NCBI GenBank assembly: GCA_013298895.1 | Contig: JAAFJM010000004.1 | Span: 1 to 64,000 of the forward strand | Reading direction: 5' to 3' | Origin: Bacteroidota bacterium | GTDB lineage: Bacteria; Bacteroidota; Bacteroidia; UKL13-3 | Length of the DNA: 64,000 nucleotides | Part shown: positions 1-64,000 of the stretch, one piece after another | Position numbering within the stretch: the first letter of the stretch is position 1 | How the letters are laid out: every line of letters starts with the position of its first letter | Program-made: the position numbers and the translations under genes | The notes under the pieces: generated by a model | What the model was told of the DNA's origin: nothing | Seen by the model: only the letters and a program-made list of their open reading frames with translations | Database searches by the model: none

Positions 1-148
1 CACTTAACAAAATGCAAGCGTAAAGCAAACGCACCCTATTAACCGAAACTGGCGCATACAATTTAGATGCTTTGGTAAACGAAAACGTTCCAATTGTCCA
101 ACCAGTTAAAGTTATCAATGCTGCTATTATTCCTGTTGTTTGATTCAT
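1..148 (-). CDS. EamA/DMT-family transporter, N-terminal fragment
   Basis: Partial gene running off the left edge. Reading the minus strand from the ATG at 146-148 gives about 49 residues beginning MNQTTGIIAALITLTGW, then a Phe-Thr-Lys-Ala-Ser stretch and the start of a second hydrophobic segment. This looks like the first transmembrane helix and basic loop of a drug/metabolite (EamA-type) permease, whose members usually have ten helices and export small metabolites. Only the first helix is visible, so substrate and exact family cannot be told. The frame is open to position 1. Confidence 0.5.
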   Translation of the reverse strand, partial: MNQTTGIIAALITLTGWTIGTFSFTKASKLYAPVSVNRVRLLYACILLS

Positions 149-156
149 ATTTTGAG

Positions 157-274
157 GCTGCTAGCTTCTGGCCACTAGCTCCTGGCTTTACATTGTTATA
201 AAAATGGTTTTTAAATCTTAGACTTAAATTAGTCCATTTTTTGGCCAGAGGCTAGAGGCCAATTGCCAGCAGCT
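157..274. repeat. imperfect inverted repeat of a CTAGC/CTGGC-type element
   Basis: Two GC-rich arms, about 157-186 and 243-274, are imperfect reverse complements separated by 56 AT-rich bases. The left arm also contains a short direct repeat (ctagcttctggc followed by ctagctcctggc). The block lies between the transporter start and the end of the next gene and overlaps the last codon of that gene. It is compositionally unlike its surroundings and resembles short REP-like intergenic repeats; copy number elsewhere in the genome is unknown. Confidence 0.5.
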
Positions 275-842
275 AATTAAGTCTTCTTCCAATAATTTCT
301 TTTATGCGCTGGTATAGCTGAAATGGACTTAAAGTTCGCCAAGGCATATTATCAAACTCACCACCAAAATTAAGGTAATAATCAATATTGGCATGTTTCA
401 TTTCATCAAGCACATGTTCTTGAAAATTTAACGCCACAATCCAACCTTCTTCCTCAATGTCTTGAAACCATTCTTCATAATAACTGTCATCACTAGCATG
501 AAAATTCAAAACATTTTCGCCAATCAATATAAATTTATGAATTCCCGCTGCGTTAAAAACTTCCATTACATCGCGCTTTAAAAACATAATATCGTTATGC
601 AAAGCATCGTTCCATTCGCCCAATAATTCGGCTACCAAAAAGCCTTTGTTATAATCTGCAAAAATTATTTTTACATACAACGTTGGTGTTCCAAAATCGT
701 CCCACTGGGGGTGAATTAAGTAATTGTAAATTTGATTGGTAAAATCAAACTCGCTGTATTCTCGTTCATAAAAAGGCGAATTTTCATCGTCTTCACTTTT
801 ATACATATCGCGCCATAAGTAGTGTGGCTCAATGCTTTCCAT
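273..842 (-). CDS. conserved hypothetical acidic protein
   Basis: An intact 189-residue protein that I do not recognise. It starts with ATG, has no signal peptide and no membrane segment, and is rich in aromatic and acidic residues (an early SEDDENSPFYEREY stretch and a later DIEEEGW). The alternating hydrophobic pattern in the middle (LYVKIIFADY, KFILIGENVL) suggests a compact alpha/beta cytoplasmic domain. It ends 10 bp upstream-side of the next minus-strand gene's stop, so it probably belongs to the same transcript as the PorE-like gene. No catalytic motif can be assigned, and function is unknown. Confidence 0.7.
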   Translation of the reverse strand: MESIEPHYLWRDMYKSEDDENSPFYEREYSEFDFTNQIYNYLIHPQWDDFGTPTLYVKIIFADYNKGFLVAELLGEWNDALHNDIMFLKRDVMEVFNAAGIHKFILIGENVLNFHASDDSYYEEWFQDIEEEGWIVALNFQEHVLDEMKHANIDYYLNFGGEFDNMPWRTLSPFQLYQRIKEIIGRRLN

Positions 843-852
843 ATTTTTCTAT

Positions 853-2796
853 TTATCGTTTGTAATCGGTTTTTAAAACCCTAAAAGTAGTGCGTCTGTT
901 TACTTGGTGTTCAGCTTCGCTGCAATCAATTCCATCGCTGCAATCGTTTAATAATTTGGTTTCACCATAACCAACAGCTACCATTCTGTCCTTAGCAATT
1001 CCTTTACTAATGAGGTAGGTTAAACAGCTTTGTGCACGTTTTTTCGATAATTCTAAATTGTAATCAGCGGGCGCGCGACTATCGGTATGGGAACCGATTT
1101 CAACAGTAATAGTTGGGTTATTTTTTAAAATAATAGCCAATGAGTCCAAAACCACTTTCGATTCAGGTCGTAAATCGTACTTATCTAAATCGTATAAAAT
1201 GCCCTGTAAGGTAAAATCAACTTCAGGTGCAGGAATTGCATCTAAATAAATAGTAAGTTCGACTACCGAGTCCTTTTGCATGCCCATACTCGAAATTTCT
1301 ACTGGTGTGCTTGCAAAATAACCACTTTTGTTAGCTAATAGCGTTTGCAATGTATTTAATGGAATTTCGCCACTGAACTCCCCTTTATCGGTAGTATTTA
1401 CGGTAAAAATATTTTTACCATTATTGTTCGTTACTGTAACCAAACTTTTGCTAATAGGCGAATTGGTTTCGCGTTCCAAAACTTTTCCTTTTACCAAAAA
1501 CACAAATGGTTTTACTGTTATGCTGTAAATATCATCATCACCCAAGCCATCCATTCTATTCGATGTAAAAAACGCAATAGGTGCATCCGGTTTCTGTATA
1601 TTTTTAGGTAAAAATGTTATTCCAAAATCGTCTCCCCCACTGTTAATGGGGTATTGCAAATTTTGAGGTATTTTGTATGTGTTGGCCGAATCTTGTGTTT
1701 TAAAAATATCTAATCCACCTAAACCCGTTTTGCCTTTGGTAGAATAATACAATTCATTGGTTTCACTGATGTATGGAAACATATCATCGTCAAAAGTATT
1801 TACCACAGCACCTAAGTTTTTGGGTGTTTGCCATGTTGCTTTTACTTCATCAAAATTACTTACATAAATATCTTTTTCACCAAAACCTCCAGGCATATCG
1901 CTTGCAAAATATAATTTCCTACCATCACCACTTAAACTTGGTTGGCCGCAACTAAAACTATCAGAATTAAAAGGCAATAAACTAGGCTCACTCCATAAAT
2001 TATTTTGTTTGTAGCTTACATATATTTTGCAATTAATTCCTTTACCATCCACTCCATTGCATTGTGTAAAATACATTGTGTTTTGTGTAGAATCTAAACA
2101 AGCCACACCATCGTTATAATTAGTATTTACTTTGCCTAATACATTGGTTGGTTTGCCATAAGCATTATCGTAGTTGGCTTCAAAAATATCGCACATTTTT
2201 TGGCCAGTCCATTCAAATATTAAACTTCCGGTGCTTTCTTTTCTGCTCGATGTCCAAAACATTTTTCCATTGCTGTAAAATGGCGCATAATCTCCAAACT
2301 CAGTATTCCAATCTTTTACATTATTTACATTAAACTTAAGCGGATTGGCCTTCCATTGTTGCGCCAAAGCACAAGATTTTTGGGCAACTTTTCCTTTTTC
2401 ATCCTCGGGTACTTCAAACAAATAATCGCTAAAAGTTCGGTTTGCATCATCGTATTTTTCAAAATACTTTAGCAAATTACCGTAGCTATATAACACAATT
2501 GGGTCTGGATATTTTGAATTAAGTACATCTTCAAACCACTTAATTGCTTGACTATAATTATCGCTTAGTCTATAACTTTCAGCAATACTAAAAAGCACTT
2601 TCTGCTTTAATTCAACATCTTTTATTTTAGGATAAATTTTTTTATAAATGCTAGCTGCAGTATTATATTTTTTAAATAAAAAAGCATTATTGGCCTTGTC
2701 TAACTCAAACTGATAAGGTAGTTGATTTTGCTGTGCAATTAAGTTGTTAACTCCAAATAGCACCAAAAATAATAAAATGTTTTGCGTTGTTTTCAT
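853..2796 (-). CDS. PorE-like OmpA-family protein (TPR, PD40 propeller, CRD, OmpA)
   Basis: A 647-residue envelope protein. In order: signal peptide (1-21), TPR-like helical repeats (about 30-135), WD40/PD40 beta-propeller repeats (about 165-395, with motifs such as LYFASDMPGG), a carboxypeptidase-regulatory-like domain (about 430-500), and a C-terminal OmpA domain (about 530-640) carrying the peptidoglycan-binding signature EIGSHTDSRAP and the downstream NRRT. Domain order and length match the PorE family, a peptidoglycan-bound periplasmic part of the type IX secretion machinery. Bacteroidota encode several paralogues of this design, so it may be a paralogue rather than PorE itself. A TTG-N21-TATATTTG promoter lies just upstream. 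Confidence 0.75.
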   Translation of the reverse strand: MKTTQNILLFLVLFGVNNLIAQQNQLPYQFELDKANNAFLFKKYNTAASIYKKIYPKIKDVELKQKVLFSIAESYRLSDNYSQAIKWFEDVLNSKYPDPIVLYSYGNLLKYFEKYDDANRTFSDYLFEVPEDEKGKVAQKSCALAQQWKANPLKFNVNNVKDWNTEFGDYAPFYSNGKMFWTSSRKESTGSLIFEWTGQKMCDIFEANYDNAYGKPTNVLGKVNTNYNDGVACLDSTQNTMYFTQCNGVDGKGINCKIYVSYKQNNLWSEPSLLPFNSDSFSCGQPSLSGDGRKLYFASDMPGGFGEKDIYVSNFDEVKATWQTPKNLGAVVNTFDDDMFPYISETNELYYSTKGKTGLGGLDIFKTQDSANTYKIPQNLQYPINSGGDDFGITFLPKNIQKPDAPIAFFTSNRMDGLGDDDIYSITVKPFVFLVKGKVLERETNSPISKSLVTVTNNNGKNIFTVNTTDKGEFSGEIPLNTLQTLLANKSGYFASTPVEISSMGMQKDSVVELTIYLDAIPAPEVDFTLQGILYDLDKYDLRPESKVVLDSLAIILKNNPTITVEIGSHTDSRAPADYNLELSKKRAQSCLTYLISKGIAKDRMVAVGYGETKLLNDCSDGIDCSEAEHQVNRRTTFRVLKTDYKR

Positions 2797-2823
2797 GAAA
2801 ATATTAAGTCAAAACCAATTGTT

Positions 2824-2855
2824 CAAATATAATGAGCCATTGTTGAGCAATGCAA
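2824..2855 (-). promoter_or_regulatory. Bacteroidota-type promoter of the PorE-like gene
   Basis: On the minus strand a perfect TATATTTG (-7 box, 2824-2831) is preceded at 21 bp by TTG (2853-2855). A second TTG at 2848-2850 gives a 16-bp spacing. This fits the Bacteroidota sigma consensus TTG-N17-23-TAnnTTTG. It lies 28 bp before the ATG at 2796. Confidence 0.55.
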
Positions 2856-2917
2856 TAGTAAATATTACTATTAAATAAATGACAATTAAATAACAGAATT
2901 GGCTGCTTGCATATTCA

Positions 2918-3607
2918 TTATCTTACTGCACTCATACCCCCATCTACTTGCATAATTTGGCCTGTAACCCAATTTGCATTTAACAAATACATAACAGCGT
3001 TGCTAATATCCTCTACATTTCCAATTTTTTTAAGAGGATGGCGCTCTTCAGCTCCTTTTAGTTTTGCTTCTGCATTAATTAACTTATCGGCAAGTGGTGT
3101 AGCAGTTAACGATGGAGCAACTGCATTTACCCTAATTTTAGGAGCAAACTCTGCTGCTAAACTACGTGTTAAACCCTCAACAGCACCTTTAGCCATAGCA
3201 ATACTTGCATGAAAAGCCATTCCTGTTTGCATGGCCACTGTGCTAAAAAGTACTATGTTTCCATTTCCAGCACTAGTTAAATTTGGTAAATATTGTTTAA
3301 TGGTTTTAACTGCACCTAAAGCATTAATATTAAACTCATTCAAGTAATCTTCTGGTTTTAAAGCCCTAAATGGTTTTAAATTAATAGTGCCTGGACAATA
3401 AATTAGTCCATTTATTGTTTCTTCAATTGTAGGAAAATTTGGTGTATCTTCACTTATATCTACTTGAAAATAAGTTACATTATTTAACCTTGATAAATTA
3501 TTATTACTTCTGCTCAATGCAATAACTTTATTACCATTTTCGGTTAAATTTTTTGCTAATTGAAAACCAATTCCTGAGCTTGCACCTACTATTAAATACG
3601 TTTGCAT
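2918..3607 (-). CDS. SDR-family protein lacking the catalytic tyrosine
   Basis: Short-chain dehydrogenase/reductase fold. The frame extends to a GTG at 3622, but the ATG at 3607 places the glycine-rich loop right at the N-terminus and is the likelier start (229 residues). Visible: the cofactor motif GASSGIG, a YCPGT replacing the usual NNAG, a serine in FSTVA, and RVNAVAPSLTATPL in the C-terminal half. The active-site segment reads HASIAMAKGAV: the lysine is present but isoleucine stands where YxxxK needs tyrosine. This is a recurring atypical SDR subfamily, to my knowledge of unknown substrate, and classical hydride-transfer chemistry is uncertain. Convergent and divergent neighbours suggest a monocistronic gene. 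Confidence 0.85.
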   Translation of the reverse strand: MQTYLIVGASSGIGFQLAKNLTENGNKVIALSRSNNNLSRLNNVTYFQVDISEDTPNFPTIEETINGLIYCPGTINLKPFRALKPEDYLNEFNINALGAVKTIKQYLPNLTSAGNGNIVLFSTVAMQTGMAFHASIAMAKGAVEGLTRSLAAEFAPKIRVNAVAPSLTATPLADKLINAEAKLKGAEERHPLKKIGNVEDISNAVMYLLNANWVTGQIMQVDGGMSAVR

Positions 3608-3756
3608 ATCAATACAACTCACATAAAGGTTTTTAGTTTTAGCAATTTTATTAATTATTTCAATTAGTTTTTTACCTCCTAACCATTTAATGGTTCCTTT
3701 TGTGTAAGCAAAGTATTTTTTTTTAAGGTTAACCTTTTATATTAGCCAAATAAATT

Positions 3757-4815
3757 ATGTTAAACAAAGCAAAAATATATTGGTATTGCCAGTTTGGGGG
3801 TTGGTTCATTTTTATTTTAATTGAACTAATTACCTATACCAATGTGTTTGGTTTTTCAATTGGTTTATTAGGCAATGCATTGGCTAATTGGATGGCAGGA
3901 ATTATTCTAACTCATTGCTATCGTCTTTTTATAATTAAAGCCAATTGGTTGAATTTACCTTTACCAAAGTTAATACCCCGTGGTGGTGTTATGATTATTT
4001 TAATTTCAATTCCACTAACTATATTAAATGTCGTTTTAGATATATACACTGTTTCAAACGGATCCGAAAGTATAGATATTGAACACGAGTTATTGGCAAA
4101 AATAAACTTTGCAATACTACCTATTTTCTTTTTTAATTTATCCAAATATGTGTTTTTATGGGCCATTATGTACCACTTTTTTGTGTATTGGGAAAAACTA
4201 CTCAAAACCGAAACCGATAAATTTGAACTACAAGCTATTTTAAAAGAAACACAATACAACAATTTAAAAACACAGCTAAATCCTCATTTTTTATTCAATT
4301 CTTTAAATGGAATAAGAACGTTGGTAGATGTTGACCCTGAAAATGCCAAAGAAGCAATTACAAGATTAAGTAGCCTTTTACGTGGCTCTTTAAAAATGGA
4401 AAAAAATAAAACAGTTTCATTAGCTGATGAATTACAAACAGTCAACGATTATTTGGCCATAGAAAAAATTAGATTTGACGAACGCTTGAAAACAGAATTG
4501 GAAATTGCACCTGAAACTTTAAAAACAAATTTACCACCTATGATGCTTCAAACATTGGTAGAAAATGGTATTAAGCACGGAATAAGTAATTTAAAAAATG
4601 GTGGCTCTATTTTAATAAAATCATTCTTAAAAAACCAAAATACGGTAATTCAAATAATTAATAGTGGTCAATTCAAACCAAAACATGAAAGTTCGGGACT
4701 TGGAATTGAAAATACCAAAGAAAGATTGCGTATACTATTTGAAGACAAAGCCACATTTAGCATAAAAAACCTAGACGAAAAAAACGTATTAACCGAAGTA
4801 ATATTACCATTATGA
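3757..4815 (+). CDS. LytS/YehU-type sensor histidine kinase
   Basis: A 352-residue membrane sensor kinase of the His_kinase (PF06580) type. About four transmembrane segments occupy residues 10-145 with no large extracellular domain. The phospho-acceptor motif is TQLNPHFLFNSLNG with His177. The ATP-binding half shows an N-box-like VENGIKHG (about 268-275) and a G-box SSGLGIENTKERL (about 312-324). The stop overlaps the start of the response regulator by four bases (ATGA), indicating translational coupling. Signal unknown; the pair resembles the two-component systems with LytTR output common in Bacteroidota. Confidence 0.9.
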   Translation: MLNKAKIYWYCQFGGWFIFILIELITYTNVFGFSIGLLGNALANWMAGIILTHCYRLFIIKANWLNLPLPKLIPRGGVMIILISIPLTILNVVLDIYTVSNGSESIDIEHELLAKINFAILPIFFFNLSKYVFLWAIMYHFFVYWEKLLKTETDKFELQAILKETQYNNLKTQLNPHFLFNSLNGIRTLVDVDPENAKEAITRLSSLLRGSLKMEKNKTVSLADELQTVNDYLAIEKIRFDERLKTELEIAPETLKTNLPPMMLQTLVENGIKHGISNLKNGGSILIKSFLKNQNTVIQIINSGQFKPKHESSGLGIENTKERLRILFEDKATFSIKNLDEKNVLTEVILPL

Positions 4816-5531
4816 TAAAAACAATCATTATTGACGATGAAAAATTAGCCCGCGAAGGCTTGAAAAATCTTTTAAAAGAGTTTACCGAAATTGAGATTAT
4901 TGCTGAAGCCAGTAATGCTGATGAAGGCTTAGATTTAATTGACAAACTAAAACCTCAATTGATTTTTTTAGATATTCAAATGCCCGAAAAAACTGGTTTT
5001 GAAATGTTAGAAGAGCTAATAGAAACACCCGCTATTATTTTTACAACTGCCTATAATGAATTTGCCATTAAAGCTTTTGAAGTAAATGCGCTTGATTATA
5101 TTTTAAAACCAATAGAAACCAGTCGTTTACGCGAAGCTATTTCAAAAGCTAAAAAACAAATTGCAGCTAACGAAGAACAAAAAGGAAATGGAAAACTAAC
5201 AGATGATAGCCAAGTGTTTATTAGAGATGGCGACCGTTGTTGGTATGTTAAATTAACTGACATCCGATTAATAGAAAGTAATGGAAATTACGCGAAAATC
5301 TTTTTTGATAAATACCAACCATTGATTCATAGAACCTTAAATTCATTGGATGAGCGCTTAAGCCCTAAAATGTTTTTTAGAGCCAATCGCCAACAAATAG
5401 TGAACTTGAACTATATTGATAAAATTGAGCCTTTCTTTAACAGTGGACTTTTATTTTACATGAAAGATGGCTCTAAGATTGAAGTTAGCAGACGCCAAGC
5501 TGTTAAATTTAAAGATATGATGAGCTTATAA
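4812..5531 (+). CDS. LytTR-family response regulator
   Basis: A 239-residue response regulator. The receiver domain (1-120) has acidic residues D8/D9, phosphorylation site Asp54 in IFLDIQMP, a conserved Thr in FTTAY and Lys in YILKPI. A linker leads to a LytTR DNA-binding domain (about 135-239) with typical features: LIESNGNYAKIF and FFRANRQQIVNL, where these proteins contact DNA. It is translationally coupled to the sensor kinase and should be its cognate partner. Targets cannot be inferred here, since the following genes lie on the other strand. Confidence 0.92.
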   Translation: MIKTIIIDDEKLAREGLKNLLKEFTEIEIIAEASNADEGLDLIDKLKPQLIFLDIQMPEKTGFEMLEELIETPAIIFTTAYNEFAIKAFEVNALDYILKPIETSRLREAISKAKKQIAANEEQKGNGKLTDDSQVFIRDGDRCWYVKLTDIRLIESNGNYAKIFFDKYQPLIHRTLNSLDERLSPKMFFRANRQQIVNLNYIDKIEPFFNSGLLFYMKDGSKIEVSRRQAVKFKDMMSL

Positions 5532-5538
5532 GAATAAT

Positions 5539-6045
5539 TTAGTTTAATATATTTTTTGAAATAATTTTAAACCAAGCAGTGTAGTTATTTGGATTTTTCA
5601 TCATATCTTGTTTTAACCAATCAATTGCTACCCATTTATAGCAAGCTACTTCTGTTGGATTTATGATTACTTCCCCATTAAAATTTCCAACTAAAACATG
5701 GTCAAATTCATGTTCAGTTAGTCCATTGTCGAAGTCAGCTTTATAAATAAAACTAGTTTTAACTTCCAAAAAACAATCAAAGCCCATTTCTTCCTGAAGC
5801 CTTCTATGAGCGGCCTCAACAATAGTTTCGTCAACCCTTGGGTGGCTACAGCATGTATTTGTCCAAAGGCCTGCGCTATGATATTTAGTTAAAGCCCTTT
5901 GTTGTAGAAGAAGCTCCTTTTGGTCGTTAAAAATAAAGACGGAAAAAGCACGATGCAACAACCCTTTTTCATGCGCTTCTTGTTTTTCCATTTTACCAAT
6001 TTCTTGGTCATTTTCATTCACCAATATTACATATTCCAAACCCAT
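5539..6045 (-). CDS. idi: isopentenyl-diphosphate delta-isomerase, type I
   Basis: A 168-residue Nudix-fold enzyme that interconverts isopentenyl and dimethylallyl diphosphate, supplying prenyl donors for undecaprenyl carriers and quinones. Family hallmarks: His25 and His31 near the N-terminus, the catalytic cysteine in TNTCCSHPR (about residues 62-70), the Nudix-like EAAHRRLQEEMGF, and acidic metal/catalytic residues in TEHEFDHV (about 110-117). Length is normal for the type I enzyme. It is converging with the two-component pair (7 bp gap) and lies 44 bp downstream of the DsbD-like gene on the same strand, so the two may be cotranscribed. Confidence 0.92.
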   Translation of the reverse strand: MGLEYVILVNENDQEIGKMEKQEAHEKGLLHRAFSVFIFNDQKELLLQQRALTKYHSAGLWTNTCCSHPRVDETIVEAAHRRLQEEMGFDCFLEVKTSFIYKADFDNGLTEHEFDHVLVGNFNGEVIINPTEVACYKWVAIDWLKQDMMKNPNNYTAWFKIISKNILN

Positions 6046-6089
6046 TAATTGATTATAACATAACTTTATTAATATAGTTTTCCAATAAT

Positions 6090-8192
6090 TTATTGCTTTA
6101 CAAAAGCGGCTTTTCCATCATCTAAAAATTTAACAAACGCAGCTTCATCGGTATCGTAAAAACGAGGACCAGAAAGTTGTTTTTCATTGCCATCAATAAC
6201 TACATACTGCGGTTGAGCAGAAAAATTATATTTCGAGATTTGTAAATCTTGATTTTGCTCTCCAATGGTTTTTTTAACCTTATTGTCTCTGGTGCTTGTG
6301 TACCATTCATTTTCAGGTAATTCTTTTCTTTCGTCAGCGTATAACGACACAATGATAAAATCGTTTTGCAAGCGTTTAAGCACTTCAGGTTTTGCCCAAA
6401 CATATTCTTCCATTTTACGACAATTAACACAAGCATGGCCTGTAAAATCAACAAATATTGGCTTTCCAGTAGCTTTAGAAGCTGCTAATGCTTCTTTATA
6501 ATCAAAATAACCTGTTAAACCATGAGGTAACTCTAAAAAGTCAGAATGTTTGGTTTTAGGTGCTGAATTGCTAGATGGTTGAATGGTTGAATGGTTGTTA
6601 TTATTTCCCAAAATAAAATCTTGTGTGCTCATTGGTGGCAATAGGCCAGAAAGTGCTTTTAAAGGCGCACCAAATAAGCCTGGAATCATGTATACACCAA
6701 AACAGAATGAAATCACTGCTAAACCAAAACGAGGAACACCTATAAAAGGCATATCACTATCGTGACTAAATTTTAATTTGCCTAATAAATACATCCCTAA
6801 TAAAAATGCAATTACAATCCAAATGGTTAAATAAATTTCTCTGTCTAAAATTCCCCAATGGTAAACCACATCCGCAGTAGATAAAAATTTGAAAGCAAAA
6901 GCAATTTCAACAAAACCCAAAACCACTTTTACTGAATTTAACCATCCACCGCTTTTAGGTAAATTTTGTAACCAACTAGGAAATACTGCAAACAAAGTAA
7001 AAGGTAAGGCTAAGCCAAAACCAAATGAAGCCATTCCAAGTAAAGGTTTCAAGAACTTGCCACCAACAGCTTCAATTAATAAGCTGCCAACCACTGGGCC
7101 GGTACAACTAAACGAAACCAAAGCCAAGGTAAATGCCATAAAGAAAATTCCCATAAAATTACCCATACTACTTTTTGAATCCACTTTATTTACAAACGCA
7201 TGTGGCAGTGTAATTTCGAACATGCCTAAAAAAGATGCCGCAAAGACCAAGAAAATAACAAAGAATAAAACATTAGGAATCCAATGGGTACTCAACCAAT
7301 TTCCAAAATCTGGACCTAAACCAAAAAAGGCAAATACTAAACCAAGGGAAGCATAAATCCCTACAATTGATAAACCAAACGTAAATGCCCTAGTAATTCC
7401 TTCGGCCCTAGTACTACTTTTTTTAGTAAAAAAACTAACTGTCATTGGTAACATAGGGAAAACACAAGGAGTAACAACAGCAATTAAACCACCTAAAAAT
7501 GCAATAATTAAGAAACTAAAGAAACTTTCTTCGGCATTAGCTGGAGCAACCACATTAGTTATAGCTTTTGTTTCTGCCAAAACTGCACTATTTGATTCTT
7601 TTTGTTTTACAGCACTTTCTGCTTTAACTAATTCAGCAGGTTTCGTTTCGATTAATGCTTCAGGAATTGTTTCAGTTGACGCAGTTGTTTCGGCAGAAGC
7701 AGTTATTTGTAATCCTTTTAATTCATATTCTTGCTCATACGGAGGCATACACATACCTGTAACCTCTGAACACTCTTGAAAGTATAAACCAACTTTTACA
7801 TTTGGTTTAGCCGAAAGCAACTTAATTTTTTGAATGAATTTAGCCGTACCTTTCATTACACTTACAGTACCTTTCCAAACTTCTTCATAATGTTTGTGAC
7901 TACCTACAGGCTTGGTTTTACCAACCAATACATAGCTTGGATCTTTTTTCCAGCTAAACTCAGCAGCAATTGGACCTAAGTTAGGATCCATATCATTACT
8001 GTACATATACCAATCTTTTTCAATTACACTTGTTAATACAATCTCCACTTCATCGCCAATTTTAGCAGTTGGTTTGCTGCAAACCATTTTCCAAATAGGT
8101 TCTTTTTTTAGCTGCGCAAATACACCATTTGATGAAATAGTGAATAACAGTACTAAGAGTAAAAATTTGTATCTTAAACGAATCATATGCAT
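6090..8192 (-). CDS. DsbD-like thiol:disulfide interchange protein
   Basis: A 700-residue inner-membrane protein that moves reducing power from the cytoplasm to the periplasm. Signal peptide (1-26), an N-terminal periplasmic domain with a Cys pair (141/148), a low-complexity Thr/Glu/Ala linker (165-220), a DsbD/CcdA-type membrane domain with redox cysteines in VVTPCVFPMLP (Cys243) and SFSCTGPVVG (Cys363), and a C-terminal thioredoxin-like domain with CVNC at 588-591. This three-part layout is the full DsbD architecture. Start could be ATG at 8192 or at 8186 (MHM). A TTG-N18-TACATTTG promoter lies upstream. Confidence 0.9.
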   Translation of the reverse strand: MHMIRLRYKFLLLVLLFTISSNGVFAQLKKEPIWKMVCSKPTAKIGDEVEIVLTSVIEKDWYMYSNDMDPNLGPIAAEFSWKKDPSYVLVGKTKPVGSHKHYEEVWKGTVSVMKGTAKFIQKIKLLSAKPNVKVGLYFQECSEVTGMCMPPYEQEYELKGLQITASAETTASTETIPEALIETKPAELVKAESAVKQKESNSAVLAETKAITNVVAPANAEESFFSFLIIAFLGGLIAVVTPCVFPMLPMTVSFFTKKSSTRAEGITRAFTFGLSIVGIYASLGLVFAFFGLGPDFGNWLSTHWIPNVLFFVIFLVFAASFLGMFEITLPHAFVNKVDSKSSMGNFMGIFFMAFTLALVSFSCTGPVVGSLLIEAVGGKFLKPLLGMASFGFGLALPFTLFAVFPSWLQNLPKSGGWLNSVKVVLGFVEIAFAFKFLSTADVVYHWGILDREIYLTIWIVIAFLLGMYLLGKLKFSHDSDMPFIGVPRFGLAVISFCFGVYMIPGLFGAPLKALSGLLPPMSTQDFILGNNNNHSTIQPSSNSAPKTKHSDFLELPHGLTGYFDYKEALAASKATGKPIFVDFTGHACVNCRKMEEYVWAKPEVLKRLQNDFIIVSLYADERKELPENEWYTSTRDNKVKKTIGEQNQDLQISKYNFSAQPQYVVIDGNEKQLSGPRFYDTDEAAFVKFLDDGKAAFVKQ

Positions 8193-8215
8193 TTTATTAA
8201 AATATTGGGTATGGG

Positions 8216-8244
8216 CAAATGTAAAAGTATTTTTTTAAACACAA
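8216..8244 (-). promoter_or_regulatory. promoter of the DsbD-like gene
   Basis: Minus-strand TACATTTG (8216-8223) with TTG (8242-8244) 18 bp upstream, matching TTG-N17-23-TAnnTTTG. It lies 24 bp before the ATG at 8192. Confidence 0.55.
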
Positions 8245-8290
8245 TTATCAATATTTGCTTAAATTGACATATAGCTGTCAAATCATAAAA

Positions 8291-8320
8291 AAACCCCGAA
8301 AATTCTCAAATTCGGGGTTT
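8291..8320 (-). terminator. rho-independent terminator after the uppS-bamA-skp operon
   Basis: A perfect 10-bp stem, aaaccccgaa (8291-8300) with ttcggggttt (8311-8320), around a 10-nt loop, flanked by A/T runs on both sides. It sits 20 bp beyond the stop of the second skp-like gene on the minus strand and could also work in the other direction. Confidence 0.85.
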
Positions 8321-8339
8321 AATTTTTTAAATGGATAAA

Positions 8340-8903
8340 TTATTTCTTAGGTGCAACAGGAGCAACTGTTTTAGGTGCAGGTGGTGCATCTACAATTCCT
8401 AATTTCTTTTTTACCAATACAGTAACATCGTCACCTTCTGGTTTGTAAAGCATACCTGCAGTATTACTATCAAATACATAAGTATAGCCTACTTCTTTAG
8501 CTACCTGACCTATTGCACTTTTAGCTTTTTCTACTATTGGTTTTAACAATTCTGCTTCTTTTTTACGGCTATCCTCTTGAGCAGTTTGTTGAAATTCTTG
8601 GATTCTTTCTTGTAATTGGCGTAATTCTTTTTCTTTAAACTCACGCATTGTTGGAGAAAGTTTAGTTCCTTCTTCTTCATAAGATTTATACTTAGTTTGA
8701 AATTCTTGTTGTAACTTACCTAAGTCATCTTCTAACTGTTTTTGATACTTTTCCATATCAGTGTTTGCTTTTTTGTATTCTGGCATTGCTACCATAACCT
8801 CTTGCAAATCTACATAACCTAATTTTTGAGCATTTGCTACAAATACCCCACCGCAAAGCGCAAATACCATTGCCAATGCAAATTTTCTAATGATGCTTTT
8901 CAT
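8340..8903 (-). CDS. OmpH/Skp-family periplasmic chaperone (copy 2)
   Basis: A 187-residue protein with a signal peptide (about 1-25, ending VANAQ), then a Skp/OmpH domain: KLGYVDLQEVMVAMPEYK, followed by a long charged coiled coil (about 40-130) forming the tentacle helices, and a C-terminal strand with YVFDSNTAGMLY. Skp trimers hold unfolded outer-membrane proteins for BamA. It is the last gene of the uppS-bamA-skp-skp cluster, 28 bp after a paralogue. It has a short Pro/Ala/Lys tail not needed for the fold. Confidence 0.93.
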   Translation of the reverse strand: MKSIIRKFALAMVFALCGGVFVANAQKLGYVDLQEVMVAMPEYKKANTDMEKYQKQLEDDLGKLQQEFQTKYKSYEEEGTKLSPTMREFKEKELRQLQERIQEFQQTAQEDSRKKEAELLKPIVEKAKSAIGQVAKEVGYTYVFDSNTAGMLYKPEGDDVTVLVKKKLGIVDAPPAPKTVAPVAPKK

Positions 8904-8931
8904 TTGTATTCTTATTTATTTTATTTTTATA

Positions 8932-9522
8932 TTATCGTTTTTCGTTACCCTCGTTAGTTTTGGGTGCAGGATTTTCAGGCTTTAATTGGTTTTTACTTGG
9001 TTTATCAATTGCTATGCCAAGTTCAGTTAAAACCTCATTACTCATATCATATTTGGAATTGGTGTAAAGCATTACCACTTCCCCACCCTTTGCAAATATA
9101 AAGTCGTACGCTCTGGCTTTAGCCACTTTTTGTACTGCATCAAAAACTTTATCTTGAATTGGTTTTACCAATTCTTGACGCTTTTTGAACAAATCACCTT
9201 CAAAGCCAAATTTTTTATTTCTAAATTCTCTTAATTCATCTTGCATTTGCTTTAGTTCAACACTGCGCTTTTTTTTCATTTCATCACTCATTAGCACTTG
9301 TTCAGCACTAAATTCTTTTTCTGCTTTTTCTAAATCTTGCATTTTAAGCTCAATTTCTTTTTGCCAATCTTCGCTTAAAGCATTTAATTGTTTTTGTGCT
9401 GACCTATATTCTGGCAACAAATCCAAAATGTATTCCGTATCAACGTAAGCAAATTTTTGAGCGATAGCTTTATTGCTTACAAAAGCAATCAAAATTGTAA
9501 TAAGAACTACTATTTTTTTCAT
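8932..9522 (-). CDS. OmpH/Skp-family periplasmic chaperone (copy 1)
   Basis: A 196-residue Skp/OmpH protein: signal peptide (about 1-21), KFAYVDTEYILDLLPEY, a charged coiled coil (about 45-130), the YDFIFAKGGEVVMLY strand segment, and a hydrophilic C-terminal tail rich in Lys, Pro and Asn. It lies 41 bp downstream of bamA and next to a second copy with the same architecture. Tandem skp genes behind bamA are usual in Bacteroidota; the two copies have clearly diverged in the coiled coil and tail, suggesting different clients or hetero-oligomers. Confidence 0.93.
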   Translation of the reverse strand: MKKIVVLITILIAFVSNKAIAQKFAYVDTEYILDLLPEYRSAQKQLNALSEDWQKEIELKMQDLEKAEKEFSAEQVLMSDEMKKKRSVELKQMQDELREFRNKKFGFEGDLFKKRQELVKPIQDKVFDAVQKVAKARAYDFIFAKGGEVVMLYTNSKYDMSNEVLTELGIAIDKPSKNQLKPENPAPKTNEGNEKR

Positions 9523-9563
9523 AATAACTAAAACTAATTTCTGTGTTTTTAGTATAAATAATT

Positions 9564-12065
9564 TTAAAACTGCTGACCAATTAAGAAGTGAAAATTACCT
9601 CCATTTACGCCTTGACGTAGTGGCACATCATCAATTCCCCAACCGTAATCCAAACCAATCATACCAAACATTGGTAAAAATATACGAACGCCCATTCCAT
9701 AACTTCTGTATAATTTAAATGGATTGTAATCTCTAAACTCAAGCTGCGCATTCCCCGCTTCAGCAAATACTAGCGGAAAAACAGTAGCTTGTGGATTCAA
9801 TGAAATAGGGTATCGTAATTCCATTGTAAACCTATTGTACAATGCAGCTCCTTTAGGAGCTGTTTGTCCTGTATTGGGATCGGTAAATAATGGCGTTAAA
9901 GTATTGTCTTGATAACCTCTTAAAGCCACAAGCTCACGTCCATCAAGGTTAAATCCAGTTAAACCAGCTCCACCAACCCAAAATCTTTCAAATGGAGTAA
10001 TTGCTAGGTTTGAATTGTACCGTCCTAAAGCACCAAAATTAACCCTAGTCATAAATACTAGATCACCCAAAATTCTATTAAAGAATGTTGCATCAAATTT
10101 CCATTTATGAAATTCTAACCAACGCGTATTAGCAGCATCGGTCTTTGAAAGTAATGAATAAGGAGGAGTAGCTTGTAATGAAAGTGAAATATTTGAGCCC
10201 GTTCTTGGATAGATAATTTGATCGGTAGAGTTACGGCCTAATACCACCTTAAAACTTAAATTATTAGAAACACCCCCTGCAATTGATGAAATATAGGGTA
10301 ATCCAGCTGAACTATATTTATGATCATATTGCTGAAAACTTCCTTGGTATTGCAAAACAAAATAATCATCAGGCCATTTCAATCGTTTTCCTAATCCCAC
10401 TGTTAAACCAGATGTAAATAAACCCGTACTTCTTGAATCTTCGCTAGAATAACCATTTGTTTGACGCGAGTGAAACACTGAAACACTCAATGCATTTGGT
10501 TTTTTCCCTCCTAACCAAGGTTCGGTAAATGATGCTGAATACGATTGAAAAAATGTACCGTTGGTTTGTGCTCTCAAGGAAATTCTTTGTCCATCACCAC
10601 TTGGAATAGGATTCCATGAACTTGCTTTACTTACTTTTCGAGCTGAAAAATTATTAATAGTTAAGCCTAATGTTCCAATAATCATTCCAGCACCCCAGCC
10701 GCCTGAAAGTTCTATTTGGTCATTCGCTCTCTCTTCTACCTTATATTCAATATCAACAGTACCTGTGGCGGGATTTGGAACCGGATTTACTCCTAAAGCC
10801 TCTGGGTTAAAATACCCAATTTGACTTAGCTCTCGCAAACTTCTTGTAATATCGCTTCTACTAAAAAGTTGTCCTGGTTTAGTTCTTAGCTCTCGTAAAA
10901 TTACATGATCACTTGTTTTGGTGTTTCCTTTTACGGTAACTTTATTTATTCGGGCTTGCTCTCCTTCACTAATTCTTATTTCTAAATCAATACTATCATT
11001 CTCTATTAAAACCTCTACAGGTTCTACCCTAAAGAACAAATAACCATCATCCATGTACAAAGTACTCACATCTAAACCTTGCTGACTCATGTTCAATCTT
11101 TGATCGAGCGTTGTTTGGTCGTAAATATCACCACGTTTAATATTTAACACCTTGCTTAATTCATCGTCTTTGTACTTTGAATTTCCAATAAACTTAATGT
11201 TTCTAAAATAATATTTTAAGCCTTCATTGATAACAATTTTAATATTAACATTTTGATCTTTACCTCTCCAAACTGAATCAGATGATATCTGCACATCACG
11301 GTAACCCATACTTAAGTACTTTTCAACTATTTTCTGCTTGTCATCAGAGTAGTTTTCCTCTATAAATTTTGACTTAGAAAACAACCTGTGTTTCCACTTG
11401 GTTTCCTTCATTTGCCCTCTGATTTGCTTATCAGTTAAGGCAGTGTTTCCTTCAATAATAATTTTATCTATCTTTATTTTAGGACCAGGAGTAACATAAA
11501 TTTTTAGTTTATTGGTGTTCTTAACAGCATTGTAATCAACCATTTCAAACTTCACTTTAGTATCAGAACGTCCTTTATCATCATAAAATTTTTTAATTTC
11601 ACGTTCTACTGTAACTAATAAATTTTGATTGATAATTTGACCTGCCTTAATAGTTAAAGCTTCACTTATATCTTCTGCTTTACCTTTTCTAACACCTATA
11701 ATACTGAAGGTAGATAAACGAGGTTTTTCTTTTAAAGCCAATTCTAGCCAAATTCTTTCACCCTCTATCTTTTGAACCTTTAATTTGATATCGTCAAAAA
11801 GTTTTTGTTTCCATAAAGTGGTAATTGATTTTGTAATATCATCAGAAGGTACTTTAATTTTTTGACCGATAGAGATACCTGAAATAATTTGGATTACACT
11901 TTTATCGTAATAACTTGTTCCTGTAACTTCAAATCCAGCTACTATATAAGTTTTTGCAGCGTTATAATCTACAACAGCATATGTGTTGATATTATCATTT
12001 TGTGCAGACACAAAACTTGTAATACCAAGAATAAGTGTTGTAATAATTGCAATTTTTTTTATCAT
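9564..12065 (-). CDS. bamA: outer-membrane protein assembly factor BamA
   Basis: An 833-residue Omp85 protein, central component of the BAM complex that folds beta-barrels into the outer membrane. Signal peptide (1-21), an N-terminal series of POTRA domains (about 25-430; for example the PGPKIKIDKIIIEGNTAL and NEGLKYYFRNIKFIGNS strands), then a C-terminal 16-strand barrel containing a GLTGFNLDGRELVALRGYQD loop region, and a terminal Phe. Length is typical. It is followed by two Skp chaperone genes and preceded by uppS (61 bp), all on one strand, forming the classical envelope operon. Confidence 0.95.
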   Translation of the reverse strand: MIKKIAIITTLILGITSFVSAQNDNINTYAVVDYNAAKTYIVAGFEVTGTSYYDKSVIQIISGISIGQKIKVPSDDITKSITTLWKQKLFDDIKLKVQKIEGERIWLELALKEKPRLSTFSIIGVRKGKAEDISEALTIKAGQIINQNLLVTVEREIKKFYDDKGRSDTKVKFEMVDYNAVKNTNKLKIYVTPGPKIKIDKIIIEGNTALTDKQIRGQMKETKWKHRLFSKSKFIEENYSDDKQKIVEKYLSMGYRDVQISSDSVWRGKDQNVNIKIVINEGLKYYFRNIKFIGNSKYKDDELSKVLNIKRGDIYDQTTLDQRLNMSQQGLDVSTLYMDDGYLFFRVEPVEVLIENDSIDLEIRISEGEQARINKVTVKGNTKTSDHVILRELRTKPGQLFSRSDITRSLRELSQIGYFNPEALGVNPVPNPATGTVDIEYKVEERANDQIELSGGWGAGMIIGTLGLTINNFSARKVSKASSWNPIPSGDGQRISLRAQTNGTFFQSYSASFTEPWLGGKKPNALSVSVFHSRQTNGYSSEDSRSTGLFTSGLTVGLGKRLKWPDDYFVLQYQGSFQQYDHKYSSAGLPYISSIAGGVSNNLSFKVVLGRNSTDQIIYPRTGSNISLSLQATPPYSLLSKTDAANTRWLEFHKWKFDATFFNRILGDLVFMTRVNFGALGRYNSNLAITPFERFWVGGAGLTGFNLDGRELVALRGYQDNTLTPLFTDPNTGQTAPKGAALYNRFTMELRYPISLNPQATVFPLVFAEAGNAQLEFRDYNPFKLYRSYGMGVRIFLPMFGMIGLDYGWGIDDVPLRQGVNGGNFHFLIGQQF

Positions 12066-12126
12066 TTGTTTATAACGAAAACAGTCTATTTATGTTACTT
12101 TAAAGTTTAAATTCGGCTTTCAATTT

Positions 12127-12873
12127 TTAATTAGTTATAAGTTGTTCTGAGGTTTTTCCAAATCTTCTTTCTCTTTGTTGGAAGTCAATAATGGCATCAT
12201 ACAAATCTTCTTCTTTAAAATCAGGCCACAGTTTAGGTGTAAAATAAAACTCTGCATAGGCCAATTCCCAGAGTAAAAAATTACTTACTCTATGTTCTCC
12301 ACTTGTTCTAATCATCAAATCAGGATTTGGAATTCCGTTTGTTGAAAGATGTTTATCAATAACCAAATCATCAATATCTGATATAGCTATCTCATTATTT
12401 TTAACTTGTGTAGCAATGTTTTTTACTGCATTGATAATATCCCACTTAGCACTGTAGCTTAAGGCTAACACCATTGTTAATCCTGTATTCTTTTTTGTAG
12501 CATCAATAGTGTCTTGTAATTGAAGTTGGCACTTAACAGGTAAATCGCCCATATTTCCGATTGCCTTCAATCGAATATTGTTTTTTTGTAAGGTAGGAGT
12601 TTCCTTTTTAATGGTATCAATTAAAAGTTCCATCAAATCGTCCACTTCTTTTTGGGGTCTATTCCAGTTTTCGGTACTAAAAGCATATAGCGTTATATAT
12701 TTTAAACCAATCTCTGCCGCAGCCTCTACCGTTGTTTTAACTGCTTTTACGCCATTATAATGACCAAAAATACGGAACATGCCAAACCCCTTGGCCCATC
12801 TCCCATTTCCGTCCATAATAATTGCAATATGTTCTGGCAATTTGGTTTTATCTATTTGGTCTTTTCTCGACAT
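12127..12873 (-). CDS. uppS: isoprenyl transferase (undecaprenyl diphosphate synthase)
   Basis: A 248-residue cis-prenyltransferase that builds the C55 undecaprenyl carrier for peptidoglycan and polysaccharide synthesis. Motifs: AIIMDGNGRWAKG with the catalytic Asp21, the TLYAFSTENWNRP segment, LMIRTSGEHRVSNFLLW, and AEFYFTPKLWPDF. All five conserved regions of the family are visible and the length is normal. It is first in the uppS-bamA-skp-skp run. Together with idi a few kilobases away it covers both ends of polyprenyl carrier synthesis. Confidence 0.95.
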   Translation of the reverse strand: MSRKDQIDKTKLPEHIAIIMDGNGRWAKGFGMFRIFGHYNGVKAVKTTVEAAAEIGLKYITLYAFSTENWNRPQKEVDDLMELLIDTIKKETPTLQKNNIRLKAIGNMGDLPVKCQLQLQDTIDATKKNTGLTMVLALSYSAKWDIINAVKNIATQVKNNEIAISDIDDLVIDKHLSTNGIPNPDLMIRTSGEHRVSNFLLWELAYAEFYFTPKLWPDFKEEDLYDAIIDFQQRERRFGKTSEQLITN

Positions 12874-12992
12874 GTACTGTTTTTAGCAAAATCGGACGAA
12901 AATAACGAAATTGTTTGAATCAAAAAGTATAAAAACTTCAAAATAAATTTCTGTTCAAAATAAACCAAACATTTATTTAGGCCTAAAAACAA

Positions 12993-13028
12993 AAAAGGGC
13001 CATCTAAACTAATTTAGACAGCCCTTTT
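12993..13028 (-). terminator. terminator after the 2084-residue surface protein gene
   Basis: Stem aaaagggc (12993-13000) pairs with gcccttttt-side bases at 13021-13028, extended by ctaaa/tttag near the loop, and is followed on the minus strand by a T-rich tract. It lies 17 bp beyond the stop of the large T9SS cargo gene. Confidence 0.8.
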
Positions 13029-13044
13029 AAGTTAATAAGTAATT

Positions 13045-16000
13045 CTATTGTCTTATTAAGGTAATTGAACCACGAACTGTTTTTTCTGGCTCACCTCTTA
13101 ATTGATAAGTGAATAGATAATAATAAGTTCCTGCTGGGTTGTCACCACCATCGTTGTTGGTTTTTCCATTCCACATTTTTTGAGCGTTATCGCTTTCAAA
13201 AACGGTATTACCCCATCTGTTCCAAATTACGATACTGTATTTTTGATATCCTTCAATATCAATTTTAAACACATCATTTTTATCATCTCCGTTAGGTGTA
13301 AACACATTAGGAATATTTATTTTTCCTTTTGGAATAATTACTTGAATTACTTTACAAACAGAATCAGGACAACTATTTGTACCAGCCACATCAGCCACAA
13401 TACAAACATTAAATGCTCTGCTAGAATCTATGTCAAATGTTTGAACAAAATCATTCAAATTACTTGCTTCATCAAAATCTTTTGGAAAGCCTGTAAACTG
13501 TGAACCGTCAGGATTGTATATTTTCCATGTGTATTTATCAGAAATAATTGTATCAGATGTATTTACTAACTTAAATTGATTTTCACCTGCTTGAGTAGCG
13601 GTAAAATCGGCCTTAGATTTAGCTGCAACCATTAATATAGTATCGTGGTTTGGACAAGGCGAATAAGCCCTATCAAACTTAGTTGATGCAAGAACAAGTT
13701 TATACTGACCTACATTATTAAACCTATACTGCCAAGCGGTATCGCTAATATAATTAGTTTTCAATACTGAATCTAGTTTTGTTCCTAAGGCAGCATCAAA
13801 CACATCCAATCTATAACGGTTAATGGTATCTCTATCAGATTGGTTTCTTAGTTTAAATACTTCACCCACACAAACCGTGTCTTTAGAACTTACTAAATCA
13901 ACCTTGTAAGGAACATTTATAACTATTCGTATTGGTTTTTGTGCTCCATCTACCGTGTCAGGAACTATAGCTGGCCTACAAGCACTAGCGCTACCATCTT
14001 CCGTATTATAACCCTCGGCTGTAATATAAAAAGTTCCCGGTTGGTCGTAATAGAAAACAGCAGTATCAATTACAGAATATTTATAAGTATATGATAACCT
14101 ATCAGGACGACCAGAACGTATAATAGTTAATTTGGTAAATGTATCTTCTGGTAAAGACCAGCTTTCTCTTTCAGGAATATTCACCACTCTTACTCTTTGC
14201 GGTGTACAACCTAAAGTATCATCAAGCAAAATTAAGTGTGGACGAGGACCACTCAAAATGATATCTTTCTCTACTTCGCTCTTACACCCTTGTTCAGTTA
14301 TAATTTCTAATCTTACTCTGTATTTTCCATATAATCTATAGTCATACTGAGGGTTTTTTAAGATAGATTGAGGTGCTTTTGGAAAATACTTTCTATCGCC
14401 AAACCACCATTTCCATTGTGCAATTCTATCTAACGAATCAACACCTGTAGAAGCAGCATAACCATCTAAAATTATGGTAGAGTCTCTGAAAAGATATTGA
14501 TCACCACAAATAAATAAATCTTTTGAAGCAATTTGCGCAATAGGTTTTACCACATTCACAAACTGAATACAAGTATCCCATCTTCCTGTACTATCTATAG
14601 ATATCATAGATACTTTGTATCTTCCCCACTTATCATATTTATGCGATACATTTGGTAGTTTTCCGGGAGTTAATTCTGTATTTGCTTCTAAATGATCGAT
14701 TACACCATCACTTTCAAAATCCCAGTAAATACGTTCACGGAAAAAATCATTACCTTTAAATCTATAGCACTTGGTTATGGTTTTGCCTACATCGTTGGTT
14801 GAAACAATTGGTAATAAATTAAACCCTATAGGACAAGTAGAAATACCATTAGGAAATACTTCGTAATCCCAAGGAACTATGGTAATGTCGGGTCTCAAAG
14901 AATCTATTGGATAATTATTTTTGGTATAAGCCCATTGGTGCATATTTCCATGGTCATGAAAATCGTTGAAATTTTCATCTGGTGCTAACGGACGCGAACA
15001 AGCTGATGATGGATACCAATAGCGAACCGAATCCCTAAAAAACACAGTTTCCCCTTCACAAAATACAGTATCCAAATCACCATTGCTATTCAAAATATCA
15101 AAGGTATCAATTACACCTATTACAAGATGGTGTATTGCCAATGATTTACACCTTGAAAATGTATTTGAAATCATAGTATGTTGCACTTCGGTAATATCAC
15201 CTTTTCTTATTAGTTCATTATTACCACCTAAAACCATATTCTCAAACGATGATTTTTCATATTTGTGGGTAATCGGTAATAGCATGAAACTCGAATCTAA
15301 AATATTGATTGTTGTATCATATTTGGGTGTCAATTTATTAATATCTGAACATTCGTAATACTGTCTAATAACGGTGTCTCTAGAAATACGAGTACCTATT
15401 GGAAAATATTCCAATACAGGCGAAGCAGTCCAAGGTAAAGTAAGTGTATTGTATTGGTATCTAATTCTATTATAAGGCTCATCAGAGTTAGGTTGATAAT
15501 AGAACGAATCAATAGTTGCAGTACCATCACCCCAATTCCAAACATCAGCAATCAAATTATCCTGAGTTGAATCTACATAATGAAAAGTAACATTATCGCC
15601 TTTACCTCTTAAATAACAGAAAGATTCTTTGGCATTAATTGTTTCATTTTCATAAGAGTATTTTTCAGTTCTAAAATCAGCATTAAAACTAATATACCTG
15701 AAGAAGCGATGATACCAAACTGTATCACTCATACCACATTTTTGATCAGGTATAGTACAATTTGTTGGAGTTGCACAGCCTGTTCCTACTACCAATCCTA
15801 GTGTTATCCAACCTCTTTTTTTATCAAAAGGCATTGGAGATGCACCAACAGGGCTACTTCCGTCAGGATAATAATGCACAAATGTACTTGATCCTGAAGG
15901 TCCTGTCCATGCTTGCGGTAGTGGCGTATAGTTTGGCGTATTCCACATTGGAGGCATAACTAAGTTACCTCTTGTTCTACCTGCCTGAACTTTTCCTTCT

Positions 16001-19000
16001 GCAGAAAAGTCTAAATTGGCAGAACCATCAAAAGGTACAAAATTGTCTAAAACACATGGTGTTAAATCATTTCTATCTAGTAACGAATCGTAATTAATTT
16101 GTAAGAACGACCTTCCATTACTAGGCATGATACCAGCACCTGTAACTGATTGGGCTGTATCTAAAAAGCCTGTATTGTCAAAAACCAATTTAGCATCTCC
16201 ACCAAAATCTCCGTTTTTAGAACCTGGACAAATTCTTCCACTTTGAGTTAAACCAAAAGCATCAGGTCTAACAAAATTTAGGGATACGGTGTTAGAACCA
16301 TTACAATCCCAATCATCTAAAAATAATGAGTCGGTAATTAAGGAATCCTTTGAACCTTTAGTAATAGGATCATAAATTTTAACAATTTCTGTTTTAACTT
16401 TTACTTGTCTATAATCAGGATCATCCGAAGCATTGTTCAGCGAATCCTTCATTTTTAATCTTACAGAAACCTCTCTTATAATATCTCGTTTAAAAGCATA
16501 TTCATAGAGTGTCATTACGGGTCTTATTCCCGGTATGGTATCACTTCCGCGGTACCTTCTAATTCTTTTGTCGTTAGCTAAAGTTAAATTTATAAGTAAA
16601 CCTCCTGTATCTATTCTAGTACCCGATTTTATAATATCCATCCAATTTCCGCGCGAGGCCGATATTGGATCGGGTATATCTTTACTTAAAGTAATTATCC
16701 TATTAGGTGCAATATCGGTAGGCCAAATATTTACCATAGTATCCAATCTTGATTGAACGGCACCAACAGCCCTAATTTGTTTATTCCAAGTAGAAGTATC
16801 TTCACCTGCAACCCAATTTACACCTGTGGGTGGTGCTATTGGAGGAGGCCAGCTTGAATGACTTAAGGTCCAGTCTTTCGACCATCTTACAGTATCATAA
16901 GGCGGAAAATCATGACCATATTTATACCATGACAATATTTTATCCCAATTAGTGAATTGATGCTTTGGTAGTGAATCGTGTGAGTAATTACAGCCATTGT
17001 ATCTACCCAAATATCTATTTCCATTTGCTATAAATGCTCCAAAAGTTCTTGCTTGCATATCAAACGCATCTGTGTATGGCGGTTCACCTGCGTTTGCAGT
17101 TGTTGGGTTAGGAATAGAATACGAAGTACAAGCAGGTGCATATTGATTTTCACCAAAATCCCAATTTATCCATAACCTATGCGATTGGTAAACAACAGAT
17201 GTATTAACAAAGTCTACTGGATAAGTTGGCCCACATTGCGTTTTTTGCCAAGGTAAAATAACAATTGGAGGAGGAGAGGTTTTTTCAATTCTTACTTGAG
17301 GACCAAGTATGTTAACACCCATTCCAATCAAAATATCACCTTCTAATTTATACCAATTATTATTTACTGTAATTAAGTTTGACGAGTCTTTGGGCAAATA
17401 AACTATTTCGGCTGCATTTAAGGCTACAGTGTCAAGTGTGCTAAAATATACAATACTATCTATAGTAAGTGGCGCAACTATATTGTTCCCTGGATAAAAA
17501 TATCCTTTTTGGCCAAATACATCTATTATTGTATCATTTTGGTTTGGCCTAGGAACTAAAGTTAGTCTGTATTTAATTGGTGAAGAATATTCATATATAG
17601 CAGGTACCGTGTTTAAAAAACCTGTAAATGGATTTTTGAAAGTATATTGAACAGTATCCCAATAATTAGGAATGAAAGTGGTGTCGGTATTAAAAAAATC
17701 ATAACTTCTAGATGTAAAATCAAGATTTTTCTGATGTCTATAGTAAAACCCTAAAAAATTAGTTGGGTTAGTTGGGTCTATTATGGTATCGATTTTATAA
17801 TCAGAAATTTGACCGTTATAATTAATCAGTACATACTTACTGCTATTCAATAAATTATTACTTCTTAAATAACGACCAACTCTGGTTGGTATACTAGGAA
17901 ATAATCTATAAGAGTTAGGGTTTAACGAAGTAGGAAAACTAGGATTAGGTGCTCTAAAATAATCTAGGTACTGATACCTGTTTTTATCCTTGGGTAGTGT
18001 ATCTATTTTAGAATAAAAGTTGTAAACAAATGGCTTAGGAGGAAGGCCCGGGCAAACTACAGTTAGGGTAGGATAAAACTGACCCATTCCTAAATATTTA
18101 TAGGTTGGTTGGTCTTCGGTAAATCGATCGCTTACACCCGGATTAGTGGCGTTTGGATCGTTAAAATTCCAAATAATATCTAATCTTGTTCCACCTTTTC
18201 CTATTAATTCTTTGTTGTTATAAAGTGTTACAGCCCCCGATTGTGGACTTAAAAAACATACAGAATCAGCTATGGTATCGTTTTGAAGTTCTCTTTTTGT
18301 TAAAATTTCAATCTCGTAAATAATATTTTCAGGTAAACGCAATCCACTTGTTCTGTAGTAGAATGTATCAGCACATCCGAGTGGTTTATTTTCAACCGTT
18401 AATGTAGGATAAAAAACATTATTTTGTGTATATTTATGAGTAAATGATTTTGTCCACATATTAAAATCTTGGGTTACAGTATTAGGCGGACCAGATACAT
18501 ATTTAGTACCATCGCCAAAATCCCAAGTAAATGATTTTACAAATGAAAAACCTAATGGAGTAGTATTGGTATAAATATAAGGAGTAGTATCGCAGCGAGG
18601 TTCACCTGTAATAGTAAATTTAGGGTTAATATCTGCAGCTAAACTTATTACTCTTACACTTTGAAAATCTCTAGTAGGGTCGGTTCTACAACCTACAGAA
18701 TCTACAACTGTTAAACTAACTTTATAAGTTGGGTTAACTAAATTATATTTATGACAAACATTTCTAACATTTGTATCAGTTATTAAACGCGCATTACCAT
18801 CGGCATAAACCCACTCATAGCTTAATAACGGTGCATCCCCTTGCTTCGTTAGATTATTAAAACAGTAGTTATTATTTTTGAAGCATTGTGTATCTCGGCT
18901 TGCTAGCGTAATAATTGTTTTAGGTCTTTCCCAAATTTTTCTTTCTTTAGTAACTATAATATCAGGCCCACTTGTTCTTTTAACCACAAGTGTAATGGTA

Positions 19001-19299
19001 TAAAGACCACCTTTATTATAAATTTTTGAGAAAAAAGTACTCGGGGGATTAGGCCCATTCCTTGTTAACATAGAGGTGTCGTTTGGAATACCCCATCTTA
19101 CAGTGTATGATAAAACATCTGCCTCAGGAATTCCCGGAATTACATTAACCTGGGTTAAGTCAACTTCCGAACACGCTATTTTAGGTGTCATTGTAAAGTC
19201 GGATTGGGCTTTAACCAATACAGACATAAACAATAACAAAATTAAAACCGCCTTGTGTTTTAATTTGTTGGTTGATAGTTTAAAGTACATATATTTCAT
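13045..19299 (-). CDS. giant T9SS type B surface protein with PKD-like repeats
   Basis: A 2084-residue secreted protein. Signal peptide (about 1-31, ending VLVKAQS), then a long chain of PKD/Ig-like beta domains marked by recurrent WDFGDG, WVYADG, WNWGDG and WWFGDR motifs and HKY tyrosine-corner turns. The C-terminal 90 residues form the gliding-motility-associated (type B) sorting domain: IPNVFTPNGDDKNDVFKIDI, then YSIVIWNRWGNTVFES and a final GSITLIRQ. Such proteins are exported by T9SS and held at the cell surface, often as adhesins or motility proteins. It lies 68 bp downstream of the sigma/anti-sigma pair and may be their target or operon member. Partner and ligand unknown. Confidence 0.9.
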   Translation of the reverse strand: MKYMYFKLSTNKLKHKAVLILLLFMSVLVKAQSDFTMTPKIACSEVDLTQVNVIPGIPEADVLSYTVRWGIPNDTSMLTRNGPNPPSTFFSKIYNKGGLYTITLVVKRTSGPDIIVTKERKIWERPKTIITLASRDTQCFKNNNYCFNNLTKQGDAPLLSYEWVYADGNARLITDTNVRNVCHKYNLVNPTYKVSLTVVDSVGCRTDPTRDFQSVRVISLAADINPKFTITGEPRCDTTPYIYTNTTPLGFSFVKSFTWDFGDGTKYVSGPPNTVTQDFNMWTKSFTHKYTQNNVFYPTLTVENKPLGCADTFYYRTSGLRLPENIIYEIEILTKRELQNDTIADSVCFLSPQSGAVTLYNNKELIGKGGTRLDIIWNFNDPNATNPGVSDRFTEDQPTYKYLGMGQFYPTLTVVCPGLPPKPFVYNFYSKIDTLPKDKNRYQYLDYFRAPNPSFPTSLNPNSYRLFPSIPTRVGRYLRSNNLLNSSKYVLINYNGQISDYKIDTIIDPTNPTNFLGFYYRHQKNLDFTSRSYDFFNTDTTFIPNYWDTVQYTFKNPFTGFLNTVPAIYEYSSPIKYRLTLVPRPNQNDTIIDVFGQKGYFYPGNNIVAPLTIDSIVYFSTLDTVALNAAEIVYLPKDSSNLITVNNNWYKLEGDILIGMGVNILGPQVRIEKTSPPPIVILPWQKTQCGPTYPVDFVNTSVVYQSHRLWINWDFGENQYAPACTSYSIPNPTTANAGEPPYTDAFDMQARTFGAFIANGNRYLGRYNGCNYSHDSLPKHQFTNWDKILSWYKYGHDFPPYDTVRWSKDWTLSHSSWPPPIAPPTGVNWVAGEDTSTWNKQIRAVGAVQSRLDTMVNIWPTDIAPNRIITLSKDIPDPISASRGNWMDIIKSGTRIDTGGLLINLTLANDKRIRRYRGSDTIPGIRPVMTLYEYAFKRDIIREVSVRLKMKDSLNNASDDPDYRQVKVKTEIVKIYDPITKGSKDSLITDSLFLDDWDCNGSNTVSLNFVRPDAFGLTQSGRICPGSKNGDFGGDAKLVFDNTGFLDTAQSVTGAGIMPSNGRSFLQINYDSLLDRNDLTPCVLDNFVPFDGSANLDFSAEGKVQAGRTRGNLVMPPMWNTPNYTPLPQAWTGPSGSSTFVHYYPDGSSPVGASPMPFDKKRGWITLGLVVGTGCATPTNCTIPDQKCGMSDTVWYHRFFRYISFNADFRTEKYSYENETINAKESFCYLRGKGDNVTFHYVDSTQDNLIADVWNWGDGTATIDSFYYQPNSDEPYNRIRYQYNTLTLPWTASPVLEYFPIGTRISRDTVIRQYYECSDINKLTPKYDTTINILDSSFMLLPITHKYEKSSFENMVLGGNNELIRKGDITEVQHTMISNTFSRCKSLAIHHLVIGVIDTFDILNSNGDLDTVFCEGETVFFRDSVRYWYPSSACSRPLAPDENFNDFHDHGNMHQWAYTKNNYPIDSLRPDITIVPWDYEVFPNGISTCPIGFNLLPIVSTNDVGKTITKCYRFKGNDFFRERIYWDFESDGVIDHLEANTELTPGKLPNVSHKYDKWGRYKVSMISIDSTGRWDTCIQFVNVVKPIAQIASKDLFICGDQYLFRDSTIILDGYAASTGVDSLDRIAQWKWWFGDRKYFPKAPQSILKNPQYDYRLYGKYRVRLEIITEQGCKSEVEKDIILSGPRPHLILLDDTLGCTPQRVRVVNIPERESWSLPEDTFTKLTIIRSGRPDRLSYTYKYSVIDTAVFYYDQPGTFYITAEGYNTEDGSASACRPAIVPDTVDGAQKPIRIVINVPYKVDLVSSKDTVCVGEVFKLRNQSDRDTINRYRLDVFDAALGTKLDSVLKTNYISDTAWQYRFNNVGQYKLVLASTKFDRAYSPCPNHDTILMVAAKSKADFTATQAGENQFKLVNTSDTIISDKYTWKIYNPDGSQFTGFPKDFDEASNLNDFVQTFDIDSSRAFNVCIVADVAGTNSCPDSVCKVIQVIIPKGKINIPNVFTPNGDDKNDVFKIDIEGYQKYSIVIWNRWGNTVFESDNAQKMWNGKTNNDGGDNPAGTYYYLFTYQLRGEPEKTVRGSITLIRQ

Positions 19300-19367
19300 T
19301 CTTTATTTTTTGTTTTAAACAGTTTGCTAACATAATATTTTTTAATTCAATTACAAATTTTAAATCG

Positions 19368-20267
19368 TTAACGTATGAGCTTTATTTTGGTCATTTGTGT
19401 TTGTAATTTATCATTATTAATAAATTTAAAATTCAAAACTCCATAGTAAATACCACTATTACAAGCTTGTCCAGTTTTCTGACTAACTCCATCCCAAGTA
19501 AAATTTTTATCATTACTTTCAAAAACTAACTCGTTATTAAAATTATAAATTTTTAAATTAAACAGTTTTTCACCTTCAATTTCTATTACATACCTATCAT
19601 TTAAACCATCATTATTTGGTGTTAACACATTAGGTGTTTTAATAAATGCTGATTCGTTTTTGTTTGTTTCGGTTGATTCAAAATTATTTTCAATATTTTC
19701 AATTGAATCAATTTTATCATCCAAATCAATCTCAGGTATGGTAGTATTTGCAATTATCTCATTAACAACTAAAGGAGTAACAGTCTGCTCAAGATTTTTA
19801 TTATTTGAACCTTCTTGCTGTTTATTCTCCACATTTAACTTATGCTCAATAAAATTATCATTAATATAAGCATCTTGGGTTTTAATTAAATTATTAGAAA
19901 CATACTTTTCATTGTTTGTAAAAGTTTGTTTTGGCTTATCAGTTACCTGCGTTTTGTCTAAACTAATTTCTGGAGAATTTACTGCAATTGGTACTTTTAA
20001 TTCTGCAACTTTTGATTCTCTTTCAATATTTTCTTTTTTACTATTTTTAGTGTAAAAAAAAGTAGCCACCGAAGTAGGAATTGCCAGAATAGCCGTTACT
20101 TTGATAACAGTTAAAGCCCATTTGCTAAATACAACCTTACCACCAGCTACACCACTTTGAGCAGCTGCATTGGCTTGCATACCTTGCTCAATTCCGGCCC
20201 AAATATTCGGGGCATCGGGAGCAAAATCCTGCATTTGTTGTTTTAATATTTCGTCTAAATTATTCAA
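19368..20267 (-). CDS. putative anti-sigma protein with T9SS type B C-terminal domain
   Basis: A 299-residue single-pass membrane protein. Its start overlaps the ECF sigma stop by four bases, the usual place of an anti-sigma gene. Residues 1-45 are cytoplasmic-like with MNNLDEILKQQMQDFAPDAP; a single membrane helix spans about 50-72; a hydrophilic Asn/Glu-rich linker covers about 75-205; and the last 90 residues are a gliding-motility-associated C-terminal domain (TPNVLTPNNDGLNDRYVIEI, WDGVSQKTG, final TKIKLIR). There is no cleavable signal peptide at the N-terminus, so the domain should project into the periplasm from the inner membrane. No FecR or zinc anti-sigma motif is visible. Role as anti-sigma is inferred from position and topology. 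Confidence 0.75.
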   Translation of the reverse strand: MNNLDEILKQQMQDFAPDAPNIWAGIEQGMQANAAAQSGVAGGKVVFSKWALTVIKVTAILAIPTSVATFFYTKNSKKENIERESKVAELKVPIAVNSPEISLDKTQVTDKPKQTFTNNEKYVSNNLIKTQDAYINDNFIEHKLNVENKQQEGSNNKNLEQTVTPLVVNEIIANTTIPEIDLDDKIDSIENIENNFESTETNKNESAFIKTPNVLTPNNDGLNDRYVIEIEGEKLFNLKIYNFNNELVFESNDKNFTWDGVSQKTGQACNSGIYYGVLNFKFINNDKLQTQMTKIKLIR

Positions 20268-20797
20268 TTTACTTTTTTATATTCTTTTATAAAAGCTGCT
20301 CTTGCTCTTGCAAGTTGGCTTTTTGATGTTCCTTCATTAATTCCAAGCATTTCTGCTATTTCGGCATGCGAAAACCCTTCAATGGCATATAAATTTAAAA
20401 CTGTTCTATATCCTAATGCCAATTTTTGCATGGTTTCCATAATTTCTTTTTGACTGATCCTGTCAATTGTAAAATTATCAAAGCCTAAATCAAACTCTTC
20501 AGCTATATCGGCAGTTTCAGTATAAAATTTATTAACCCTTAAATGTTCTAAAGCACAGTTAACAAAAATTCTTCTCATCCAAGCTTCAATTACACCTTTG
20601 CCTTCAAATTGCTTCATTTTTCCAAAAACCCTAATATAACCTTCTTGCAAAGTATCTTTAGCGTCTTCGGCATCTTTACAATACCTCAAACATATTCCAT
20701 ACATTTGCTTAGAAGTAAGTTCATACAACTTTTTATGAGCATTAGAATTCCCTTGTATGCACTTTTCAATTAAATCTTGAGTTACGTTTTGGCTCAC
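20264..20797 (-). CDS. ECF RNA polymerase sigma factor (sigma-70 family)
   Basis: A 177-residue extracytoplasmic-function sigma factor. Region 2 contains YGICLRYCKDAEDAKDTLQE, which binds core polymerase and the -10 element. Region 4 ends in the helix-turn-helix GFSHAEIAEMLGINEGTSKS followed by QLARARAAF. Start is GTG at 20797; no in-frame ATG fits the family start better. It is translationally coupled (ATGA) to the downstream membrane protein, and a giant T9SS cargo gene follows. Its regulon cannot be seen here, but auto-regulation and control of the surface protein gene are plausible. Confidence 0.92.
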   Translation of the reverse strand: MSQNVTQDLIEKCIQGNSNAHKKLYELTSKQMYGICLRYCKDAEDAKDTLQEGYIRVFGKMKQFEGKGVIEAWMRRIFVNCALEHLRVNKFYTETADIAEEFDLGFDNFTIDRISQKEIMETMQKLALGYRTVLNLYAIEGFSHAEIAEMLGINEGTSKSQLARARAAFIKEYKKVN

Positions 20798-20941
20798 TTT
20801 TCTTTTGCTTTTGTTTTGATTAAAGAATCAATTTTTTAGTTGCATGTTATGATAAAAAAAACTTAATTTTTTCTAAACACTTTTATTACCCTATATTTCA
20901 ATTACATTTTTACTTACTTTGTATTTATTACATTAACCGCT

Positions 20942-23707
20942 TTGATTGCTAAAAACAAACATATAATATTCGTTGTAACCTTGCTTCTGAGTTTGGTGTT
21001 TAACATAAAGGCACAGGTGTTTAATGAAAATAAAAACAACAGTTTTTACCTTACAGAAAACAAAGGACAATGGGATTCCGATATAAAATATAAATATACC
21101 AACTCAGTCAATCATATATTATTCAAACCAAATCAAATCAAGTATTACTTTTTAAACGATGAAAATGTAAGTAAAGCAAACCATCATTTAAAAAAAGGTG
21201 AAAAAGAAATGGGTTTAATAAATGGCCATTTAATAACCCTTAATTTTATGGCTGCCAATTATAACTCCATCATTTTAGCAAGCGTGCAAGCTGCTCCATT
21301 TTATAAAAATTATTATATTGGAAATAATCCTAAAAAATGGCAATCAAAGGTTCAATCATTTTGTCAAATTACCTATCAAAATATTTATCAAAATATTGAT
21401 TTAAAAGTTTCTACAAAAGATGATATCGGATTAAAATACGATTGGGTAATTAAACCTAATGCTAATTTAAACGAAATAAAACTTGATTTCCAAGGGGCAG
21501 ACACCATTTACAGTCAATACAACGAATTATACATAAAACACAGTCAAGGTATTTTAAGGGAACAAAAACCTTTTGCTTATCAAATAATTAATGGCAAGCG
21601 AGTTACAGTAAATGTAAATTATGCTATTAACAAAAACACAGTTAGTTTTAATGCTGACTTTTATAATAAAAACTATGAGCTAATAATTGACCCTGATTTA
21701 ATTTTTAGCACTTACAGCGGAGCCACTGATGATAATTTTGGATTTACCGCCACTTATGATAGTGAAGGGAATTTATATGCTGGGGGAGTTACCACCGATG
21801 CTTTTGGAGGTGAATATCCAGTAACTGCAGGAGCATTTCAGTTAACTTATAAAGGTGGAGACTTAGAAGCACCGGTGAATTTGGCATGCGATATAACCAT
21901 AAGTAAATACAGCAGTGATGGTAAACAATTGATTTACGCTACTTATTTGGGTGGCATAAAAAACGAATACCCGCACAGTTTGGTAGTAGATAATAACGAC
22001 AATTTGGTAATAATGGGAACCAGCAAATCAGTTGATTTTCCCATAAGTGCAGATGCTTACGACAATACTCAAAATGGCGATATTGATATTATTGTGAGTA
22101 AATTGAGCAAAGATGGAACAACACTTTTAGGCTCTACATTTGTAGGTGGTTTGGGTAGCGATGGACTAAATATTAAACCTTTTTTAAACACATTTTATGC
22201 AGATGAATTTAGAGGCGATGCTATTATTGACAAGCAAAATAACATCATAATTGGCAGTTGTAGTTTTTCAACTGATTTTCCAGTAACTTCGGGTTCATTT
22301 GGAGCTGCTATTCCTAGTGTTATTCAAAAAGGTGTCGTTTTTAAACTTTCGCCTACTTGCAATAATTTGATTTTTAGTGCTGCCATGCCAGGCAATAGCG
22401 AGGATGTAATTTACAGTGTTGACCTAAACCAAATGGGTGATATTTTTATAGCTGGAACCACTACTGGCAATTTGCAAATTCCAACTGCAACCAATTCATT
22501 TATTGGAGGGAATTCTGATGGCTTTTTTGCAAAAATAAAATTTGATGGCTCCACCATTTTAAAGGCAAAATATTTTGGCACTATTCAAAACGACCAAGTA
22601 TTTAGTTTGGAAATTGATAATAATGAAGATATTTATATAGTCGGAAATTCACTTGGAAATATTGCACCCATTGGAAATGTATATTCTGTAACGAATGGAA
22701 AACAGTTTATTAGTAAGATAAACAACGATTTTAGCACCATCAATTTTATAAGCACTTTTGGGCGAGGTTCAACAGATGTAGATTTAAGTATCAACGCCTT
22801 TTTATTAGATGACTGTGGGCGCTTATACATAAGCGGTTGGGGTGGCAATAATCCAAGATTTGGATTGGGCGGAAATACCTCAGGATTACCTGTTACCAAC
22901 GATGCATTTCAAAAAACTACAGATGGTAACGATTTTTACTTAATGGTATTAAGTCAAAATGCTGAAAAAATTTTGTATGCCACATTTTTTGGCGGAAACA
23001 ACTCGTCAGACCACGTAGATGGAGGAACTAGTAGATTTGACAAAAAAGGATATATTTACCAATCAGTTTGTGCAAGTTGCCCCGCTACAGGTAATTTTCT
23101 GAGCGATTTTCCAACCAATGCTGATGCAGTTTATAAAACTAATTTGAGCCCAAGGTGTAGCAACGCGGCTTTTAAAATGTCGTTTAGGTTTAACCAAGCC
23201 ACCATTGAAATGAAAATTGATACTTGTGCAAAAATTGTAACACTTGGTACCCCAATAGAAAACGCACTTAACTATTTATGGCTATTGCCAAATGGAAAAA
23301 CAAGTATTTTAAAAAACCCAATGGTTACGATTGATGAAATAAACAATAAAGAAATTGTACTAATTTTAAATGCTAATACTAATTGTGCCGACACTGCCAA
23401 ACAAACCTTAAACTATAATGAATCACTTAACAATGTAAAATTTAGCAATGTATTTACCCCTAATAATGATGGAATAAATGATTTGTTTTTTATAGATGGT
23501 ATTAGCCAATGTGGTGAATATGAATTGACTTTTTTTAACCGTTGGGGGCAAGAAATTTTTAATACAACAACCAACCAACCAAAATGGGATGGAAAAACCA
23601 GCAATGGGCAAGATGCTTTAGCGGGAGTATATTATTATTTGGGTTATTATAAAAAACAAAACGAACCAAAAGTAAAATTGCATGGTACAGTTACTTTAAT
23701 TAGGTAA
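20942..23707 (+). CDS. T9SS type B surface protein with SBBP-type beta-propeller
   Basis: A 921-residue secreted protein. Start appears to be TTG at 20942, placing a signal peptide directly at the N-terminus (about 1-25); no in-frame ATG is found close upstream. An N-terminal DUF7948-like domain (about 30-240; ENKGQWDSDIKYKY) is followed by SBBP/propeller repeats with recurring YATYLGG, LGSTFVGG and YATFFGG motifs (about 245-760), a short PKD-like segment, and a type B sorting domain (about 835-921) starting SNVFTPNNDGINDLFFID and ending GTVTLIR. It heads a plus-strand run with a PorV/PorQ-like barrel and a helix-hairpin-helix barrel gene. Surface role unknown. Confidence 0.88.
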   Translation: MIAKNKHIIFVVTLLLSLVFNIKAQVFNENKNNSFYLTENKGQWDSDIKYKYTNSVNHILFKPNQIKYYFLNDENVSKANHHLKKGEKEMGLINGHLITLNFMAANYNSIILASVQAAPFYKNYYIGNNPKKWQSKVQSFCQITYQNIYQNIDLKVSTKDDIGLKYDWVIKPNANLNEIKLDFQGADTIYSQYNELYIKHSQGILREQKPFAYQIINGKRVTVNVNYAINKNTVSFNADFYNKNYELIIDPDLIFSTYSGATDDNFGFTATYDSEGNLYAGGVTTDAFGGEYPVTAGAFQLTYKGGDLEAPVNLACDITISKYSSDGKQLIYATYLGGIKNEYPHSLVVDNNDNLVIMGTSKSVDFPISADAYDNTQNGDIDIIVSKLSKDGTTLLGSTFVGGLGSDGLNIKPFLNTFYADEFRGDAIIDKQNNIIIGSCSFSTDFPVTSGSFGAAIPSVIQKGVVFKLSPTCNNLIFSAAMPGNSEDVIYSVDLNQMGDIFIAGTTTGNLQIPTATNSFIGGNSDGFFAKIKFDGSTILKAKYFGTIQNDQVFSLEIDNNEDIYIVGNSLGNIAPIGNVYSVTNGKQFISKINNDFSTINFISTFGRGSTDVDLSINAFLLDDCGRLYISGWGGNNPRFGLGGNTSGLPVTNDAFQKTTDGNDFYLMVLSQNAEKILYATFFGGNNSSDHVDGGTSRFDKKGYIYQSVCASCPATGNFLSDFPTNADAVYKTNLSPRCSNAAFKMSFRFNQATIEMKIDTCAKIVTLGTPIENALNYLWLLPNGKTSILKNPMVTIDEINNKEIVLILNANTNCADTAKQTLNYNESLNNVKFSNVFTPNNDGINDLFFIDGISQCGEYELTFFNRWGQEIFNTTTNQPKWDGKTSNGQDALAGVYYYLGYYKKQNEPKVKLHGTVTLIR

Positions 23708-23747
23708 AATAAATTTTATTTTCGAATTTTGATTTTTAATCTTTTAC

Positions 23748-24560
23748 TTGAAATCGATTTTAAAAATAGTATTGCTGATTATTGCATTCCAAAAAGTGAA
23801 TGCTCAAATAGTGCACGACCCAATTGGTGCAAGAGCTTGGAGTTTAGGAGGAAGCAATGCAGCTGAAAGTAATGTGTTTTCTGTAAATAATAACATGGCT
23901 AGTTCGGCCGAATTAAAAAACTACCAATTAGGCATTTATAACCAAACTCGTTTTGGTGTAAAAGAGCTTAACTTAATTAACTCAAGCTTTTTACTCCCAA
24001 CTAAATTTATTCATTTAGGTTTAGGTATAAACCACTACGGGTACGAAAAATATAACCAACAAAATTTTAGCTTCGGAATTGCGAAAAAGCTTAACAACAA
24101 CTTTAACTTAGGTGTTACAATAAATTACCTAACCATAAACATTGCGGAGCAAGAAAATACAGGAGCTTTAACAGGCAGCTTAAGTGTTTTTTATAAAATT
24201 AATAAAAACTTGCAGTTAGGTGTTTTATTATTCAATCCTACTCAAAGCAATTACCACATAAACACCTATGGAAAAGTAAATACTTTTGGAAGAATTGGTG
24301 TAAAATACCAGGTGAATAAAAGCGTGTATTTAATTGGCGATTTGGATAAAACACTTGAACAAGAAACCATTTTGAGAGGTGGTATTAATTATGCTCTTCA
24401 CCCCAATTTTGACTTAAGTTTAGGATATGCAAATAACCCTAATTATTTAACCTTTGGTTTTAATGCCAAAGTAAAAAAAATGGACTTAGCGTTTGCTGCA
24501 AGTATGCATGAAATATTGGGTTTTACACCACATATTGGTTTGATATTTTATGGCAAATAA
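23748..24560 (+). CDS. PorV/PorQ-like outer-membrane barrel protein
   Basis: A 270-residue predicted outer-membrane beta-barrel. TTG start at 23748 gives a signal peptide (about 1-19, ending KVNAQ). The mature N-terminus HDPIGARAWSLGGSNAAES resembles the GARALALGG segment of PorV/PorQ (FadL-like barrels of the T9SS). Alternating hydrophobic strands continue to the end. It is shorter than typical PorV. Position right after a T9SS type B cargo gene suggests it handles that cargo, as PorP/SprF-type partners do for other type B proteins; this is inference. It overlaps the next gene by 11 bases. Confidence 0.6.
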   Translation: MKSILKIVLLIIAFQKVNAQIVHDPIGARAWSLGGSNAAESNVFSVNNNMASSAELKNYQLGIYNQTRFGVKELNLINSSFLLPTKFIHLGLGINHYGYEKYNQQNFSFGIAKKLNNNFNLGVTINYLTINIAEQENTGALTGSLSVFYKINKNLQLGVLLFNPTQSNYHINTYGKVNTFGRIGVKYQVNKSVYLIGDLDKTLEQETILRGGINYALHPNFDLSLGYANNPNYLTFGFNAKVKKMDLAFAASMHEILGFTPHIGLIFYGK

Positions 24561-26640
24561 AAGGTTTGTTTTTATAAAATATTTAGGTGCTTTGGCAATG
24601 GTATTTTATGGCAAAATATTGTTAGCACAAAAATTGCAAAACAAAACCGAAATTATTTCAACCATAATTGAAAGATTAATAGAAAACACAGAATCTACGA
24701 TAGATTACACCGATTTGCAAGCCCAACTTGAATACTTATACGACAACAAAATTAACCTGAACAAAGCCACTGATAATGAATTAAGGCAACTCATTTTTTT
24801 GAAACAAACCGACATACTAAATATTTTAAACCACCCAAAACTATATGGTAATTTTGAAAACATTTATGAGCTACAAGCCATTGATAATTTAAGTGACGAA
24901 AACATTTATTTTTTAAAACATTTTGTAATGATAAATGAAGGCAATAAGCAACTAAAACTGAGTGAACTTAAACAAGTTGGCAAAACCGAAATAGTATTGC
25001 AACATGAAAACGATTTTCAACAACGTTTAGGTTATAAAACCAATGAGTTAAAAGCACAAAACAAGCAATATTACTTAGGTTCGCCCTATCGTTATGTGGT
25101 CAGAGCCAAACAAAAATTAGGTAAAAATATTGATTTGGGATTTACAACTGAAAAAGATGCAGGTGAACAGTTTTTTGAAGGCGAACAAAGAAATGGTTTT
25201 GATTTTTATTCAGCACATATTCATATAAAAAATGTATGGCGTTTTAACCAAATAATTATTGGCGATTACCAAGCTAATTTTGGCCAAGGGTTGACCTTTG
25301 GCAGTGGCCTATCTGCTCGAAAGTCAGCTTATGTATTAAATGTAAATAGGTACTTTCAAAATATTAGACCTTACCGAAGTGTAAACGAATTTGAGTTTAT
25401 GCGCGGTGCAGCCTTAAACTATGAATATAAAAATTGGACCATAATTGGTTTTGTATCAAGCAAAAAAATAAACACCAATTTTCAAACTGCCGATACCAAC
25501 CAAATAAACACTTTTGATGGTTTTACAGGTTTTAATGTAACAGGCTTTCACCGAACAGCCAATGAAATTGCTGATAAAGAAAATGTAAATCAAACCATTT
25601 TAGGAATGCATATTCAGCGTGATTTTAAATTTTTACAAGTAGGATTTACAGGAATAAAAACCAATTACAGCAGTCCTTTTTTACCTAGTAATGCCTTGTA
25701 CCAAAAATATAATTTTACTGGAAATCAACTTATAAATGGAGGCATTGATTATAAATTGTCTTTAGGAAATGCTTTGTTAAGTGGCGAGTTTTCGAGTAGC
25801 GATAATGGTGCATTTGCCACTACACACTCCCTTTTAATAGCTTTGGATAACAAACTAGACCTTTGTATGTTATACAGAAATTTTGACAAAAACTACCAAG
25901 CAACCTATAATAATCCATTTGCAGAAAACAGCGATGGGAGAAATGAATCAGGATTTTATTTTGGCATAAGTTATAAACCTAAAAAAGCTTTGGTATTTAA
26001 TCAATACATCGATTTTTATCAATCAAAATGGCTGCGGTTTTTGGTAGACGCACCAAGTAAAGGATATGATGTTTTGAATGAAGTACAATACAATCCTTCT
26101 AAAAGTTTAAATATGTATGTGAGGTATAGATTTGAAAGCAAAGAAAAAAACGAAATCAATAACGATGAAGCCCTTAACGATGTATTGGCAGTGCAAGAAA
26201 AACAGCAATTTAGGTTTCATATCAAGTACAAATTAAGCCTTTTGTTAGAAGCTGAAACGAGGTTAGAACAATCTTATTTCACCACAAAAAATATTAAACC
26301 TAGCAATGGAACATTAATTTACCAAGATATAAAATACAAAGCTAATGGAGGAAAATGGACCTTGAGTGCTAGACTTGCCCTATTTAGCATTGATGATTAT
26401 AATGCCAGAATTTATTCTTACGAAGACAATTTACCATATACTTTTACTGTACCTTTGTATCAAAACAGTGGTAGCCGATTTTACTTAATGGCCAAATACC
26501 AAGTAACAAAAAAAATAAAATTATTTGCTCGGTATGCCCAAACAAAATATAATAATATAAATAATATTGGCACTGGTTTAGAACAAATTAGTGGCAATAC
26601 GCAAAGCGATTTAAGTATGCAATTACAAGTAAGTTTTTAA
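24550..26640 (+). CDS. helix-hairpin-helix domain outer-membrane barrel protein
   Basis: A 696-residue protein with signal peptide (about 1-27), a short ComEA-like helix-hairpin-helix region (about 70-135: KINLNKATDNELRQLIFL and a second ENIYELQAIDNLSDENI unit), and then a long series of amphipathic strands typical of an outer-membrane barrel (GDYQANFGQGLTFGSGL, FYFGISYKPKK, and so on to QLQVSF). This fusion of an HhH motif with a barrel is widespread in Bacteroidota and, as far as I know, uncharacterised. DNA uptake has been suggested by analogy with ComEA, but there is no direct support here. It overlaps the PorV-like gene by 11 bases. Confidence 0.75.
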   Translation: MANKRFVFIKYLGALAMVFYGKILLAQKLQNKTEIISTIIERLIENTESTIDYTDLQAQLEYLYDNKINLNKATDNELRQLIFLKQTDILNILNHPKLYGNFENIYELQAIDNLSDENIYFLKHFVMINEGNKQLKLSELKQVGKTEIVLQHENDFQQRLGYKTNELKAQNKQYYLGSPYRYVVRAKQKLGKNIDLGFTTEKDAGEQFFEGEQRNGFDFYSAHIHIKNVWRFNQIIIGDYQANFGQGLTFGSGLSARKSAYVLNVNRYFQNIRPYRSVNEFEFMRGAALNYEYKNWTIIGFVSSKKINTNFQTADTNQINTFDGFTGFNVTGFHRTANEIADKENVNQTILGMHIQRDFKFLQVGFTGIKTNYSSPFLPSNALYQKYNFTGNQLINGGIDYKLSLGNALLSGEFSSSDNGAFATTHSLLIALDNKLDLCMLYRNFDKNYQATYNNPFAENSDGRNESGFYFGISYKPKKALVFNQYIDFYQSKWLRFLVDAPSKGYDVLNEVQYNPSKSLNMYVRYRFESKEKNEINNDEALNDVLAVQEKQQFRFHIKYKLSLLLEAETRLEQSYFTTKNIKPSNGTLIYQDIKYKANGGKWTLSARLALFSIDDYNARIYSYEDNLPYTFTVPLYQNSGSRFYLMAKYQVTKKIKLFARYAQTKYNNINNIGTGLEQISGNTQSDLSMQLQVSF

Positions 26641-26651
26641 AAAGAAAAAAC

Positions 26652-26957
26652 ATGACAGAAGAACAATACACGGCCATTACCACTTGGCAAAATAATACAT
26701 TTACACAGGCCACTGCACTTTCAAAAATTGCCCATTTAAGGCAAGAAATAGAAGAACTAGCAAATGATATAAAAAACAATAATCCAAACCAAAACTTGGA
26801 ATTTGCTGATTGTTTTATTCTACTTTTTGGAGCAGCTAATTCAGCTGGAATGAGTTATCAAAATATTATTGATGCGATTAACCAAAAAATGGAAATTAAT
26901 TACCAAAGAAAATGGGGCAAACCCAATGAAGACGGGGTTGTTAATCATGTAAAGTAA
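26652..26957 (+). CDS. MazG-like/DUF550 nucleotide pyrophosphohydrolase-like protein
   Basis: A 101-residue all-helical protein. Residues LRQEIEELANDI and EFADCFILLFGAANSAGMS show the acidic helices (ExxE ... D) that bind Mg-nucleotide in MazG-type enzymes, and the end KWGKPNEDGVVNHVK is characteristic of the DUF550 (dATP/dGTP pyrophosphohydrolase-like) family. Such proteins hydrolyse nucleoside triphosphates to monophosphates and pyrophosphate, for housecleaning or phage-related use. It is 11 bp after the barrel gene, so cotranscription is likely though functional linkage is not obvious. Confidence 0.75.
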   Translation: MTEEQYTAITTWQNNTFTQATALSKIAHLRQEIEELANDIKNNNPNQNLEFADCFILLFGAANSAGMSYQNIIDAINQKMEINYQRKWGKPNEDGVVNHVK

Positions 26958-26964
26958 ATATTTT

Positions 26965-27636
26965 TTACTCTTCCAAAATTAACCTCCACTCACCTGCTTG
27001 TAAATTATTTATTAATACACTACCTATCCTTACTCTTTTTAAGCTAGTAACCAAATAATCAAGCTTATAACACATTCGTCTAATTTGGCGATTCAGGCCT
27101 TGAACCAAAATGATTTTAAAGGTGAAATCCTCCATTTTTTCCACCACACAAGGCAAAGTAGTTTGTCCTAAAATTTCAACTCCCCTACCCATTTTTAAGA
27201 TAAAATCATCTGTAATTGATTTATTTACAGTAACTATATATTCTTTTTCTATCTCACTTTTTGGATTAATAGTTTTGTTGAACATATAGCCATCATTAGT
27301 CAAAATGAGTAATCCTTCCGATTCTTTATCGAGCCTACCTACAGGAAAAAGTTTTTCATCATAATTAATTAATTCCTTTAAATTATTAGGTATTTCGGGG
27401 TTTAGAGTGCACTCTATTCCGCGTGGTTTGTGTAGTGCGACATATATTATTTTTTTACCTTCCTGTATAATTTTTCCATTCACTTCTACTCTATCAGTTT
27501 CTTTTATTAAAATGTTATCGTTCACATTTACAGCATTTACCAATATAAAATTAGCTGCAATTAATTCCTTAGCACGAGCATTTGAAATCTGCATTTTTTT
27601 AACCAATAAATACTGCAATTTATCTCTATACGACAT
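26965..27636 (-). CDS. pseudouridine synthase, RsuA/RluF-type
   Basis: The frame opens at a TTG (27675), but the ATG at 27636 begins exactly at an S4 domain and is the likelier start (223 residues). The S4 RNA-binding domain covers about residues 1-60, followed by the catalytic domain with FPVGRLDKESEGLL (catalytic Asp) and LNRQIRRMC. The closing VTSLKRVRIGSVLI resembles RluF/RluE-type enzymes that modify 23S rRNA. The exact target uridine cannot be told. It converges with the DUF550 gene with a 7-bp gap. Confidence 0.88.
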   Translation of the reverse strand: MSYRDKLQYLLVKKMQISNARAKELIAANFILVNAVNVNDNILIKETDRVEVNGKIIQEGKKIIYVALHKPRGIECTLNPEIPNNLKELINYDEKLFPVGRLDKESEGLLILTNDGYMFNKTINPKSEIEKEYIVTVNKSITDDFILKMGRGVEILGQTTLPCVVEKMEDFTFKIILVQGLNRQIRRMCYKLDYLVTSLKRVRIGSVLINNLQAGEWRLILEE

Positions 27637-27675
27637 TTTATAAAACTCAATAACTTCTGAGCAAAATAACGACAA

Positions 27676-28342
27676 AATTTAGGAGTAAATTCATTTCCCC
27701 TAAAAATGTTAAATTTCTACTCTAAAAAATTACGCAAAGTCTTGCTCATAATGGAAAGTATACTAACGCGACAACCAACAAAATATTTTCTCTAGCTTTA
27801 AATGATAAAATTCTGTGCTTTTTGATAATTTGAGGTCAATAATTGACTTTATGAAACCTATTTTCAAATATTTTGATAAAAATGAACGATTTTTTTAGGT
27901 TTCAGCCTCTTTTTATGCTTTTAAAAAAAAGAATTATTACTAACTATGATTGATACCCCAATTAGCCATTTTTAAAGTTTAAATTTTACTCCAAAAGTTA
28001 AATTCTGAACTTATATTCAATACACACAAAAAAGCATCTTAAATCGAAGAAAAAGGCTTGTAAATATCCTTCAATAGAATGACTTGACAAATGCGACATT
28101 TAAACCTAACGCTTGTTAGTTTAAATAAACAAAAAGATTTCAAATCATGTTTTTTAACTAAAGCAAATTAACAAAACAACTATTTGGTTCATTTTGTGTT
28201 CATTAAGTAAATTGTATTTGAAACGTAAAATTTTCAATAAAAATATACACGTTTTAAAAATGTGCGTTTAAGTGTTAGGTAATCAATGCGCATATTGCTT
28301 TTATCACCACTATTTTCGCACATTACATAAAGAAAAAATATT
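27676..28342. other. 667-bp intergenic region without a recognisable gene
   Basis: Very AT-rich, no open frame of note. It contains a small hairpin around 28101-28122 (taaacctaac/gttagttta) and the 12-mer AAATGCGACATT at 28089-28100. The core TGCGACATT and its complement recur in the structured spacer ahead of pheS (37525-37561). No tRNA or repeat array was seen. Confidence 0.6.
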
Positions 28343-29587
28343 TTGATCAAGTATAACCAATATCAATTGCCAAATGGCTTAACTGTAATTCATCATTTTG
28401 ATGATAGCACACAACTTTGTGTTCTGAATTTATTATACAACGTAGGTTCAAAACACGAAAATCCTAATAAAACCGGCTTTGCACATTTGTTTGAGCATTT
28501 AATGTTTGGTGGATCTATCAACATTGAAGATTTTGACACAGAACTGCAAGACGCAGGAGGGGAGAGCAATGCATTTACTAGTAATGACATAACAAATTAT
28601 TACTTAACTCTGCCTGCAAATAACATAGAAACAGGATTTTGGCTTGAAAGCGACAGAATGTTAAGCTTGGACTTTAACCAAGAAAGTTTAGATATTCAGC
28701 GCAATGTAGTTATTGAAGAATTCAAGGAACGATACCTGAATCAACCTTATGGCGATGTGTGGTTAAAAATTTTGCCATTGGCGTATAAAGTTCATCCATA
28801 TAGTTGGCCTACCATTGGCAAAGAAATTAGCCATATTGAAAATGCGACACTTGATGATGTAAAAGCCTTTTTTAAAAACTTTTATTGCCCAAATAATGCA
28901 GTATTGGTTATAGCTGGAAATATTGATTTTGATAATTGTAAAGCGTTGGTTAGTAAATGGTTTGAACCAATTCCAACACAAAACTTTATAAAGCCAAATT
29001 ATGAGCAAGAACCTATTCAAACTGAAGCAAGATACGAAACTGTTTATGCTGATGTACCAGCAAACATGATTGTAAAAGCCTATCACATGCCTGCAAGAAC
29101 TGATGAAAAATACTATGCAGCCGATATGTTAACTGATATATTAGGTGCTGGTAAATCGTCAAGATTTTATACCGAATTGGTTAAAAATAAAAACCTATTT
29201 AGTGAATTAGATGCTTATATCAGTGGAGATGTAGAAGCTGGATTATTAATGATTGAAGGAAAAATAAGTGAAGGAATTTCAGTAGAAACTGCCGAAAAAG
29301 CTATCTTAGATTTATTGGAAAACTTTAAACAAAATGGGGTAGGAGAAGATGAATTGACTAAAATAAAAAACAAATCAGAAACTAATATTCGTTTTAATGA
29401 TATGACCGCACTTAACAAAGCCATGAAATTAGCTTATGCTTGGGTTTTAGGCGATGTAGAATTGGTAAATAAGGAAATTGATTTATACTTAAAAGTTACT
29501 CAAGAAGACATTTTAAAAGCAGCTAACGAAATAATTACTCCTAACAATTGTTCAACCCTTTATTACCTATCAAACAATGCTAAATAG
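28343..29587 (+). CDS. M16-family zinc metallopeptidase, catalytic subunit
   Basis: A 414-residue M16 (insulinase/processing-peptidase type) protein. TTG start at 28343. The inverted zinc motif is HLFEH (His48, Glu51, His52), with the downstream acidic ligand region NVVIEEFKERY (about 121-131). No signal peptide is visible, suggesting cytoplasmic location. It overlaps the next gene, a second M16 protein, by 11 bases. Such pairs usually form heterodimers in which only one subunit holds the active site, and this is the active one. Substrate unknown. Confidence 0.92.
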   Translation: MIKYNQYQLPNGLTVIHHFDDSTQLCVLNLLYNVGSKHENPNKTGFAHLFEHLMFGGSINIEDFDTELQDAGGESNAFTSNDITNYYLTLPANNIETGFWLESDRMLSLDFNQESLDIQRNVVIEEFKERYLNQPYGDVWLKILPLAYKVHPYSWPTIGKEISHIENATLDDVKAFFKNFYCPNNAVLVIAGNIDFDNCKALVSKWFEPIPTQNFIKPNYEQEPIQTEARYETVYADVPANMIVKAYHMPARTDEKYYAADMLTDILGAGKSSRFYTELVKNKNLFSELDAYISGDVEAGLLMIEGKISEGISVETAEKAILDLLENFKQNGVGEDELTKIKNKSETNIRFNDMTALNKAMKLAYAWVLGDVELVNKEIDLYLKVTQEDILKAANEIITPNNCSTLYYLSNNAK

Positions 29588-30857
29588 AAAAGAAGCACCA
29601 TTTGCTGCCGAAATAACCAATATAAAAATAAAAGAAGCAGTACAAAATACCTTACCAAATGGTATTAAAGTTTATGCATTAAATGCAGGTAATGAAGAAG
29701 TTTTAAAGCTTGATTTTGTATTTAACGCAGGGGCAATAGCCCAGCAAATAAAGGGACAGGCAAGCTTTACAGCTAAAATGTTAAGTGAAGGAACCAGTAA
29801 ATATTCCGCAGCAGAAATAGCCGAAAAGTTAGATTTTTATGGTGCCTATTTTCAAGCAAAAAGTGGCACTGACGAAGCCACATTAACGCTATATTGCATC
29901 AACAAACATCTTAATAACTGTCTTCCATTTCTTGTTGAAATATTAACGGATAGCATTTTTCCTGAAAAAGATTTAGATATTTTAAAGAAAAATACCATTC
30001 AAAATTTAATAGTTAATGAAGAAAGAAATTCTTATTTAGCAAGGAGAGCATTCAATCAATCAGTGTTTGGAAATACAGTATACGGAAGTTTTTCTACAAA
30101 AGAAGATATTCATAATATTAACAGAAATGATTTAGTTAGTTTTTATAAAACAAACTACCAGCAAGGAATAAAGTATATTATTGCTTCTGGTTTTGTTGAT
30201 GATTCAGTAATAAAAACTATTTCAAGCAATTTTGGAAATAGCACATTCTCGAAAAATTCTGATTTAAATACTTCTTATCAAGGTAAAACATTTGTAAAAG
30301 AAAATATTTTCATAGAAAAAACCTCATCAGTTCAAAGTGCAATAAGGATTGGTAAAAAATTATTTAATAGAAATAACCCTGATTTTAGAGAAATTCAGTT
30401 ATTAAATTTAATTCTTGGTGGATATTTTGGATCTCGATTAATGAAAAATATTCGAGAAGAAAAAGGGCTTACCTATGGTATTTATTCAGCCATTGAAGCT
30501 TATCCAAATGATGCATGTTGGTATATTGATACTGAAATGAACAACGAATTATGCGAAAAAGGTATTGAAGAAATATACAAGGAAGTAAAAAAATTACGTA
30601 CTGAAAAAATAGAAATTGATGAATTAAGGGTTGCAAAAAATTATCTTTTAGGATCATTCTTAAGAAGCATAGATGGACCTTTTAGCCTAGCTGATAGATT
30701 TAAAATATTACAAGATTACAATTTAACTTATCAATATTATTACGAGTACATTGATATTATAAAAAACAGTACACCAGAAAGATTAATAGAACTTTCCGAT
30801 AAATATTTAAACGAAGAAACTTTTACAAAAATAAGAGTTGGTGCTTATTCTAAATGA
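29577..30857 (+). CDS. M16-family peptidase, non-catalytic partner
   Basis: A 426-residue M16 protein starting at ATG inside the end of the catalytic subunit gene. The HxxEH zinc motif is absent: the equivalent region reads GQASFTAKMLSEGTSKY. The C-terminal half keeps GGYFGSRLMKNIREEKGLTYGIYSAIE, which carries the R/Y substrate-binding pair of the non-catalytic subunits. It therefore probably completes the peptidase clamp with its neighbour. Its stop overlaps the start of a T9SS cargo gene by four bases, so three genes appear translationally coupled. Confidence 0.9.
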   Translation: MLNRKEAPFAAEITNIKIKEAVQNTLPNGIKVYALNAGNEEVLKLDFVFNAGAIAQQIKGQASFTAKMLSEGTSKYSAAEIAEKLDFYGAYFQAKSGTDEATLTLYCINKHLNNCLPFLVEILTDSIFPEKDLDILKKNTIQNLIVNEERNSYLARRAFNQSVFGNTVYGSFSTKEDIHNINRNDLVSFYKTNYQQGIKYIIASGFVDDSVIKTISSNFGNSTFSKNSDLNTSYQGKTFVKENIFIEKTSSVQSAIRIGKKLFNRNNPDFREIQLLNLILGGYFGSRLMKNIREEKGLTYGIYSAIEAYPNDACWYIDTEMNNELCEKGIEEIYKEVKKLRTEKIEIDELRVAKNYLLGSFLRSIDGPFSLADRFKILQDYNLTYQYYYEYIDIIKNSTPERLIELSDKYLNEETFTKIRVGAYSK

Positions 30858-32593
30858 TAAAAAAACTTTACATACTACTTCTCTTATTTATTACAGCAAA
30901 TATTGCTCAGGCTCAGTATTGCTCAAAATTAAGAAGAATATGTAGAGCAAATTTAAATAACGATATTTTTTGGAACTACAATCAAAGTGTTCCATGTGGA
31001 ACATTTAAAGAATATCGAATTTACGGACGAGATAAAACATCTAATCCATACACTTTATTAAATACTGAAATAAACCAAAACATAACTAATTGGAGTCATT
31101 TAAATGCAAATGTTCCTAGTAATAAAAACTGGGATTATTTTATAGAAACAGTGTTTAATTGCTCAGGTATAGATAATTTATGTTATTCAGATACTCAAAA
31201 TGTATCTGAGTTTTACTTACCAAAAAGTAAGATTGCATTTGTATCAATAGATATAAAAACTAATAAACCACTTATTATTTGGGAGCAAAATACTTTTCCA
31301 AGTTTTTGGTATGTAGATATGTTTAATGATAATGCAATAAAAACGGGAATAATAGATACATTCTTTATTGATAATATAACAGGTTTAGACCCAAAATCGG
31401 GAAGTTTAAAATATGTTATAGCAGCAGTTGACAGTTGTACCAAAAGATGGGACTACCTACCAGAAGATTATCATTATACTATTTATAACACAGCTACAAT
31501 TGATACATGCTTTAATAGAGTAAGTCTTAATTGGACAAAATACATAGGTTGGGGTAATAACATAAAATATTACTACATCTATAAAAATATTAATGATTTA
31601 GGTTTTCAATTAGTAGATAGTGTTTCAGCATTAACAACAAATTATATAGATAAAGTAAATAGTGGAGAAACTATAGAATATTATATAATGGCAGTAAATA
31701 CAGTAAATGGAAAATATAAAAGTAATTCTAATTTAGTATCATTAGTATCAGGTAAAAGAATATCCAATCATAATTTAAAAATAAATTATATAACCCTAAA
31801 TAATAAAATCAATATCAATATCAATTTTAATTCAATATCAGATATTGATTCAATTCAAATATTAAAGTCAAATAATAATCAAAACTTTCAATTATATAAA
31901 AAAAATAAAATATTGACTTCTCCATTTAATGATGTAGATATTAATGAAGATGGAAATAGAAGAGTTTATTATTATTTAGTATCAAAAAACTCATGTAATG
32001 AATGGACAGATACTTCAAGTATTTCTAGTAATATTCTTTTAGAACAGAAAGAAAATATAGTTGAAAATAATTTATGGTGGAATCAATATTCCACGTGGAA
32101 CAGTGGGGTAGAAAAATACGTAATATACAGAGAAACAAGGCTTAACGCACAAATATTGAATCCATTTTCACAAAGATTCAATGGACTAGATTCATTCTAT
32201 TCAGATAACACAACTGATAATACAATTGATGGAACTACCTTATGCTATAAAGTGATTGGAACTGAAAATACTACAGGTTATACAAGCGAATCAAATACTG
32301 TATGTATTGTAGGTGGAATGAAAGTCTATTTTCCAGACGGTGTAATTGCAAGAAACCAAACAAACGTATTTAAACCCATTGGTGTTTACATAGATTATAA
32401 AAAGTCTAAAATGAATATTTATAATAGATGGGGTAAACTAGTTAAAGAAATAACTGATTTAAATATTGGATGGGATTTAACAGATGAAAATAATAGTTTT
32501 GCAGAAACAGATACTTATGTATACGATGCACAAATTATTGGATTAGATGGTAAACAAATAAATAAATCAGGTACAATTACAATAATTAGATAA
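30854..32593 (+). CDS. T9SS type B secreted protein with fibronectin-like domains
   Basis: A 579-residue secreted protein: signal peptide (about 1-20, ending AQAQY), several fibronectin type III-like domains (segments such as ISLNWTKYIGWG... and INYYIMAVNT-like strands), and a type B sorting domain at the end (ARNQTNVFKPIGVYIDYKKS, IYNRWGKLVKEI, final GTITIIR). The sorting domain is somewhat divergent, lacking the usual FTPNNDG. Visibly more A/T-rich than most neighbours, with many AGA and ATA codons. It is coupled to the upstream M16 gene (ATGA) and abuts ybeY (stop directly followed by ATG). Two parS-like sites lie inside it. Confidence 0.85.
   Translation: MIKKLYILLLLFITANIAQAQYCSKLRRICRANLNNDIFWNYNQSVPCGTFKEYRIYGRDKTSNPYTLLNTEINQNITNWSHLNANVPSNKNWDYFIETVFNCSGIDNLCYSDTQNVSEFYLPKSKIAFVSIDIKTNKPLIIWEQNTFPSFWYVDMFNDNAIKTGIIDTFFIDNITGLDPKSGSLKYVIAAVDSCTKRWDYLPEDYHYTIYNTATIDTCFNRVSLNWTKYIGWGNNIKYYYIYKNINDLGFQLVDSVSALTTNYIDKVNSGETIEYYIMAVNTVNGKYKSNSNLVSLVSGKRISNHNLKINYITLNNKINININFNSISDIDSIQILKSNNNQNFQLYKKNKILTSPFNDVDINEDGNRRVYYYLVSKNSCNEWTDTSSISSNILLEQKENIVENNLWWNQYSTWNSGVEKYVIYRETRLNAQILNPFSQRFNGLDSFYSDNTTDNTIDGTTLCYKVIGTENTTGYTSESNTVCIVGGMKVYFPDGVIARNQTNVFKPIGVYIDYKKSKMNIYNRWGKLVKEITDLNIGWDLTDENNSFAETDTYVYDAQIIGLDGKQINKSGTITIIR
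30988..31003. other. parS-like ParB binding site 1
   Basis: TGTTCCATGTGGAACA matches 15 of 16 positions of the parS consensus TGTTNCACGTGNAACA, with T for C in the central CG. It lies inside the T9SS gene's coding sequence and is one of three such sites in 2.0 kb. Confidence 0.65.
32087..32102. other. parS-like ParB binding site 2
   Basis: TATTCCACGTGGAACA matches 15 of 16 positions of the parS consensus, with the whole CACGTG core and inner arms intact. It lies inside the T9SS gene near its middle. Confidence 0.75.
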
Positions 32594-33007
32594 ATGATAT
32601 ATTATAATAATATAGATAGTAAATACATAATTAAAGAAAAAAGAAAAGTTAGTAACTGGATAAAATCGTGCATTAATGAAGAAGGGAAAATAATTGATAA
32701 TATTTCATTTAACCTATGTAGTGATGAATATATTTTACAATTAAATAATGAAGCTTTACAACACGACTATTATACTGATATTATTACTTTTGAACTGAAC
32801 GAAAAAGATGAACCAATAGAAGGAGATATTTATATAAGTATTGATAGGGTAAAAGATAATGCTATAACTTTACATATTCCTTTTATAAACGAATTACACA
32901 GAGTGCTAATACATGGAGTTCTTCATTTATGCGGCTATAAAGATAAAAGTAAAAAAGAAGAACTTTTGATGAGAGAAAAAGAAAATTATTATTTAAATAA
33001 ATTATAG
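32594..33007 (+). CDS. ybeY: endoribonuclease YbeY (rRNA maturation factor)
   Basis: A 137-residue UPF0054 protein, a zinc-dependent RNase involved in 16S rRNA 3' end maturation and ribosome quality control. The metal motif is HGVLHLCGYKD: His107 and His111 are present, while the third position, normally His in HGxLHLxGYDH, is Asp117 in a KDKSKKEE context. I recall the same change in other Bacteroidota YbeY proteins. A conserved early TDIITFEL strand is also seen. The ATG follows directly on the stop of the upstream gene, and mnmG follows after 22 bp containing a parS-like site. Confidence 0.9.
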   Translation: MIYYNNIDSKYIIKEKRKVSNWIKSCINEEGKIIDNISFNLCSDEYILQLNNEALQHDYYTDIITFELNEKDEPIEGDIYISIDRVKDNAITLHIPFINELHRVLIHGVLHLCGYKDKSKKEELLMREKENYYLNKL

Positions 33008-33021
33008 TTCCACGTGGAACA
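33006..33021. other. parS-like ParB binding site 3, ahead of mnmG
   Basis: AGTTCCACGTGGAACA matches 15 of 16 positions of TGTTNCACGTGNAACA. The perfect palindrome GTTCCACGTGGAAC sits between the ybeY stop and the mnmG ATG (33030), where it may also affect mnmG translation or transcription. Confidence 0.8.
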
Positions 33022-33029
33022 AAAATAAA

Positions 33030-34892
33030 ATGTTAGGAAAATACGATATAATAGTAGTTGGTGCAGGACATGCAGGCTGTGAAGCCGCTGCTGCTGCTGC
33101 AAATATGGGGAGCAAAGTTTTACTCATAACAATGGATATGAATAAAATAGCCCAAATGAGTTGCAATCCAGCAATGGGTGGTGTGGCTAAAGGTCAAATA
33201 GTTAGAGAAATAGACGCATTAGGAGGCTATTCAGGAATTGTTACTGATAACTCTGCTATTCAATTTAGATTACTAAATAGATCGAAAGGACCTGCCATGT
33301 ATAGTCCACGAGCACAAAGTGATAGAATGTTATTTTCACAATATTGGAGAGAACATTTAGAACAAATACCAAATGTAGACTTTTGGCAAGATATGGTAAG
33401 TAGTTTACTAATTGAAAATGGAAAATTAGTTGGTGTTAAGACTGGGATGGGAATGAATATCTATTCAAAAGCTGTAGTTTTAACAAATGGAACATTTTTA
33501 AATGGAATAATTCACATTGGACAAAAACAATTTGGTGGAGGCAGAATAGGAGAGAAGTCGGCTAGTGGAATTACAGAACAATTAATTAGTTTAGGGTTTG
33601 AAAGTGGAAGAATGAAAACAGGAACTCCACCAAGGGTAGATGGACGAACTTTGAATTATGAAGCCATGGAAATTCAGGAAGGGGACGAAAATCCAGGTAA
33701 ATTTTCATACACAAATACTAAACTTTTAACGAACCAAAGACCATGCTGGATAACCTATACCAACGAAAAGGTACACGATATATTAAGAACTGGATTCGAT
33801 GATTCACCTATGTATGCAGGTAGAATAAAAGGTTTAGGCCCAAGATATTGTCCATCTATAGAAGATAAAATAAACAGATTTGCAGAAAGAGATAGACATC
33901 AAATATTTGTGGAACCTGAAGGTTGGAATACAGTAGAAATATATGTAAATGGTTTTTCGACTTCATTGCCAGATGAAATACAATTAAAAGCCATGCAGTT
34001 AATTCCTGGATTTGAAAATGCTAAAATGTTTAGACCAGGCTATGCCATTGAATATGATTATTTTCCACCAACCCAATTAAAGCTAACTTTAGAAACCCAT
34101 CTAATGGAAAACCTATATTTTGCAGGTCAAATTAATGGTACCACAGGTTATGAAGAAGCTGCTTGTCAAGGATTAATGGCTGGAATAAATGCTCATTTAA
34201 AAATTAAAGAAAAAGAAGAATTTATACTTAAGCGATCAGAAGCTTATATTGGAGTGTTAATTGATGATTTGGTAAATAAAGGAACTGATGAACCTTACAG
34301 AATGTTCACATCGAGGGCTGAATATAGAATTTTATTACGTCAAGATAATGCTGATATAAGACTAACTGAAATTGGAAATAAAATTGGTTTAGCAAGCAAT
34401 GAAAGATTGGAAAATGTCAAACTAAAAATTGAGCATACCAATGAAATAGTTAAACATTTTAAGAAAACTTCTGTAACACCTGATGAAATTAATCCATTAT
34501 TAGAAGAATATAATACCACACCAATTCCTCAAAATTATAAATTAATGCAAATTGTTACCAGGCCACAATTAGACATACATATTTTGAAAGATAAGGTAGA
34601 ATCGATTGGAAACTTTTTAAATAAATACAATGAAGATGAAATTCTTCAAGCTGAAATATTGATGAAATATGAAGGTTATTTAGAAAAAGAACAATTGATG
34701 GTAGAAAAAATGAATAGATTAGAAAACGTAAATATCAATGAAGATTTTGATTTTACATCAATTCATAATTTAAGCAGTGAAGCAAGACAAAAATTAAATA
34801 AACAAAAACCTAGAACTTTAGGCCAAGCAGCAAGAATTAGTGGAATATCACCTTCCGATATTTCAGTTTTAATGATACATTTGGGCCGATAA
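33030..34892 (+). CDS. mnmG: tRNA uridine-5-carboxymethylaminomethyl modification enzyme MnmG
   Basis: A 620-residue FAD enzyme (GidA) that with MnmE modifies U34 of certain tRNAs. The N-terminal dinucleotide fold has VVGAGHAGCEAA (about 7-18). Further family markers: SCNPAMGGVAKGQIVREIDALGG split around residue 45-65, GRMKTGTPPRVDGR, GPRYCPSIEDK, and GQINGTTGYEEAACQGLMAG. Length is normal for the long form. It is the fifth gene of the plus-strand run beginning with the M16 pair, and is separated from ybeY by a parS-like palindrome. mnmG often lies near the chromosome origin. Confidence 0.97.
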   Translation: MLGKYDIIVVGAGHAGCEAAAAAANMGSKVLLITMDMNKIAQMSCNPAMGGVAKGQIVREIDALGGYSGIVTDNSAIQFRLLNRSKGPAMYSPRAQSDRMLFSQYWREHLEQIPNVDFWQDMVSSLLIENGKLVGVKTGMGMNIYSKAVVLTNGTFLNGIIHIGQKQFGGGRIGEKSASGITEQLISLGFESGRMKTGTPPRVDGRTLNYEAMEIQEGDENPGKFSYTNTKLLTNQRPCWITYTNEKVHDILRTGFDDSPMYAGRIKGLGPRYCPSIEDKINRFAERDRHQIFVEPEGWNTVEIYVNGFSTSLPDEIQLKAMQLIPGFENAKMFRPGYAIEYDYFPPTQLKLTLETHLMENLYFAGQINGTTGYEEAACQGLMAGINAHLKIKEKEEFILKRSEAYIGVLIDDLVNKGTDEPYRMFTSRAEYRILLRQDNADIRLTEIGNKIGLASNERLENVKLKIEHTNEIVKHFKKTSVTPDEINPLLEEYNTTPIPQNYKLMQIVTRPQLDIHILKDKVESIGNFLNKYNEDEILQAEILMKYEGYLEKEQLMVEKMNRLENVNINEDFDFTSIHNLSSEARQKLNKQKPRTLGQAARISGISPSDISVLMIHLGR

Positions 34893-34896
34893 AAAT

Positions 34897-35787
34897 ATGG
34901 AAAAATTAACTACCTGTTTAGTTTGTGGAAACAGTGAATTTACCACAGAACTAACATGCAAAGATTTTGTAGCAACTAATGAAAATTTTGAGCTGAATAG
35001 ATGTTCGAAATGTAGTTTTTTATTTACCAATCCAAGACCAAATACTGAAGAGATTGGTAAGTATTATCAAAGTGATAAATACGTGTCACATTCTGGCAAA
35101 AAAGAAGGTTTTGGCTTAATGTATAAAGTTTATGATATTGTAAGAAACTACAGCATTAAAGAAAAACTAGACTTAATAAAAAAATACAATACAACAGGTA
35201 ATTTAATGGATTTAGGTTGCGGATTGGGTTACTTTTTACATGGAGCTGTGGTAGATAAAACATTTAATTGTATTGGTGTAGATGTAAGCGATGATGCAAT
35301 TAATTACGTGAAATCAACTTTTGGTTATGAAGTAAAAAATGAAAACGAATTAGATACTTTTGAACATAATAGTTTTGATGTAATAACTCAATGGCACGTA
35401 TTAGAGCATGTTCATTATTTAAACGAACGTATGATTCAATTAAATAATCTATTAAAAGATGATGGAACCATGTTTATTGCTGTTCCTAATTCAGATAGTT
35501 GGGATGCTAAAAATTACAAAGAATTTTGGGATGGTTATGATGTACCAAGACATTTGTATCATTTCAATCAAAAAAGTTTTAAATTATTAATGGAAAAACA
35601 TGGCTTCAAAATTGTAGAAACAAAACCATTATTGTTTGATGCACCATACATTTCAATGAGAAGTGAAACACATAAACAAAATAATTTTACGATGATAAGA
35701 GGAGCTATTAATGGAATTATTTCAAACAATAATGCAAGCATAAAAGGTGATTATTCTTCATTACTTTTTGTGGTAAAAAAAACTTAA
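34897..35787 (+). CDS. class I SAM-dependent methyltransferase with N-terminal zinc ribbon
   Basis: A 296-residue protein. Four cysteines (TCLVCGN near residue 8 and RCSKCSF near 36) form a likely zinc ribbon, followed by a Rossmann-type methyltransferase domain with SAM motif LMDLGCGLGYFL (about 104-115), CIGVDVSDDA, and a QWHVLEHVH segment typical of Methyltransf_11/23 members. The end resembles methyltransferases acting on sugars or small molecules. Substrate unknown. It starts 5 bp after mnmG and probably shares its transcript. Confidence 0.88.
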   Translation: MEKLTTCLVCGNSEFTTELTCKDFVATNENFELNRCSKCSFLFTNPRPNTEEIGKYYQSDKYVSHSGKKEGFGLMYKVYDIVRNYSIKEKLDLIKKYNTTGNLMDLGCGLGYFLHGAVVDKTFNCIGVDVSDDAINYVKSTFGYEVKNENELDTFEHNSFDVITQWHVLEHVHYLNERMIQLNNLLKDDGTMFIAVPNSDSWDAKNYKEFWDGYDVPRHLYHFNQKSFKLLMEKHGFKIVETKPLLFDAPYISMRSETHKQNNFTMIRGAINGIISNNNASIKGDYSSLLFVVKKT

Positions 35788-35803
35788 TTCATACATATTA
35801 ATA

Positions 35804-37408
35804 ATGAAATTATTTAATAAAACACTTTTATTTGGTTTAGTGATATTGGCTAGCTGTGCTCAAATTGTTGCACCAACAGGTGGACCAAAAGACGAAATAG
35901 GACCTAAAGTGTTAGAAGTATTACCAAAAGATAAAACTGTTAAATTTTCAGCTATCAATCAAGATGTAAGAATAAGGTTTGATGAGTTTATTCAACTAAA
36001 AGATCCTAGTAAACAAATAGTAATGAGCCCACCTTTAAAACAGGCTCCAGAATATTTAATTAATGGAAAAGAATTAAGAATAAAATTCAAAGAACCTTTA
36101 GCTAACAATACAACATACACCATAAATTTTGGTAATGCAGTTATAGATAATCATGAAGGAATTATAGCTAATAATTTACAATATACATTTTCTACGGGAA
36201 ACTATATTGATAGTAACTTTATAAAAGGAAAAGTAAAAAATGCTTTTAGTGATTTACCAGCCGAAGGTGTAATTGTTTCGCTGTACAAAAAATCACAATT
36301 TACTGATACTACAATTTATAAATTTAACCCAACCTATTTTACTAAAACAAAAGCAGATGGCACATTTATAATTGAAAATATGCCATCTGATGAATTTTAC
36401 TTATATGCCTATAAAAAGGAAGGAATAGATTTAAAATACGCAAAAAACGATAGTGTCGCAATAAGCAAATTAGAAGTAAATACTGGTAGTAACAATGGTT
36501 TTTATAATTTATTTTTATTTAAACCAAACGAATATAAACTTAATAAATTATTTGATACTAGCTCTAATCAATTTGGAGTGTATAATTTTACAGTTTATAA
36601 GCCAAACTCATTTCTTGTGAATTTAGATAATGGAAACAAAGTATTTCAAAAAATAATTAAAGGAACAAATTTTATTGACACAGTGAAGGCTTTTGTAGAA
36701 ACTAATACAGAAGTACAAAAATTTAAAATTAATGCATTAGACACGAGTTTTTCTATCAAAATAACACCAAAAAAGAAAAGTAGGCTTCCTGAATTGAATT
36801 TAAATGCTAAAACAGACATCAATCCTTTAGATACATTTTTGGTAGAAGCAACACTTCCAATAAAAACATTTATTAAGGATAGCATTATATTCAAAGAAGA
36901 TACAGTTGTAATTAAACCACAATTATTTGATTATCAAAATAATACATTTAAATTTAGGTTTTATACTAATTGGAAAGAATCAACAAAATACAACATTATA
37001 TTCAAAGATTCAGCGCTACAAGATATTTATGGAAAGTACAATAAATCAACTACTTACAACATAAATATAAAACAATTTAAAGACTATGGAAACTTGGTAT
37101 TAAATGTGGAATTAGCAGGTGCAAAACATAATTATATCCTACAGTTACTAAATAAAAATACCAATGAAGTAATTAGAGAATTTAATGTTAACAAAAGCAC
37201 TCAATTGAAATTAGAGTATTTAAATCCAGTAGAAGCAAAAATTAAAGTAATAGAAGACTTGAATAACAATGGATTATGGGATAATGGAGACTTGGAAAAG
37301 ATGATTTTACCAGAAAAAGTATTTAACTATAATCAAGTGTTTAATATCAGGGCTTACTGGGACTTGGAACAAAACGTTAACATTAACGATATTATTAACC
37401 AACAATAA
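35804..37408 (+). CDS. Ig-like (Big_5) domain lipoprotein
   Basis: A 534-residue lipoprotein: the signal sequence ends in LASCAQ with Cys18 as the lipidation site. Residues about 30-130 form a Big_5 Ig-like domain (VLPKDKTVKFSAINQDVRIR ... YTINFGNAVIDNHEG), followed by further beta-rich domains, including a carboxypeptidase-regulatory-like segment near 135-200 (FSDLPAEGVIVSLYKK). The N-terminal APTGGPKDEIGPKV is a signature of a family conserved across Bacteroidota; I know of no assigned function. It is 17 bp after the methyltransferase gene and is last in the operon. Confidence 0.82.
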   Translation: MKLFNKTLLFGLVILASCAQIVAPTGGPKDEIGPKVLEVLPKDKTVKFSAINQDVRIRFDEFIQLKDPSKQIVMSPPLKQAPEYLINGKELRIKFKEPLANNTTYTINFGNAVIDNHEGIIANNLQYTFSTGNYIDSNFIKGKVKNAFSDLPAEGVIVSLYKKSQFTDTTIYKFNPTYFTKTKADGTFIIENMPSDEFYLYAYKKEGIDLKYAKNDSVAISKLEVNTGSNNGFYNLFLFKPNEYKLNKLFDTSSNQFGVYNFTVYKPNSFLVNLDNGNKVFQKIIKGTNFIDTVKAFVETNTEVQKFKINALDTSFSIKITPKKKSRLPELNLNAKTDINPLDTFLVEATLPIKTFIKDSIIFKEDTVVIKPQLFDYQNNTFKFRFYTNWKESTKYNIIFKDSALQDIYGKYNKSTTYNINIKQFKDYGNLVLNVELAGAKHNYILQLLNKNTNEVIREFNVNKSTQLKLEYLNPVEAKIKVIEDLNNNGLWDNGDLEKMILPEKVFNYNQVFNIRAYWDLEQNVNINDIINQQ

Positions 37409-37882
37409 GGTAATAGTTAGCCACATTTTTAGAATAAAAAGTGGATAGCAAAACAAAATATTTGTGGATATGTAATAACTACCAATTTATGCTAATTACA
37501 CCCACAGTAAACTAACAAATTAAGTGCGACATTTTATAAACAATACAATGTGAATGTCGCATTTAACATGCTGTTTATAAATAGCTAAACTTAACATAAT
37601 AAGTACTTTATAAAATGTACAAAATGTTAGTTAAATTTGATAAGCTATAAAACAAGTATTTTAAAAAAAGTTATTCCATAAACTAACAGCATATACTATT
37701 ATTACAATTATATCTTTAAAATAATTTATAATACATTTACGGTGTGGGTATCCCGCACCGTTTTATTTTTAAATGGAATACTTATGTTTGCAGTGTTAAA
37801 ATTTCAAAATTAAAAACTCCTGCATCCCGCACCTTTATTTACTAATTTTGAAAAGAGAAAAATTTATATTTTAAAATAAAAA
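37409..37882 (+). other. 474-bp structured intergenic region ahead of pheS
   Basis: No gene seen. It contains a weak AT-rich hairpin after the lipoprotein gene (37421-37444), interleaved inverted repeats at 37525-37580, and a strong GC hairpin with a T-tract at 37739-37770. The hairpin's 3' arm (atcccgcacc) is repeated at 37824-37833. A TAATTTTG box lies at 37843-37850, but without a TTG at the right distance. Confidence 0.6.
37739..37770 (+). terminator. terminator/attenuator-like hairpin ahead of pheS
   Basis: Stem acggtgtggg (37739-37748), loop of 3 nt, and cccgcaccgt (37752-37761), with one G-T pair, followed by a T-rich tract to 37770. It has the form of an intrinsic terminator on the plus strand. 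It lies 330 bp after the last upstream gene and 112 bp before pheS, so it could be an attenuator of pheS rather than the end of the preceding operon. Confidence 0.6.
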
Positions 37883-38899
37883 ATGAAACAAAAGTTAGAA
37901 GATATTCAGCAAAAACTACATGAGTATAAAATAAATTCGAGCGAAGATTTAGAAAATTTTCGTTTAAAATATTTGTCGCGTAAAGGTTTGATGAATGATT
38001 TATTTGAAGAATTTAAACAAGTTCCAAATGAAATGAAGCGCGATTTAGGCAAATTAATGAATGTGGTAAAAACCAGTGTTCAAACAAAATTTGATGAAGC
38101 GGCCGAAAAATTTAAAACAGATAAAAGAGGAAATAATAACCAAAATATAGATTACACATTACCAGCCGATTTAACAGAATTAGGGTCGCGCCATCCGTTA
38201 AATATTACTGAAAATCAAATTGTCGCAATCTTTAATAAATTAGGTTTTACAATGGCTGAAGGGCCAGAAATAGAAAATGATTGGCATAATTTTTCTGCTT
38301 TAAACTTTCCGCCAAACCACCCTGCGCGCGATATGCAGGATACATTTTTTATAGATGAAGAAATTGCATTAAGAACTCATACCAGTAGTGTACAAGTTAG
38401 GTTAATGCAACAAAAAAATCCGCCCTTACGGGCAATTATGCCAGGTCGCGTGTATAGAAATGAAGCAATTTCGGCTAGAGCAAATTGTTTTTTTCATCAA
38501 ATAGAAGGAATTTACATTGATGAAAAAGTGAGTTTTGCTGATTTAAAGCAAACTTTATACGCATTTGTAAAAGACATGTTTGGCGATGATGTAGAAGTTC
38601 GTTTCAGGCCAAGTTATTTTCCATTTACAGAACCAAGTGCCGAAATGGATATTAGCTGCCAAATATGCAAAGGAAAAGGCTGTAATATTTGCAAACACAG
38701 TGGTTGGGTTGAAATTTTAGGTTGTGGTATGATTGATCCAAATGTGTTGGAAAATTGCGGAATTGACTCAGAGAAATACACTGGATTTGCTTTTGGAATG
38801 GGTATAGAACGCATTACTATGCTTAAATACGATGTTAAGGATTTAAGAACATTTTTTATAAACGATACCCGCTTTTTAAAGCAATTTAGTAACGTTTAA
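37883..38899 (+). CDS. pheS: phenylalanyl-tRNA synthetase alpha subunit
   Basis: A 338-residue class II aminoacyl-tRNA synthetase subunit that charges tRNA-Phe with PheT. N-terminal coiled coil (about 1-85) binds tRNA. The catalytic domain has LGSRHPLNITENQIV, motif 2 region MPGRVYRNEAISARANCFFH, the FRPSYFPFTEPSAEMDISC segment, and motif 3 GFAFGMGIERITMLKY. A Cys-rich insert (CQICKGKGCNICKHSG) looks zinc-binding, as in many bacterial PheS. No pheT lies in this window. A hairpin upstream may control it. Confidence 0.96.
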   Translation: MKQKLEDIQQKLHEYKINSSEDLENFRLKYLSRKGLMNDLFEEFKQVPNEMKRDLGKLMNVVKTSVQTKFDEAAEKFKTDKRGNNNQNIDYTLPADLTELGSRHPLNITENQIVAIFNKLGFTMAEGPEIENDWHNFSALNFPPNHPARDMQDTFFIDEEIALRTHTSSVQVRLMQQKNPPLRAIMPGRVYRNEAISARANCFFHQIEGIYIDEKVSFADLKQTLYAFVKDMFGDDVEVRFRPSYFPFTEPSAEMDISCQICKGKGCNICKHSGWVEILGCGMIDPNVLENCGIDSEKYTGFAFGMGIERITMLKYDVKDLRTFFINDTRFLKQFSNV

Positions 38900-38975
38900 A
38901 ATATTTAACGATTTAAATCGGTTTGTTTCATAATTATTTTGTTAATTCACATGTAATTAATAAAAAATAACAATT

Positions 38976-39695
38976 ATGAAACAGACCTTTTATGATGCTG
39001 AAATAATTAACATAATTGACGAAACGGCTACTACTAAACGTTTCTTTTTTAAGGTTCACCATTTACCTCAATTCCAATTTAAAGCAGGCCAATTTGTAAT
39101 GATTGATTTGCCAATTGAATCAAAAATTACCTATAGAAGTTATAGCATAGCTTCTGCTCCAAATAATACCAATGAGTTTGAATTATTGATAGTGCTTAAT
39201 CCACCAGGAAAAGGTACACCTTATATGTGGGAAAACATAAAAGTTGGCTCTATTGTAAAAGTAGCAGGCCCCATTGGCAAATTTTTATTACCTGAGGAAC
39301 TAGACCGAGAAATTTGTTTTTTATGCACTGGAACGGGTATTGCGCCATTGCGAAGCATGTTGCACGATTTGGTAAACAATAAAAAATTGCACCATCCTGT
39401 AAAAATAATTTTTGGCAGCAGATACAAAGATGATTTGCTGTATAAAGAAGAAATGTCGCAGTTACAAAAAGAGTACAGTAATTTTGAGTTTATACCGGTT
39501 TTATCGCGCGAAAAGGATGAAAATTGGGATGGCAAAAAAGGATATGTACATGAGGTGTATGAAGATATTTATGCCAATAAAAGACCCTGTTATTTTTACT
39601 TATGTGGCTGGAGCGCAATGATTAAAGAAGCACGAGATAGATTATTGGCTTTGGGTTATACCAAAAGCGATATAAAATTTGAATTGTACGATTAA
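38976..39695 (+). CDS. ferredoxin-NADP reductase-like FAD oxidoreductase
   Basis: A 239-residue flavoprotein of the ferredoxin-NADP+ reductase superfamily. The FAD-binding barrel (1-100) has YRSYSIASAPN, and the NAD(P)-binding half (100-239) has CTGTGIAPLRSMLHD and the C-terminal YLCGWSAMIKEARDRL. No iron-sulfur or extra domain is attached, so electrons probably pass to a separate acceptor, which is not evident among the neighbours. About 76 bp after pheS; may be cotranscribed. Confidence 0.88.
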   Translation: MKQTFYDAEIINIIDETATTKRFFFKVHHLPQFQFKAGQFVMIDLPIESKITYRSYSIASAPNNTNEFELLIVLNPPGKGTPYMWENIKVGSIVKVAGPIGKFLLPEELDREICFLCTGTGIAPLRSMLHDLVNNKKLHHPVKIIFGSRYKDDLLYKEEMSQLQKEYSNFEFIPVLSREKDENWDGKKGYVHEVYEDIYANKRPCYFYLCGWSAMIKEARDRLLALGYTKSDIKFELYD

Positions 39696-39725
39696 AAAAA
39701 TGTATAAATCTGAATAAAATTAGTG

Positions 39726-39755
39726 TTGTACAGCATTTTTATAAAAATATATTTG
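39726..39755 (+). promoter_or_regulatory. promoter of the leucyl aminopeptidase gene
   Basis: TTG (39726-39728), 19 bp, then a perfect TATATTTG (39748-39755), 21 bp before the ATG. It matches the Bacteroidota consensus TTG-N17-23-TAnnTTTG. Confidence 0.65.
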
Positions 39756-39776
39756 AGCCAATAAAAATTAAGAAAA

Positions 39777-41216
39777 ATGACAACTAAAATAACAGTGTTA
39801 AGCAAGTACAACGAAAAGTTAAGTACTTTAATGGTATGTAATAAAAAAACCAAGTGGGCAAGTTTAGGCTTTTCGAAAGCTGAAGTGAGCTATATTGATA
39901 AAAAAATAAAAGCCGAAGATAATTTTATTACCATTAACCAATTTGAAAGATTGGTTTTTATACAATTGGTAGAAGAGTTTGAAAAGAAAAACGAAAACCA
40001 AATATTGGAAGCTTACAGAAATATAGGAAACAAAGTTTGCGCAGCTGTTAATGCCCATAAATACGATACCATACAAATAGCTGAAACAACCGCAACCGAA
40101 GCCCAAGTGTTGGCTATAGCCGAAGGAGTAGCATTAAGCAATTATCAGTTTATAAAATATTTAACAGATGGTAAACCTAATAGCCTTAAAACCATCAACG
40201 TAGTAGGGTCAAAATTTAATAAAAGCGCGGTAGAACAAACAAATATTTTGGTAGAAGCAGTTTGCGAAGCACGTAATTTAGTAAACGAGCCACAAAACGT
40301 AATCGATGCAGAAACAATAGCAGCAGAGTTTAAAAAATTGGGTAAAAAAGCTGAATTTAAAGTGGAAGTTTTAAATAAAAAACAAATAGAAAGTTTAAAA
40401 ATGGGTGGACTTTTGGCCGTAAATAAAGGAAGTCAAACACCACCAACTTTTACAATCATGGAGTACAAGCCAGCTAAGCCAAAAAACAAAAAACCTCTGG
40501 TATTAGTGGGTAAAGGCGTAGTTTATGATACAGGAGGATTAAGCTTAAAACCAACTCCAAATAGCATGGATACCATGAAATGCGATATGGCGGGTTCAGC
40601 GGCAGTGGCTTGTGCTATTTATGCAATTGCTAAAGCAAAATTAAATTACCATGTAATAGCTTTGGTGCCAGCTACTGACAACCGTCCGGGTGAAAATGCT
40701 TATACACCTGGGGATGTAATTACCATGTACGATGGACAAACAGTTGAAGTATTAAATACCGATGCTGAGGGTCGTATGATTTTGGCTGATGCTTTGACTT
40801 ATGCAAAAAAATATAAACCAGAGATGGTAATGGATTTTGCAACCTTAACAGGTGCAGCAGCAGCAGCCATAGGCCAATATGGAATAGTATGTATGGGAAC
40901 GGCTGACGAAACACAAAAGGCAGACTTAAAAGAAAGTGGTAATGCTACGCACGAGCGTTTGGTAGAGTTTCCGTTTTGGGATGATTATGGCAAATTGATT
41001 AAATCTGACATTGCAGATATGAAGAATATTGGCGGCCCAGTTGGAGGAGCAATAACAGCAGGTAAGTTTTTAGAAAAATTTGTGGACTACCCTTGGATGC
41101 ACTTTGACATAGCGGGGCCTGCTTTTATTTCTTCTAACGACAGTTATCGTTTAAAAATGGGTACTGGAGTGGGCGTGCGTTTAATTTTTGATTACGTAAA
41201 GAAAAAAGCACAATAA
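39777..41216 (+). CDS. leucyl aminopeptidase (M17 family)
   Basis: A 479-residue M17 metallopeptidase removing N-terminal residues in peptide turnover. The catalytic domain carries the metal-binding and catalytic signatures LVGKGVVYDTGGLSLKP (Lys and Asp), MDTMKCDMAGSAAV (Asp) and the family hallmark NTDAEGRMILADAL (Asp, Glu, Arg). The N-terminal half (1-160) is the more variable macro-like domain. Length and motif order are normal; it would form cytoplasmic hexamers. It has its own promoter and a strong terminator shared with clpX. Confidence 0.95.
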   Translation: MTTKITVLSKYNEKLSTLMVCNKKTKWASLGFSKAEVSYIDKKIKAEDNFITINQFERLVFIQLVEEFEKKNENQILEAYRNIGNKVCAAVNAHKYDTIQIAETTATEAQVLAIAEGVALSNYQFIKYLTDGKPNSLKTINVVGSKFNKSAVEQTNILVEAVCEARNLVNEPQNVIDAETIAAEFKKLGKKAEFKVEVLNKKQIESLKMGGLLAVNKGSQTPPTFTIMEYKPAKPKNKKPLVLVGKGVVYDTGGLSLKPTPNSMDTMKCDMAGSAAVACAIYAIAKAKLNYHVIALVPATDNRPGENAYTPGDVITMYDGQTVEVLNTDAEGRMILADALTYAKKYKPEMVMDFATLTGAAAAAIGQYGIVCMGTADETQKADLKESGNATHERLVEFPFWDDYGKLIKSDIADMKNIGGPVGGAITAGKFLEKFVDYPWMHFDIAGPAFISSNDSYRLKMGTGVGVRLIFDYVKKKAQ

Positions 41217-41231
41217 AAGCTAAAGGGAAAC

Positions 41232-41270
41232 AAAAAAGCCTAGTTTATATTTTTAAACTAGGCTTTTTTT
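41232..41270. terminator. bidirectional terminator between the aminopeptidase and clpX genes
   Basis: Perfect 16-bp inverted repeat, aaaaaagcctagttta (41232-41247) and its complement (41254-41269), with a short loop and A/T tails on both sides. It separates convergent genes; its last bases touch the clpX stop codon region. Confidence 0.92.
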
Positions 41271-42502
41271 TATGCTGCTTGAATTGTTTTGTATTTTAAT
41301 GCTTCAATTTTACTTTTTGCATACTCTAAATCAATTACAATTTTTCCTTTATTTGCTAAATCGGGCGCATCGTACATTAAGTCAAGCATGATTGCCTCGC
41401 AAATACTTCGCAAACCACGTGCACCTAATTTAAAATCAAATGCCGTATCAACAATTAACTCAACCACTTCTTCTGTAAATTGCAGCTCTATTTTTTCTAA
41501 ATCAAACAAGTGTTTATACTGTTTGGTTAAAGCATTTTTAGGTTCGGTTAAAATATTGCGAAGCGCCTCTTTATCTAGAGGATTTAAATGGCATAAGACT
41601 GGCAAACGACCAATAATTTCAGGTATTAAACCAAAACTTCTTAAATCGGCAGGGCTAATGTACTGCAACATGTTTTTGTCGTTTACTTTACCCAAATCAT
41701 CCTCGTTTTTAAAACCAATTGCTTGAGTTTGTAACCTGCGTGCAATGTGTCTGTCAATTCCATCAAAAGCACCTCCACAAATAAATAAAATATTGCTGGT
41801 GTTTATTTGAATCATTTTTTGGTCAGGATGCTTGCGGCCACCTTGTGGAGGTACATTTGCAATAGTTCCTTCCAAAATTTTTAACAAAGCTTGTTGTACC
41901 CCTTCGCCACTTACATCGCGGGTAATGCTTGGGTTATCGCTTTTGCGGCTAATTTTATCAATTTCGTCAATATATACAATTCCACGCTCAGCTGCTTCTA
42001 CATTGTAATCAGCTGCTTGTAATAAACGGCTTAAAATACTTTCAACGTCTTCGCCTACATAACCGGCTTCGGTAATTACAGTAGCATCGGCAATACAAAA
42101 AGGTACATCTAATACTTTGGCTAATGTTTTAGCCAATAATGTTTTACCTGTTCCTGTTTCGCCAACGAGCATCACATTGCTTTTTTCTATTTCAATATCG
42201 CCTTTTTTGCTTTTTGAAAGTAAACGTTTAAAGTGATTATAAACCGCCACACAAAGTACTTTTTTGGCTTCATCTTGGCCAATTACGTATTCATCTAAAT
42301 GTGCTTTAATTTGAGCAGGTTTAAGTAAAACTAGTTTGTTTAATGGTGTTGATGACTTAACATCGGCATCTTCACTAATAATTCTATAAGCTTGTTTGGT
42401 GCAATCTTCACAAATTAGTGCATCCAATCCAGCAATTAAAAATTGCACTTCATTTCTTCCACGTCCACAAAACGAACATTTATCTTCGGTTTTCTTTGCC
42501 AT
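41270..42502 (-). CDS. clpX: ATP-dependent Clp protease ATP-binding subunit ClpX
   Basis: A 410-residue AAA+ unfoldase that feeds ClpP. N-terminal zinc-binding domain with Cys9, Cys12, Cys31 and Cys34 (CSFCGRG, CEDC). Walker A GETGTGKT at 114-121, Walker B VYIDEIDK, sensor and box elements, and the substrate-pore segment near [10 protein letters not shown]. The [14 protein letters not shown] segment matches the family; length is normal. clpP is not in this window. Upstream, a TATATTTG box (42543-42550, minus strand) could be its -7 element, but no TTG sits at the right spacing. Confidence 0.97.
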
Positions 42503-42752
42503 TAATTGTATAGAGCTATGTAATTTTAATAATTAGAGTCTGCAAATATAGTACAATGAAAGGCTATTTTTGTTTGTTTTTAAAATCGTTGCAAAGATTA
42601 ATTTGTTAATTTGAAGTTATTTGAGAGATTTAATAAAGTAACAAACCTAAACAGGATTTTTATAAATGTAATAAACAAAAACATTATTTGAAGAATCTTG
42701 AAGAATAAAATTTAGTCAAAGTATTAATAATATTTTACGAATTATAGGTTAT

Positions 42753-42791
42753 AAAAAAGGCCGAGTCGCGTTAAAACAACTCAGCCTTTTT
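42753..42791 (-). terminator. terminator after the T9SS type A gene
   Basis: Stem aaaaaggccgagt (from 42754) with actcagccttttt (to 42791), one C-A mismatch, loop about 12 nt, followed on the minus strand by T-rich sequence. It lies 16 bp past the stop of the 1175-residue protein gene. The rest of the 305-bp spacer 42503-42807 holds nothing else recognisable besides the TATATTTG box near clpX. Confidence 0.75.
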
Positions 42792-42807
42792 GTGGTTTAT
42801 AAAGAAT

Positions 42808-45800
42808 TTATTCTTTTACCATTTTAGTAATAAATACTTGGTTTTGGCTAAGCACTTTTATTAGATAAATACCATTAACCAATTGTTCTGTATTTAATAA
42901 AATTTCATTTTTACCAAGGGTATTAAATGTTTGGTTCATTATAACTTTTCCAGTTAAATCGAATAATTCAACTTCTGTTGTTTTGCCAATATTTTCGGGT
43001 AAATGAATATTTAATTCTTTGCTAGTTGGGTTGGGGTAAACCAATAAGTTTGCGCTATTACTAGTATTGACATTTGCAGGATAACCCAAAGTAAATTTAG
43101 AGTAAATGGTATCTGAATATTGAGTAAACACGCCTGATTTAGCCACTACTCTCCATCTTAAATTTTTGATTTGGCCGTTGCTTAAACCTAAAAGTGCAAG
43201 CGCATTTGCTATTTGTCCGTAAGTGGCAGTTATGGTGGTGTCTGTTCCCATATTGTTAGATAACATCAGGGCATTTGCATTTAAAAATTGTCCGTTTACA
43301 GAATCTAATTGCAAAGCATAAATAGGATTATTAATTGTAGCTTCTGGTATTGATTTACTCCATTTAATAGTAAGTATTTGGTTGGTATCGCCATTAATTG
43401 CCAAATTATTATAAGCACTTGGATTATTTACATAAAATCTGTTCAATGGTTCAAAAATGCGCACATCATTTCCATTGCGAGGGCTTATATAATAGCCTGT
43501 AAAGGCATATGGTGCAGTTACATTTGATTTTTGACCTCCAATTCCTACTAAATGAAAGTATTTGTCTTTAGGTAATAAACTACCCACTAATTGGTTTTTT
43601 TCTTCTAATTTAATGTTAAATTGTTGGTTGCTATCGTTTATAACTTGGTAAGTTAAATTACTTGACCAAAACCTTTCGTTGGTATTCAAATTGATGAAGC
43701 GTAATCTTTTTATTTCTACCAATTCATTTTCTGTATTTTCATTCAGTTGGGTAGTAATAAACGGTTGTTTTAAAGGTTTAAATTGGCTTATTAAACTAAT
43801 GCTATCTACCTCTAAACTAAGTAATCCTCTCATGCTTATTATTTTACCTAATACCAATATACTGTCCCCAATTTGAGGTTGGTAATTATAAGTACTGGTG
43901 TTCGAGTAAATATTAATACCACTGGTACGGTCGTTTATAACAAATTGAATACCTATTGGATATGGGTTAATTTGATTGGTTTGATAAACCAAACCTTTTA
44001 AAGCCACCCTTAAATTGTTTGAATCAGGTGCACCTGTTACAGCGTTAACCTTATTAATTTGATTGATGAAATATAAGTTAGGCATAGGCAAGTTTGGAGC
44101 TGCTGTTCCAACTCCAGTTGCGCCATTTAACGAGTAGGTTGAATCTTGATTGCGAACCACAAAAACTAAAACTTGGTAAGTGGTGTAATTATTCACACCA
44201 TAAAGCATTACAAAATTAGTATCACCCATGTAAACAGCGTATGCATTTGAATCACTTGGAAATTTAGAGCCTTTATTATTAATCATTGATTGACTAACAA
44301 TAGTATTACGTCTTATATCTCTATTGGTAATTTGTGCATCAATTGGGCTACCAGCTTTTACATAAACTATGGTGTTATAATTATCGTTATTATAATCAAT
44401 AGGCTTAGTCCAGTTTATACGTAAAGTGGAATTGGTTAATCCTGTTAACGTTACATTTGATACATTACTTGGTGGCACATCTTTGGTAATTCCATTTACA
44501 ATACGTGGGTTTGAGTAGTTTGTATCCATAGTATTTATTACATAAACTACCGCATAATAATTGGTGTTTGCTATAAGATTATTAATCAAAACTCGGTTTA
44601 AATCTCCTTTATAAACACAATAAGCCAAAGTATCGTTTTGGTAAGCGGAACCATTTCCAAATGTGGTGCTAGCATTAATGGTACTTGCGTCTAAATTTTG
44701 TGTACCTAAATTAATGGCACTTCCTTGCTTTAAATATACCACAGTGGTATAATCATTGTTATTGTATAATCCATCTTTTTCCCAACTTATTTCGCTTAAA
44801 GTGTTATTATAAGCATTCCATTTTGGAGCTATAACGCTACTAGGTCCATTGTTATTAGTAAAATCTGATGTAGTAACAACTTCTGAATAATTAGAATCTA
44901 AATCGTTAATGGCAAAGGCTGCAATAAAGTATTCTTTTCCTGAGGTTAAATTACTAAGAAATACTTCTGTACCATCGCCTTTATAAACGCATTTAGCAGC
45001 AGCATCGTTTTGAAATGCACTAGCTGTTGCCGCAAAATCATTGTTGTTTATTATATTACTAGGGTTGGTATTTTGTGTGGTTAAATTATTTATAGCTGTA
45101 TTTTCTTTTGCATATACAACAGTGGTGTAATTTGTATTCGAATAATAGTTTAATTGCTGATCCCATTTTACCCTAGCTGTTGTTTTTCCTGTACCAATAA
45201 ATGTTAAGTTAATTAAAGGTTTTGGCGCAGTAGTGCCAGTAGTAAAATTAGTTTGCAATACCAATGAATACGAATTGTTTAAAGTATTGTAAGCATAAAC
45301 AATGGCATGATAACTGGTTTTTTGTTTTAAACCTGTTACTGTAATATTGGTACTATCTGTGTTTAGTACACACTTGGCATTAACATCATTTTCGTAAAAT
45401 GAGTTGGCCGTTAAAAAGTTCTGATTTGGTATGTAAAAACTTGCATTGATATTGGGGCTACCAATATTTATGGGATTATTTTCTTTTATAAAAACCAAAG
45501 TGGTGTAAATCGAATCAAAATAGGCACTGTTTTTCTCCCATATTAGTTTAACTGAATTGGTCGTAATTTCTCTTGGATTAAATAAGCTTAAAAGTTGAAG
45601 TTTGGTAGGTTTGTTTAATTCACTCCAGTCGTTTGTACTTCTAATACCATCAATAATTAATTTAGGGGCTATGCTATCGTTTCCTTGTATCAGTGCCACT
45701 CCACTTATTTTCAATAAATCATTATCAGTACCTGAATTTATTTGTGCCAAAGGTATTGGTTCTGAAGTTGGAAATCCAGATTTGAAATTGAAAAGAGATA

Positions 45801-46335
45801 CCACATCGTTATCATTGCCAATTACTGATTCATATTTTAGAACCACTAAACTTGTAGTGTTTAAATCAAAACTATCGTTCCCATAAATTGGAGTTTCATT
45901 GTTTTTAGCTATTCCAATTTTATAAAAATTTGCACTTGCAGATTTTATATAAACCTTTGTTTTTAATTCTTCAATTGGGTTGCTTGTAGTGTAAGTAAAA
46001 AAATAATCACCAATCAAAGTTGCTTTATTTACATTTAGCATAAAAGCAGTGTATGTTATTTTGTTTTGCATGAATGGAGTACCAAAGCTCATTTTTAAAT
46101 CTTGTCCTATTGAATCAATTTTGGCAGCATTGCCAATATTTGATAAAACATAGTCGGTATAAGTTAAACCCGGACTTACTGTTTTAATAGGATTAATATT
46201 TCCATTGGTATATAACGAGCTCCATCCATAGCTTTTCAGTTCTCCTGTAAAGTTAAAATTAGCGGTTAAAAGTTGCTGTGCATGAGCACTTAGCGATAAA
46301 GCTAAAAGGGCAATTAAGGTTAGTTTCGTTTTCAT
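42808..46335 (-). CDS. T9SS type A secreted protein with four fibronectin-like repeats
   Basis: A 1175-residue secreted protein. Signal peptide (1-19, ending SAHAQ), an N-terminal beta domain, then four repeats (from about 240 to 745) of a fibronectin type III-like unit with a long insertion; each shows a YTTVVYxKxxxAI strand and a later YQNDxxAxCVYxGD motif. An OB-fold-like domain follows (about 765-865, with IGDSILVLGKII), another fibronectin-like domain, and a type A sorting domain at the end (VYPNPTSKELNIHLP, LFDLTGKVI, final GIYLIKV...KMVKE). Exported by T9SS and probably anchored by lipopolysaccharide or released. No enzymatic domain was recognised. Confidence 0.87.
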   Translation of the reverse strand: MKTKLTLIALLALSLSAHAQQLLTANFNFTGELKSYGWSSLYTNGNINPIKTVSPGLTYTDYVLSNIGNAAKIDSIGQDLKMSFGTPFMQNKITYTAFMLNVNKATLIGDYFFTYTTSNPIEELKTKVYIKSASANFYKIGIAKNNETPIYGNDSFDLNTTSLVVLKYESVIGNDNDVVSLFNFKSGFPTSEPIPLAQINSGTDNDLLKISGVALIQGNDSIAPKLIIDGIRSTNDWSELNKPTKLQLLSLFNPREITTNSVKLIWEKNSAYFDSIYTTLVFIKENNPINIGSPNINASFYIPNQNFLTANSFYENDVNAKCVLNTDSTNITVTGLKQKTSYHAIVYAYNTLNNSYSLVLQTNFTTGTTAPKPLINLTFIGTGKTTARVKWDQQLNYYSNTNYTTVVYAKENTAINNLTTQNTNPSNIINNNDFAATASAFQNDAAAKCVYKGDGTEVFLSNLTSGKEYFIAAFAINDLDSNYSEVVTTSDFTNNNGPSSVIAPKWNAYNNTLSEISWEKDGLYNNNDYTTVVYLKQGSAINLGTQNLDASTINASTTFGNGSAYQNDTLAYCVYKGDLNRVLINNLIANTNYYAVVYVINTMDTNYSNPRIVNGITKDVPPSNVSNVTLTGLTNSTLRINWTKPIDYNNDNYNTIVYVKAGSPIDAQITNRDIRRNTIVSQSMINNKGSKFPSDSNAYAVYMGDTNFVMLYGVNNYTTYQVLVFVVRNQDSTYSLNGATGVGTAAPNLPMPNLYFINQINKVNAVTGAPDSNNLRVALKGLVYQTNQINPYPIGIQFVINDRTSGINIYSNTSTYNYQPQIGDSILVLGKIISMRGLLSLEVDSISLISQFKPLKQPFITTQLNENTENELVEIKRLRFINLNTNERFWSSNLTYQVINDSNQQFNIKLEEKNQLVGSLLPKDKYFHLVGIGGQKSNVTAPYAFTGYYISPRNGNDVRIFEPLNRFYVNNPSAYNNLAINGDTNQILTIKWSKSIPEATINNPIYALQLDSVNGQFLNANALMLSNNMGTDTTITATYGQIANALALLGLSNGQIKNLRWRVVAKSGVFTQYSDTIYSKFTLGYPANVNTSNSANLLVYPNPTSKELNIHLPENIGKTTEVELFDLTGKVIMNQTFNTLGKNEILLNTEQLVNGIYLIKVLSQNQVFITKMVKE

Positions 46336-46426
46336 ATTTGTAAATGTTTAAAGTTATTGAGCTAGAATTTATTTAAACGTTGCAGAAAAAATGAAAACGT
46401 GATATTTTAAGAAAACGTTTAGAAAA

Positions 46427-49400
46427 TTAAAAATCTAAACCAAGCGCAAAATAATAAACTGGTTTTGAAGCCACTTCTGCATCTTGAATTCCCCAAGCAG
46501 TATCAAAGCGTAAAAAATACCCCAAAACCTTTGTCCTTAATCCACCTCCAAAACCTGCCACTAACGGATCTCTTACATTAGTAACTCTAGCCAAAACAGG
46601 AGCAACATTAATGGTTTTCTGATTAAAAGTATTATCGTCACCATAAGGATTTGAGCCAATCCAAGCGGTCCCCATATCAAAGAAAGGAACCATTTGAAAA
46701 TTATTTAGAAACTCACTTCTCAAAGGTCTGTTAAAAGCATATTGAAAAATTGGAATTCTAATTTCGGTATTCAATAAAGCAAAATTGTTACCATTTCTAA
46801 TGTTTTGCTCGAAACCTCTTAGATTAGCAGCCAATGCCTGAAAAACATAATTTTCGGATGAAGAAGTGCTAGATTCATTATTAAAACGAGGCAATATCCA
46901 ATTTTCAACCCCACCTAAATAATAAACTACTTTAGCTGGACCAAAAGAGGAGTTGGCTGTAATGCGAGTACACCAAATTATTTGTCTATGTATTTTTTCA
47001 TAATGACGTGCATCAAAACCAATTGCATTTAATTGAACATTCCAATCGTCCAAATTAGCATAACGCTCATAAAATACTTTTAAACGTGTACCATTCCATA
47101 AGTTTAATCCTTTTGGTACTGTATTGTCAAAAACATATTCTGCCTTGGCTCCAATCCAATTAGTAACTCTATCAGGCGTTTCTAAAGTAGCGTTGTTAGA
47201 GCCTCTTAAAATATCTCTATCTGTGCGTCCAAATATGTTTAACCTTAGGCTGCTTGTTTGAGAAATAGGGTACTTCAAAATATAACGAAGTTCATGACTA
47301 TAGCTTTTTACGGCAGTATTGTTTTCGGGTATACCGCCACTTCTACTTTGGCGATAGAAAACAAATTTATGGTCTAAGCGTTTTTTTAATGTTTCGAACG
47401 ATGCAAAGTAATCAAAGCCGTTGCCATCAAAGCTTACCCGAACACCGCCCGTAAATCTATAGTCCTCCATAAGATCAATCATTCCTAGCTTAAACATCCC
47501 GTTTAATCCTGGATTAAACATTTGTGCAGCGGCACCACCTATTGGTTGATAGTATGTATTTATTATCGAATTGTCAATTTGAGTTACCACTTGGTCTGCA
47601 AAGAAAGTAACATCGTAAAATTTTGGTGTACTAATTTTTAAGGTACGTTTTAGTGTTTCATTAGTTCCTGTTTTGGGTATTAGAATAAATGCAGGACGCT
47701 TAAATTCTTCTGGAGTAAACTCACTCATAAAGAAAAATTGAGTAGTATCTTGCATAACTTTGATTTCCGATTCTGCGGTTTCGTCTGTTTGTTTATTATA
47801 AAAGGTATCAGGAGAATTTATTTGCTCTGCAAAACTCCTAAATATACGTAATCCGCTTTCAAATTGTTTATTGGTAACCCCACTTTTTAACCTGAACATA
47901 TTTGGATAACTTTCAATCGTTTTACCCCACTCTTCAATGCTTCGTTCTTGCGGACTCATTTTTATGTAATACTTGTTTTTGTAAAGCATTAAATCGTAAG
48001 TAGTTTTAGATTGAACAGACACATCGTGGGCCAAAATTCCACGTTGGTAGTTGGTAATAGGGTAGGTGTATACCAAATCCTTGTTATAAACTAAAGTATC
48101 TATTTTTTCTACCGTGCTGTCTATAGTTATTTGTTTTCCTCTATAGGTAAATTGTGAGCCAATCCATGTAGGCTTTTCTACATAGCATAAAGTATCTGTA
48201 GGTTTCTCTGTGTATTCAAAGTATTTTATGTAAATAGCAGTATAATCATATTCTTCCTCCAAACGGCTGGCATAGCGATTTTTCGTGCCATTATAATCGC
48301 TTAAATAGGCGTAATAATTTCGTTTATATTCAATTGGATTTGTTTCATTGATATAAGGTGTATTGGTAAGTCTTTTTAACATTCTTGTTTTCATTGACTC
48401 TTCTATATCGTATAAATAAACATCAAAATTATTGTCTGGTCTTAAACCGCTCATAATTCCAGCGTTTAACGAATCGGTTGGGCGATTTGAGCTGAATATA
48501 ATTTTACTTGAACCGTCAGTATAACGAGGGTTGGCATCATCATAAATATCGTTTGTTAATTGTTTTTCCTTTCTACTAGGTATATCAAAAGTGAAAATAT
48601 CAGACTGCCCTTTTCTAATGGCACTAACCACTAGGGTTCTACCATTATCGCTGTAGTCAAAACCAGTAATTTTATCAAATTTAAAAAACTCAACTGTTTC
48701 TTTACTTTTATTAACCAAATCAATTGTTTTGAGCAACAGTTTACCCTTTTTTTCGTAAACCATGGCTAATTTATCACCTCCTTGTTGCCAAGCTAATGTT
48801 GGAAAGCTATAATCGTATTCAAGTTGATAATATTTTATGCCACCCTTTAATATTTTTTTTAGTTTATTAGTTTTGGTATTCAAGAGCCAAACTTTGTATT
48901 TCCCGTTTTTGTTAGACGTAAAACTAACATAATCACCCTTGCTCGAAACCTTCATTTGGGGTTGAATATATTGTGCTACTCTTCTCTTAATTTTTATATC
49001 TACCAAGGGCATGTTTCTACCCACATCCTCGCGGCTATACATTTTTTGGTAATACTCAAACCAATCTTTTTGAATTTGTTTAAAGGTTTTATCATTACAT
49101 ACATAGCTTAAAGCACTTTCATAATTGCGAGTAACCCTTATGGCATATATAACTTGTTTTATAACATCTTCGGGTCTTTCATTATTGTCTATAATATATT
49201 TCCAAATACTATGTCCTGCAAAAACAGCATCTTTTTGGTTTAGGCGATTAAACTTTTTAAACTTTTTGGTAAGCACACCGTCCTTCATTCGGTTATCCAT
49301 ATCAGCATCCCAATCCTTACTAATGTATGAGGTTAGTCCGTGTAAAAACCATTCAGGTAAATTAAGCAAGGCGGCATTTTGAATTCGTTCTTGTAAGCTC

Positions 49401-49858
49401 CCGCCATAAAGAACCTCATTAATTATAACTAAAGCTATACCTTCGTTAAGCTGCCTTGCCAAATCAGCATGGTCGCCATTAAAATAAACATATATTTTAT
49501 TACTATTAACCTGCGTGTAACCACCAGTATTTTGAGCTAAATCTTCTAAACCAAAATTACTTTGTTTTAAATCCGATTTTGTATTGTAACAAATAATTTC
49601 TATTCTACCACTTAAAGGATGCTCTAATCTATCTTCTAAAAGGGGTAACTTATCGGTTACATATTTTAAACAAAATGTAGCCAACTCTTTACCTCCACTG
49701 TAATAATAGGCATCAAAATTTTCAACACGCAAATAGTTCCAATCAAAGCGACCATACTGCACCCTATTTTGGCCAAAAGGCGTATTAATACCTTGGCTAA
49801 ATAATGATTTAGTTAACCCCAAAAAAAGAATTATAAAAAGATATTTTATTAAGCGCAT
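46427..49858 (-). CDS. TolB-propeller/outer-membrane barrel protein with degenerate peptidase-MA-like domain
   Basis: A 1143-residue envelope protein. Signal peptide (about 1-21), an N-terminal region (30-290) resembling peptidase-MA-like gluzincins but without HExxH: the expected helix reads ARQLNEGIALVIINE and the later LPEWFLHGLTSYIS has His where these peptidases have Glu. A PD40/TolB beta-propeller follows (about 290-540, e.g. KIIFSSNRPTDS), then a long region ending in an outer-membrane barrel-like C-terminus (about 780-1143, closing YYFALGLDF). The fold may bind peptides or cargo rather than cleave. Function unknown. Confidence 0.75.
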   Translation of the reverse strand: MRLIKYLFIILFLGLTKSLFSQGINTPFGQNRVQYGRFDWNYLRVENFDAYYYSGGKELATFCLKYVTDKLPLLEDRLEHPLSGRIEIICYNTKSDLKQSNFGLEDLAQNTGGYTQVNSNKIYVYFNGDHADLARQLNEGIALVIINEVLYGGSLQERIQNAALLNLPEWFLHGLTSYISKDWDADMDNRMKDGVLTKKFKKFNRLNQKDAVFAGHSIWKYIIDNNERPEDVIKQVIYAIRVTRNYESALSYVCNDKTFKQIQKDWFEYYQKMYSREDVGRNMPLVDIKIKRRVAQYIQPQMKVSSKGDYVSFTSNKNGKYKVWLLNTKTNKLKKILKGGIKYYQLEYDYSFPTLAWQQGGDKLAMVYEKKGKLLLKTIDLVNKSKETVEFFKFDKITGFDYSDNGRTLVVSAIRKGQSDIFTFDIPSRKEKQLTNDIYDDANPRYTDGSSKIIFSSNRPTDSLNAGIMSGLRPDNNFDVYLYDIEESMKTRMLKRLTNTPYINETNPIEYKRNYYAYLSDYNGTKNRYASRLEEEYDYTAIYIKYFEYTEKPTDTLCYVEKPTWIGSQFTYRGKQITIDSTVEKIDTLVYNKDLVYTYPITNYQRGILAHDVSVQSKTTYDLMLYKNKYYIKMSPQERSIEEWGKTIESYPNMFRLKSGVTNKQFESGLRIFRSFAEQINSPDTFYNKQTDETAESEIKVMQDTTQFFFMSEFTPEEFKRPAFILIPKTGTNETLKRTLKISTPKFYDVTFFADQVVTQIDNSIINTYYQPIGGAAAQMFNPGLNGMFKLGMIDLMEDYRFTGGVRVSFDGNGFDYFASFETLKKRLDHKFVFYRQSRSGGIPENNTAVKSYSHELRYILKYPISQTSSLRLNIFGRTDRDILRGSNNATLETPDRVTNWIGAKAEYVFDNTVPKGLNLWNGTRLKVFYERYANLDDWNVQLNAIGFDARHYEKIHRQIIWCTRITANSSFGPAKVVYYLGGVENWILPRFNNESSTSSSENYVFQALAANLRGFEQNIRNGNNFALLNTEIRIPIFQYAFNRPLRSEFLNNFQMVPFFDMGTAWIGSNPYGDDNTFNQKTINVAPVLARVTNVRDPLVAGFGGGLRTKVLGYFLRFDTAWGIQDAEVASKPVYYFALGLDF

Positions 49859-50110
49859 TTAATTATTTTACCGACACCAAAAATAAACGCATTTTTACAA
49901 TTACAAAGTAATATTATCATAAACTTTGGTTGCTTGTTTTACTATAAATGTTAGATTATTTTTTATACTTTTTCATAATTAATAAAACAATAGTTGTTCA
50001 ACATTATTACAAATAAATATACTTCTTGAGTATACATATAATAATCAATTAAAGAATAATAAAAAGCAAATCCTATAATTGTGAATTGTTTTATATGACC
50101 TAATATGTTG

Positions 50111-50623
50111 TTAAAACTTAAAATACAACGCTGCTTCACCTGTTACATTGTAGTTTTTTGCATTTTGGTAAAGGGCATAACCTGTCATTAAGTTAAAGCC
50201 GATGTTTTTAACAATAATCACTTCAAAACCAAAACCTAATCCATTATTAAAGTATGCCTCTTCTTCCTTTTTGTCGTATAAACCAGTAACTTGATTATAG
50301 GCTGCTGAATTACTGTTACTGTAATAATGGTTGGCTTGGTATAAGTACAAGGCAGTTTTGTCGGTTTCCATTAATTGGTATAGAAAAGTTAAGCCTGTGC
50401 TAAACCTTGTTATCGATTCTGATTTGTATGGAGCAAAATTAACTTGCACGCCAAATTTATTAGGAATGTATCTGTACGAAAGACCATAACCGGTAGTAAA
50501 ACCTGCTCCTGCGCCTAAGGCATGTTTGTGTTTAATTGTCTCAGTTTTTTGTGCAAAAACATTTATGCTCAATAATGATATAGAAAGTAAAATGAAGTGT
50601 TTAATGGTGCGAGGTTGTTTCAT
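50111..50623 (-). CDS. small outer-membrane beta-barrel protein
   Basis: Predicted signal peptide and a compact barrel of about 150 residues (alternating strands such as ALGAGAGFTTGYGLSYRY and GLGFGFEVIIV, ending in Phe). The frame opens at a TTG (50641), but that codon lies inside a TATATTTG box, so the ATG at 50623 is the likelier start (170 residues). It resembles small porin-like or OmpA-barrel-like proteins of unknown role. It is 70 bp beyond the TonB-dependent receptor stop on the same strand, so they may share a transcript. Confidence 0.75.
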   Translation of the reverse strand: MKQPRTIKHFILLSISLLSINVFAQKTETIKHKHALGAGAGFTTGYGLSYRYIPNKFGVQVNFAPYKSESITRFSTGLTFLYQLMETDKTALYLYQANHYYSNSNSAAYNQVTGLYDKKEEEAYFNNGLGFGFEVIIVKNIGFNLMTGYALYQNAKNYNVTGEAALYFKF

Positions 50624-50710
50624 AAAATTTGATTTATTCAAATATAGGCTTTTGCCTGCTGATTAGTTAAACGGCACAAATAAATTGTTCAAATAAACCA
50701 AAATTAATGG

Positions 50711-52900
50711 TTAAAAGGTTACTCCAAATCCAAAAAAGTAAGTTCTACCATTTCCAGGTAATAAGCCAGGGCCAGGGTAACCTCCAGCTCTTCTAGTAGC
50801 GTAAACTTCATCGGTTAAATTGTTAACTCCAGTTTTTATATTGTAATGTTCTAAAAAGCCATATGATGCTGATAAATCTATTACCTTGTAGCCATCAATT
50901 TTTCCAGTTTGGTAATTGCTATTAGGTGTTTCAGTATTTAAGGCATCGGTATATATTTGGCTGGTATTGCTATAAAGTAAAGTGGCTGACAATGATTTAA
51001 TGCCATAAGTTAAACCAAATCTATTGATGAACCGTGGGGCATTTTCAACCCATTTTCCATTATAACTTTTTAATGGATCTGTTTCTAATGAACTTACGTA
51101 TTTTGCTTCCATAAATGAGTTTGAACTAAACAAACTTACGTTTCCAAATTTGTTATTTTCAGTAAATAATTTTACTAAGTTTAACTCAATGTAAGATTCA
51201 ATTCCTTTGCTAACTGATTGGCCAATATTGGTTCTAAAATTATTGCCATTTTTAATGATAGTTCCAATTCTGTTAATATAATTTAAATAAAACAAGCTAA
51301 TATCAAATATTATCCAATTTTTAACCGCACCTCGGTAGCCTAAATCTGCATTATAGCCATTGGCGTCTTTTAAATTAGGGTCAATTACATCGGTGCTACT
51401 TGCGGGTGTAAATTCTGAAAATGTTACAGGTCTATATGCTTGTGAGAAATTGGCATATAAAGTAGTTTTATTACTAAAATTATACTCACTTCCTACCCCA
51501 GCCAATATTATATTTCTGCTGCTTGCGTCACTTTGAATTTTATTAACATTGCCATTTATACTTCCTTCTATTTTATTGATAATTCCTTCGTAACGAATGC
51601 CGGGAACTATTTTAAAATGTTTGGTTATATTAAATATATTTTCAGCAAAAATTGCCACGTTTTGCGTTTGAAATGTTAAATCTCTTCCATATTGATTATT
51701 GTTAACCCAAATATCGAAATCGGAACCTGTGGTGCCTATTCCAAGTTGTTTTCTTTGTGTATTGCCTATGTAAGCTCTTACACCTGTGGCCAATGTTTGG
51801 TTCAATTTAAATAAATTGTATTTAAATATTAGCCGAGCCTCTGTTCCAAAATTGGTGTAAAAATCTCTATCTACTTGGCGCGGACTGTATTGCAAAGTAT
51901 TGGGGTTTATGGTATCGGCCACATTTATGGCTCTTATAAAACCAACACTATTGCGTTCGCTAAAAGTAGCAAAGGTTTTTACCAATAAATTAAGTTTTGA
52001 ATTGATGTCGTATTTAATGGTTAAATTAGCTACGTTCCAAGGTGTACCAAGCCAATTTCTGTCTCTTGTCGATTGTTTGGCATTGGTTTTAAGCTGAGAG
52101 TCGGTTAATCCACCAGGTTGTTGGCTGCTATAATCCATATTGGTATATTCAATTCCAATATTCAGTTTTTTAGTAAATTGATAATTGATATTAGCATAAA
52201 AGGTTTTGGTATTGTATTCACTGTTATCGCGCCATCCATCGGCCTTGCGTTGATGAAAAAAAGCATAATAATTCCATTTTTTTACGGTTCCTCCTATGGC
52301 AGAATAGGAGTTAATCAAACTATAATTCCCTTGGGTAATTTGTTGTTCAAAAGTAATTGGCTTATTTGGATTGCCTTTTTTAATTTGGTAATTTAATAAA
52401 CCTCCAAATTGAGTTCCATATTGTAACGAAGCTGCTCCTCTCACCAATTCAATTTTAGAGAGAGCCTCAGCGGGAGGAGTATAGTAAGCTTCTGGGTAAC
52501 CAAATGCCTCTGAGGCAATATCGTATCCATTCTGACGTACATTAAATTCCCACGATCGGTTAGGACTTAATCCTCTGGTTGACACATTGGTTTGAATTCC
52601 TGAGCCATCGTTTTCCCAAATTTGAATGCCAGGAACTTTGCTAAATATTTGACGTGTATTGTTTATGCTTAAATCGGCATTTATTTTTTCTAAGTTTATT
52701 ACATCTGTTTTTTTACCTGCATAAATAGCGTTATCTTTTATGTCGGGCATACGCTCTATACTGTTTATATTTTTTTGTTCTTTTATTAATAATTCTGATA
52801 AATTGGTAACCTTTGTAGAATCGTAATATTGTGCAAATATTTGGTTTATGGCTACAAAGAACAGAACCGTAATAAGATTAATTTTAATTTTTATTTTCAT
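50711..52900 (-). CDS. TonB-dependent outer-membrane receptor, FecA-like
   Basis: A 729-residue TonB-dependent transporter. Signal peptide (about 1-23), a plug domain (about 55-175: YAGKKTDVINLEKIN, QIFSKVPGIQIWENDGSG, VRGAASLQYGTQFGG), and a 22-strand barrel with many YxNxxYQF and NLTIKYDI strands, ending VTF. There is no N-terminal carboxypeptidase-like extension or signalling domain. Closest in style to ferric-citrate/siderophore receptors, so iron uptake is likely, but the ligand is not proven. A palindrome 30 bp upstream of the ATG looks like a metal-repressor operator. Confidence 0.9.
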   Translation of the reverse strand: MKIKIKINLITVLFFVAINQIFAQYYDSTKVTNLSELLIKEQKNINSIERMPDIKDNAIYAGKKTDVINLEKINADLSINNTRQIFSKVPGIQIWENDGSGIQTNVSTRGLSPNRSWEFNVRQNGYDIASEAFGYPEAYYTPPAEALSKIELVRGAASLQYGTQFGGLLNYQIKKGNPNKPITFEQQITQGNYSLINSYSAIGGTVKKWNYYAFFHQRKADGWRDNSEYNTKTFYANINYQFTKKLNIGIEYTNMDYSSQQPGGLTDSQLKTNAKQSTRDRNWLGTPWNVANLTIKYDINSKLNLLVKTFATFSERNSVGFIRAINVADTINPNTLQYSPRQVDRDFYTNFGTEARLIFKYNLFKLNQTLATGVRAYIGNTQRKQLGIGTTGSDFDIWVNNNQYGRDLTFQTQNVAIFAENIFNITKHFKIVPGIRYEGIINKIEGSINGNVNKIQSDASSRNIILAGVGSEYNFSNKTTLYANFSQAYRPVTFSEFTPASSTDVIDPNLKDANGYNADLGYRGAVKNWIIFDISLFYLNYINRIGTIIKNGNNFRTNIGQSVSKGIESYIELNLVKLFTENNKFGNVSLFSSNSFMEAKYVSSLETDPLKSYNGKWVENAPRFINRFGLTYGIKSLSATLLYSNTSQIYTDALNTETPNSNYQTGKIDGYKVIDLSASYGFLEHYNIKTGVNNLTDEVYATRRAGGYPGPGLLPGNGRTYFFGFGVTF

Positions 52901-52929
52901 TTTAAGTGTTTATTAATGCAACGTTATTA

Positions 52930-52946
52930 TTTAGAATTATTCTAAA
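52930..52946. promoter_or_regulatory. palindromic operator-like site upstream of the TonB receptor
   Basis: TTTAGAATTATTCTAAA has perfect 8-bp arms around a single T, about 30 bp before the receptor ATG. A 7-1-7-type palindrome ahead of an iron-type receptor suggests a Fur- or DtxR-like repressor site. The binding protein is inferred only. Confidence 0.45.
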
Positions 52947-53100
52947 CAATGATATTTACACGATTTATAGAAATTGTGAGATAGGTTTGATTAAACTAAT
53001 TAAATTCAATGATTTATTTTTTCATTAAATCTTTAAATGGTGTTAATTGGTTTAAAAAAAGTTGTTTTCAAAGCATAATATTTATTATAGAAAATCACCT

Positions 53101-53131
53101 TTGCTAAAACCAATTTGTATTGATATACTTG
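53101..53131 (+). promoter_or_regulatory. likely promoter of the TPR-AAA gene
   Basis: TTG (53101-53103), 20 bp, TATACTTG (53124-53131; one mismatch to TAnnTTTG), 32 bp before the ATG at 53163. Confidence 0.45.
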
Positions 53132-53162
53132 AAAAGTTAATTTTATTTAACTTAAAAATTTT

Positions 53163-54497
53163 ATGACTGACGAACAAATAAATAATTTAAAACAAGCATT
53201 GCAGTTTTCGCCTAATAATACCGTTTTGCGTAAAATGTTGGCAGAAGCTTTGTTTAATTTAACTCGTTACCAAGAGGCAGAAAATGAGTATAAAACTTTG
53301 CTTGATATTGATTCGGGTGCCGATATAAAAACGGGTTTGGCTAAATGTTTTTATCAATTACAAAAGCTTGAAGCAGCTCATATTTTATTAGATGAAATAT
53401 TAAAACAAGAACCCGACCATGCTGAGGCTAACTATTATTTTGCCAAAGCAAGTTTTTTGAGAGGCGATTACAAACAAGCCAAACTTTCGTATGATATAGC
53501 CAGTAGTTTAAATGATGATTTTGAGGATGATGATTTTGAACTTCAGGTAAATCAAAAACTACGTGAAAGTGGTATGGCTGTTGCTAATTTAGCCGATGAT
53601 TTGAACGAAAATGATGATAACTTTTTTGCCGATATTGAAAAACCAAAAATTAATTTTAGCGATGTTGGTGGAATGGATAAAGTAAAAGAGGAGATTGCCT
53701 TAAAGGTAATTCATCCACTTAATAATCCTGAAATTTACAAAGCATTTGGTAAAAAAATTGGTGGAGGTATTTTGCTTTATGGCCCTCCGGGTTGCGGTAA
53801 AACGCATATTGCGCGAGCTACAGCAGGAGAAATTAAAGCAAATTTTATTTCTGTAGGCATAAGCGATGTGTTAGATATGTGGCAAGGAAACAGTGAAAAG
53901 AATTTGCATTCATTGTTTCAAAAAGCTCGAAACTCAACTCCATGTGTATTGTTTTTTGATGAAGTAGATGCTATGGGCGCTAGTCGTTCCGATATGCGCA
54001 GCAATAGTTCAAGGTTTTTAATCAATCAATTTTTAGAAGAAATGGATGGTGTAAAACACTCGAATGAAGGTGTTTTGATTATGGCTGCTACCAATAGTCC
54101 TTGGTATGTAGATTCAGCTTTTAGGCGTTCAGGAAGGTTTGATAGAATTATTTTTGTATCTCCTCCCGATGCTACTGCCCGTGAAGAAATTTTAAATATT
54201 TATTTGAAAGATAAGCCAACAGAACAAATAGATAATAAAGCCATTGTAAAAAGTACAGAAGAGTTTACGGGAGCTGATATGAAAGCATTAATTGATGTGG
54301 CCATTGAAAGTAAATTACCTGAATCTATTAAACAAAATAGGGTTATTCCTATCAATACTTCTGATTTAAAAAAGGCAGTTTCATTGGTTAAATCGCCTAC
54401 CAAAGAATGGTTTAGCAGTGCAAAAAATTATGCTTTATACTCAAACGATGGCGGCCAATACGATGATATTTTGAAATATTTAAACCTTAAAAAGTAA
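53163..54497 (+). CDS. TPR-domain AAA+ ATPase (Cdc48/Vps4-like module)
   Basis: A 444-residue protein. Residues 1-115 are TPR-like helical repeats, 116-160 an acidic linker, and 165-430 an AAA+ ATPase with IGGGILLYGPPGCGKTH (Walker A, 207-214), CVLFFDEVDA (Walker B, 262-267), AATNSPWYVD and RRSGRFDR (arginine fingers), then a GADMKALIDVA sensor-2/lid segment. The AAA domain resembles the Cdc48/Vps4/katanin clade. It is likely a remodelling ATPase whose client is presented by the TPRs. Its stop directly abuts the ATG of a TPR membrane protein, suggesting the two act together at the membrane. Confidence 0.85.
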   Translation: MTDEQINNLKQALQFSPNNTVLRKMLAEALFNLTRYQEAENEYKTLLDIDSGADIKTGLAKCFYQLQKLEAAHILLDEILKQEPDHAEANYYFAKASFLRGDYKQAKLSYDIASSLNDDFEDDDFELQVNQKLRESGMAVANLADDLNENDDNFFADIEKPKINFSDVGGMDKVKEEIALKVIHPLNNPEIYKAFGKKIGGGILLYGPPGCGKTHIARATAGEIKANFISVGISDVLDMWQGNSEKNLHSLFQKARNSTPCVLFFDEVDAMGASRSDMRSNSSRFLINQFLEEMDGVKHSNEGVLIMAATNSPWYVDSAFRRSGRFDRIIFVSPPDATAREEILNIYLKDKPTEQIDNKAIVKSTEEFTGADMKALIDVAIESKLPESIKQNRVIPINTSDLKKAVSLVKSPTKEWFSSAKNYALYSNDGGQYDDILKYLNLKK

Positions 54498-55736
54498 ATG
54501 GATATAGAAAAATTCATTGAAAGGGCGCGCATACTTATTGATTTAAATAGGAAAAAGGAAGCTGTTAAAGAGCTGCATGAAGCATTGGTTTATGAGCCTG
54601 AAAATTTGTATGTTTTATTAATGCTTTGCGGGTGTTATTACGATTTAGGAAATAACAAAGAGTCGATGGCATTGGCCGAAAAAATAATTGGTATTAATCC
54701 AGAATCTGATTTAGGTTTTTATTATTTGGCAATTAATTATGGGGCTATGGATAACTATCCTTTGGCATTTAAAAACATTGATATAGCCATTAATATTGAA
54801 CCATGGGATGCCGATTATTTTGCTTACAAAGCGGCATTGTACATTGATGAAAAGGAATGGGAAAAAGCTTTAGAAGTTACCAGCGAAGCTTTGGCAATTG
54901 ATCCTGAAAATACACAAGCGCTCAATCATAGAATTACAGCTTTAACCAAATTGAATAGGAAAGAAGAGATTTTAACTCATGTAGATGAAGTTTTAGCTGC
55001 TGATCCTGAAAATGCATACTCGCACAGCACCATTGGTTGGAGTAAGTTAGAAACCAAAGATTACAAAGAAGCACAAAAACATTTTGCAGAGGCATTGCGC
55101 CTTGACCCAAACTCTAATAATGCCAGGGTTGGTATGGTAAATGCCATTAAGGGTAGTAATTTTTTATACAGTTTGGTGCTAAGGTATTCGTTTTGGATAA
55201 ATAACCACAAAGGAAACATAGGCTGGGGAATAGGGATAGGAATTTTTGTTTTTTCAAGGTTTTTGAAATTGTTAACAGCCATTTCTCCAATATTCTTCTT
55301 GCTGTTTTTGGTGTTATTCTTTTTGATTTATTTAAGTTGGATAATCAATCCAATATCCAATTTAATTTTAAAGTTCGATGCATTTGGAAAATACCTTTTA
55401 ACCAAAGATGAAGACAAGGCGGTTAATATTGTTAGTGCGGGCTTAGTTTTAGGAATTTTATTTTTGGCAGGTGGTGCTTTTACCGAAAGTACTGCTTTGT
55501 TTTACTTGTCGTTTGTATCGTTCACGTTAATTATTCCTTTCTCAAATTATTTTGACTCGGAAGAGCATGAGAAAACACCTCGGTTTTTATATTACTGTTA
55601 CATTTTGGCAGGATTGGCAGCTATTTCTTTTTTATGTTATTTCATTAACACAAATATAGCAACAGGTTTTGGAGTAGCTTATTTAATTGGTGTGGTAGCT
55701 TACACTTGGGTTAAACCTTTTTTATCAAAAGTTTAA
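54498..55736 (+). CDS. TPR-repeat membrane protein
   Basis: A 412-residue protein: TPR repeats over about residues 1-225 (KEAVKELHEALVYEPENLYVL, KALEVTSEALAIDPENTQA-like units with the small/large TPR pattern) followed by about five transmembrane helices (235-410, e.g. IGIGIFVFSRFLKLL, ILFLAGGAFTEST). It begins immediately after the TPR-AAA ATPase stop and ends one base before the next gene, so three genes are tightly packed. The cytosolic TPRs may recruit the ATPase to the membrane. I know of no characterised homologue. Confidence 0.8.
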   Translation: MDIEKFIERARILIDLNRKKEAVKELHEALVYEPENLYVLLMLCGCYYDLGNNKESMALAEKIIGINPESDLGFYYLAINYGAMDNYPLAFKNIDIAINIEPWDADYFAYKAALYIDEKEWEKALEVTSEALAIDPENTQALNHRITALTKLNRKEEILTHVDEVLAADPENAYSHSTIGWSKLETKDYKEAQKHFAEALRLDPNSNNARVGMVNAIKGSNFLYSLVLRYSFWINNHKGNIGWGIGIGIFVFSRFLKLLTAISPIFFLLFLVLFFLIYLSWIINPISNLILKFDAFGKYLLTKDEDKAVNIVSAGLVLGILFLAGGAFTESTALFYLSFVSFTLIIPFSNYFDSEEHEKTPRFLYYCYILAGLAAISFLCYFINTNIATGFGVAYLIGVVAYTWVKPFLSKV

Positions 55737-55737
55737 A

Positions 55738-56226
55738 ATGATAGATTTTTCATTTACAGCCGAGCTTGAAAGGCTACCTAGTAATTTATCTTATACTGCG
55801 TTGTTTTTGCCTTATGAAATTGTGGCGCAACTACCCGAAAAAGGTAGGGTGAGGGTAGCAGGTAAACTAAATGACGTTACCCCTTTTAACTTGGCTATTT
55901 TAAACTTGAAAGAAGGTCCTAAATATTTAATGATTGGAAGTCACTTACGCAGAGAAGCCAAAATTAAAGAAGGAGACTTGGTTCAAGTTTTTTTTCAATT
56001 AGTAGATTCTGAACTGCTTGAAATTCCTGAAGAATTTAAGGAAGCATTGCTTTTAGATGAAGAGGCTGCTGTTATATTTGATTCGTTTACAACAGGCTAT
56101 AAACGAAGTTTGATGCACTACATCACCTCAACCAAAAGTATTGATACACGCATAAAACGTTCACTAGAATTATTAGAAAAAGCAAAACACGGTAAACTAA
56201 ACTCCTATAATAAACCAAACTTATAA
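55738..56226 (+). CDS. DUF1905/YdeI-like protein
   Basis: A 162-residue protein. The first half (about 1-90, FTAELERLPSNLSYTALFLPYE and the VRVAGKLNDVTPF strand) is a DUF1905-like beta-barrel; the second half (EEFKEALLLDEEAAVIFDSF, TSTKSIDTRIKRSLELLEKAK) is the YdeI/OmpD-associated helical domain, also called bacteriocin-protection YdeI. Biochemical role unknown. It starts one base after the TPR membrane gene and overlaps the convergent GNAT gene by six bases. Confidence 0.8.
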   Translation: MIDFSFTAELERLPSNLSYTALFLPYEIVAQLPEKGRVRVAGKLNDVTPFNLAILNLKEGPKYLMIGSHLRREAKIKEGDLVQVFFQLVDSELLEIPEEFKEALLLDEEAAVIFDSFTTGYKRSLMHYITSTKSIDTRIKRSLELLEKAKHGKLNSYNKPNL

Positions 56227-56733
56227 CTCCAAATTGAGCATATAATCATCGCAAAGCCTATCGCCAAGCTGAAAGGTACGCGTATCGAAGGTTTTAAAGC
56301 CTACTTTACCGTAAAATTTAAGTGCTTTGTGGTTTTCTTGCCAAACACCAAGGTACAAATTATTATAATTTTGTTGTTTACAATAATCAATGGCAAATTG
56401 CATTAATTGCTGAGCTACACCTTTGCCATGAAAAGCTTGACGTACATATATTTTTTCTATCTCAGCATTTGTACCTTGTAGTTTTTCGTTGGTTTGGTTC
56501 AATAAAAGTTTGATGTAACCCACATCGCCTAATTGGTTGTATGCTAAAAAATAAACTATGTTTGGGTTACTTAAATTTTGAGCCAATTTTTCAATGGTAT
56601 AAGTATTAGCTATATAAGCCTGCATATCGGCTTCGGTGTTTTCGTGCCTATACGAATCGTAAAAAGTAGTAGCACCAATATCGGTTAATACCGCTCTGTG
56701 CTTTTGAGTACAAATTACCATTTTAGTTTCCAT
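56221..56733 (-). CDS. GNAT-family N-acetyltransferase
   Basis: A 170-residue acetyl-CoA-dependent acyltransferase. The acetyl-CoA binding motif is QAFHGKGVAQQLMQFAI (R/QxxGxG/A type) with a following YNNLYLGVWQENHKALKFY helix-strand and VGFKTFDTRTF end, all usual for the family. The N-terminal half is the variable substrate part. Similar proteins acetylate spermidine, antibiotics or protein N-termini; target unknown. It converges with the DUF1905 gene, overlapping by six bases. Confidence 0.88.
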   Translation of the reverse strand: METKMVICTQKHRAVLTDIGATTFYDSYRHENTEADMQAYIANTYTIEKLAQNLSNPNIVYFLAYNQLGDVGYIKLLLNQTNEKLQGTNAEIEKIYVRQAFHGKGVAQQLMQFAIDYCKQQNYNNLYLGVWQENHKALKFYGKVGFKTFDTRTFQLGDRLCDDYMLNLEL

Positions 56734-56819
56734 GAGTATGTTTTTGGGTTGGCAATGATAGAAATTAAGGTTTAATTTTTAAAGCCTTAAATAGGTTTAA
56801 AAAGCTTTTATTTGCAGTT

Positions 56820-57593
56820 ATGGCATTTTACCCAAAACACAATTCAAAACCAATAGATACAAGTCAATTAATATACGGTCAACATGCAGTTTTAGAAGCA
56901 TTAATGGCTGGCAAAGACATTAATAAAATTATAGTTCAACAAGCAGTTAAAAGCGATTTATTGAGCGATATTTTAAAAAAATGCAAGGAATTGGATGTGC
57001 CTTTTCAGTATGCGCCAAAGGAAAAGTTTACTTTTTTACAGCAAAAAAATCACCAAGGAGTAATGGCCTATTTATCGCCTATTACTTTTCAAAAAATTGA
57101 AGACATTATTCCACAACTTTTTGAAGAAGGTAAAACTCCTTTTATATTGGTGCTTGATAGAATTACCGATGTACGTAACCTTGGAGCCATTGCACGTTCA
57201 GCTTATTGCGCAGGAGTAAATGCCATTGTAATTCCAACTAACGATAATGCACCCATTAACGAAGATGCAGTTAAAACATCGGCAGGAGCATTGATGCATA
57301 TTCCTATTTGCCGCGAAAAAAACTACAAAACAGTAATGGAATTATTAAATCAAAGTGGGGTATTAACCATAGCTTGTAGCGAAAAAGCCAAAAAGAATTT
57401 CCATGAAATAGATTTAACTGTGCCTGTAGCCATAATTATGGGTAATGAAGAAACAGGTATTAGTCCTGATATTATAAAGAAATGTACCGAAATGGCTAAA
57501 ATACCTTTAGAGTTTGGAGTACAATCGCTTAATGTAAGTGTAGCTGCGGGTATTGCTTTATACGAAACAGTTAGGCAAAGAATTAGTAATTAG
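56820..57593 (+). CDS. rlmB: 23S rRNA (guanosine-2'-O-)-methyltransferase, RlmB-type
   Basis: A 257-residue SpoU/TrmH-family SPOUT methyltransferase. N-terminal RNA-binding part (about 1-90) with IYGQHAVLEALMAG, then the knotted catalytic domain: LVLDRITDVRNLGAIARSA, IIMGNEETGIS, IPLEFGVQSLNVSVAAGI. These are the three SPOUT motifs in order. Orthologues methylate G2251 of 23S rRNA; the related TrmH would act on tRNA G18, but N-terminal form and length favour RlmB. Confidence 0.9.
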   Translation: MAFYPKHNSKPIDTSQLIYGQHAVLEALMAGKDINKIIVQQAVKSDLLSDILKKCKELDVPFQYAPKEKFTFLQQKNHQGVMAYLSPITFQKIEDIIPQLFEEGKTPFILVLDRITDVRNLGAIARSAYCAGVNAIVIPTNDNAPINEDAVKTSAGALMHIPICREKNYKTVMELLNQSGVLTIACSEKAKKNFHEIDLTVPVAIIMGNEETGISPDIIKKCTEMAKIPLEFGVQSLNVSVAAGIALYETVRQRISN

Positions 57594-57720
57594 TTGCAAG
57601 TTGATAGTTGAAAGGCAATTGTTGAATTATTGGTGAATAGGTGGTTATTTTTTTAATTTTTTCGATCAAAAACTTTTTTCGGATGCAGCCTTTATAAATG
57701 AATGATGGTCTAATACTCAC

Positions 57721-59832
57721 ATGAGATTTTGGTTTTTATTAATTATTATTAGCTCAAATTGTGTTTTGGCACAAAACCAAAATAATACTTGGTTTTTAGG
57801 AACTTATTTAGGTATGAGTTTTAGCGGAAGCAATATGTTTCCAATACCTGACAAAGCCAGTCCAATGTATTCTGTGTTAGGTGCTTCGGTTATGTCTGAT
57901 AAAACTACTGGAGCATTGCTTTTATTTACAGATGGAAGAAATATTTGGGATAGAAATAAAGCCTTGATGCCTAATGGTGTGTTATATCCGGGCACGGGTA
58001 GCGATCAAAGTTCGCATATTATCATTTTTGAAACAGCACCTAAAAAGTATTTTGTGTTTTATTCCGATCAACTTGACAAAATATACTATGCGTTAGTGGA
58101 TTTAAACTTAAACAATGGAAATGGTGATGTAGTATATAAACAGAAACTTTTAGCCTCCCAAATGGACTTACAGTTTACCGCTGTCAAAATGCTAAATAGT
58201 GGAGGTTATTGGGTAATTACACATAAAAAAGGTACCAACGAATTCAATTCCTTTGCTGTTATTAATGAACAGGTGACTACTGCACCTGTAGTTTCTTATA
58301 CTGGTTCGGCCTCTTTTCCAAATACACAATACAGTTATGGTAAAATGATAACAGAATCCACAGGCAAAAGATTGGCTTATTTGTTTTTTGATTCTGATAT
58401 AAATGCCAGTAGCGGCTGTGTATTGCAAGAGTTTAATATTGATAAACGTTGTGGTACAATTTCATTGAATAAAAATGTAAATTTAGGTTCAACTGCCACT
58501 TATGATAAATTGGGCTCTATTAGCTACGACCAAACTGGGCAGTATTTGTATTTTTCATCATACAGAAGCAATGATATGAATTCGTTGGTTCAGTTTGATA
58601 TGAAAAGTAATGCCAGTGATAATGGCAGAATACTCATAGCAAACTTATATGAAAGCATAGGCGATTTACAATTAGGTCCCAATGGAAAAATTTATGTGGC
58701 TAGTTCTGAAAATAGAACCTTTACATCCAAAATATCTGTTATCAATGCGCCATCCATGGCTGGAACAAACTGTAATTTTTTATTTAATGCAATTGAATTA
58801 AGCAGAAACCCCTATTTAGGGAGCATTGGCACAGAAAAATTCCCCACTTTCATTTCAGATATATCTGAAACTATTCCTAATTCTAAAAAACCTGAACTTA
58901 GGCTAACTGCTAATTGTGCGCAATCAGAATCTAGTTTTGAAATAAAAAATCCCATAGATTTAATTTACGACTCCTTAGAATGGGATTTTGGTGATGGAGG
59001 TACAGCAAAAACAATTGCAGCAAAACATATTTACAATGCAGCAGGCAAATACGTGGTTCGTTTCAATTGGTTTGTTTGCAACAATAAATTCCAAATAATT
59101 GATACCATAAAAATAATAGAAAAATTAAATTTAAACTTGGGCAATGATACTACTTTATGCACTGGAGACACTTTTACTTTAAAAAGTCCACTTACGGCAG
59201 AAAAATACTTATGGAATACTGGAGATTCTAGCAATACTATTTATATAAATAAACCCGGCAAATTCAACTTAAAAATTCAAAGTGGCATTTGCACTGCGCA
59301 AGACGAAATAGAGATAAAGTACCATCCTCCCCTATTTACCGCACTGGGTGACGAATATTTTATATGCGATAAAGAAAAAGAATTGGTAAAATTAGATGCT
59401 GGAAAAAACTTTAGTAGTTATAAATGGACTCCTACTGGCGACACCACCCAATGGATAATAGTTGGAGAAATTGGGGATTATTTTGTGGTGGTAAAAGACT
59501 TTAGAGGCTGCGGTGCAAAGGATAATACCAAAGTAAAAAGAATTTGCGATTTTTCAGTATATTTTCCTAATGCTTTCACCCCTAACAACGATGGATTAAA
59601 TGATTATTTTTCTCCAAGTGGCAATGATATTATTGGTTTTACTATGCGTATATATAACCGCTGGGGGCAAGAAGTTTTTACAAGCAATAACCTAAATGAA
59701 AAATGGGATGGGAATTATAACAATACTCCTTGTCCAGTTGATACCTATTACTATATCACCAAATACCAAGGTTACCAAAAGAAGAAGTTACTCGAATTTG
59801 AAACTAAAGGCACCTTTACTTTATTGAGATAA
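57721..59832 (+). CDS. T9SS type B secreted protein with propeller and PKD domain
   Basis: A 703-residue secreted protein: signal peptide (1-18, ending CVLAQ), an N-terminal beta-propeller-like region (about 20-380; DGRNIWDRNKALMPNG at the start of a blade), a PKD domain (about 420-455) with SLEWDFGDGGTAKT, Ig-like segments containing LGNDTTLCTGDTF and KLDAGKNFSSYKWTP, and a type B sorting domain (about 620-703; FPNAFTPNNDGLNDYFSPSG, IYNRWGQEVF, final GTFTLLR). Such chains are exported by T9SS; no enzyme domain was seen. It stands alone between rlmB and a convergent toxin-antitoxin pair. Confidence 0.88.
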   Translation: MRFWFLLIIISSNCVLAQNQNNTWFLGTYLGMSFSGSNMFPIPDKASPMYSVLGASVMSDKTTGALLLFTDGRNIWDRNKALMPNGVLYPGTGSDQSSHIIIFETAPKKYFVFYSDQLDKIYYALVDLNLNNGNGDVVYKQKLLASQMDLQFTAVKMLNSGGYWVITHKKGTNEFNSFAVINEQVTTAPVVSYTGSASFPNTQYSYGKMITESTGKRLAYLFFDSDINASSGCVLQEFNIDKRCGTISLNKNVNLGSTATYDKLGSISYDQTGQYLYFSSYRSNDMNSLVQFDMKSNASDNGRILIANLYESIGDLQLGPNGKIYVASSENRTFTSKISVINAPSMAGTNCNFLFNAIELSRNPYLGSIGTEKFPTFISDISETIPNSKKPELRLTANCAQSESSFEIKNPIDLIYDSLEWDFGDGGTAKTIAAKHIYNAAGKYVVRFNWFVCNNKFQIIDTIKIIEKLNLNLGNDTTLCTGDTFTLKSPLTAEKYLWNTGDSSNTIYINKPGKFNLKIQSGICTAQDEIEIKYHPPLFTALGDEYFICDKEKELVKLDAGKNFSSYKWTPTGDTTQWIIVGEIGDYFVVVKDFRGCGAKDNTKVKRICDFSVYFPNAFTPNNDGLNDYFSPSGNDIIGFTMRIYNRWGQEVFTSNNLNEKWDGNYNNTPCPVDTYYYITKYQGYQKKKLLEFETKGTFTLLR

Positions 59833-59959
59833 AACTATTGGGTAATAAACAATATTAGTAATTACAAATCCTTGGTGAATTGATTCGGATTTCTTAGCTA
59901 GGTGCATGTAAGAGAAGAAATTTTAATTGAATGTCTAATTAGTCTTTTTGCTTTCTATA

Positions 59960-60252
59960 TCAATAATCCAATAATGTTCCGTGAACAATAGTGCTAATAA
60001 TTAAACCGTTATTTGTTTCTTGATAAGCAATCACCCAATCGTTTAATACAAAACATTTAAGTTTTAGTTTAGCAAATTCAGGATATTTACAAATAGCGTA
60101 TTTGGCATTGTTTTTTAGTGCCTCCTTTATCTTTTCTAAAAAGCATTTAAATAGCGTTTGCCAGCACCTAAAGTATTCTTTGATTCAACAAATTCAGCAA
60201 GTTCATTTAAAGTAAACCATGCTTCTTTCGAAATTTCAAGATTTGGTTTCAT
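59960..60252 (-). pseudogene. RelE/ParE-type toxin gene with a frameshift
   Basis: Read from the ATG at 60250-60252, the first 38 codons give MKPNLEISKEAWFTLNEL and on to RYLNAF, then a stop TAG. Moving to the next frame after the run of five A (60138-60142 on the plus strand) continues FLEKIKEALKNNAKY ... WVIAYQETNNG ... STIVHGTLLDY and a stop at 59960. Together they form one RelE/ParE-like chain of about 97 residues. A single extra A/T in that homopolymer would restore the frame. The start overlaps the end of the antitoxin-like gene, a normal layout for a type II pair. Confidence 0.7.
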
Positions 60253-60457
60253 CTATCAATTTATTCAAATCTAAAGTTTCGCTAAGCATACATTTGTTTA
60301 AGTATTCTGCAAGCTCATCATCTTTAGCAAGCCTTCCTATGCCAAAGGCAGCATCTTTAGCAGTTAATTTTTTAGGATTGTATTTTATATTATTTTGGTC
60401 TAAAAAACGAAATATGTTCCTAGCTTTATCGGTATTGTCTTCTATTTCAATAATCAT
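60236..60457 (-). CDS. antitoxin-like small protein
   Basis: A 73-residue acidic protein beginning MIIEIEDNTDKARNIFRFLD and ending LDLNKLIDETKS. It has no recognisable DNA-binding domain, but its size, acidity, DAAFGIGRLAKDDELAEY segment and overlap with a downstream toxin-like frame fit the antitoxin of a type II RelE/ParE system. The toxin ATG lies within its last codons in another frame. A TAAGTTTG box (60478-60485, minus strand) lies upstream. Assignment rests mainly on context. Confidence 0.6.
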   Translation of the reverse strand: MIIEIEDNTDKARNIFRFLDQNNIKYNPKKLTAKDAAFGIGRLAKDDELAEYLNKCMLSETLDLNKLIDETKS

Positions 60458-60738
60458 AACTTATTACTTTTGCTTAGCAAACTTAAATAAATAAAAAACA
60501 TTTAAGAAATAATTCAAACTATTTAACATTTGCATACACCAGCGTTGCAGGTTTGCACGTGGCCAAGCTAGGAATAATATATAGTTACAAACTTTATTTA
60601 TTTCTTAACACAAGTGACGCTGTGCTTAATACTTGTGCGAGCGGGGGGGAAGCGGAATAAAATTTCCCAAAATTATGTTCGTTTGAACTTCTTGACTTAC
60701 ATAACTTTATACCAATGATTTCCACATGCTAAGAAAAA

Positions 60739-61428
60739 TCAATCAACGTTTTCCCATTTTATTAATTGAATATCTTTTAATTGATTGATGGTATTGTTAA
60801 TGAGCAAAATGTCTTCATCGGGTTTATCAATTACTTTGAGCATAATTTCGATGTTTACATTTTGTTCGGTTACAAACTCTACATTATAAGTGCTTACTTT
60901 TAGGTTATGATGCACTGCAATTGATTTAAAAATACTTTCTCGTACATCATCTTTGACCAATATGCTGCACTTAATAGTTAACCTATATAGGCTATTTCCA
61001 TTGTTGCTATTGGTGCGTTTTTCAATTCGGTTTTCAACTGGCCGCAATACTAAATGTGAAATGATAACAAAAAAAGTTCCAATACTGGCCTCGTACCAAA
61101 AGCCTAAACCTGCCAAACAACCTACCGCACCACTGCACCAAATAGTAGCAGCAGTGTTTAATCCCGAAACGTTAAAACCTTCCTTCATAATGGCTCCAGC
61201 ACCTAAAAAACCAATTCCAGTAACAATTTGTGCAGCAACACGTGCTGAACTGGAATTGTCGCCCGTAATTTTAGCAGCCAATAAAATAAACAAAGCCGAA
61301 CCTAACGATACCAAAGCATTGGTTTTTACTCCTGCCATTTTATGTCGCCACTGACGCTCAAAACCAATGGCAGCCCCTAAAACTAGAGCTATTAATAATC
61401 TAAATTCGAATTGACTTATAGTAACCAT
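60739..61428 (-). CDS. MgtC/SapB-family membrane protein
   Basis: A 229-residue membrane protein. About five transmembrane helices in residues 1-140 carry the family signature: RLLIALVLGAAIGFERQWR, AGVKTNALVSLGSALFILL, VTGIGFLGAGAIMKEG and LNTAATIWCSGAVG. A cytoplasmic C-terminal domain (about 145-229) has an ACT-like strand pattern. MgtC members are linked to magnesium starvation and membrane potential control; the mechanism is debated. It stands alone on the minus strand. Confidence 0.9.
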   Translation of the reverse strand: MVTISQFEFRLLIALVLGAAIGFERQWRHKMAGVKTNALVSLGSALFILLAAKITGDNSSSARVAAQIVTGIGFLGAGAIMKEGFNVSGLNTAATIWCSGAVGCLAGLGFWYEASIGTFFVIISHLVLRPVENRIEKRTNSNNGNSLYRLTIKCSILVKDDVRESIFKSIAVHHNLKVSTYNVEFVTEQNVNIEIMLKVIDKPDEDILLINNTINQLKDIQLIKWENVD

Positions 61429-61469
61429 TTTTGAGTAAAGTAAATTATGATTGTAAAATGATATTGGTA

Positions 61470-62186
61470 TTATACAGCAATAATATCAGCTTCGCTTAAA
61501 AGATTTTCTCCTCTAAAACTAAGCAGAATTTGGGCTACTGTTACTACATCTTTTTGGCAATAGTTTTTTATTCTTTCTAAGTTGTTTTCTTGCCAATAAA
61601 CTTTCCAAACTTGGCTTCCGTCTATATCGTCCTTTGGGGTTTCTATGTTAAATAATGCAGCCAATAAATCAAGCGAAGTATAGCTTTTATAATCACCAAA
61701 TTTCCAAAGCTCCATGGTGTCTAAATGTTTTACTTCCCAAGGTTTTTTGCCTTCGGTTTTTAAACTTTCGGGCATATTAATTTTATTTACTACACACCTT
61801 CTTGATATATATGGAAAATCGAATTCTTTGCCATTATGAGCGCACAATAAATGGTCGGGTTCGTTAAAATGGCGGGTAAGCATTTTGCAGAAATTGGTGA
61901 GTAATTCACCTTCATTGTGGCTGTAAAAAGATTTAACCCTAAATTGGTAACTGTTGCCCTTTACAAAATAACCCACCGATATGCATACAATTTTACCAAA
62001 CTCAGCATATATACCTGAGCGAGGATAAAGTTCTTCGGTAGTTTGTAAACTGTCTTTTTTTATAGTTGCAGCTTTCTTTTCCCAAAGGTCTTTCCAACGT
62101 TCAGGCAATTGGTCAAAAGCAGCAAATTGCGGAACAGTTTCAATATCTAAAACAAGTATTTTGGTTAAATCGGTTTGTTCAAGCAT
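61470..62186 (-). CDS. PolB-like 3'-5' exonuclease
   Basis: The frame opens at TTG (62228), but the ATG at 62186 starts just before the first catalytic motif, giving 238 residues. DEDD-type exonuclease motifs: ILVLDIETVP (Asp14, Glu16), HNGKEFDFPYI (second Asp), and YCQKDVVTVAQ (third Asp). Between them GKIVCISVGYF and TMELWKFGDYKSYTSLD match the predicted PolB-associated 3'-5' exonuclease family. It would trim or degrade single-stranded nucleic acid; its exact role is unknown. Confidence 0.85.
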   Translation of the reverse strand: MLEQTDLTKILVLDIETVPQFAAFDQLPERWKDLWEKKAATIKKDSLQTTEELYPRSGIYAEFGKIVCISVGYFVKGNSYQFRVKSFYSHNEGELLTNFCKMLTRHFNEPDHLLCAHNGKEFDFPYISRRCVVNKINMPESLKTEGKKPWEVKHLDTMELWKFGDYKSYTSLDLLAALFNIETPKDDIDGSQVWKVYWQENNLERIKNYCQKDVVTVAQILLSFRGENLLSEADIIAV

Positions 62187-62237
62187 GGTAATTATTTTAA
62201 GTAAAACGAAAATATAAAAACCCTGCAATAAAATCAG

Positions 62238-62999
62238 TTAAATTTTGAGTTTCTTAAAATCGGCTCTTATTTTTTTCAATTGTTCTTTGTCGTGAATGCT
62301 AATTTTTTCGGTAGCTGAGGCAAATGCTACACTGCTTATTTGAGGAGCATTTTTATATAAAAATTGCAATAATTCGTTTGGAAAACGCAAGCCAAATTCG
62401 CGCAATAACCAACCAATTGCTTTTTGCACAAAATACTCTTTATCGTTTATAAGCGGGTTAATTAATTGAATAAAATCGATTTCATTCAAGGTATATTTTT
62501 TGTTTTTTAAATGGTAAACAAGCGGCACTAACGATGTGCGTCTTTTCCAAAGGTTTTTGCTTTTATTCAGTATTTTTAAGTCGTTATAAATAGCAGTTTC
62601 ATCATACATCATATTTCGGCCAATGATGCTCGAAAGGAAATCACTATGTGCCCAATTATCTATTTTTGGTAAAAAGTTTTTAGCGGTTTCATGTGCTATC
62701 AGACCTTTATTCTTTTTACTAAAAACGGTTAAGTACATTAAACTAAGGTACATTATTTCGTAACAGTTACTTTGGTTCCAAAGCAGCGTGTAAAGTTCCA
62801 TTTGATCACCCATTGGTTCATTGCTAAAGGTAAACCCTTTTTTAAAAATGGCTTGAACTGTTGGATTTTTTAAGGCATAAAAATGATATTGTGTACCAAT
62901 ATAGTTTTGTAAATTAGCAATGCCTGATGGTTTTTCATTTAAGCTATGTTGCCCAAAAATAGTTTGAATTTCAGCTATGGCGTTTTCGTAATTTATCAT
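62238..62999 (-). CDS. DNA alkylation repair protein, AlkD family
   Basis: A 253-residue all-helical HEAT-like repeat protein of the AlkD family (PF08713), DNA glycosylases that remove alkylated purines without flipping the base. Visible: DNWAHSDFLSSIIG, NLWKRRTSLVPLVYHL, KEYFVQKAIGWLLREFG. These carry the Trp, Asp and Arg residues that form the lesion-contacting concave face. Substrate range cannot be told. It lies 51 bp upstream of the exonuclease gene on the same strand, a repair-related pairing. Confidence 0.85.
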   Translation of the reverse strand: MINYENAIAEIQTIFGQHSLNEKPSGIANLQNYIGTQYHFYALKNPTVQAIFKKGFTFSNEPMGDQMELYTLLWNQSNCYEIMYLSLMYLTVFSKKNKGLIAHETAKNFLPKIDNWAHSDFLSSIIGRNMMYDETAIYNDLKILNKSKNLWKRRTSLVPLVYHLKNKKYTLNEIDFIQLINPLINDKEYFVQKAIGWLLREFGLRFPNELLQFLYKNAPQISSVAFASATEKISIHDKEQLKKIRADFKKLKI

Positions 63000-63083
63000 T
63001 GGTTTTGTATTGATAAATATTAAAATACTCTATAAAATCATTATCAATTCGCAGGTGAAACTAAAAGTATAAATAAAATTAAT

Positions 63084-63584
63084 TTACCAAGCCTTTGAAT
63101 CTTGGCTCCAAAACTCTACCCTTACTCCTGCACTTACTACATTGGCTAACACTTCATCTCGCATGTTTTGCTCTAAACTAAAGGTATAAATTCCTTTTTG
63201 TTTAAATTTAATTCGTGGTTTGTATTGCAATTGGTATTCGTAAATATCACCTAACCCCTTTCCAAACCATTTTCCTCGCTCATCTTGTAAAGTAAATTCC
63301 ATTCTTTCTTTCTGAGTAGTTTTATCGGGCAAGGTTTCAGTAACCCACATAAATAAATTGCTGTATTTGTAATCACCTGTAATACGTAAGTTTATGTACA
63401 TATTGCAATACTTAGTGGTATCAGCAATATTTACATCAAACACCACCGGATTTTTATAATCCCAATTATGTTCGGTTATGTCTTTGTTTTCTTCAAAAAT
63501 GGGTGGCTCCGCACACGATTGAAAACAAAAAACTACATACAACAATGCAATTATTGAAAAAACAGATTTACTCTTTCTTATCAT
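63084..63584 (-). CDS. gldH: gliding motility lipoprotein GldH
   Basis: A lipoprotein of 166 residues counted from the ATG at 63584; the frame is open further upstream to a GTG, but that part overlaps the neighbouring gene. The signal sequence ends in CFQSCAE, giving lipidation at Cys24. Conserved GldH features follow: CNMYINLRITGDYKYSNLF, RGKWFGKGLGDIYEYQLQY and YTFSLEQNMRDE. GldH is required for gliding in Flavobacterium johnsoniae and is probably at the envelope. Its start overlaps the end of the RicT-like gene by 17 bases. Confidence 0.88.
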   Translation of the reverse strand: MIRKSKSVFSIIALLYVVFCFQSCAEPPIFEENKDITEHNWDYKNPVVFDVNIADTTKYCNMYINLRITGDYKYSNLFMWVTETLPDKTTQKERMEFTLQDERGKWFGKGLGDIYEYQLQYKPRIKFKQKGIYTFSLEQNMRDEVLANVVSAGVRVEFWSQDSKAW

Positions 63585-64000
63585 TGGGTTTTGGTGTATT
63601 TGGTCGGTTATTGTTATTACGGTTTTTATTAAACCTTGGCTTATTATTTTGTGGTTTTTCGCCACCTTCGGCTACTAGTTTATTATTATTTGGTACCCTT
63701 TCCTCAGCAGGTTTGTTGGCATTATTGTTTGGTCTGTTGGGTTGCTGAGGTTTTGGGTTATTATTAACCGGTTTTGCATTATTGTTATTATTAACTGGCC
63801 TTGGTTGTTGAGGTCGGTTATTATTTACATTTTGCGGCTTACCTTCTGCATTGGCATTTCGGTTAGCATTATTTCGGTTATTATTTTTATTTCGGTTATT
63901 GTTATTACGCTTTCTATCTTTATCATCTAAACGGGTAAGGCTATCCATTCCCATATCGTTTTTAAAGTCAAGCTCAACTACTTTTTTAGGTTCGGCTTTT
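63568..64000 (-). CDS. C-terminal, Asn-rich part of a probable RicT/PSP1-domain protein
   Basis: Partial gene entering from the right edge. The frame is open to 64000 (KAEPKKVVELDFKNDMGMDS, then LTRLDDKDRKR), followed by a 110-residue low-complexity tail of Asn, Arg, Lys, Gln and Pro. This ending, right before gldH, matches PSP1-domain (RicT/YaaT) proteins of Bacteroidota, whose catalytic or Fe-S part would lie beyond the window. The identification rests on the D-S-L-T-R-L-D motif and gene order, not on a visible PSP1 domain. The gene end overlaps gldH by 17 bases. Confidence 0.55.
   Translation of the reverse strand, partial: KAEPKKVVELDFKNDMGMDSLTRLDDKDRKRNNNNRNKNNNRNNANRNANAEGKPQNVNNNRPQQPRPVNNNNNAKPVNNNPKPQQPNRPNNNANKPAEERVPNNNKLVAEGGEKPQNNKPRFNKNRNNNNRPNTPKPNDKKE

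Follow-up and report, generated by a model that had tools for sequence, protein, structure and literature searches.

A putative ECF sigma/anti-sigma pair of Bacteroidota whose membrane partner carries a diverged T9SS type B-like C-terminal domain

Introduction

FlgM and FliA form a secretion-coupled anti-sigma system in which FlgM is soluble and is exported. Little is known about how Bacteroidota sense the load or the state of the T9SS. In P. gingivalis, a protein with a T9SS C-terminal domain (CTD) acts upstream of PorXY-SigP (PMC7712824). This protein, PorA, is found at the cell surface, has a signal peptide and acts via a two-component system (PMC7712824). PorA-PorXY-SigP is the only CTD-to-sigma link that we found in the literature searched; a search for CHU_C or gliding C-terminal domains together with sigma or anti-sigma factors returned nothing relevant. 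Type B CTDs (TIGR04131 / PF13585) are carried by T9SS cargo, e.g. SprB with SprF, and in F. johnsoniae five type B CTD motifs are each required for secretion (PMC12618676).

The Dma anti-sigma factors of B. theta have the most similar published layout to the protein described here (PMC13088901). They consist of an N-terminal sigma-binding module, one TM helix, a long disordered tether and, at the C-terminus, a domain that faces the outer membrane, namely an outer-membrane beta-barrel. Their genes adjoin ECF sigma genes, they are confined to the Bacteroidota, their cognate sigma factors are ECF21 and anti-sigma activity has been shown for Dma1.

In this work we analyse an ECF sigma gene and its overlapping neighbour, hereafter the partner, in a stretch of 64,000 nucleotides from a Bacteroidota bacterium (the window; assembly GCA_013298895.1, contig JAAFJM010000004.1). 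The features of the locus are collected in Table 1.

Results

Table 1. Features of the sigma-partner locus in the window
Positions	Strand	Feature	Basis
13045..19299	(-)	Giant type B cargo, 2084 aa, PKD repeats and CTD with NRWG; same operon	Pfam, NCBIfam
19368..20267	(-)	Putative membrane anti-sigma factor with CTD (partner), 299 aa, TTG start	
19371..19643	(-)	Partner: CHU_C / type B-like CTD, residues 209-299	Pfam 53 bits; pLDDT ~90+; fold match to T9SS CTDs
19536..19541	(-)	Partner: Phe-Asn, residues 243-244, where cargo CTDs have near-invariant Arg-Trp	CTD alignment
19644..20051	(-)	Partner: predicted periplasmic tether, variable and disordered, residues 73-208 (~135 residues)	Identity within genus; pLDDT mostly <50
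20052..20129	(-)	Partner: single TM helix, residues ~47-72	Hydropathy; same place in 34 homologues
20136..20267	(-)	Partner: N-terminal module, predicted cytoplasmic, LDxxLKxQMxxFxPxxPxxxWxxI, residues 1-44	Homologue alignments; module also beside ECF genes with barrel or other C-termini
20264..20797	(-)	ECF sigma factor, 177 aa	Pfam Sigma70_r2 and r4_2; NCBIfam TIGR02937
20816..20844	(-)	Candidate ECF promoter TGCAAC-N18-ATCAA, ~19 nt 5' of the sigma GTG	Exact N18 in 42/48 homologous sigma genes
20942..23707	(+)	DUF7948/SBBP protein with type B CTD (NRWG present), divergent	Pfam, NCBIfam; conserved neighbour

The sigma factor matches Sigma70_r2 and r4_2, both above the Pfam cut-off. With regions 2 and 4 only, and a candidate ECF-type promoter 5' of its own gene, it belongs with the ECF sigma factors, as a sequence-only reading of this DNA had claimed. 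Its stop shares 4 nt (TTGA) with the TTG start of the partner at 20267. The same reading placed a giant type B cargo gene 68 bp downstream, and this is borne out: the gene begins 68 bp past the partner stop and its type B CTD scores 53 bits, above the cut-off, while its signal peptide was judged by eye. In 34/35 genomes of the family we find the same sigma-partner-giant operon, with gaps of -8 to 74 nt. The family giants, directly downstream of the partner, carry a CTD and measure 1,300-2,500 aa wherever the contig does not truncate them, and a divergent SBBP-like CTD gene usually lies at the other side of the operon. The divergent SBBP-CTD gene of the window is followed directly by two genes that are conserved in the genus, one (23748-24560) with a weak match to the PorV/PorQ family (33 bits against a cut-off of 90) and one (24550-26640) for a protein of 696 aa that includes a ComEA-like stretch.

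The promoter signature GCAAC-N18-(A/G)TC is present upstream of the sigma gene in 42/48 cases with a spacing of exactly 18 nt; at other spacings the same pair of elements gives just 0-4 occurrences. It is found upstream of 3/33 sbbp genes, and is absent upstream of the partner (0/44) and giant (0/51) genes. It looks like an ECF promoter for the whole operon, giant included. A scan of this genome with TGCAAC-N18-RTCWA gave 10 sites, compared with 8 for a reversed control. This pattern therefore lends no support to a large regulon, and because the scan gave no excess over the control the regulon may be small. Two sigma-promoter-like sites in this genome are kept in congeners: one precedes the gene of a 237-aa T9SS type A-like protein (L220, contig C34:191430) and the other that of a 198-aa OMP-like protein (L218, contig C18:7841). 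Both genes are possible regulon members and are offered as leads only.

The partner has just one hydrophobic stretch, at about residues 45-72, behind a conserved N-terminus of 44 residues. This N-terminus exceeds a signal-peptide n-region both in length and in conservation, and so the partner has no cleavable signal peptide on the evidence of hydropathy and conservation. The layout that had been read from the sequence is supported, with a predicted cytoplasmic N-terminus, one TM helix and the CTD in the predicted periplasmic half. Within the genus, residues 1-30 share a mean identity of 81% and the CTD one of 74%, versus 34% for the tether, which indicates that both ends of the partner are constrained. 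No Pfam or NCBIfam family matched the N-terminal module, and its structure is modelled with low confidence (pLDDT 50-65).

This arrangement is less isolated than the sequence-only reading suggests, as the N-terminal module is common to beta-barrel anti-sigma-like proteins of the published Dma layout. A profile built from the module only was found in 39/247 genomes of the phylum, and in 21/21 proteins inspected from those 39 genomes an ECF gene directly adjoins the module gene. The C-termini of these proteins are beta-barrels (OMP_b-brl, some above the cut-off), unmatched stretches or a CTD. A paralogous ECF pair in the same genome (L089:7554-9726, on contig C1), which is conserved across the family, is a convenient example. 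Its partner has two tandem N-modules, a TM helix, a disordered tether of ~210 residues and a beta-barrel that is modelled with pLDDT >90 and has OmpA-like matches, with no Pfam match; this is the layout of the Dma anti-sigma factors (PMC13088901).

The partner CTD matches CHU_C over residues 209-287 with 53 bits against a cut-off of 27. For the type B model TIGR04131 it scores 31.1 and 33.6 bits, just below the cut-off of 35 that defines type B cargo. In structure comparisons it recovers the T9SS CTDs 8glk_D (Z 8.9), 8gl8_D (7.9) and 5m11 (7.8) among other Ig-like folds. We aligned 36 sigma-linked and 83 cargo CTDs and defined the motif NRWG from the latter. Its Trp is present in 83/83 cargo domains versus 0/36 sigma-linked domains, and its Arg in 99% versus 6%. 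Both classes keep D11, N14, D15, W49, G51, G63, Y65 and R89. In a second set of loci RW is found in 0/12 sigma-adjacent CTDs versus 81/91 others; one of the ten exceptions, L140, turns out to be a partner gene that is cut off, and others read RY. NRWG may be one of the five type B CTD motifs of F. johnsoniae, whose letters are published in a figure (PMC12618676). Since all sigma-linked CTDs have lost Arg-Trp, export and cleavage in the manner of cargo is unlikely. The earlier reading of a type B sorting domain thus holds for the domain itself, given the CHU_C match, and does not hold for a plain sorting signal, given the loss of Arg-Trp: judged by its sequence, the partner CTD is not a plain cargo or sorting domain.

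A tree of the CTDs needs 3 label changes for the sigma-linked class. Separate origins of this class were considered and set aside, as the AU test does not reject a single clade for it (p-AU 0.77 once the RW columns are removed). The loss of Arg-Trp may have been a single ancestral event that was widely inherited, so the counts above are to be read as non-independent trials, and the contrast as a lasting signature rather than as many independent events. We also considered whether the partner CTD is uniquely closest to the CTD of the giant; this holds in several genera and fails in this genome.

The check that had been proposed for this locus, a search for homologues with a TM helix and a CTD beside ECF genes, finds the adjacent pair in 34/35 family genomes and also in Bacteroidota of other lineages. 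Beyond the family it occurs in two further genomes (G038 and G052) and at 12/80 GTDB loci, Crocinitomicaceae and other Flavobacteriales MAGs included; of the 12, at least two (L133 and L137) appear to have been counted already among the other genomes. Most of the non-family pairs have no giant downstream (L100, L145, L147, L179, L187 and L083), and the giant therefore cannot be the general ligand. Several sigma-linked partners (L075, L076, L078, L079, L082, L083 and L088) have an additional PKD-like domain between the tether and the CTD, confirmed by Pfam for L083 only.

The link to the T9SS that had been suggested for this locus is supported by its context. This genome encodes SprA, four PorP/SprF proteins, 13 type B CTDs over the cut-off and >100 type A cargo CTDs. 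In two related MAGs (L134:4621-8208 and L135:1796-5436) two tandem PorP/SprF genes and a gene for a GldJ-like lipoprotein lie beside the sigma-partner-giant operon.

Discussion

The reading that we favour, and to which we would give about an even chance, is that of an autoregulated ECF sigma/anti-sigma pair with a Dma-like build, whose periplasmic sensor, a mimic of the cargo tag, derives from a CTD and docks on the type B secretion route without being secreted. What the sequence shows is the layout, its conservation, the operon, the promoter signature and the divergence of the CTD, while the anti-sigma activity, the topology, the docking partner and the direction of the signal are our inference. 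The cytoplasmic module of the partner would bind the sigma factor, and the inner-membrane helix and flexible periplasmic tether would carry a sensor that faces the envelope. This sensor would be a type B CTD minus the Arg-Trp of exported cargo. It would dock reversibly on a component that handles type B CTDs, for which SprA, the giant encoded downstream and a shuttle of the PorP/SprF kind are candidates, and would not itself be secreted. Cargo that passes or stalls would alter the occupancy of the CTD, and this in turn would alter the release of the sigma factor. The freed sigma factor would then transcribe its own operon, including the giant cargo gene. In this way the pair is the probable link between the state of the T9SS and the transcription of a giant secreted protein.

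Compared with their published layout, the partner resembles the Dma proteins (PMC13088901) in the order of its parts, in the adjoining ECF gene and in its restriction to Bacteroidota. It differs from them in that a CHU_C/type B CTD without Arg-Trp takes the place of the outer-membrane barrel. As its C-terminus has a CTD/Ig-like fold and is not an outer-membrane barrel, we regard the partner as a variant of Dma and not as a member. The cognate sigma factor of Dma is ECF21; that of the partner gives a generic sigma70-ECF match. The anti-sigma activity shown for Dma1 is for the partner our inference. One anti-sigma module with interchangeable sensor domains for the outer envelope (barrel, CTD, or PKD and CTD) would extend the Dma idea.

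As in PorA-PorXY-SigP (PMC7712824), a CTD-bearing protein would feed into an ECF sigma factor that is tied to the T9SS. Here, however, it is the presumed anti-sigma factor that bears the CTD, so that the CTD-to-sigma link would consist of one protein, and the loss of Arg-Trp and the promoter motif make this link testable. The partner shares the CTD fold and most conserved residues with type B cargo, e.g. SprB (PMC12618676), yet it differs from cargo in its inner-membrane anchor, the lack of a cleavable signal peptide and of Arg-Trp, and its TIGR04131 score.

Comparison with FlgM is also instructive. With the partner, too, sigma activity would depend on what state a secretion machine is in, but the partner is membrane-anchored and probably not exported. 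More tentatively, and with rather less confidence than an even chance, we suggest a widespread class of Bacteroidota anti-sigma factors in which a non-exportable, inner-membrane-tethered mimic of the type B tag reads traffic along the type B route and sets cargo synthesis. If this is true, the tethered mimic is a membrane-bound counterpart of FlgM-style secretion feedback.

A CTD that has lost its contact with the T9SS could serve a genuine sigma/anti-sigma pair as a plain Ig-like periplasmic sensor of a ligand or of stress. The uniform loss of Arg-Trp would fit such an exaptation, as would the extra PKD domain of several homologues, the pairs that have no linked cargo, and the many Ig-like folds from outside the T9SS that score as high as T9SS CTDs in the structure comparison. 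We nevertheless consider it rather unlikely, as the positions conserved in cargo, from D11 to R89, are kept, the family operon includes a type B cargo, and PorP/SprF and GldJ genes adjoin it at two loci.

It is improbable that the T9SS instead still translocates the CTD, or that the CTD is kept at the outer membrane, in which case the protein would span both membranes like a Dma barrel protein, and sigma release would report a working machine as a tethered analogue of FlgM export. The near-invariant Arg-Trp is gone in every case, the TIGR04131 score is below the cut-off and an inner-membrane anchor would plug the translocon; this is set against a layout of N-module, TM helix and tether like that of the barrel anti-sigma-like proteins, a disordered tether of ~135 residues that could cross the periplasm, and a CTD that retains its fold and most conserved residues.

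That the partner is an ordinary membrane-anchored structural or cargo-like protein, beside an ECF gene by chance, is very improbable even though its N-module belongs to no Pfam or NCBIfam family: both genes, with their domains unchanged, stand side by side in 34/35 family genomes and at about a dozen outside loci (12 in the GTDB scan), which is not chance, the module stands beside an ECF gene with unrelated C-termini in every one of the 21 proteins inspected, and the partner and sigma genes overlap by 4 nt.

Finally, we note three short ORFs of 149-219 aa that encode CTDs without RW (L208:8605-9261, L142:8665-9255 and L211:3824-4270), with no sigma gene found nearby. These may represent another class of non-cargo CTD.
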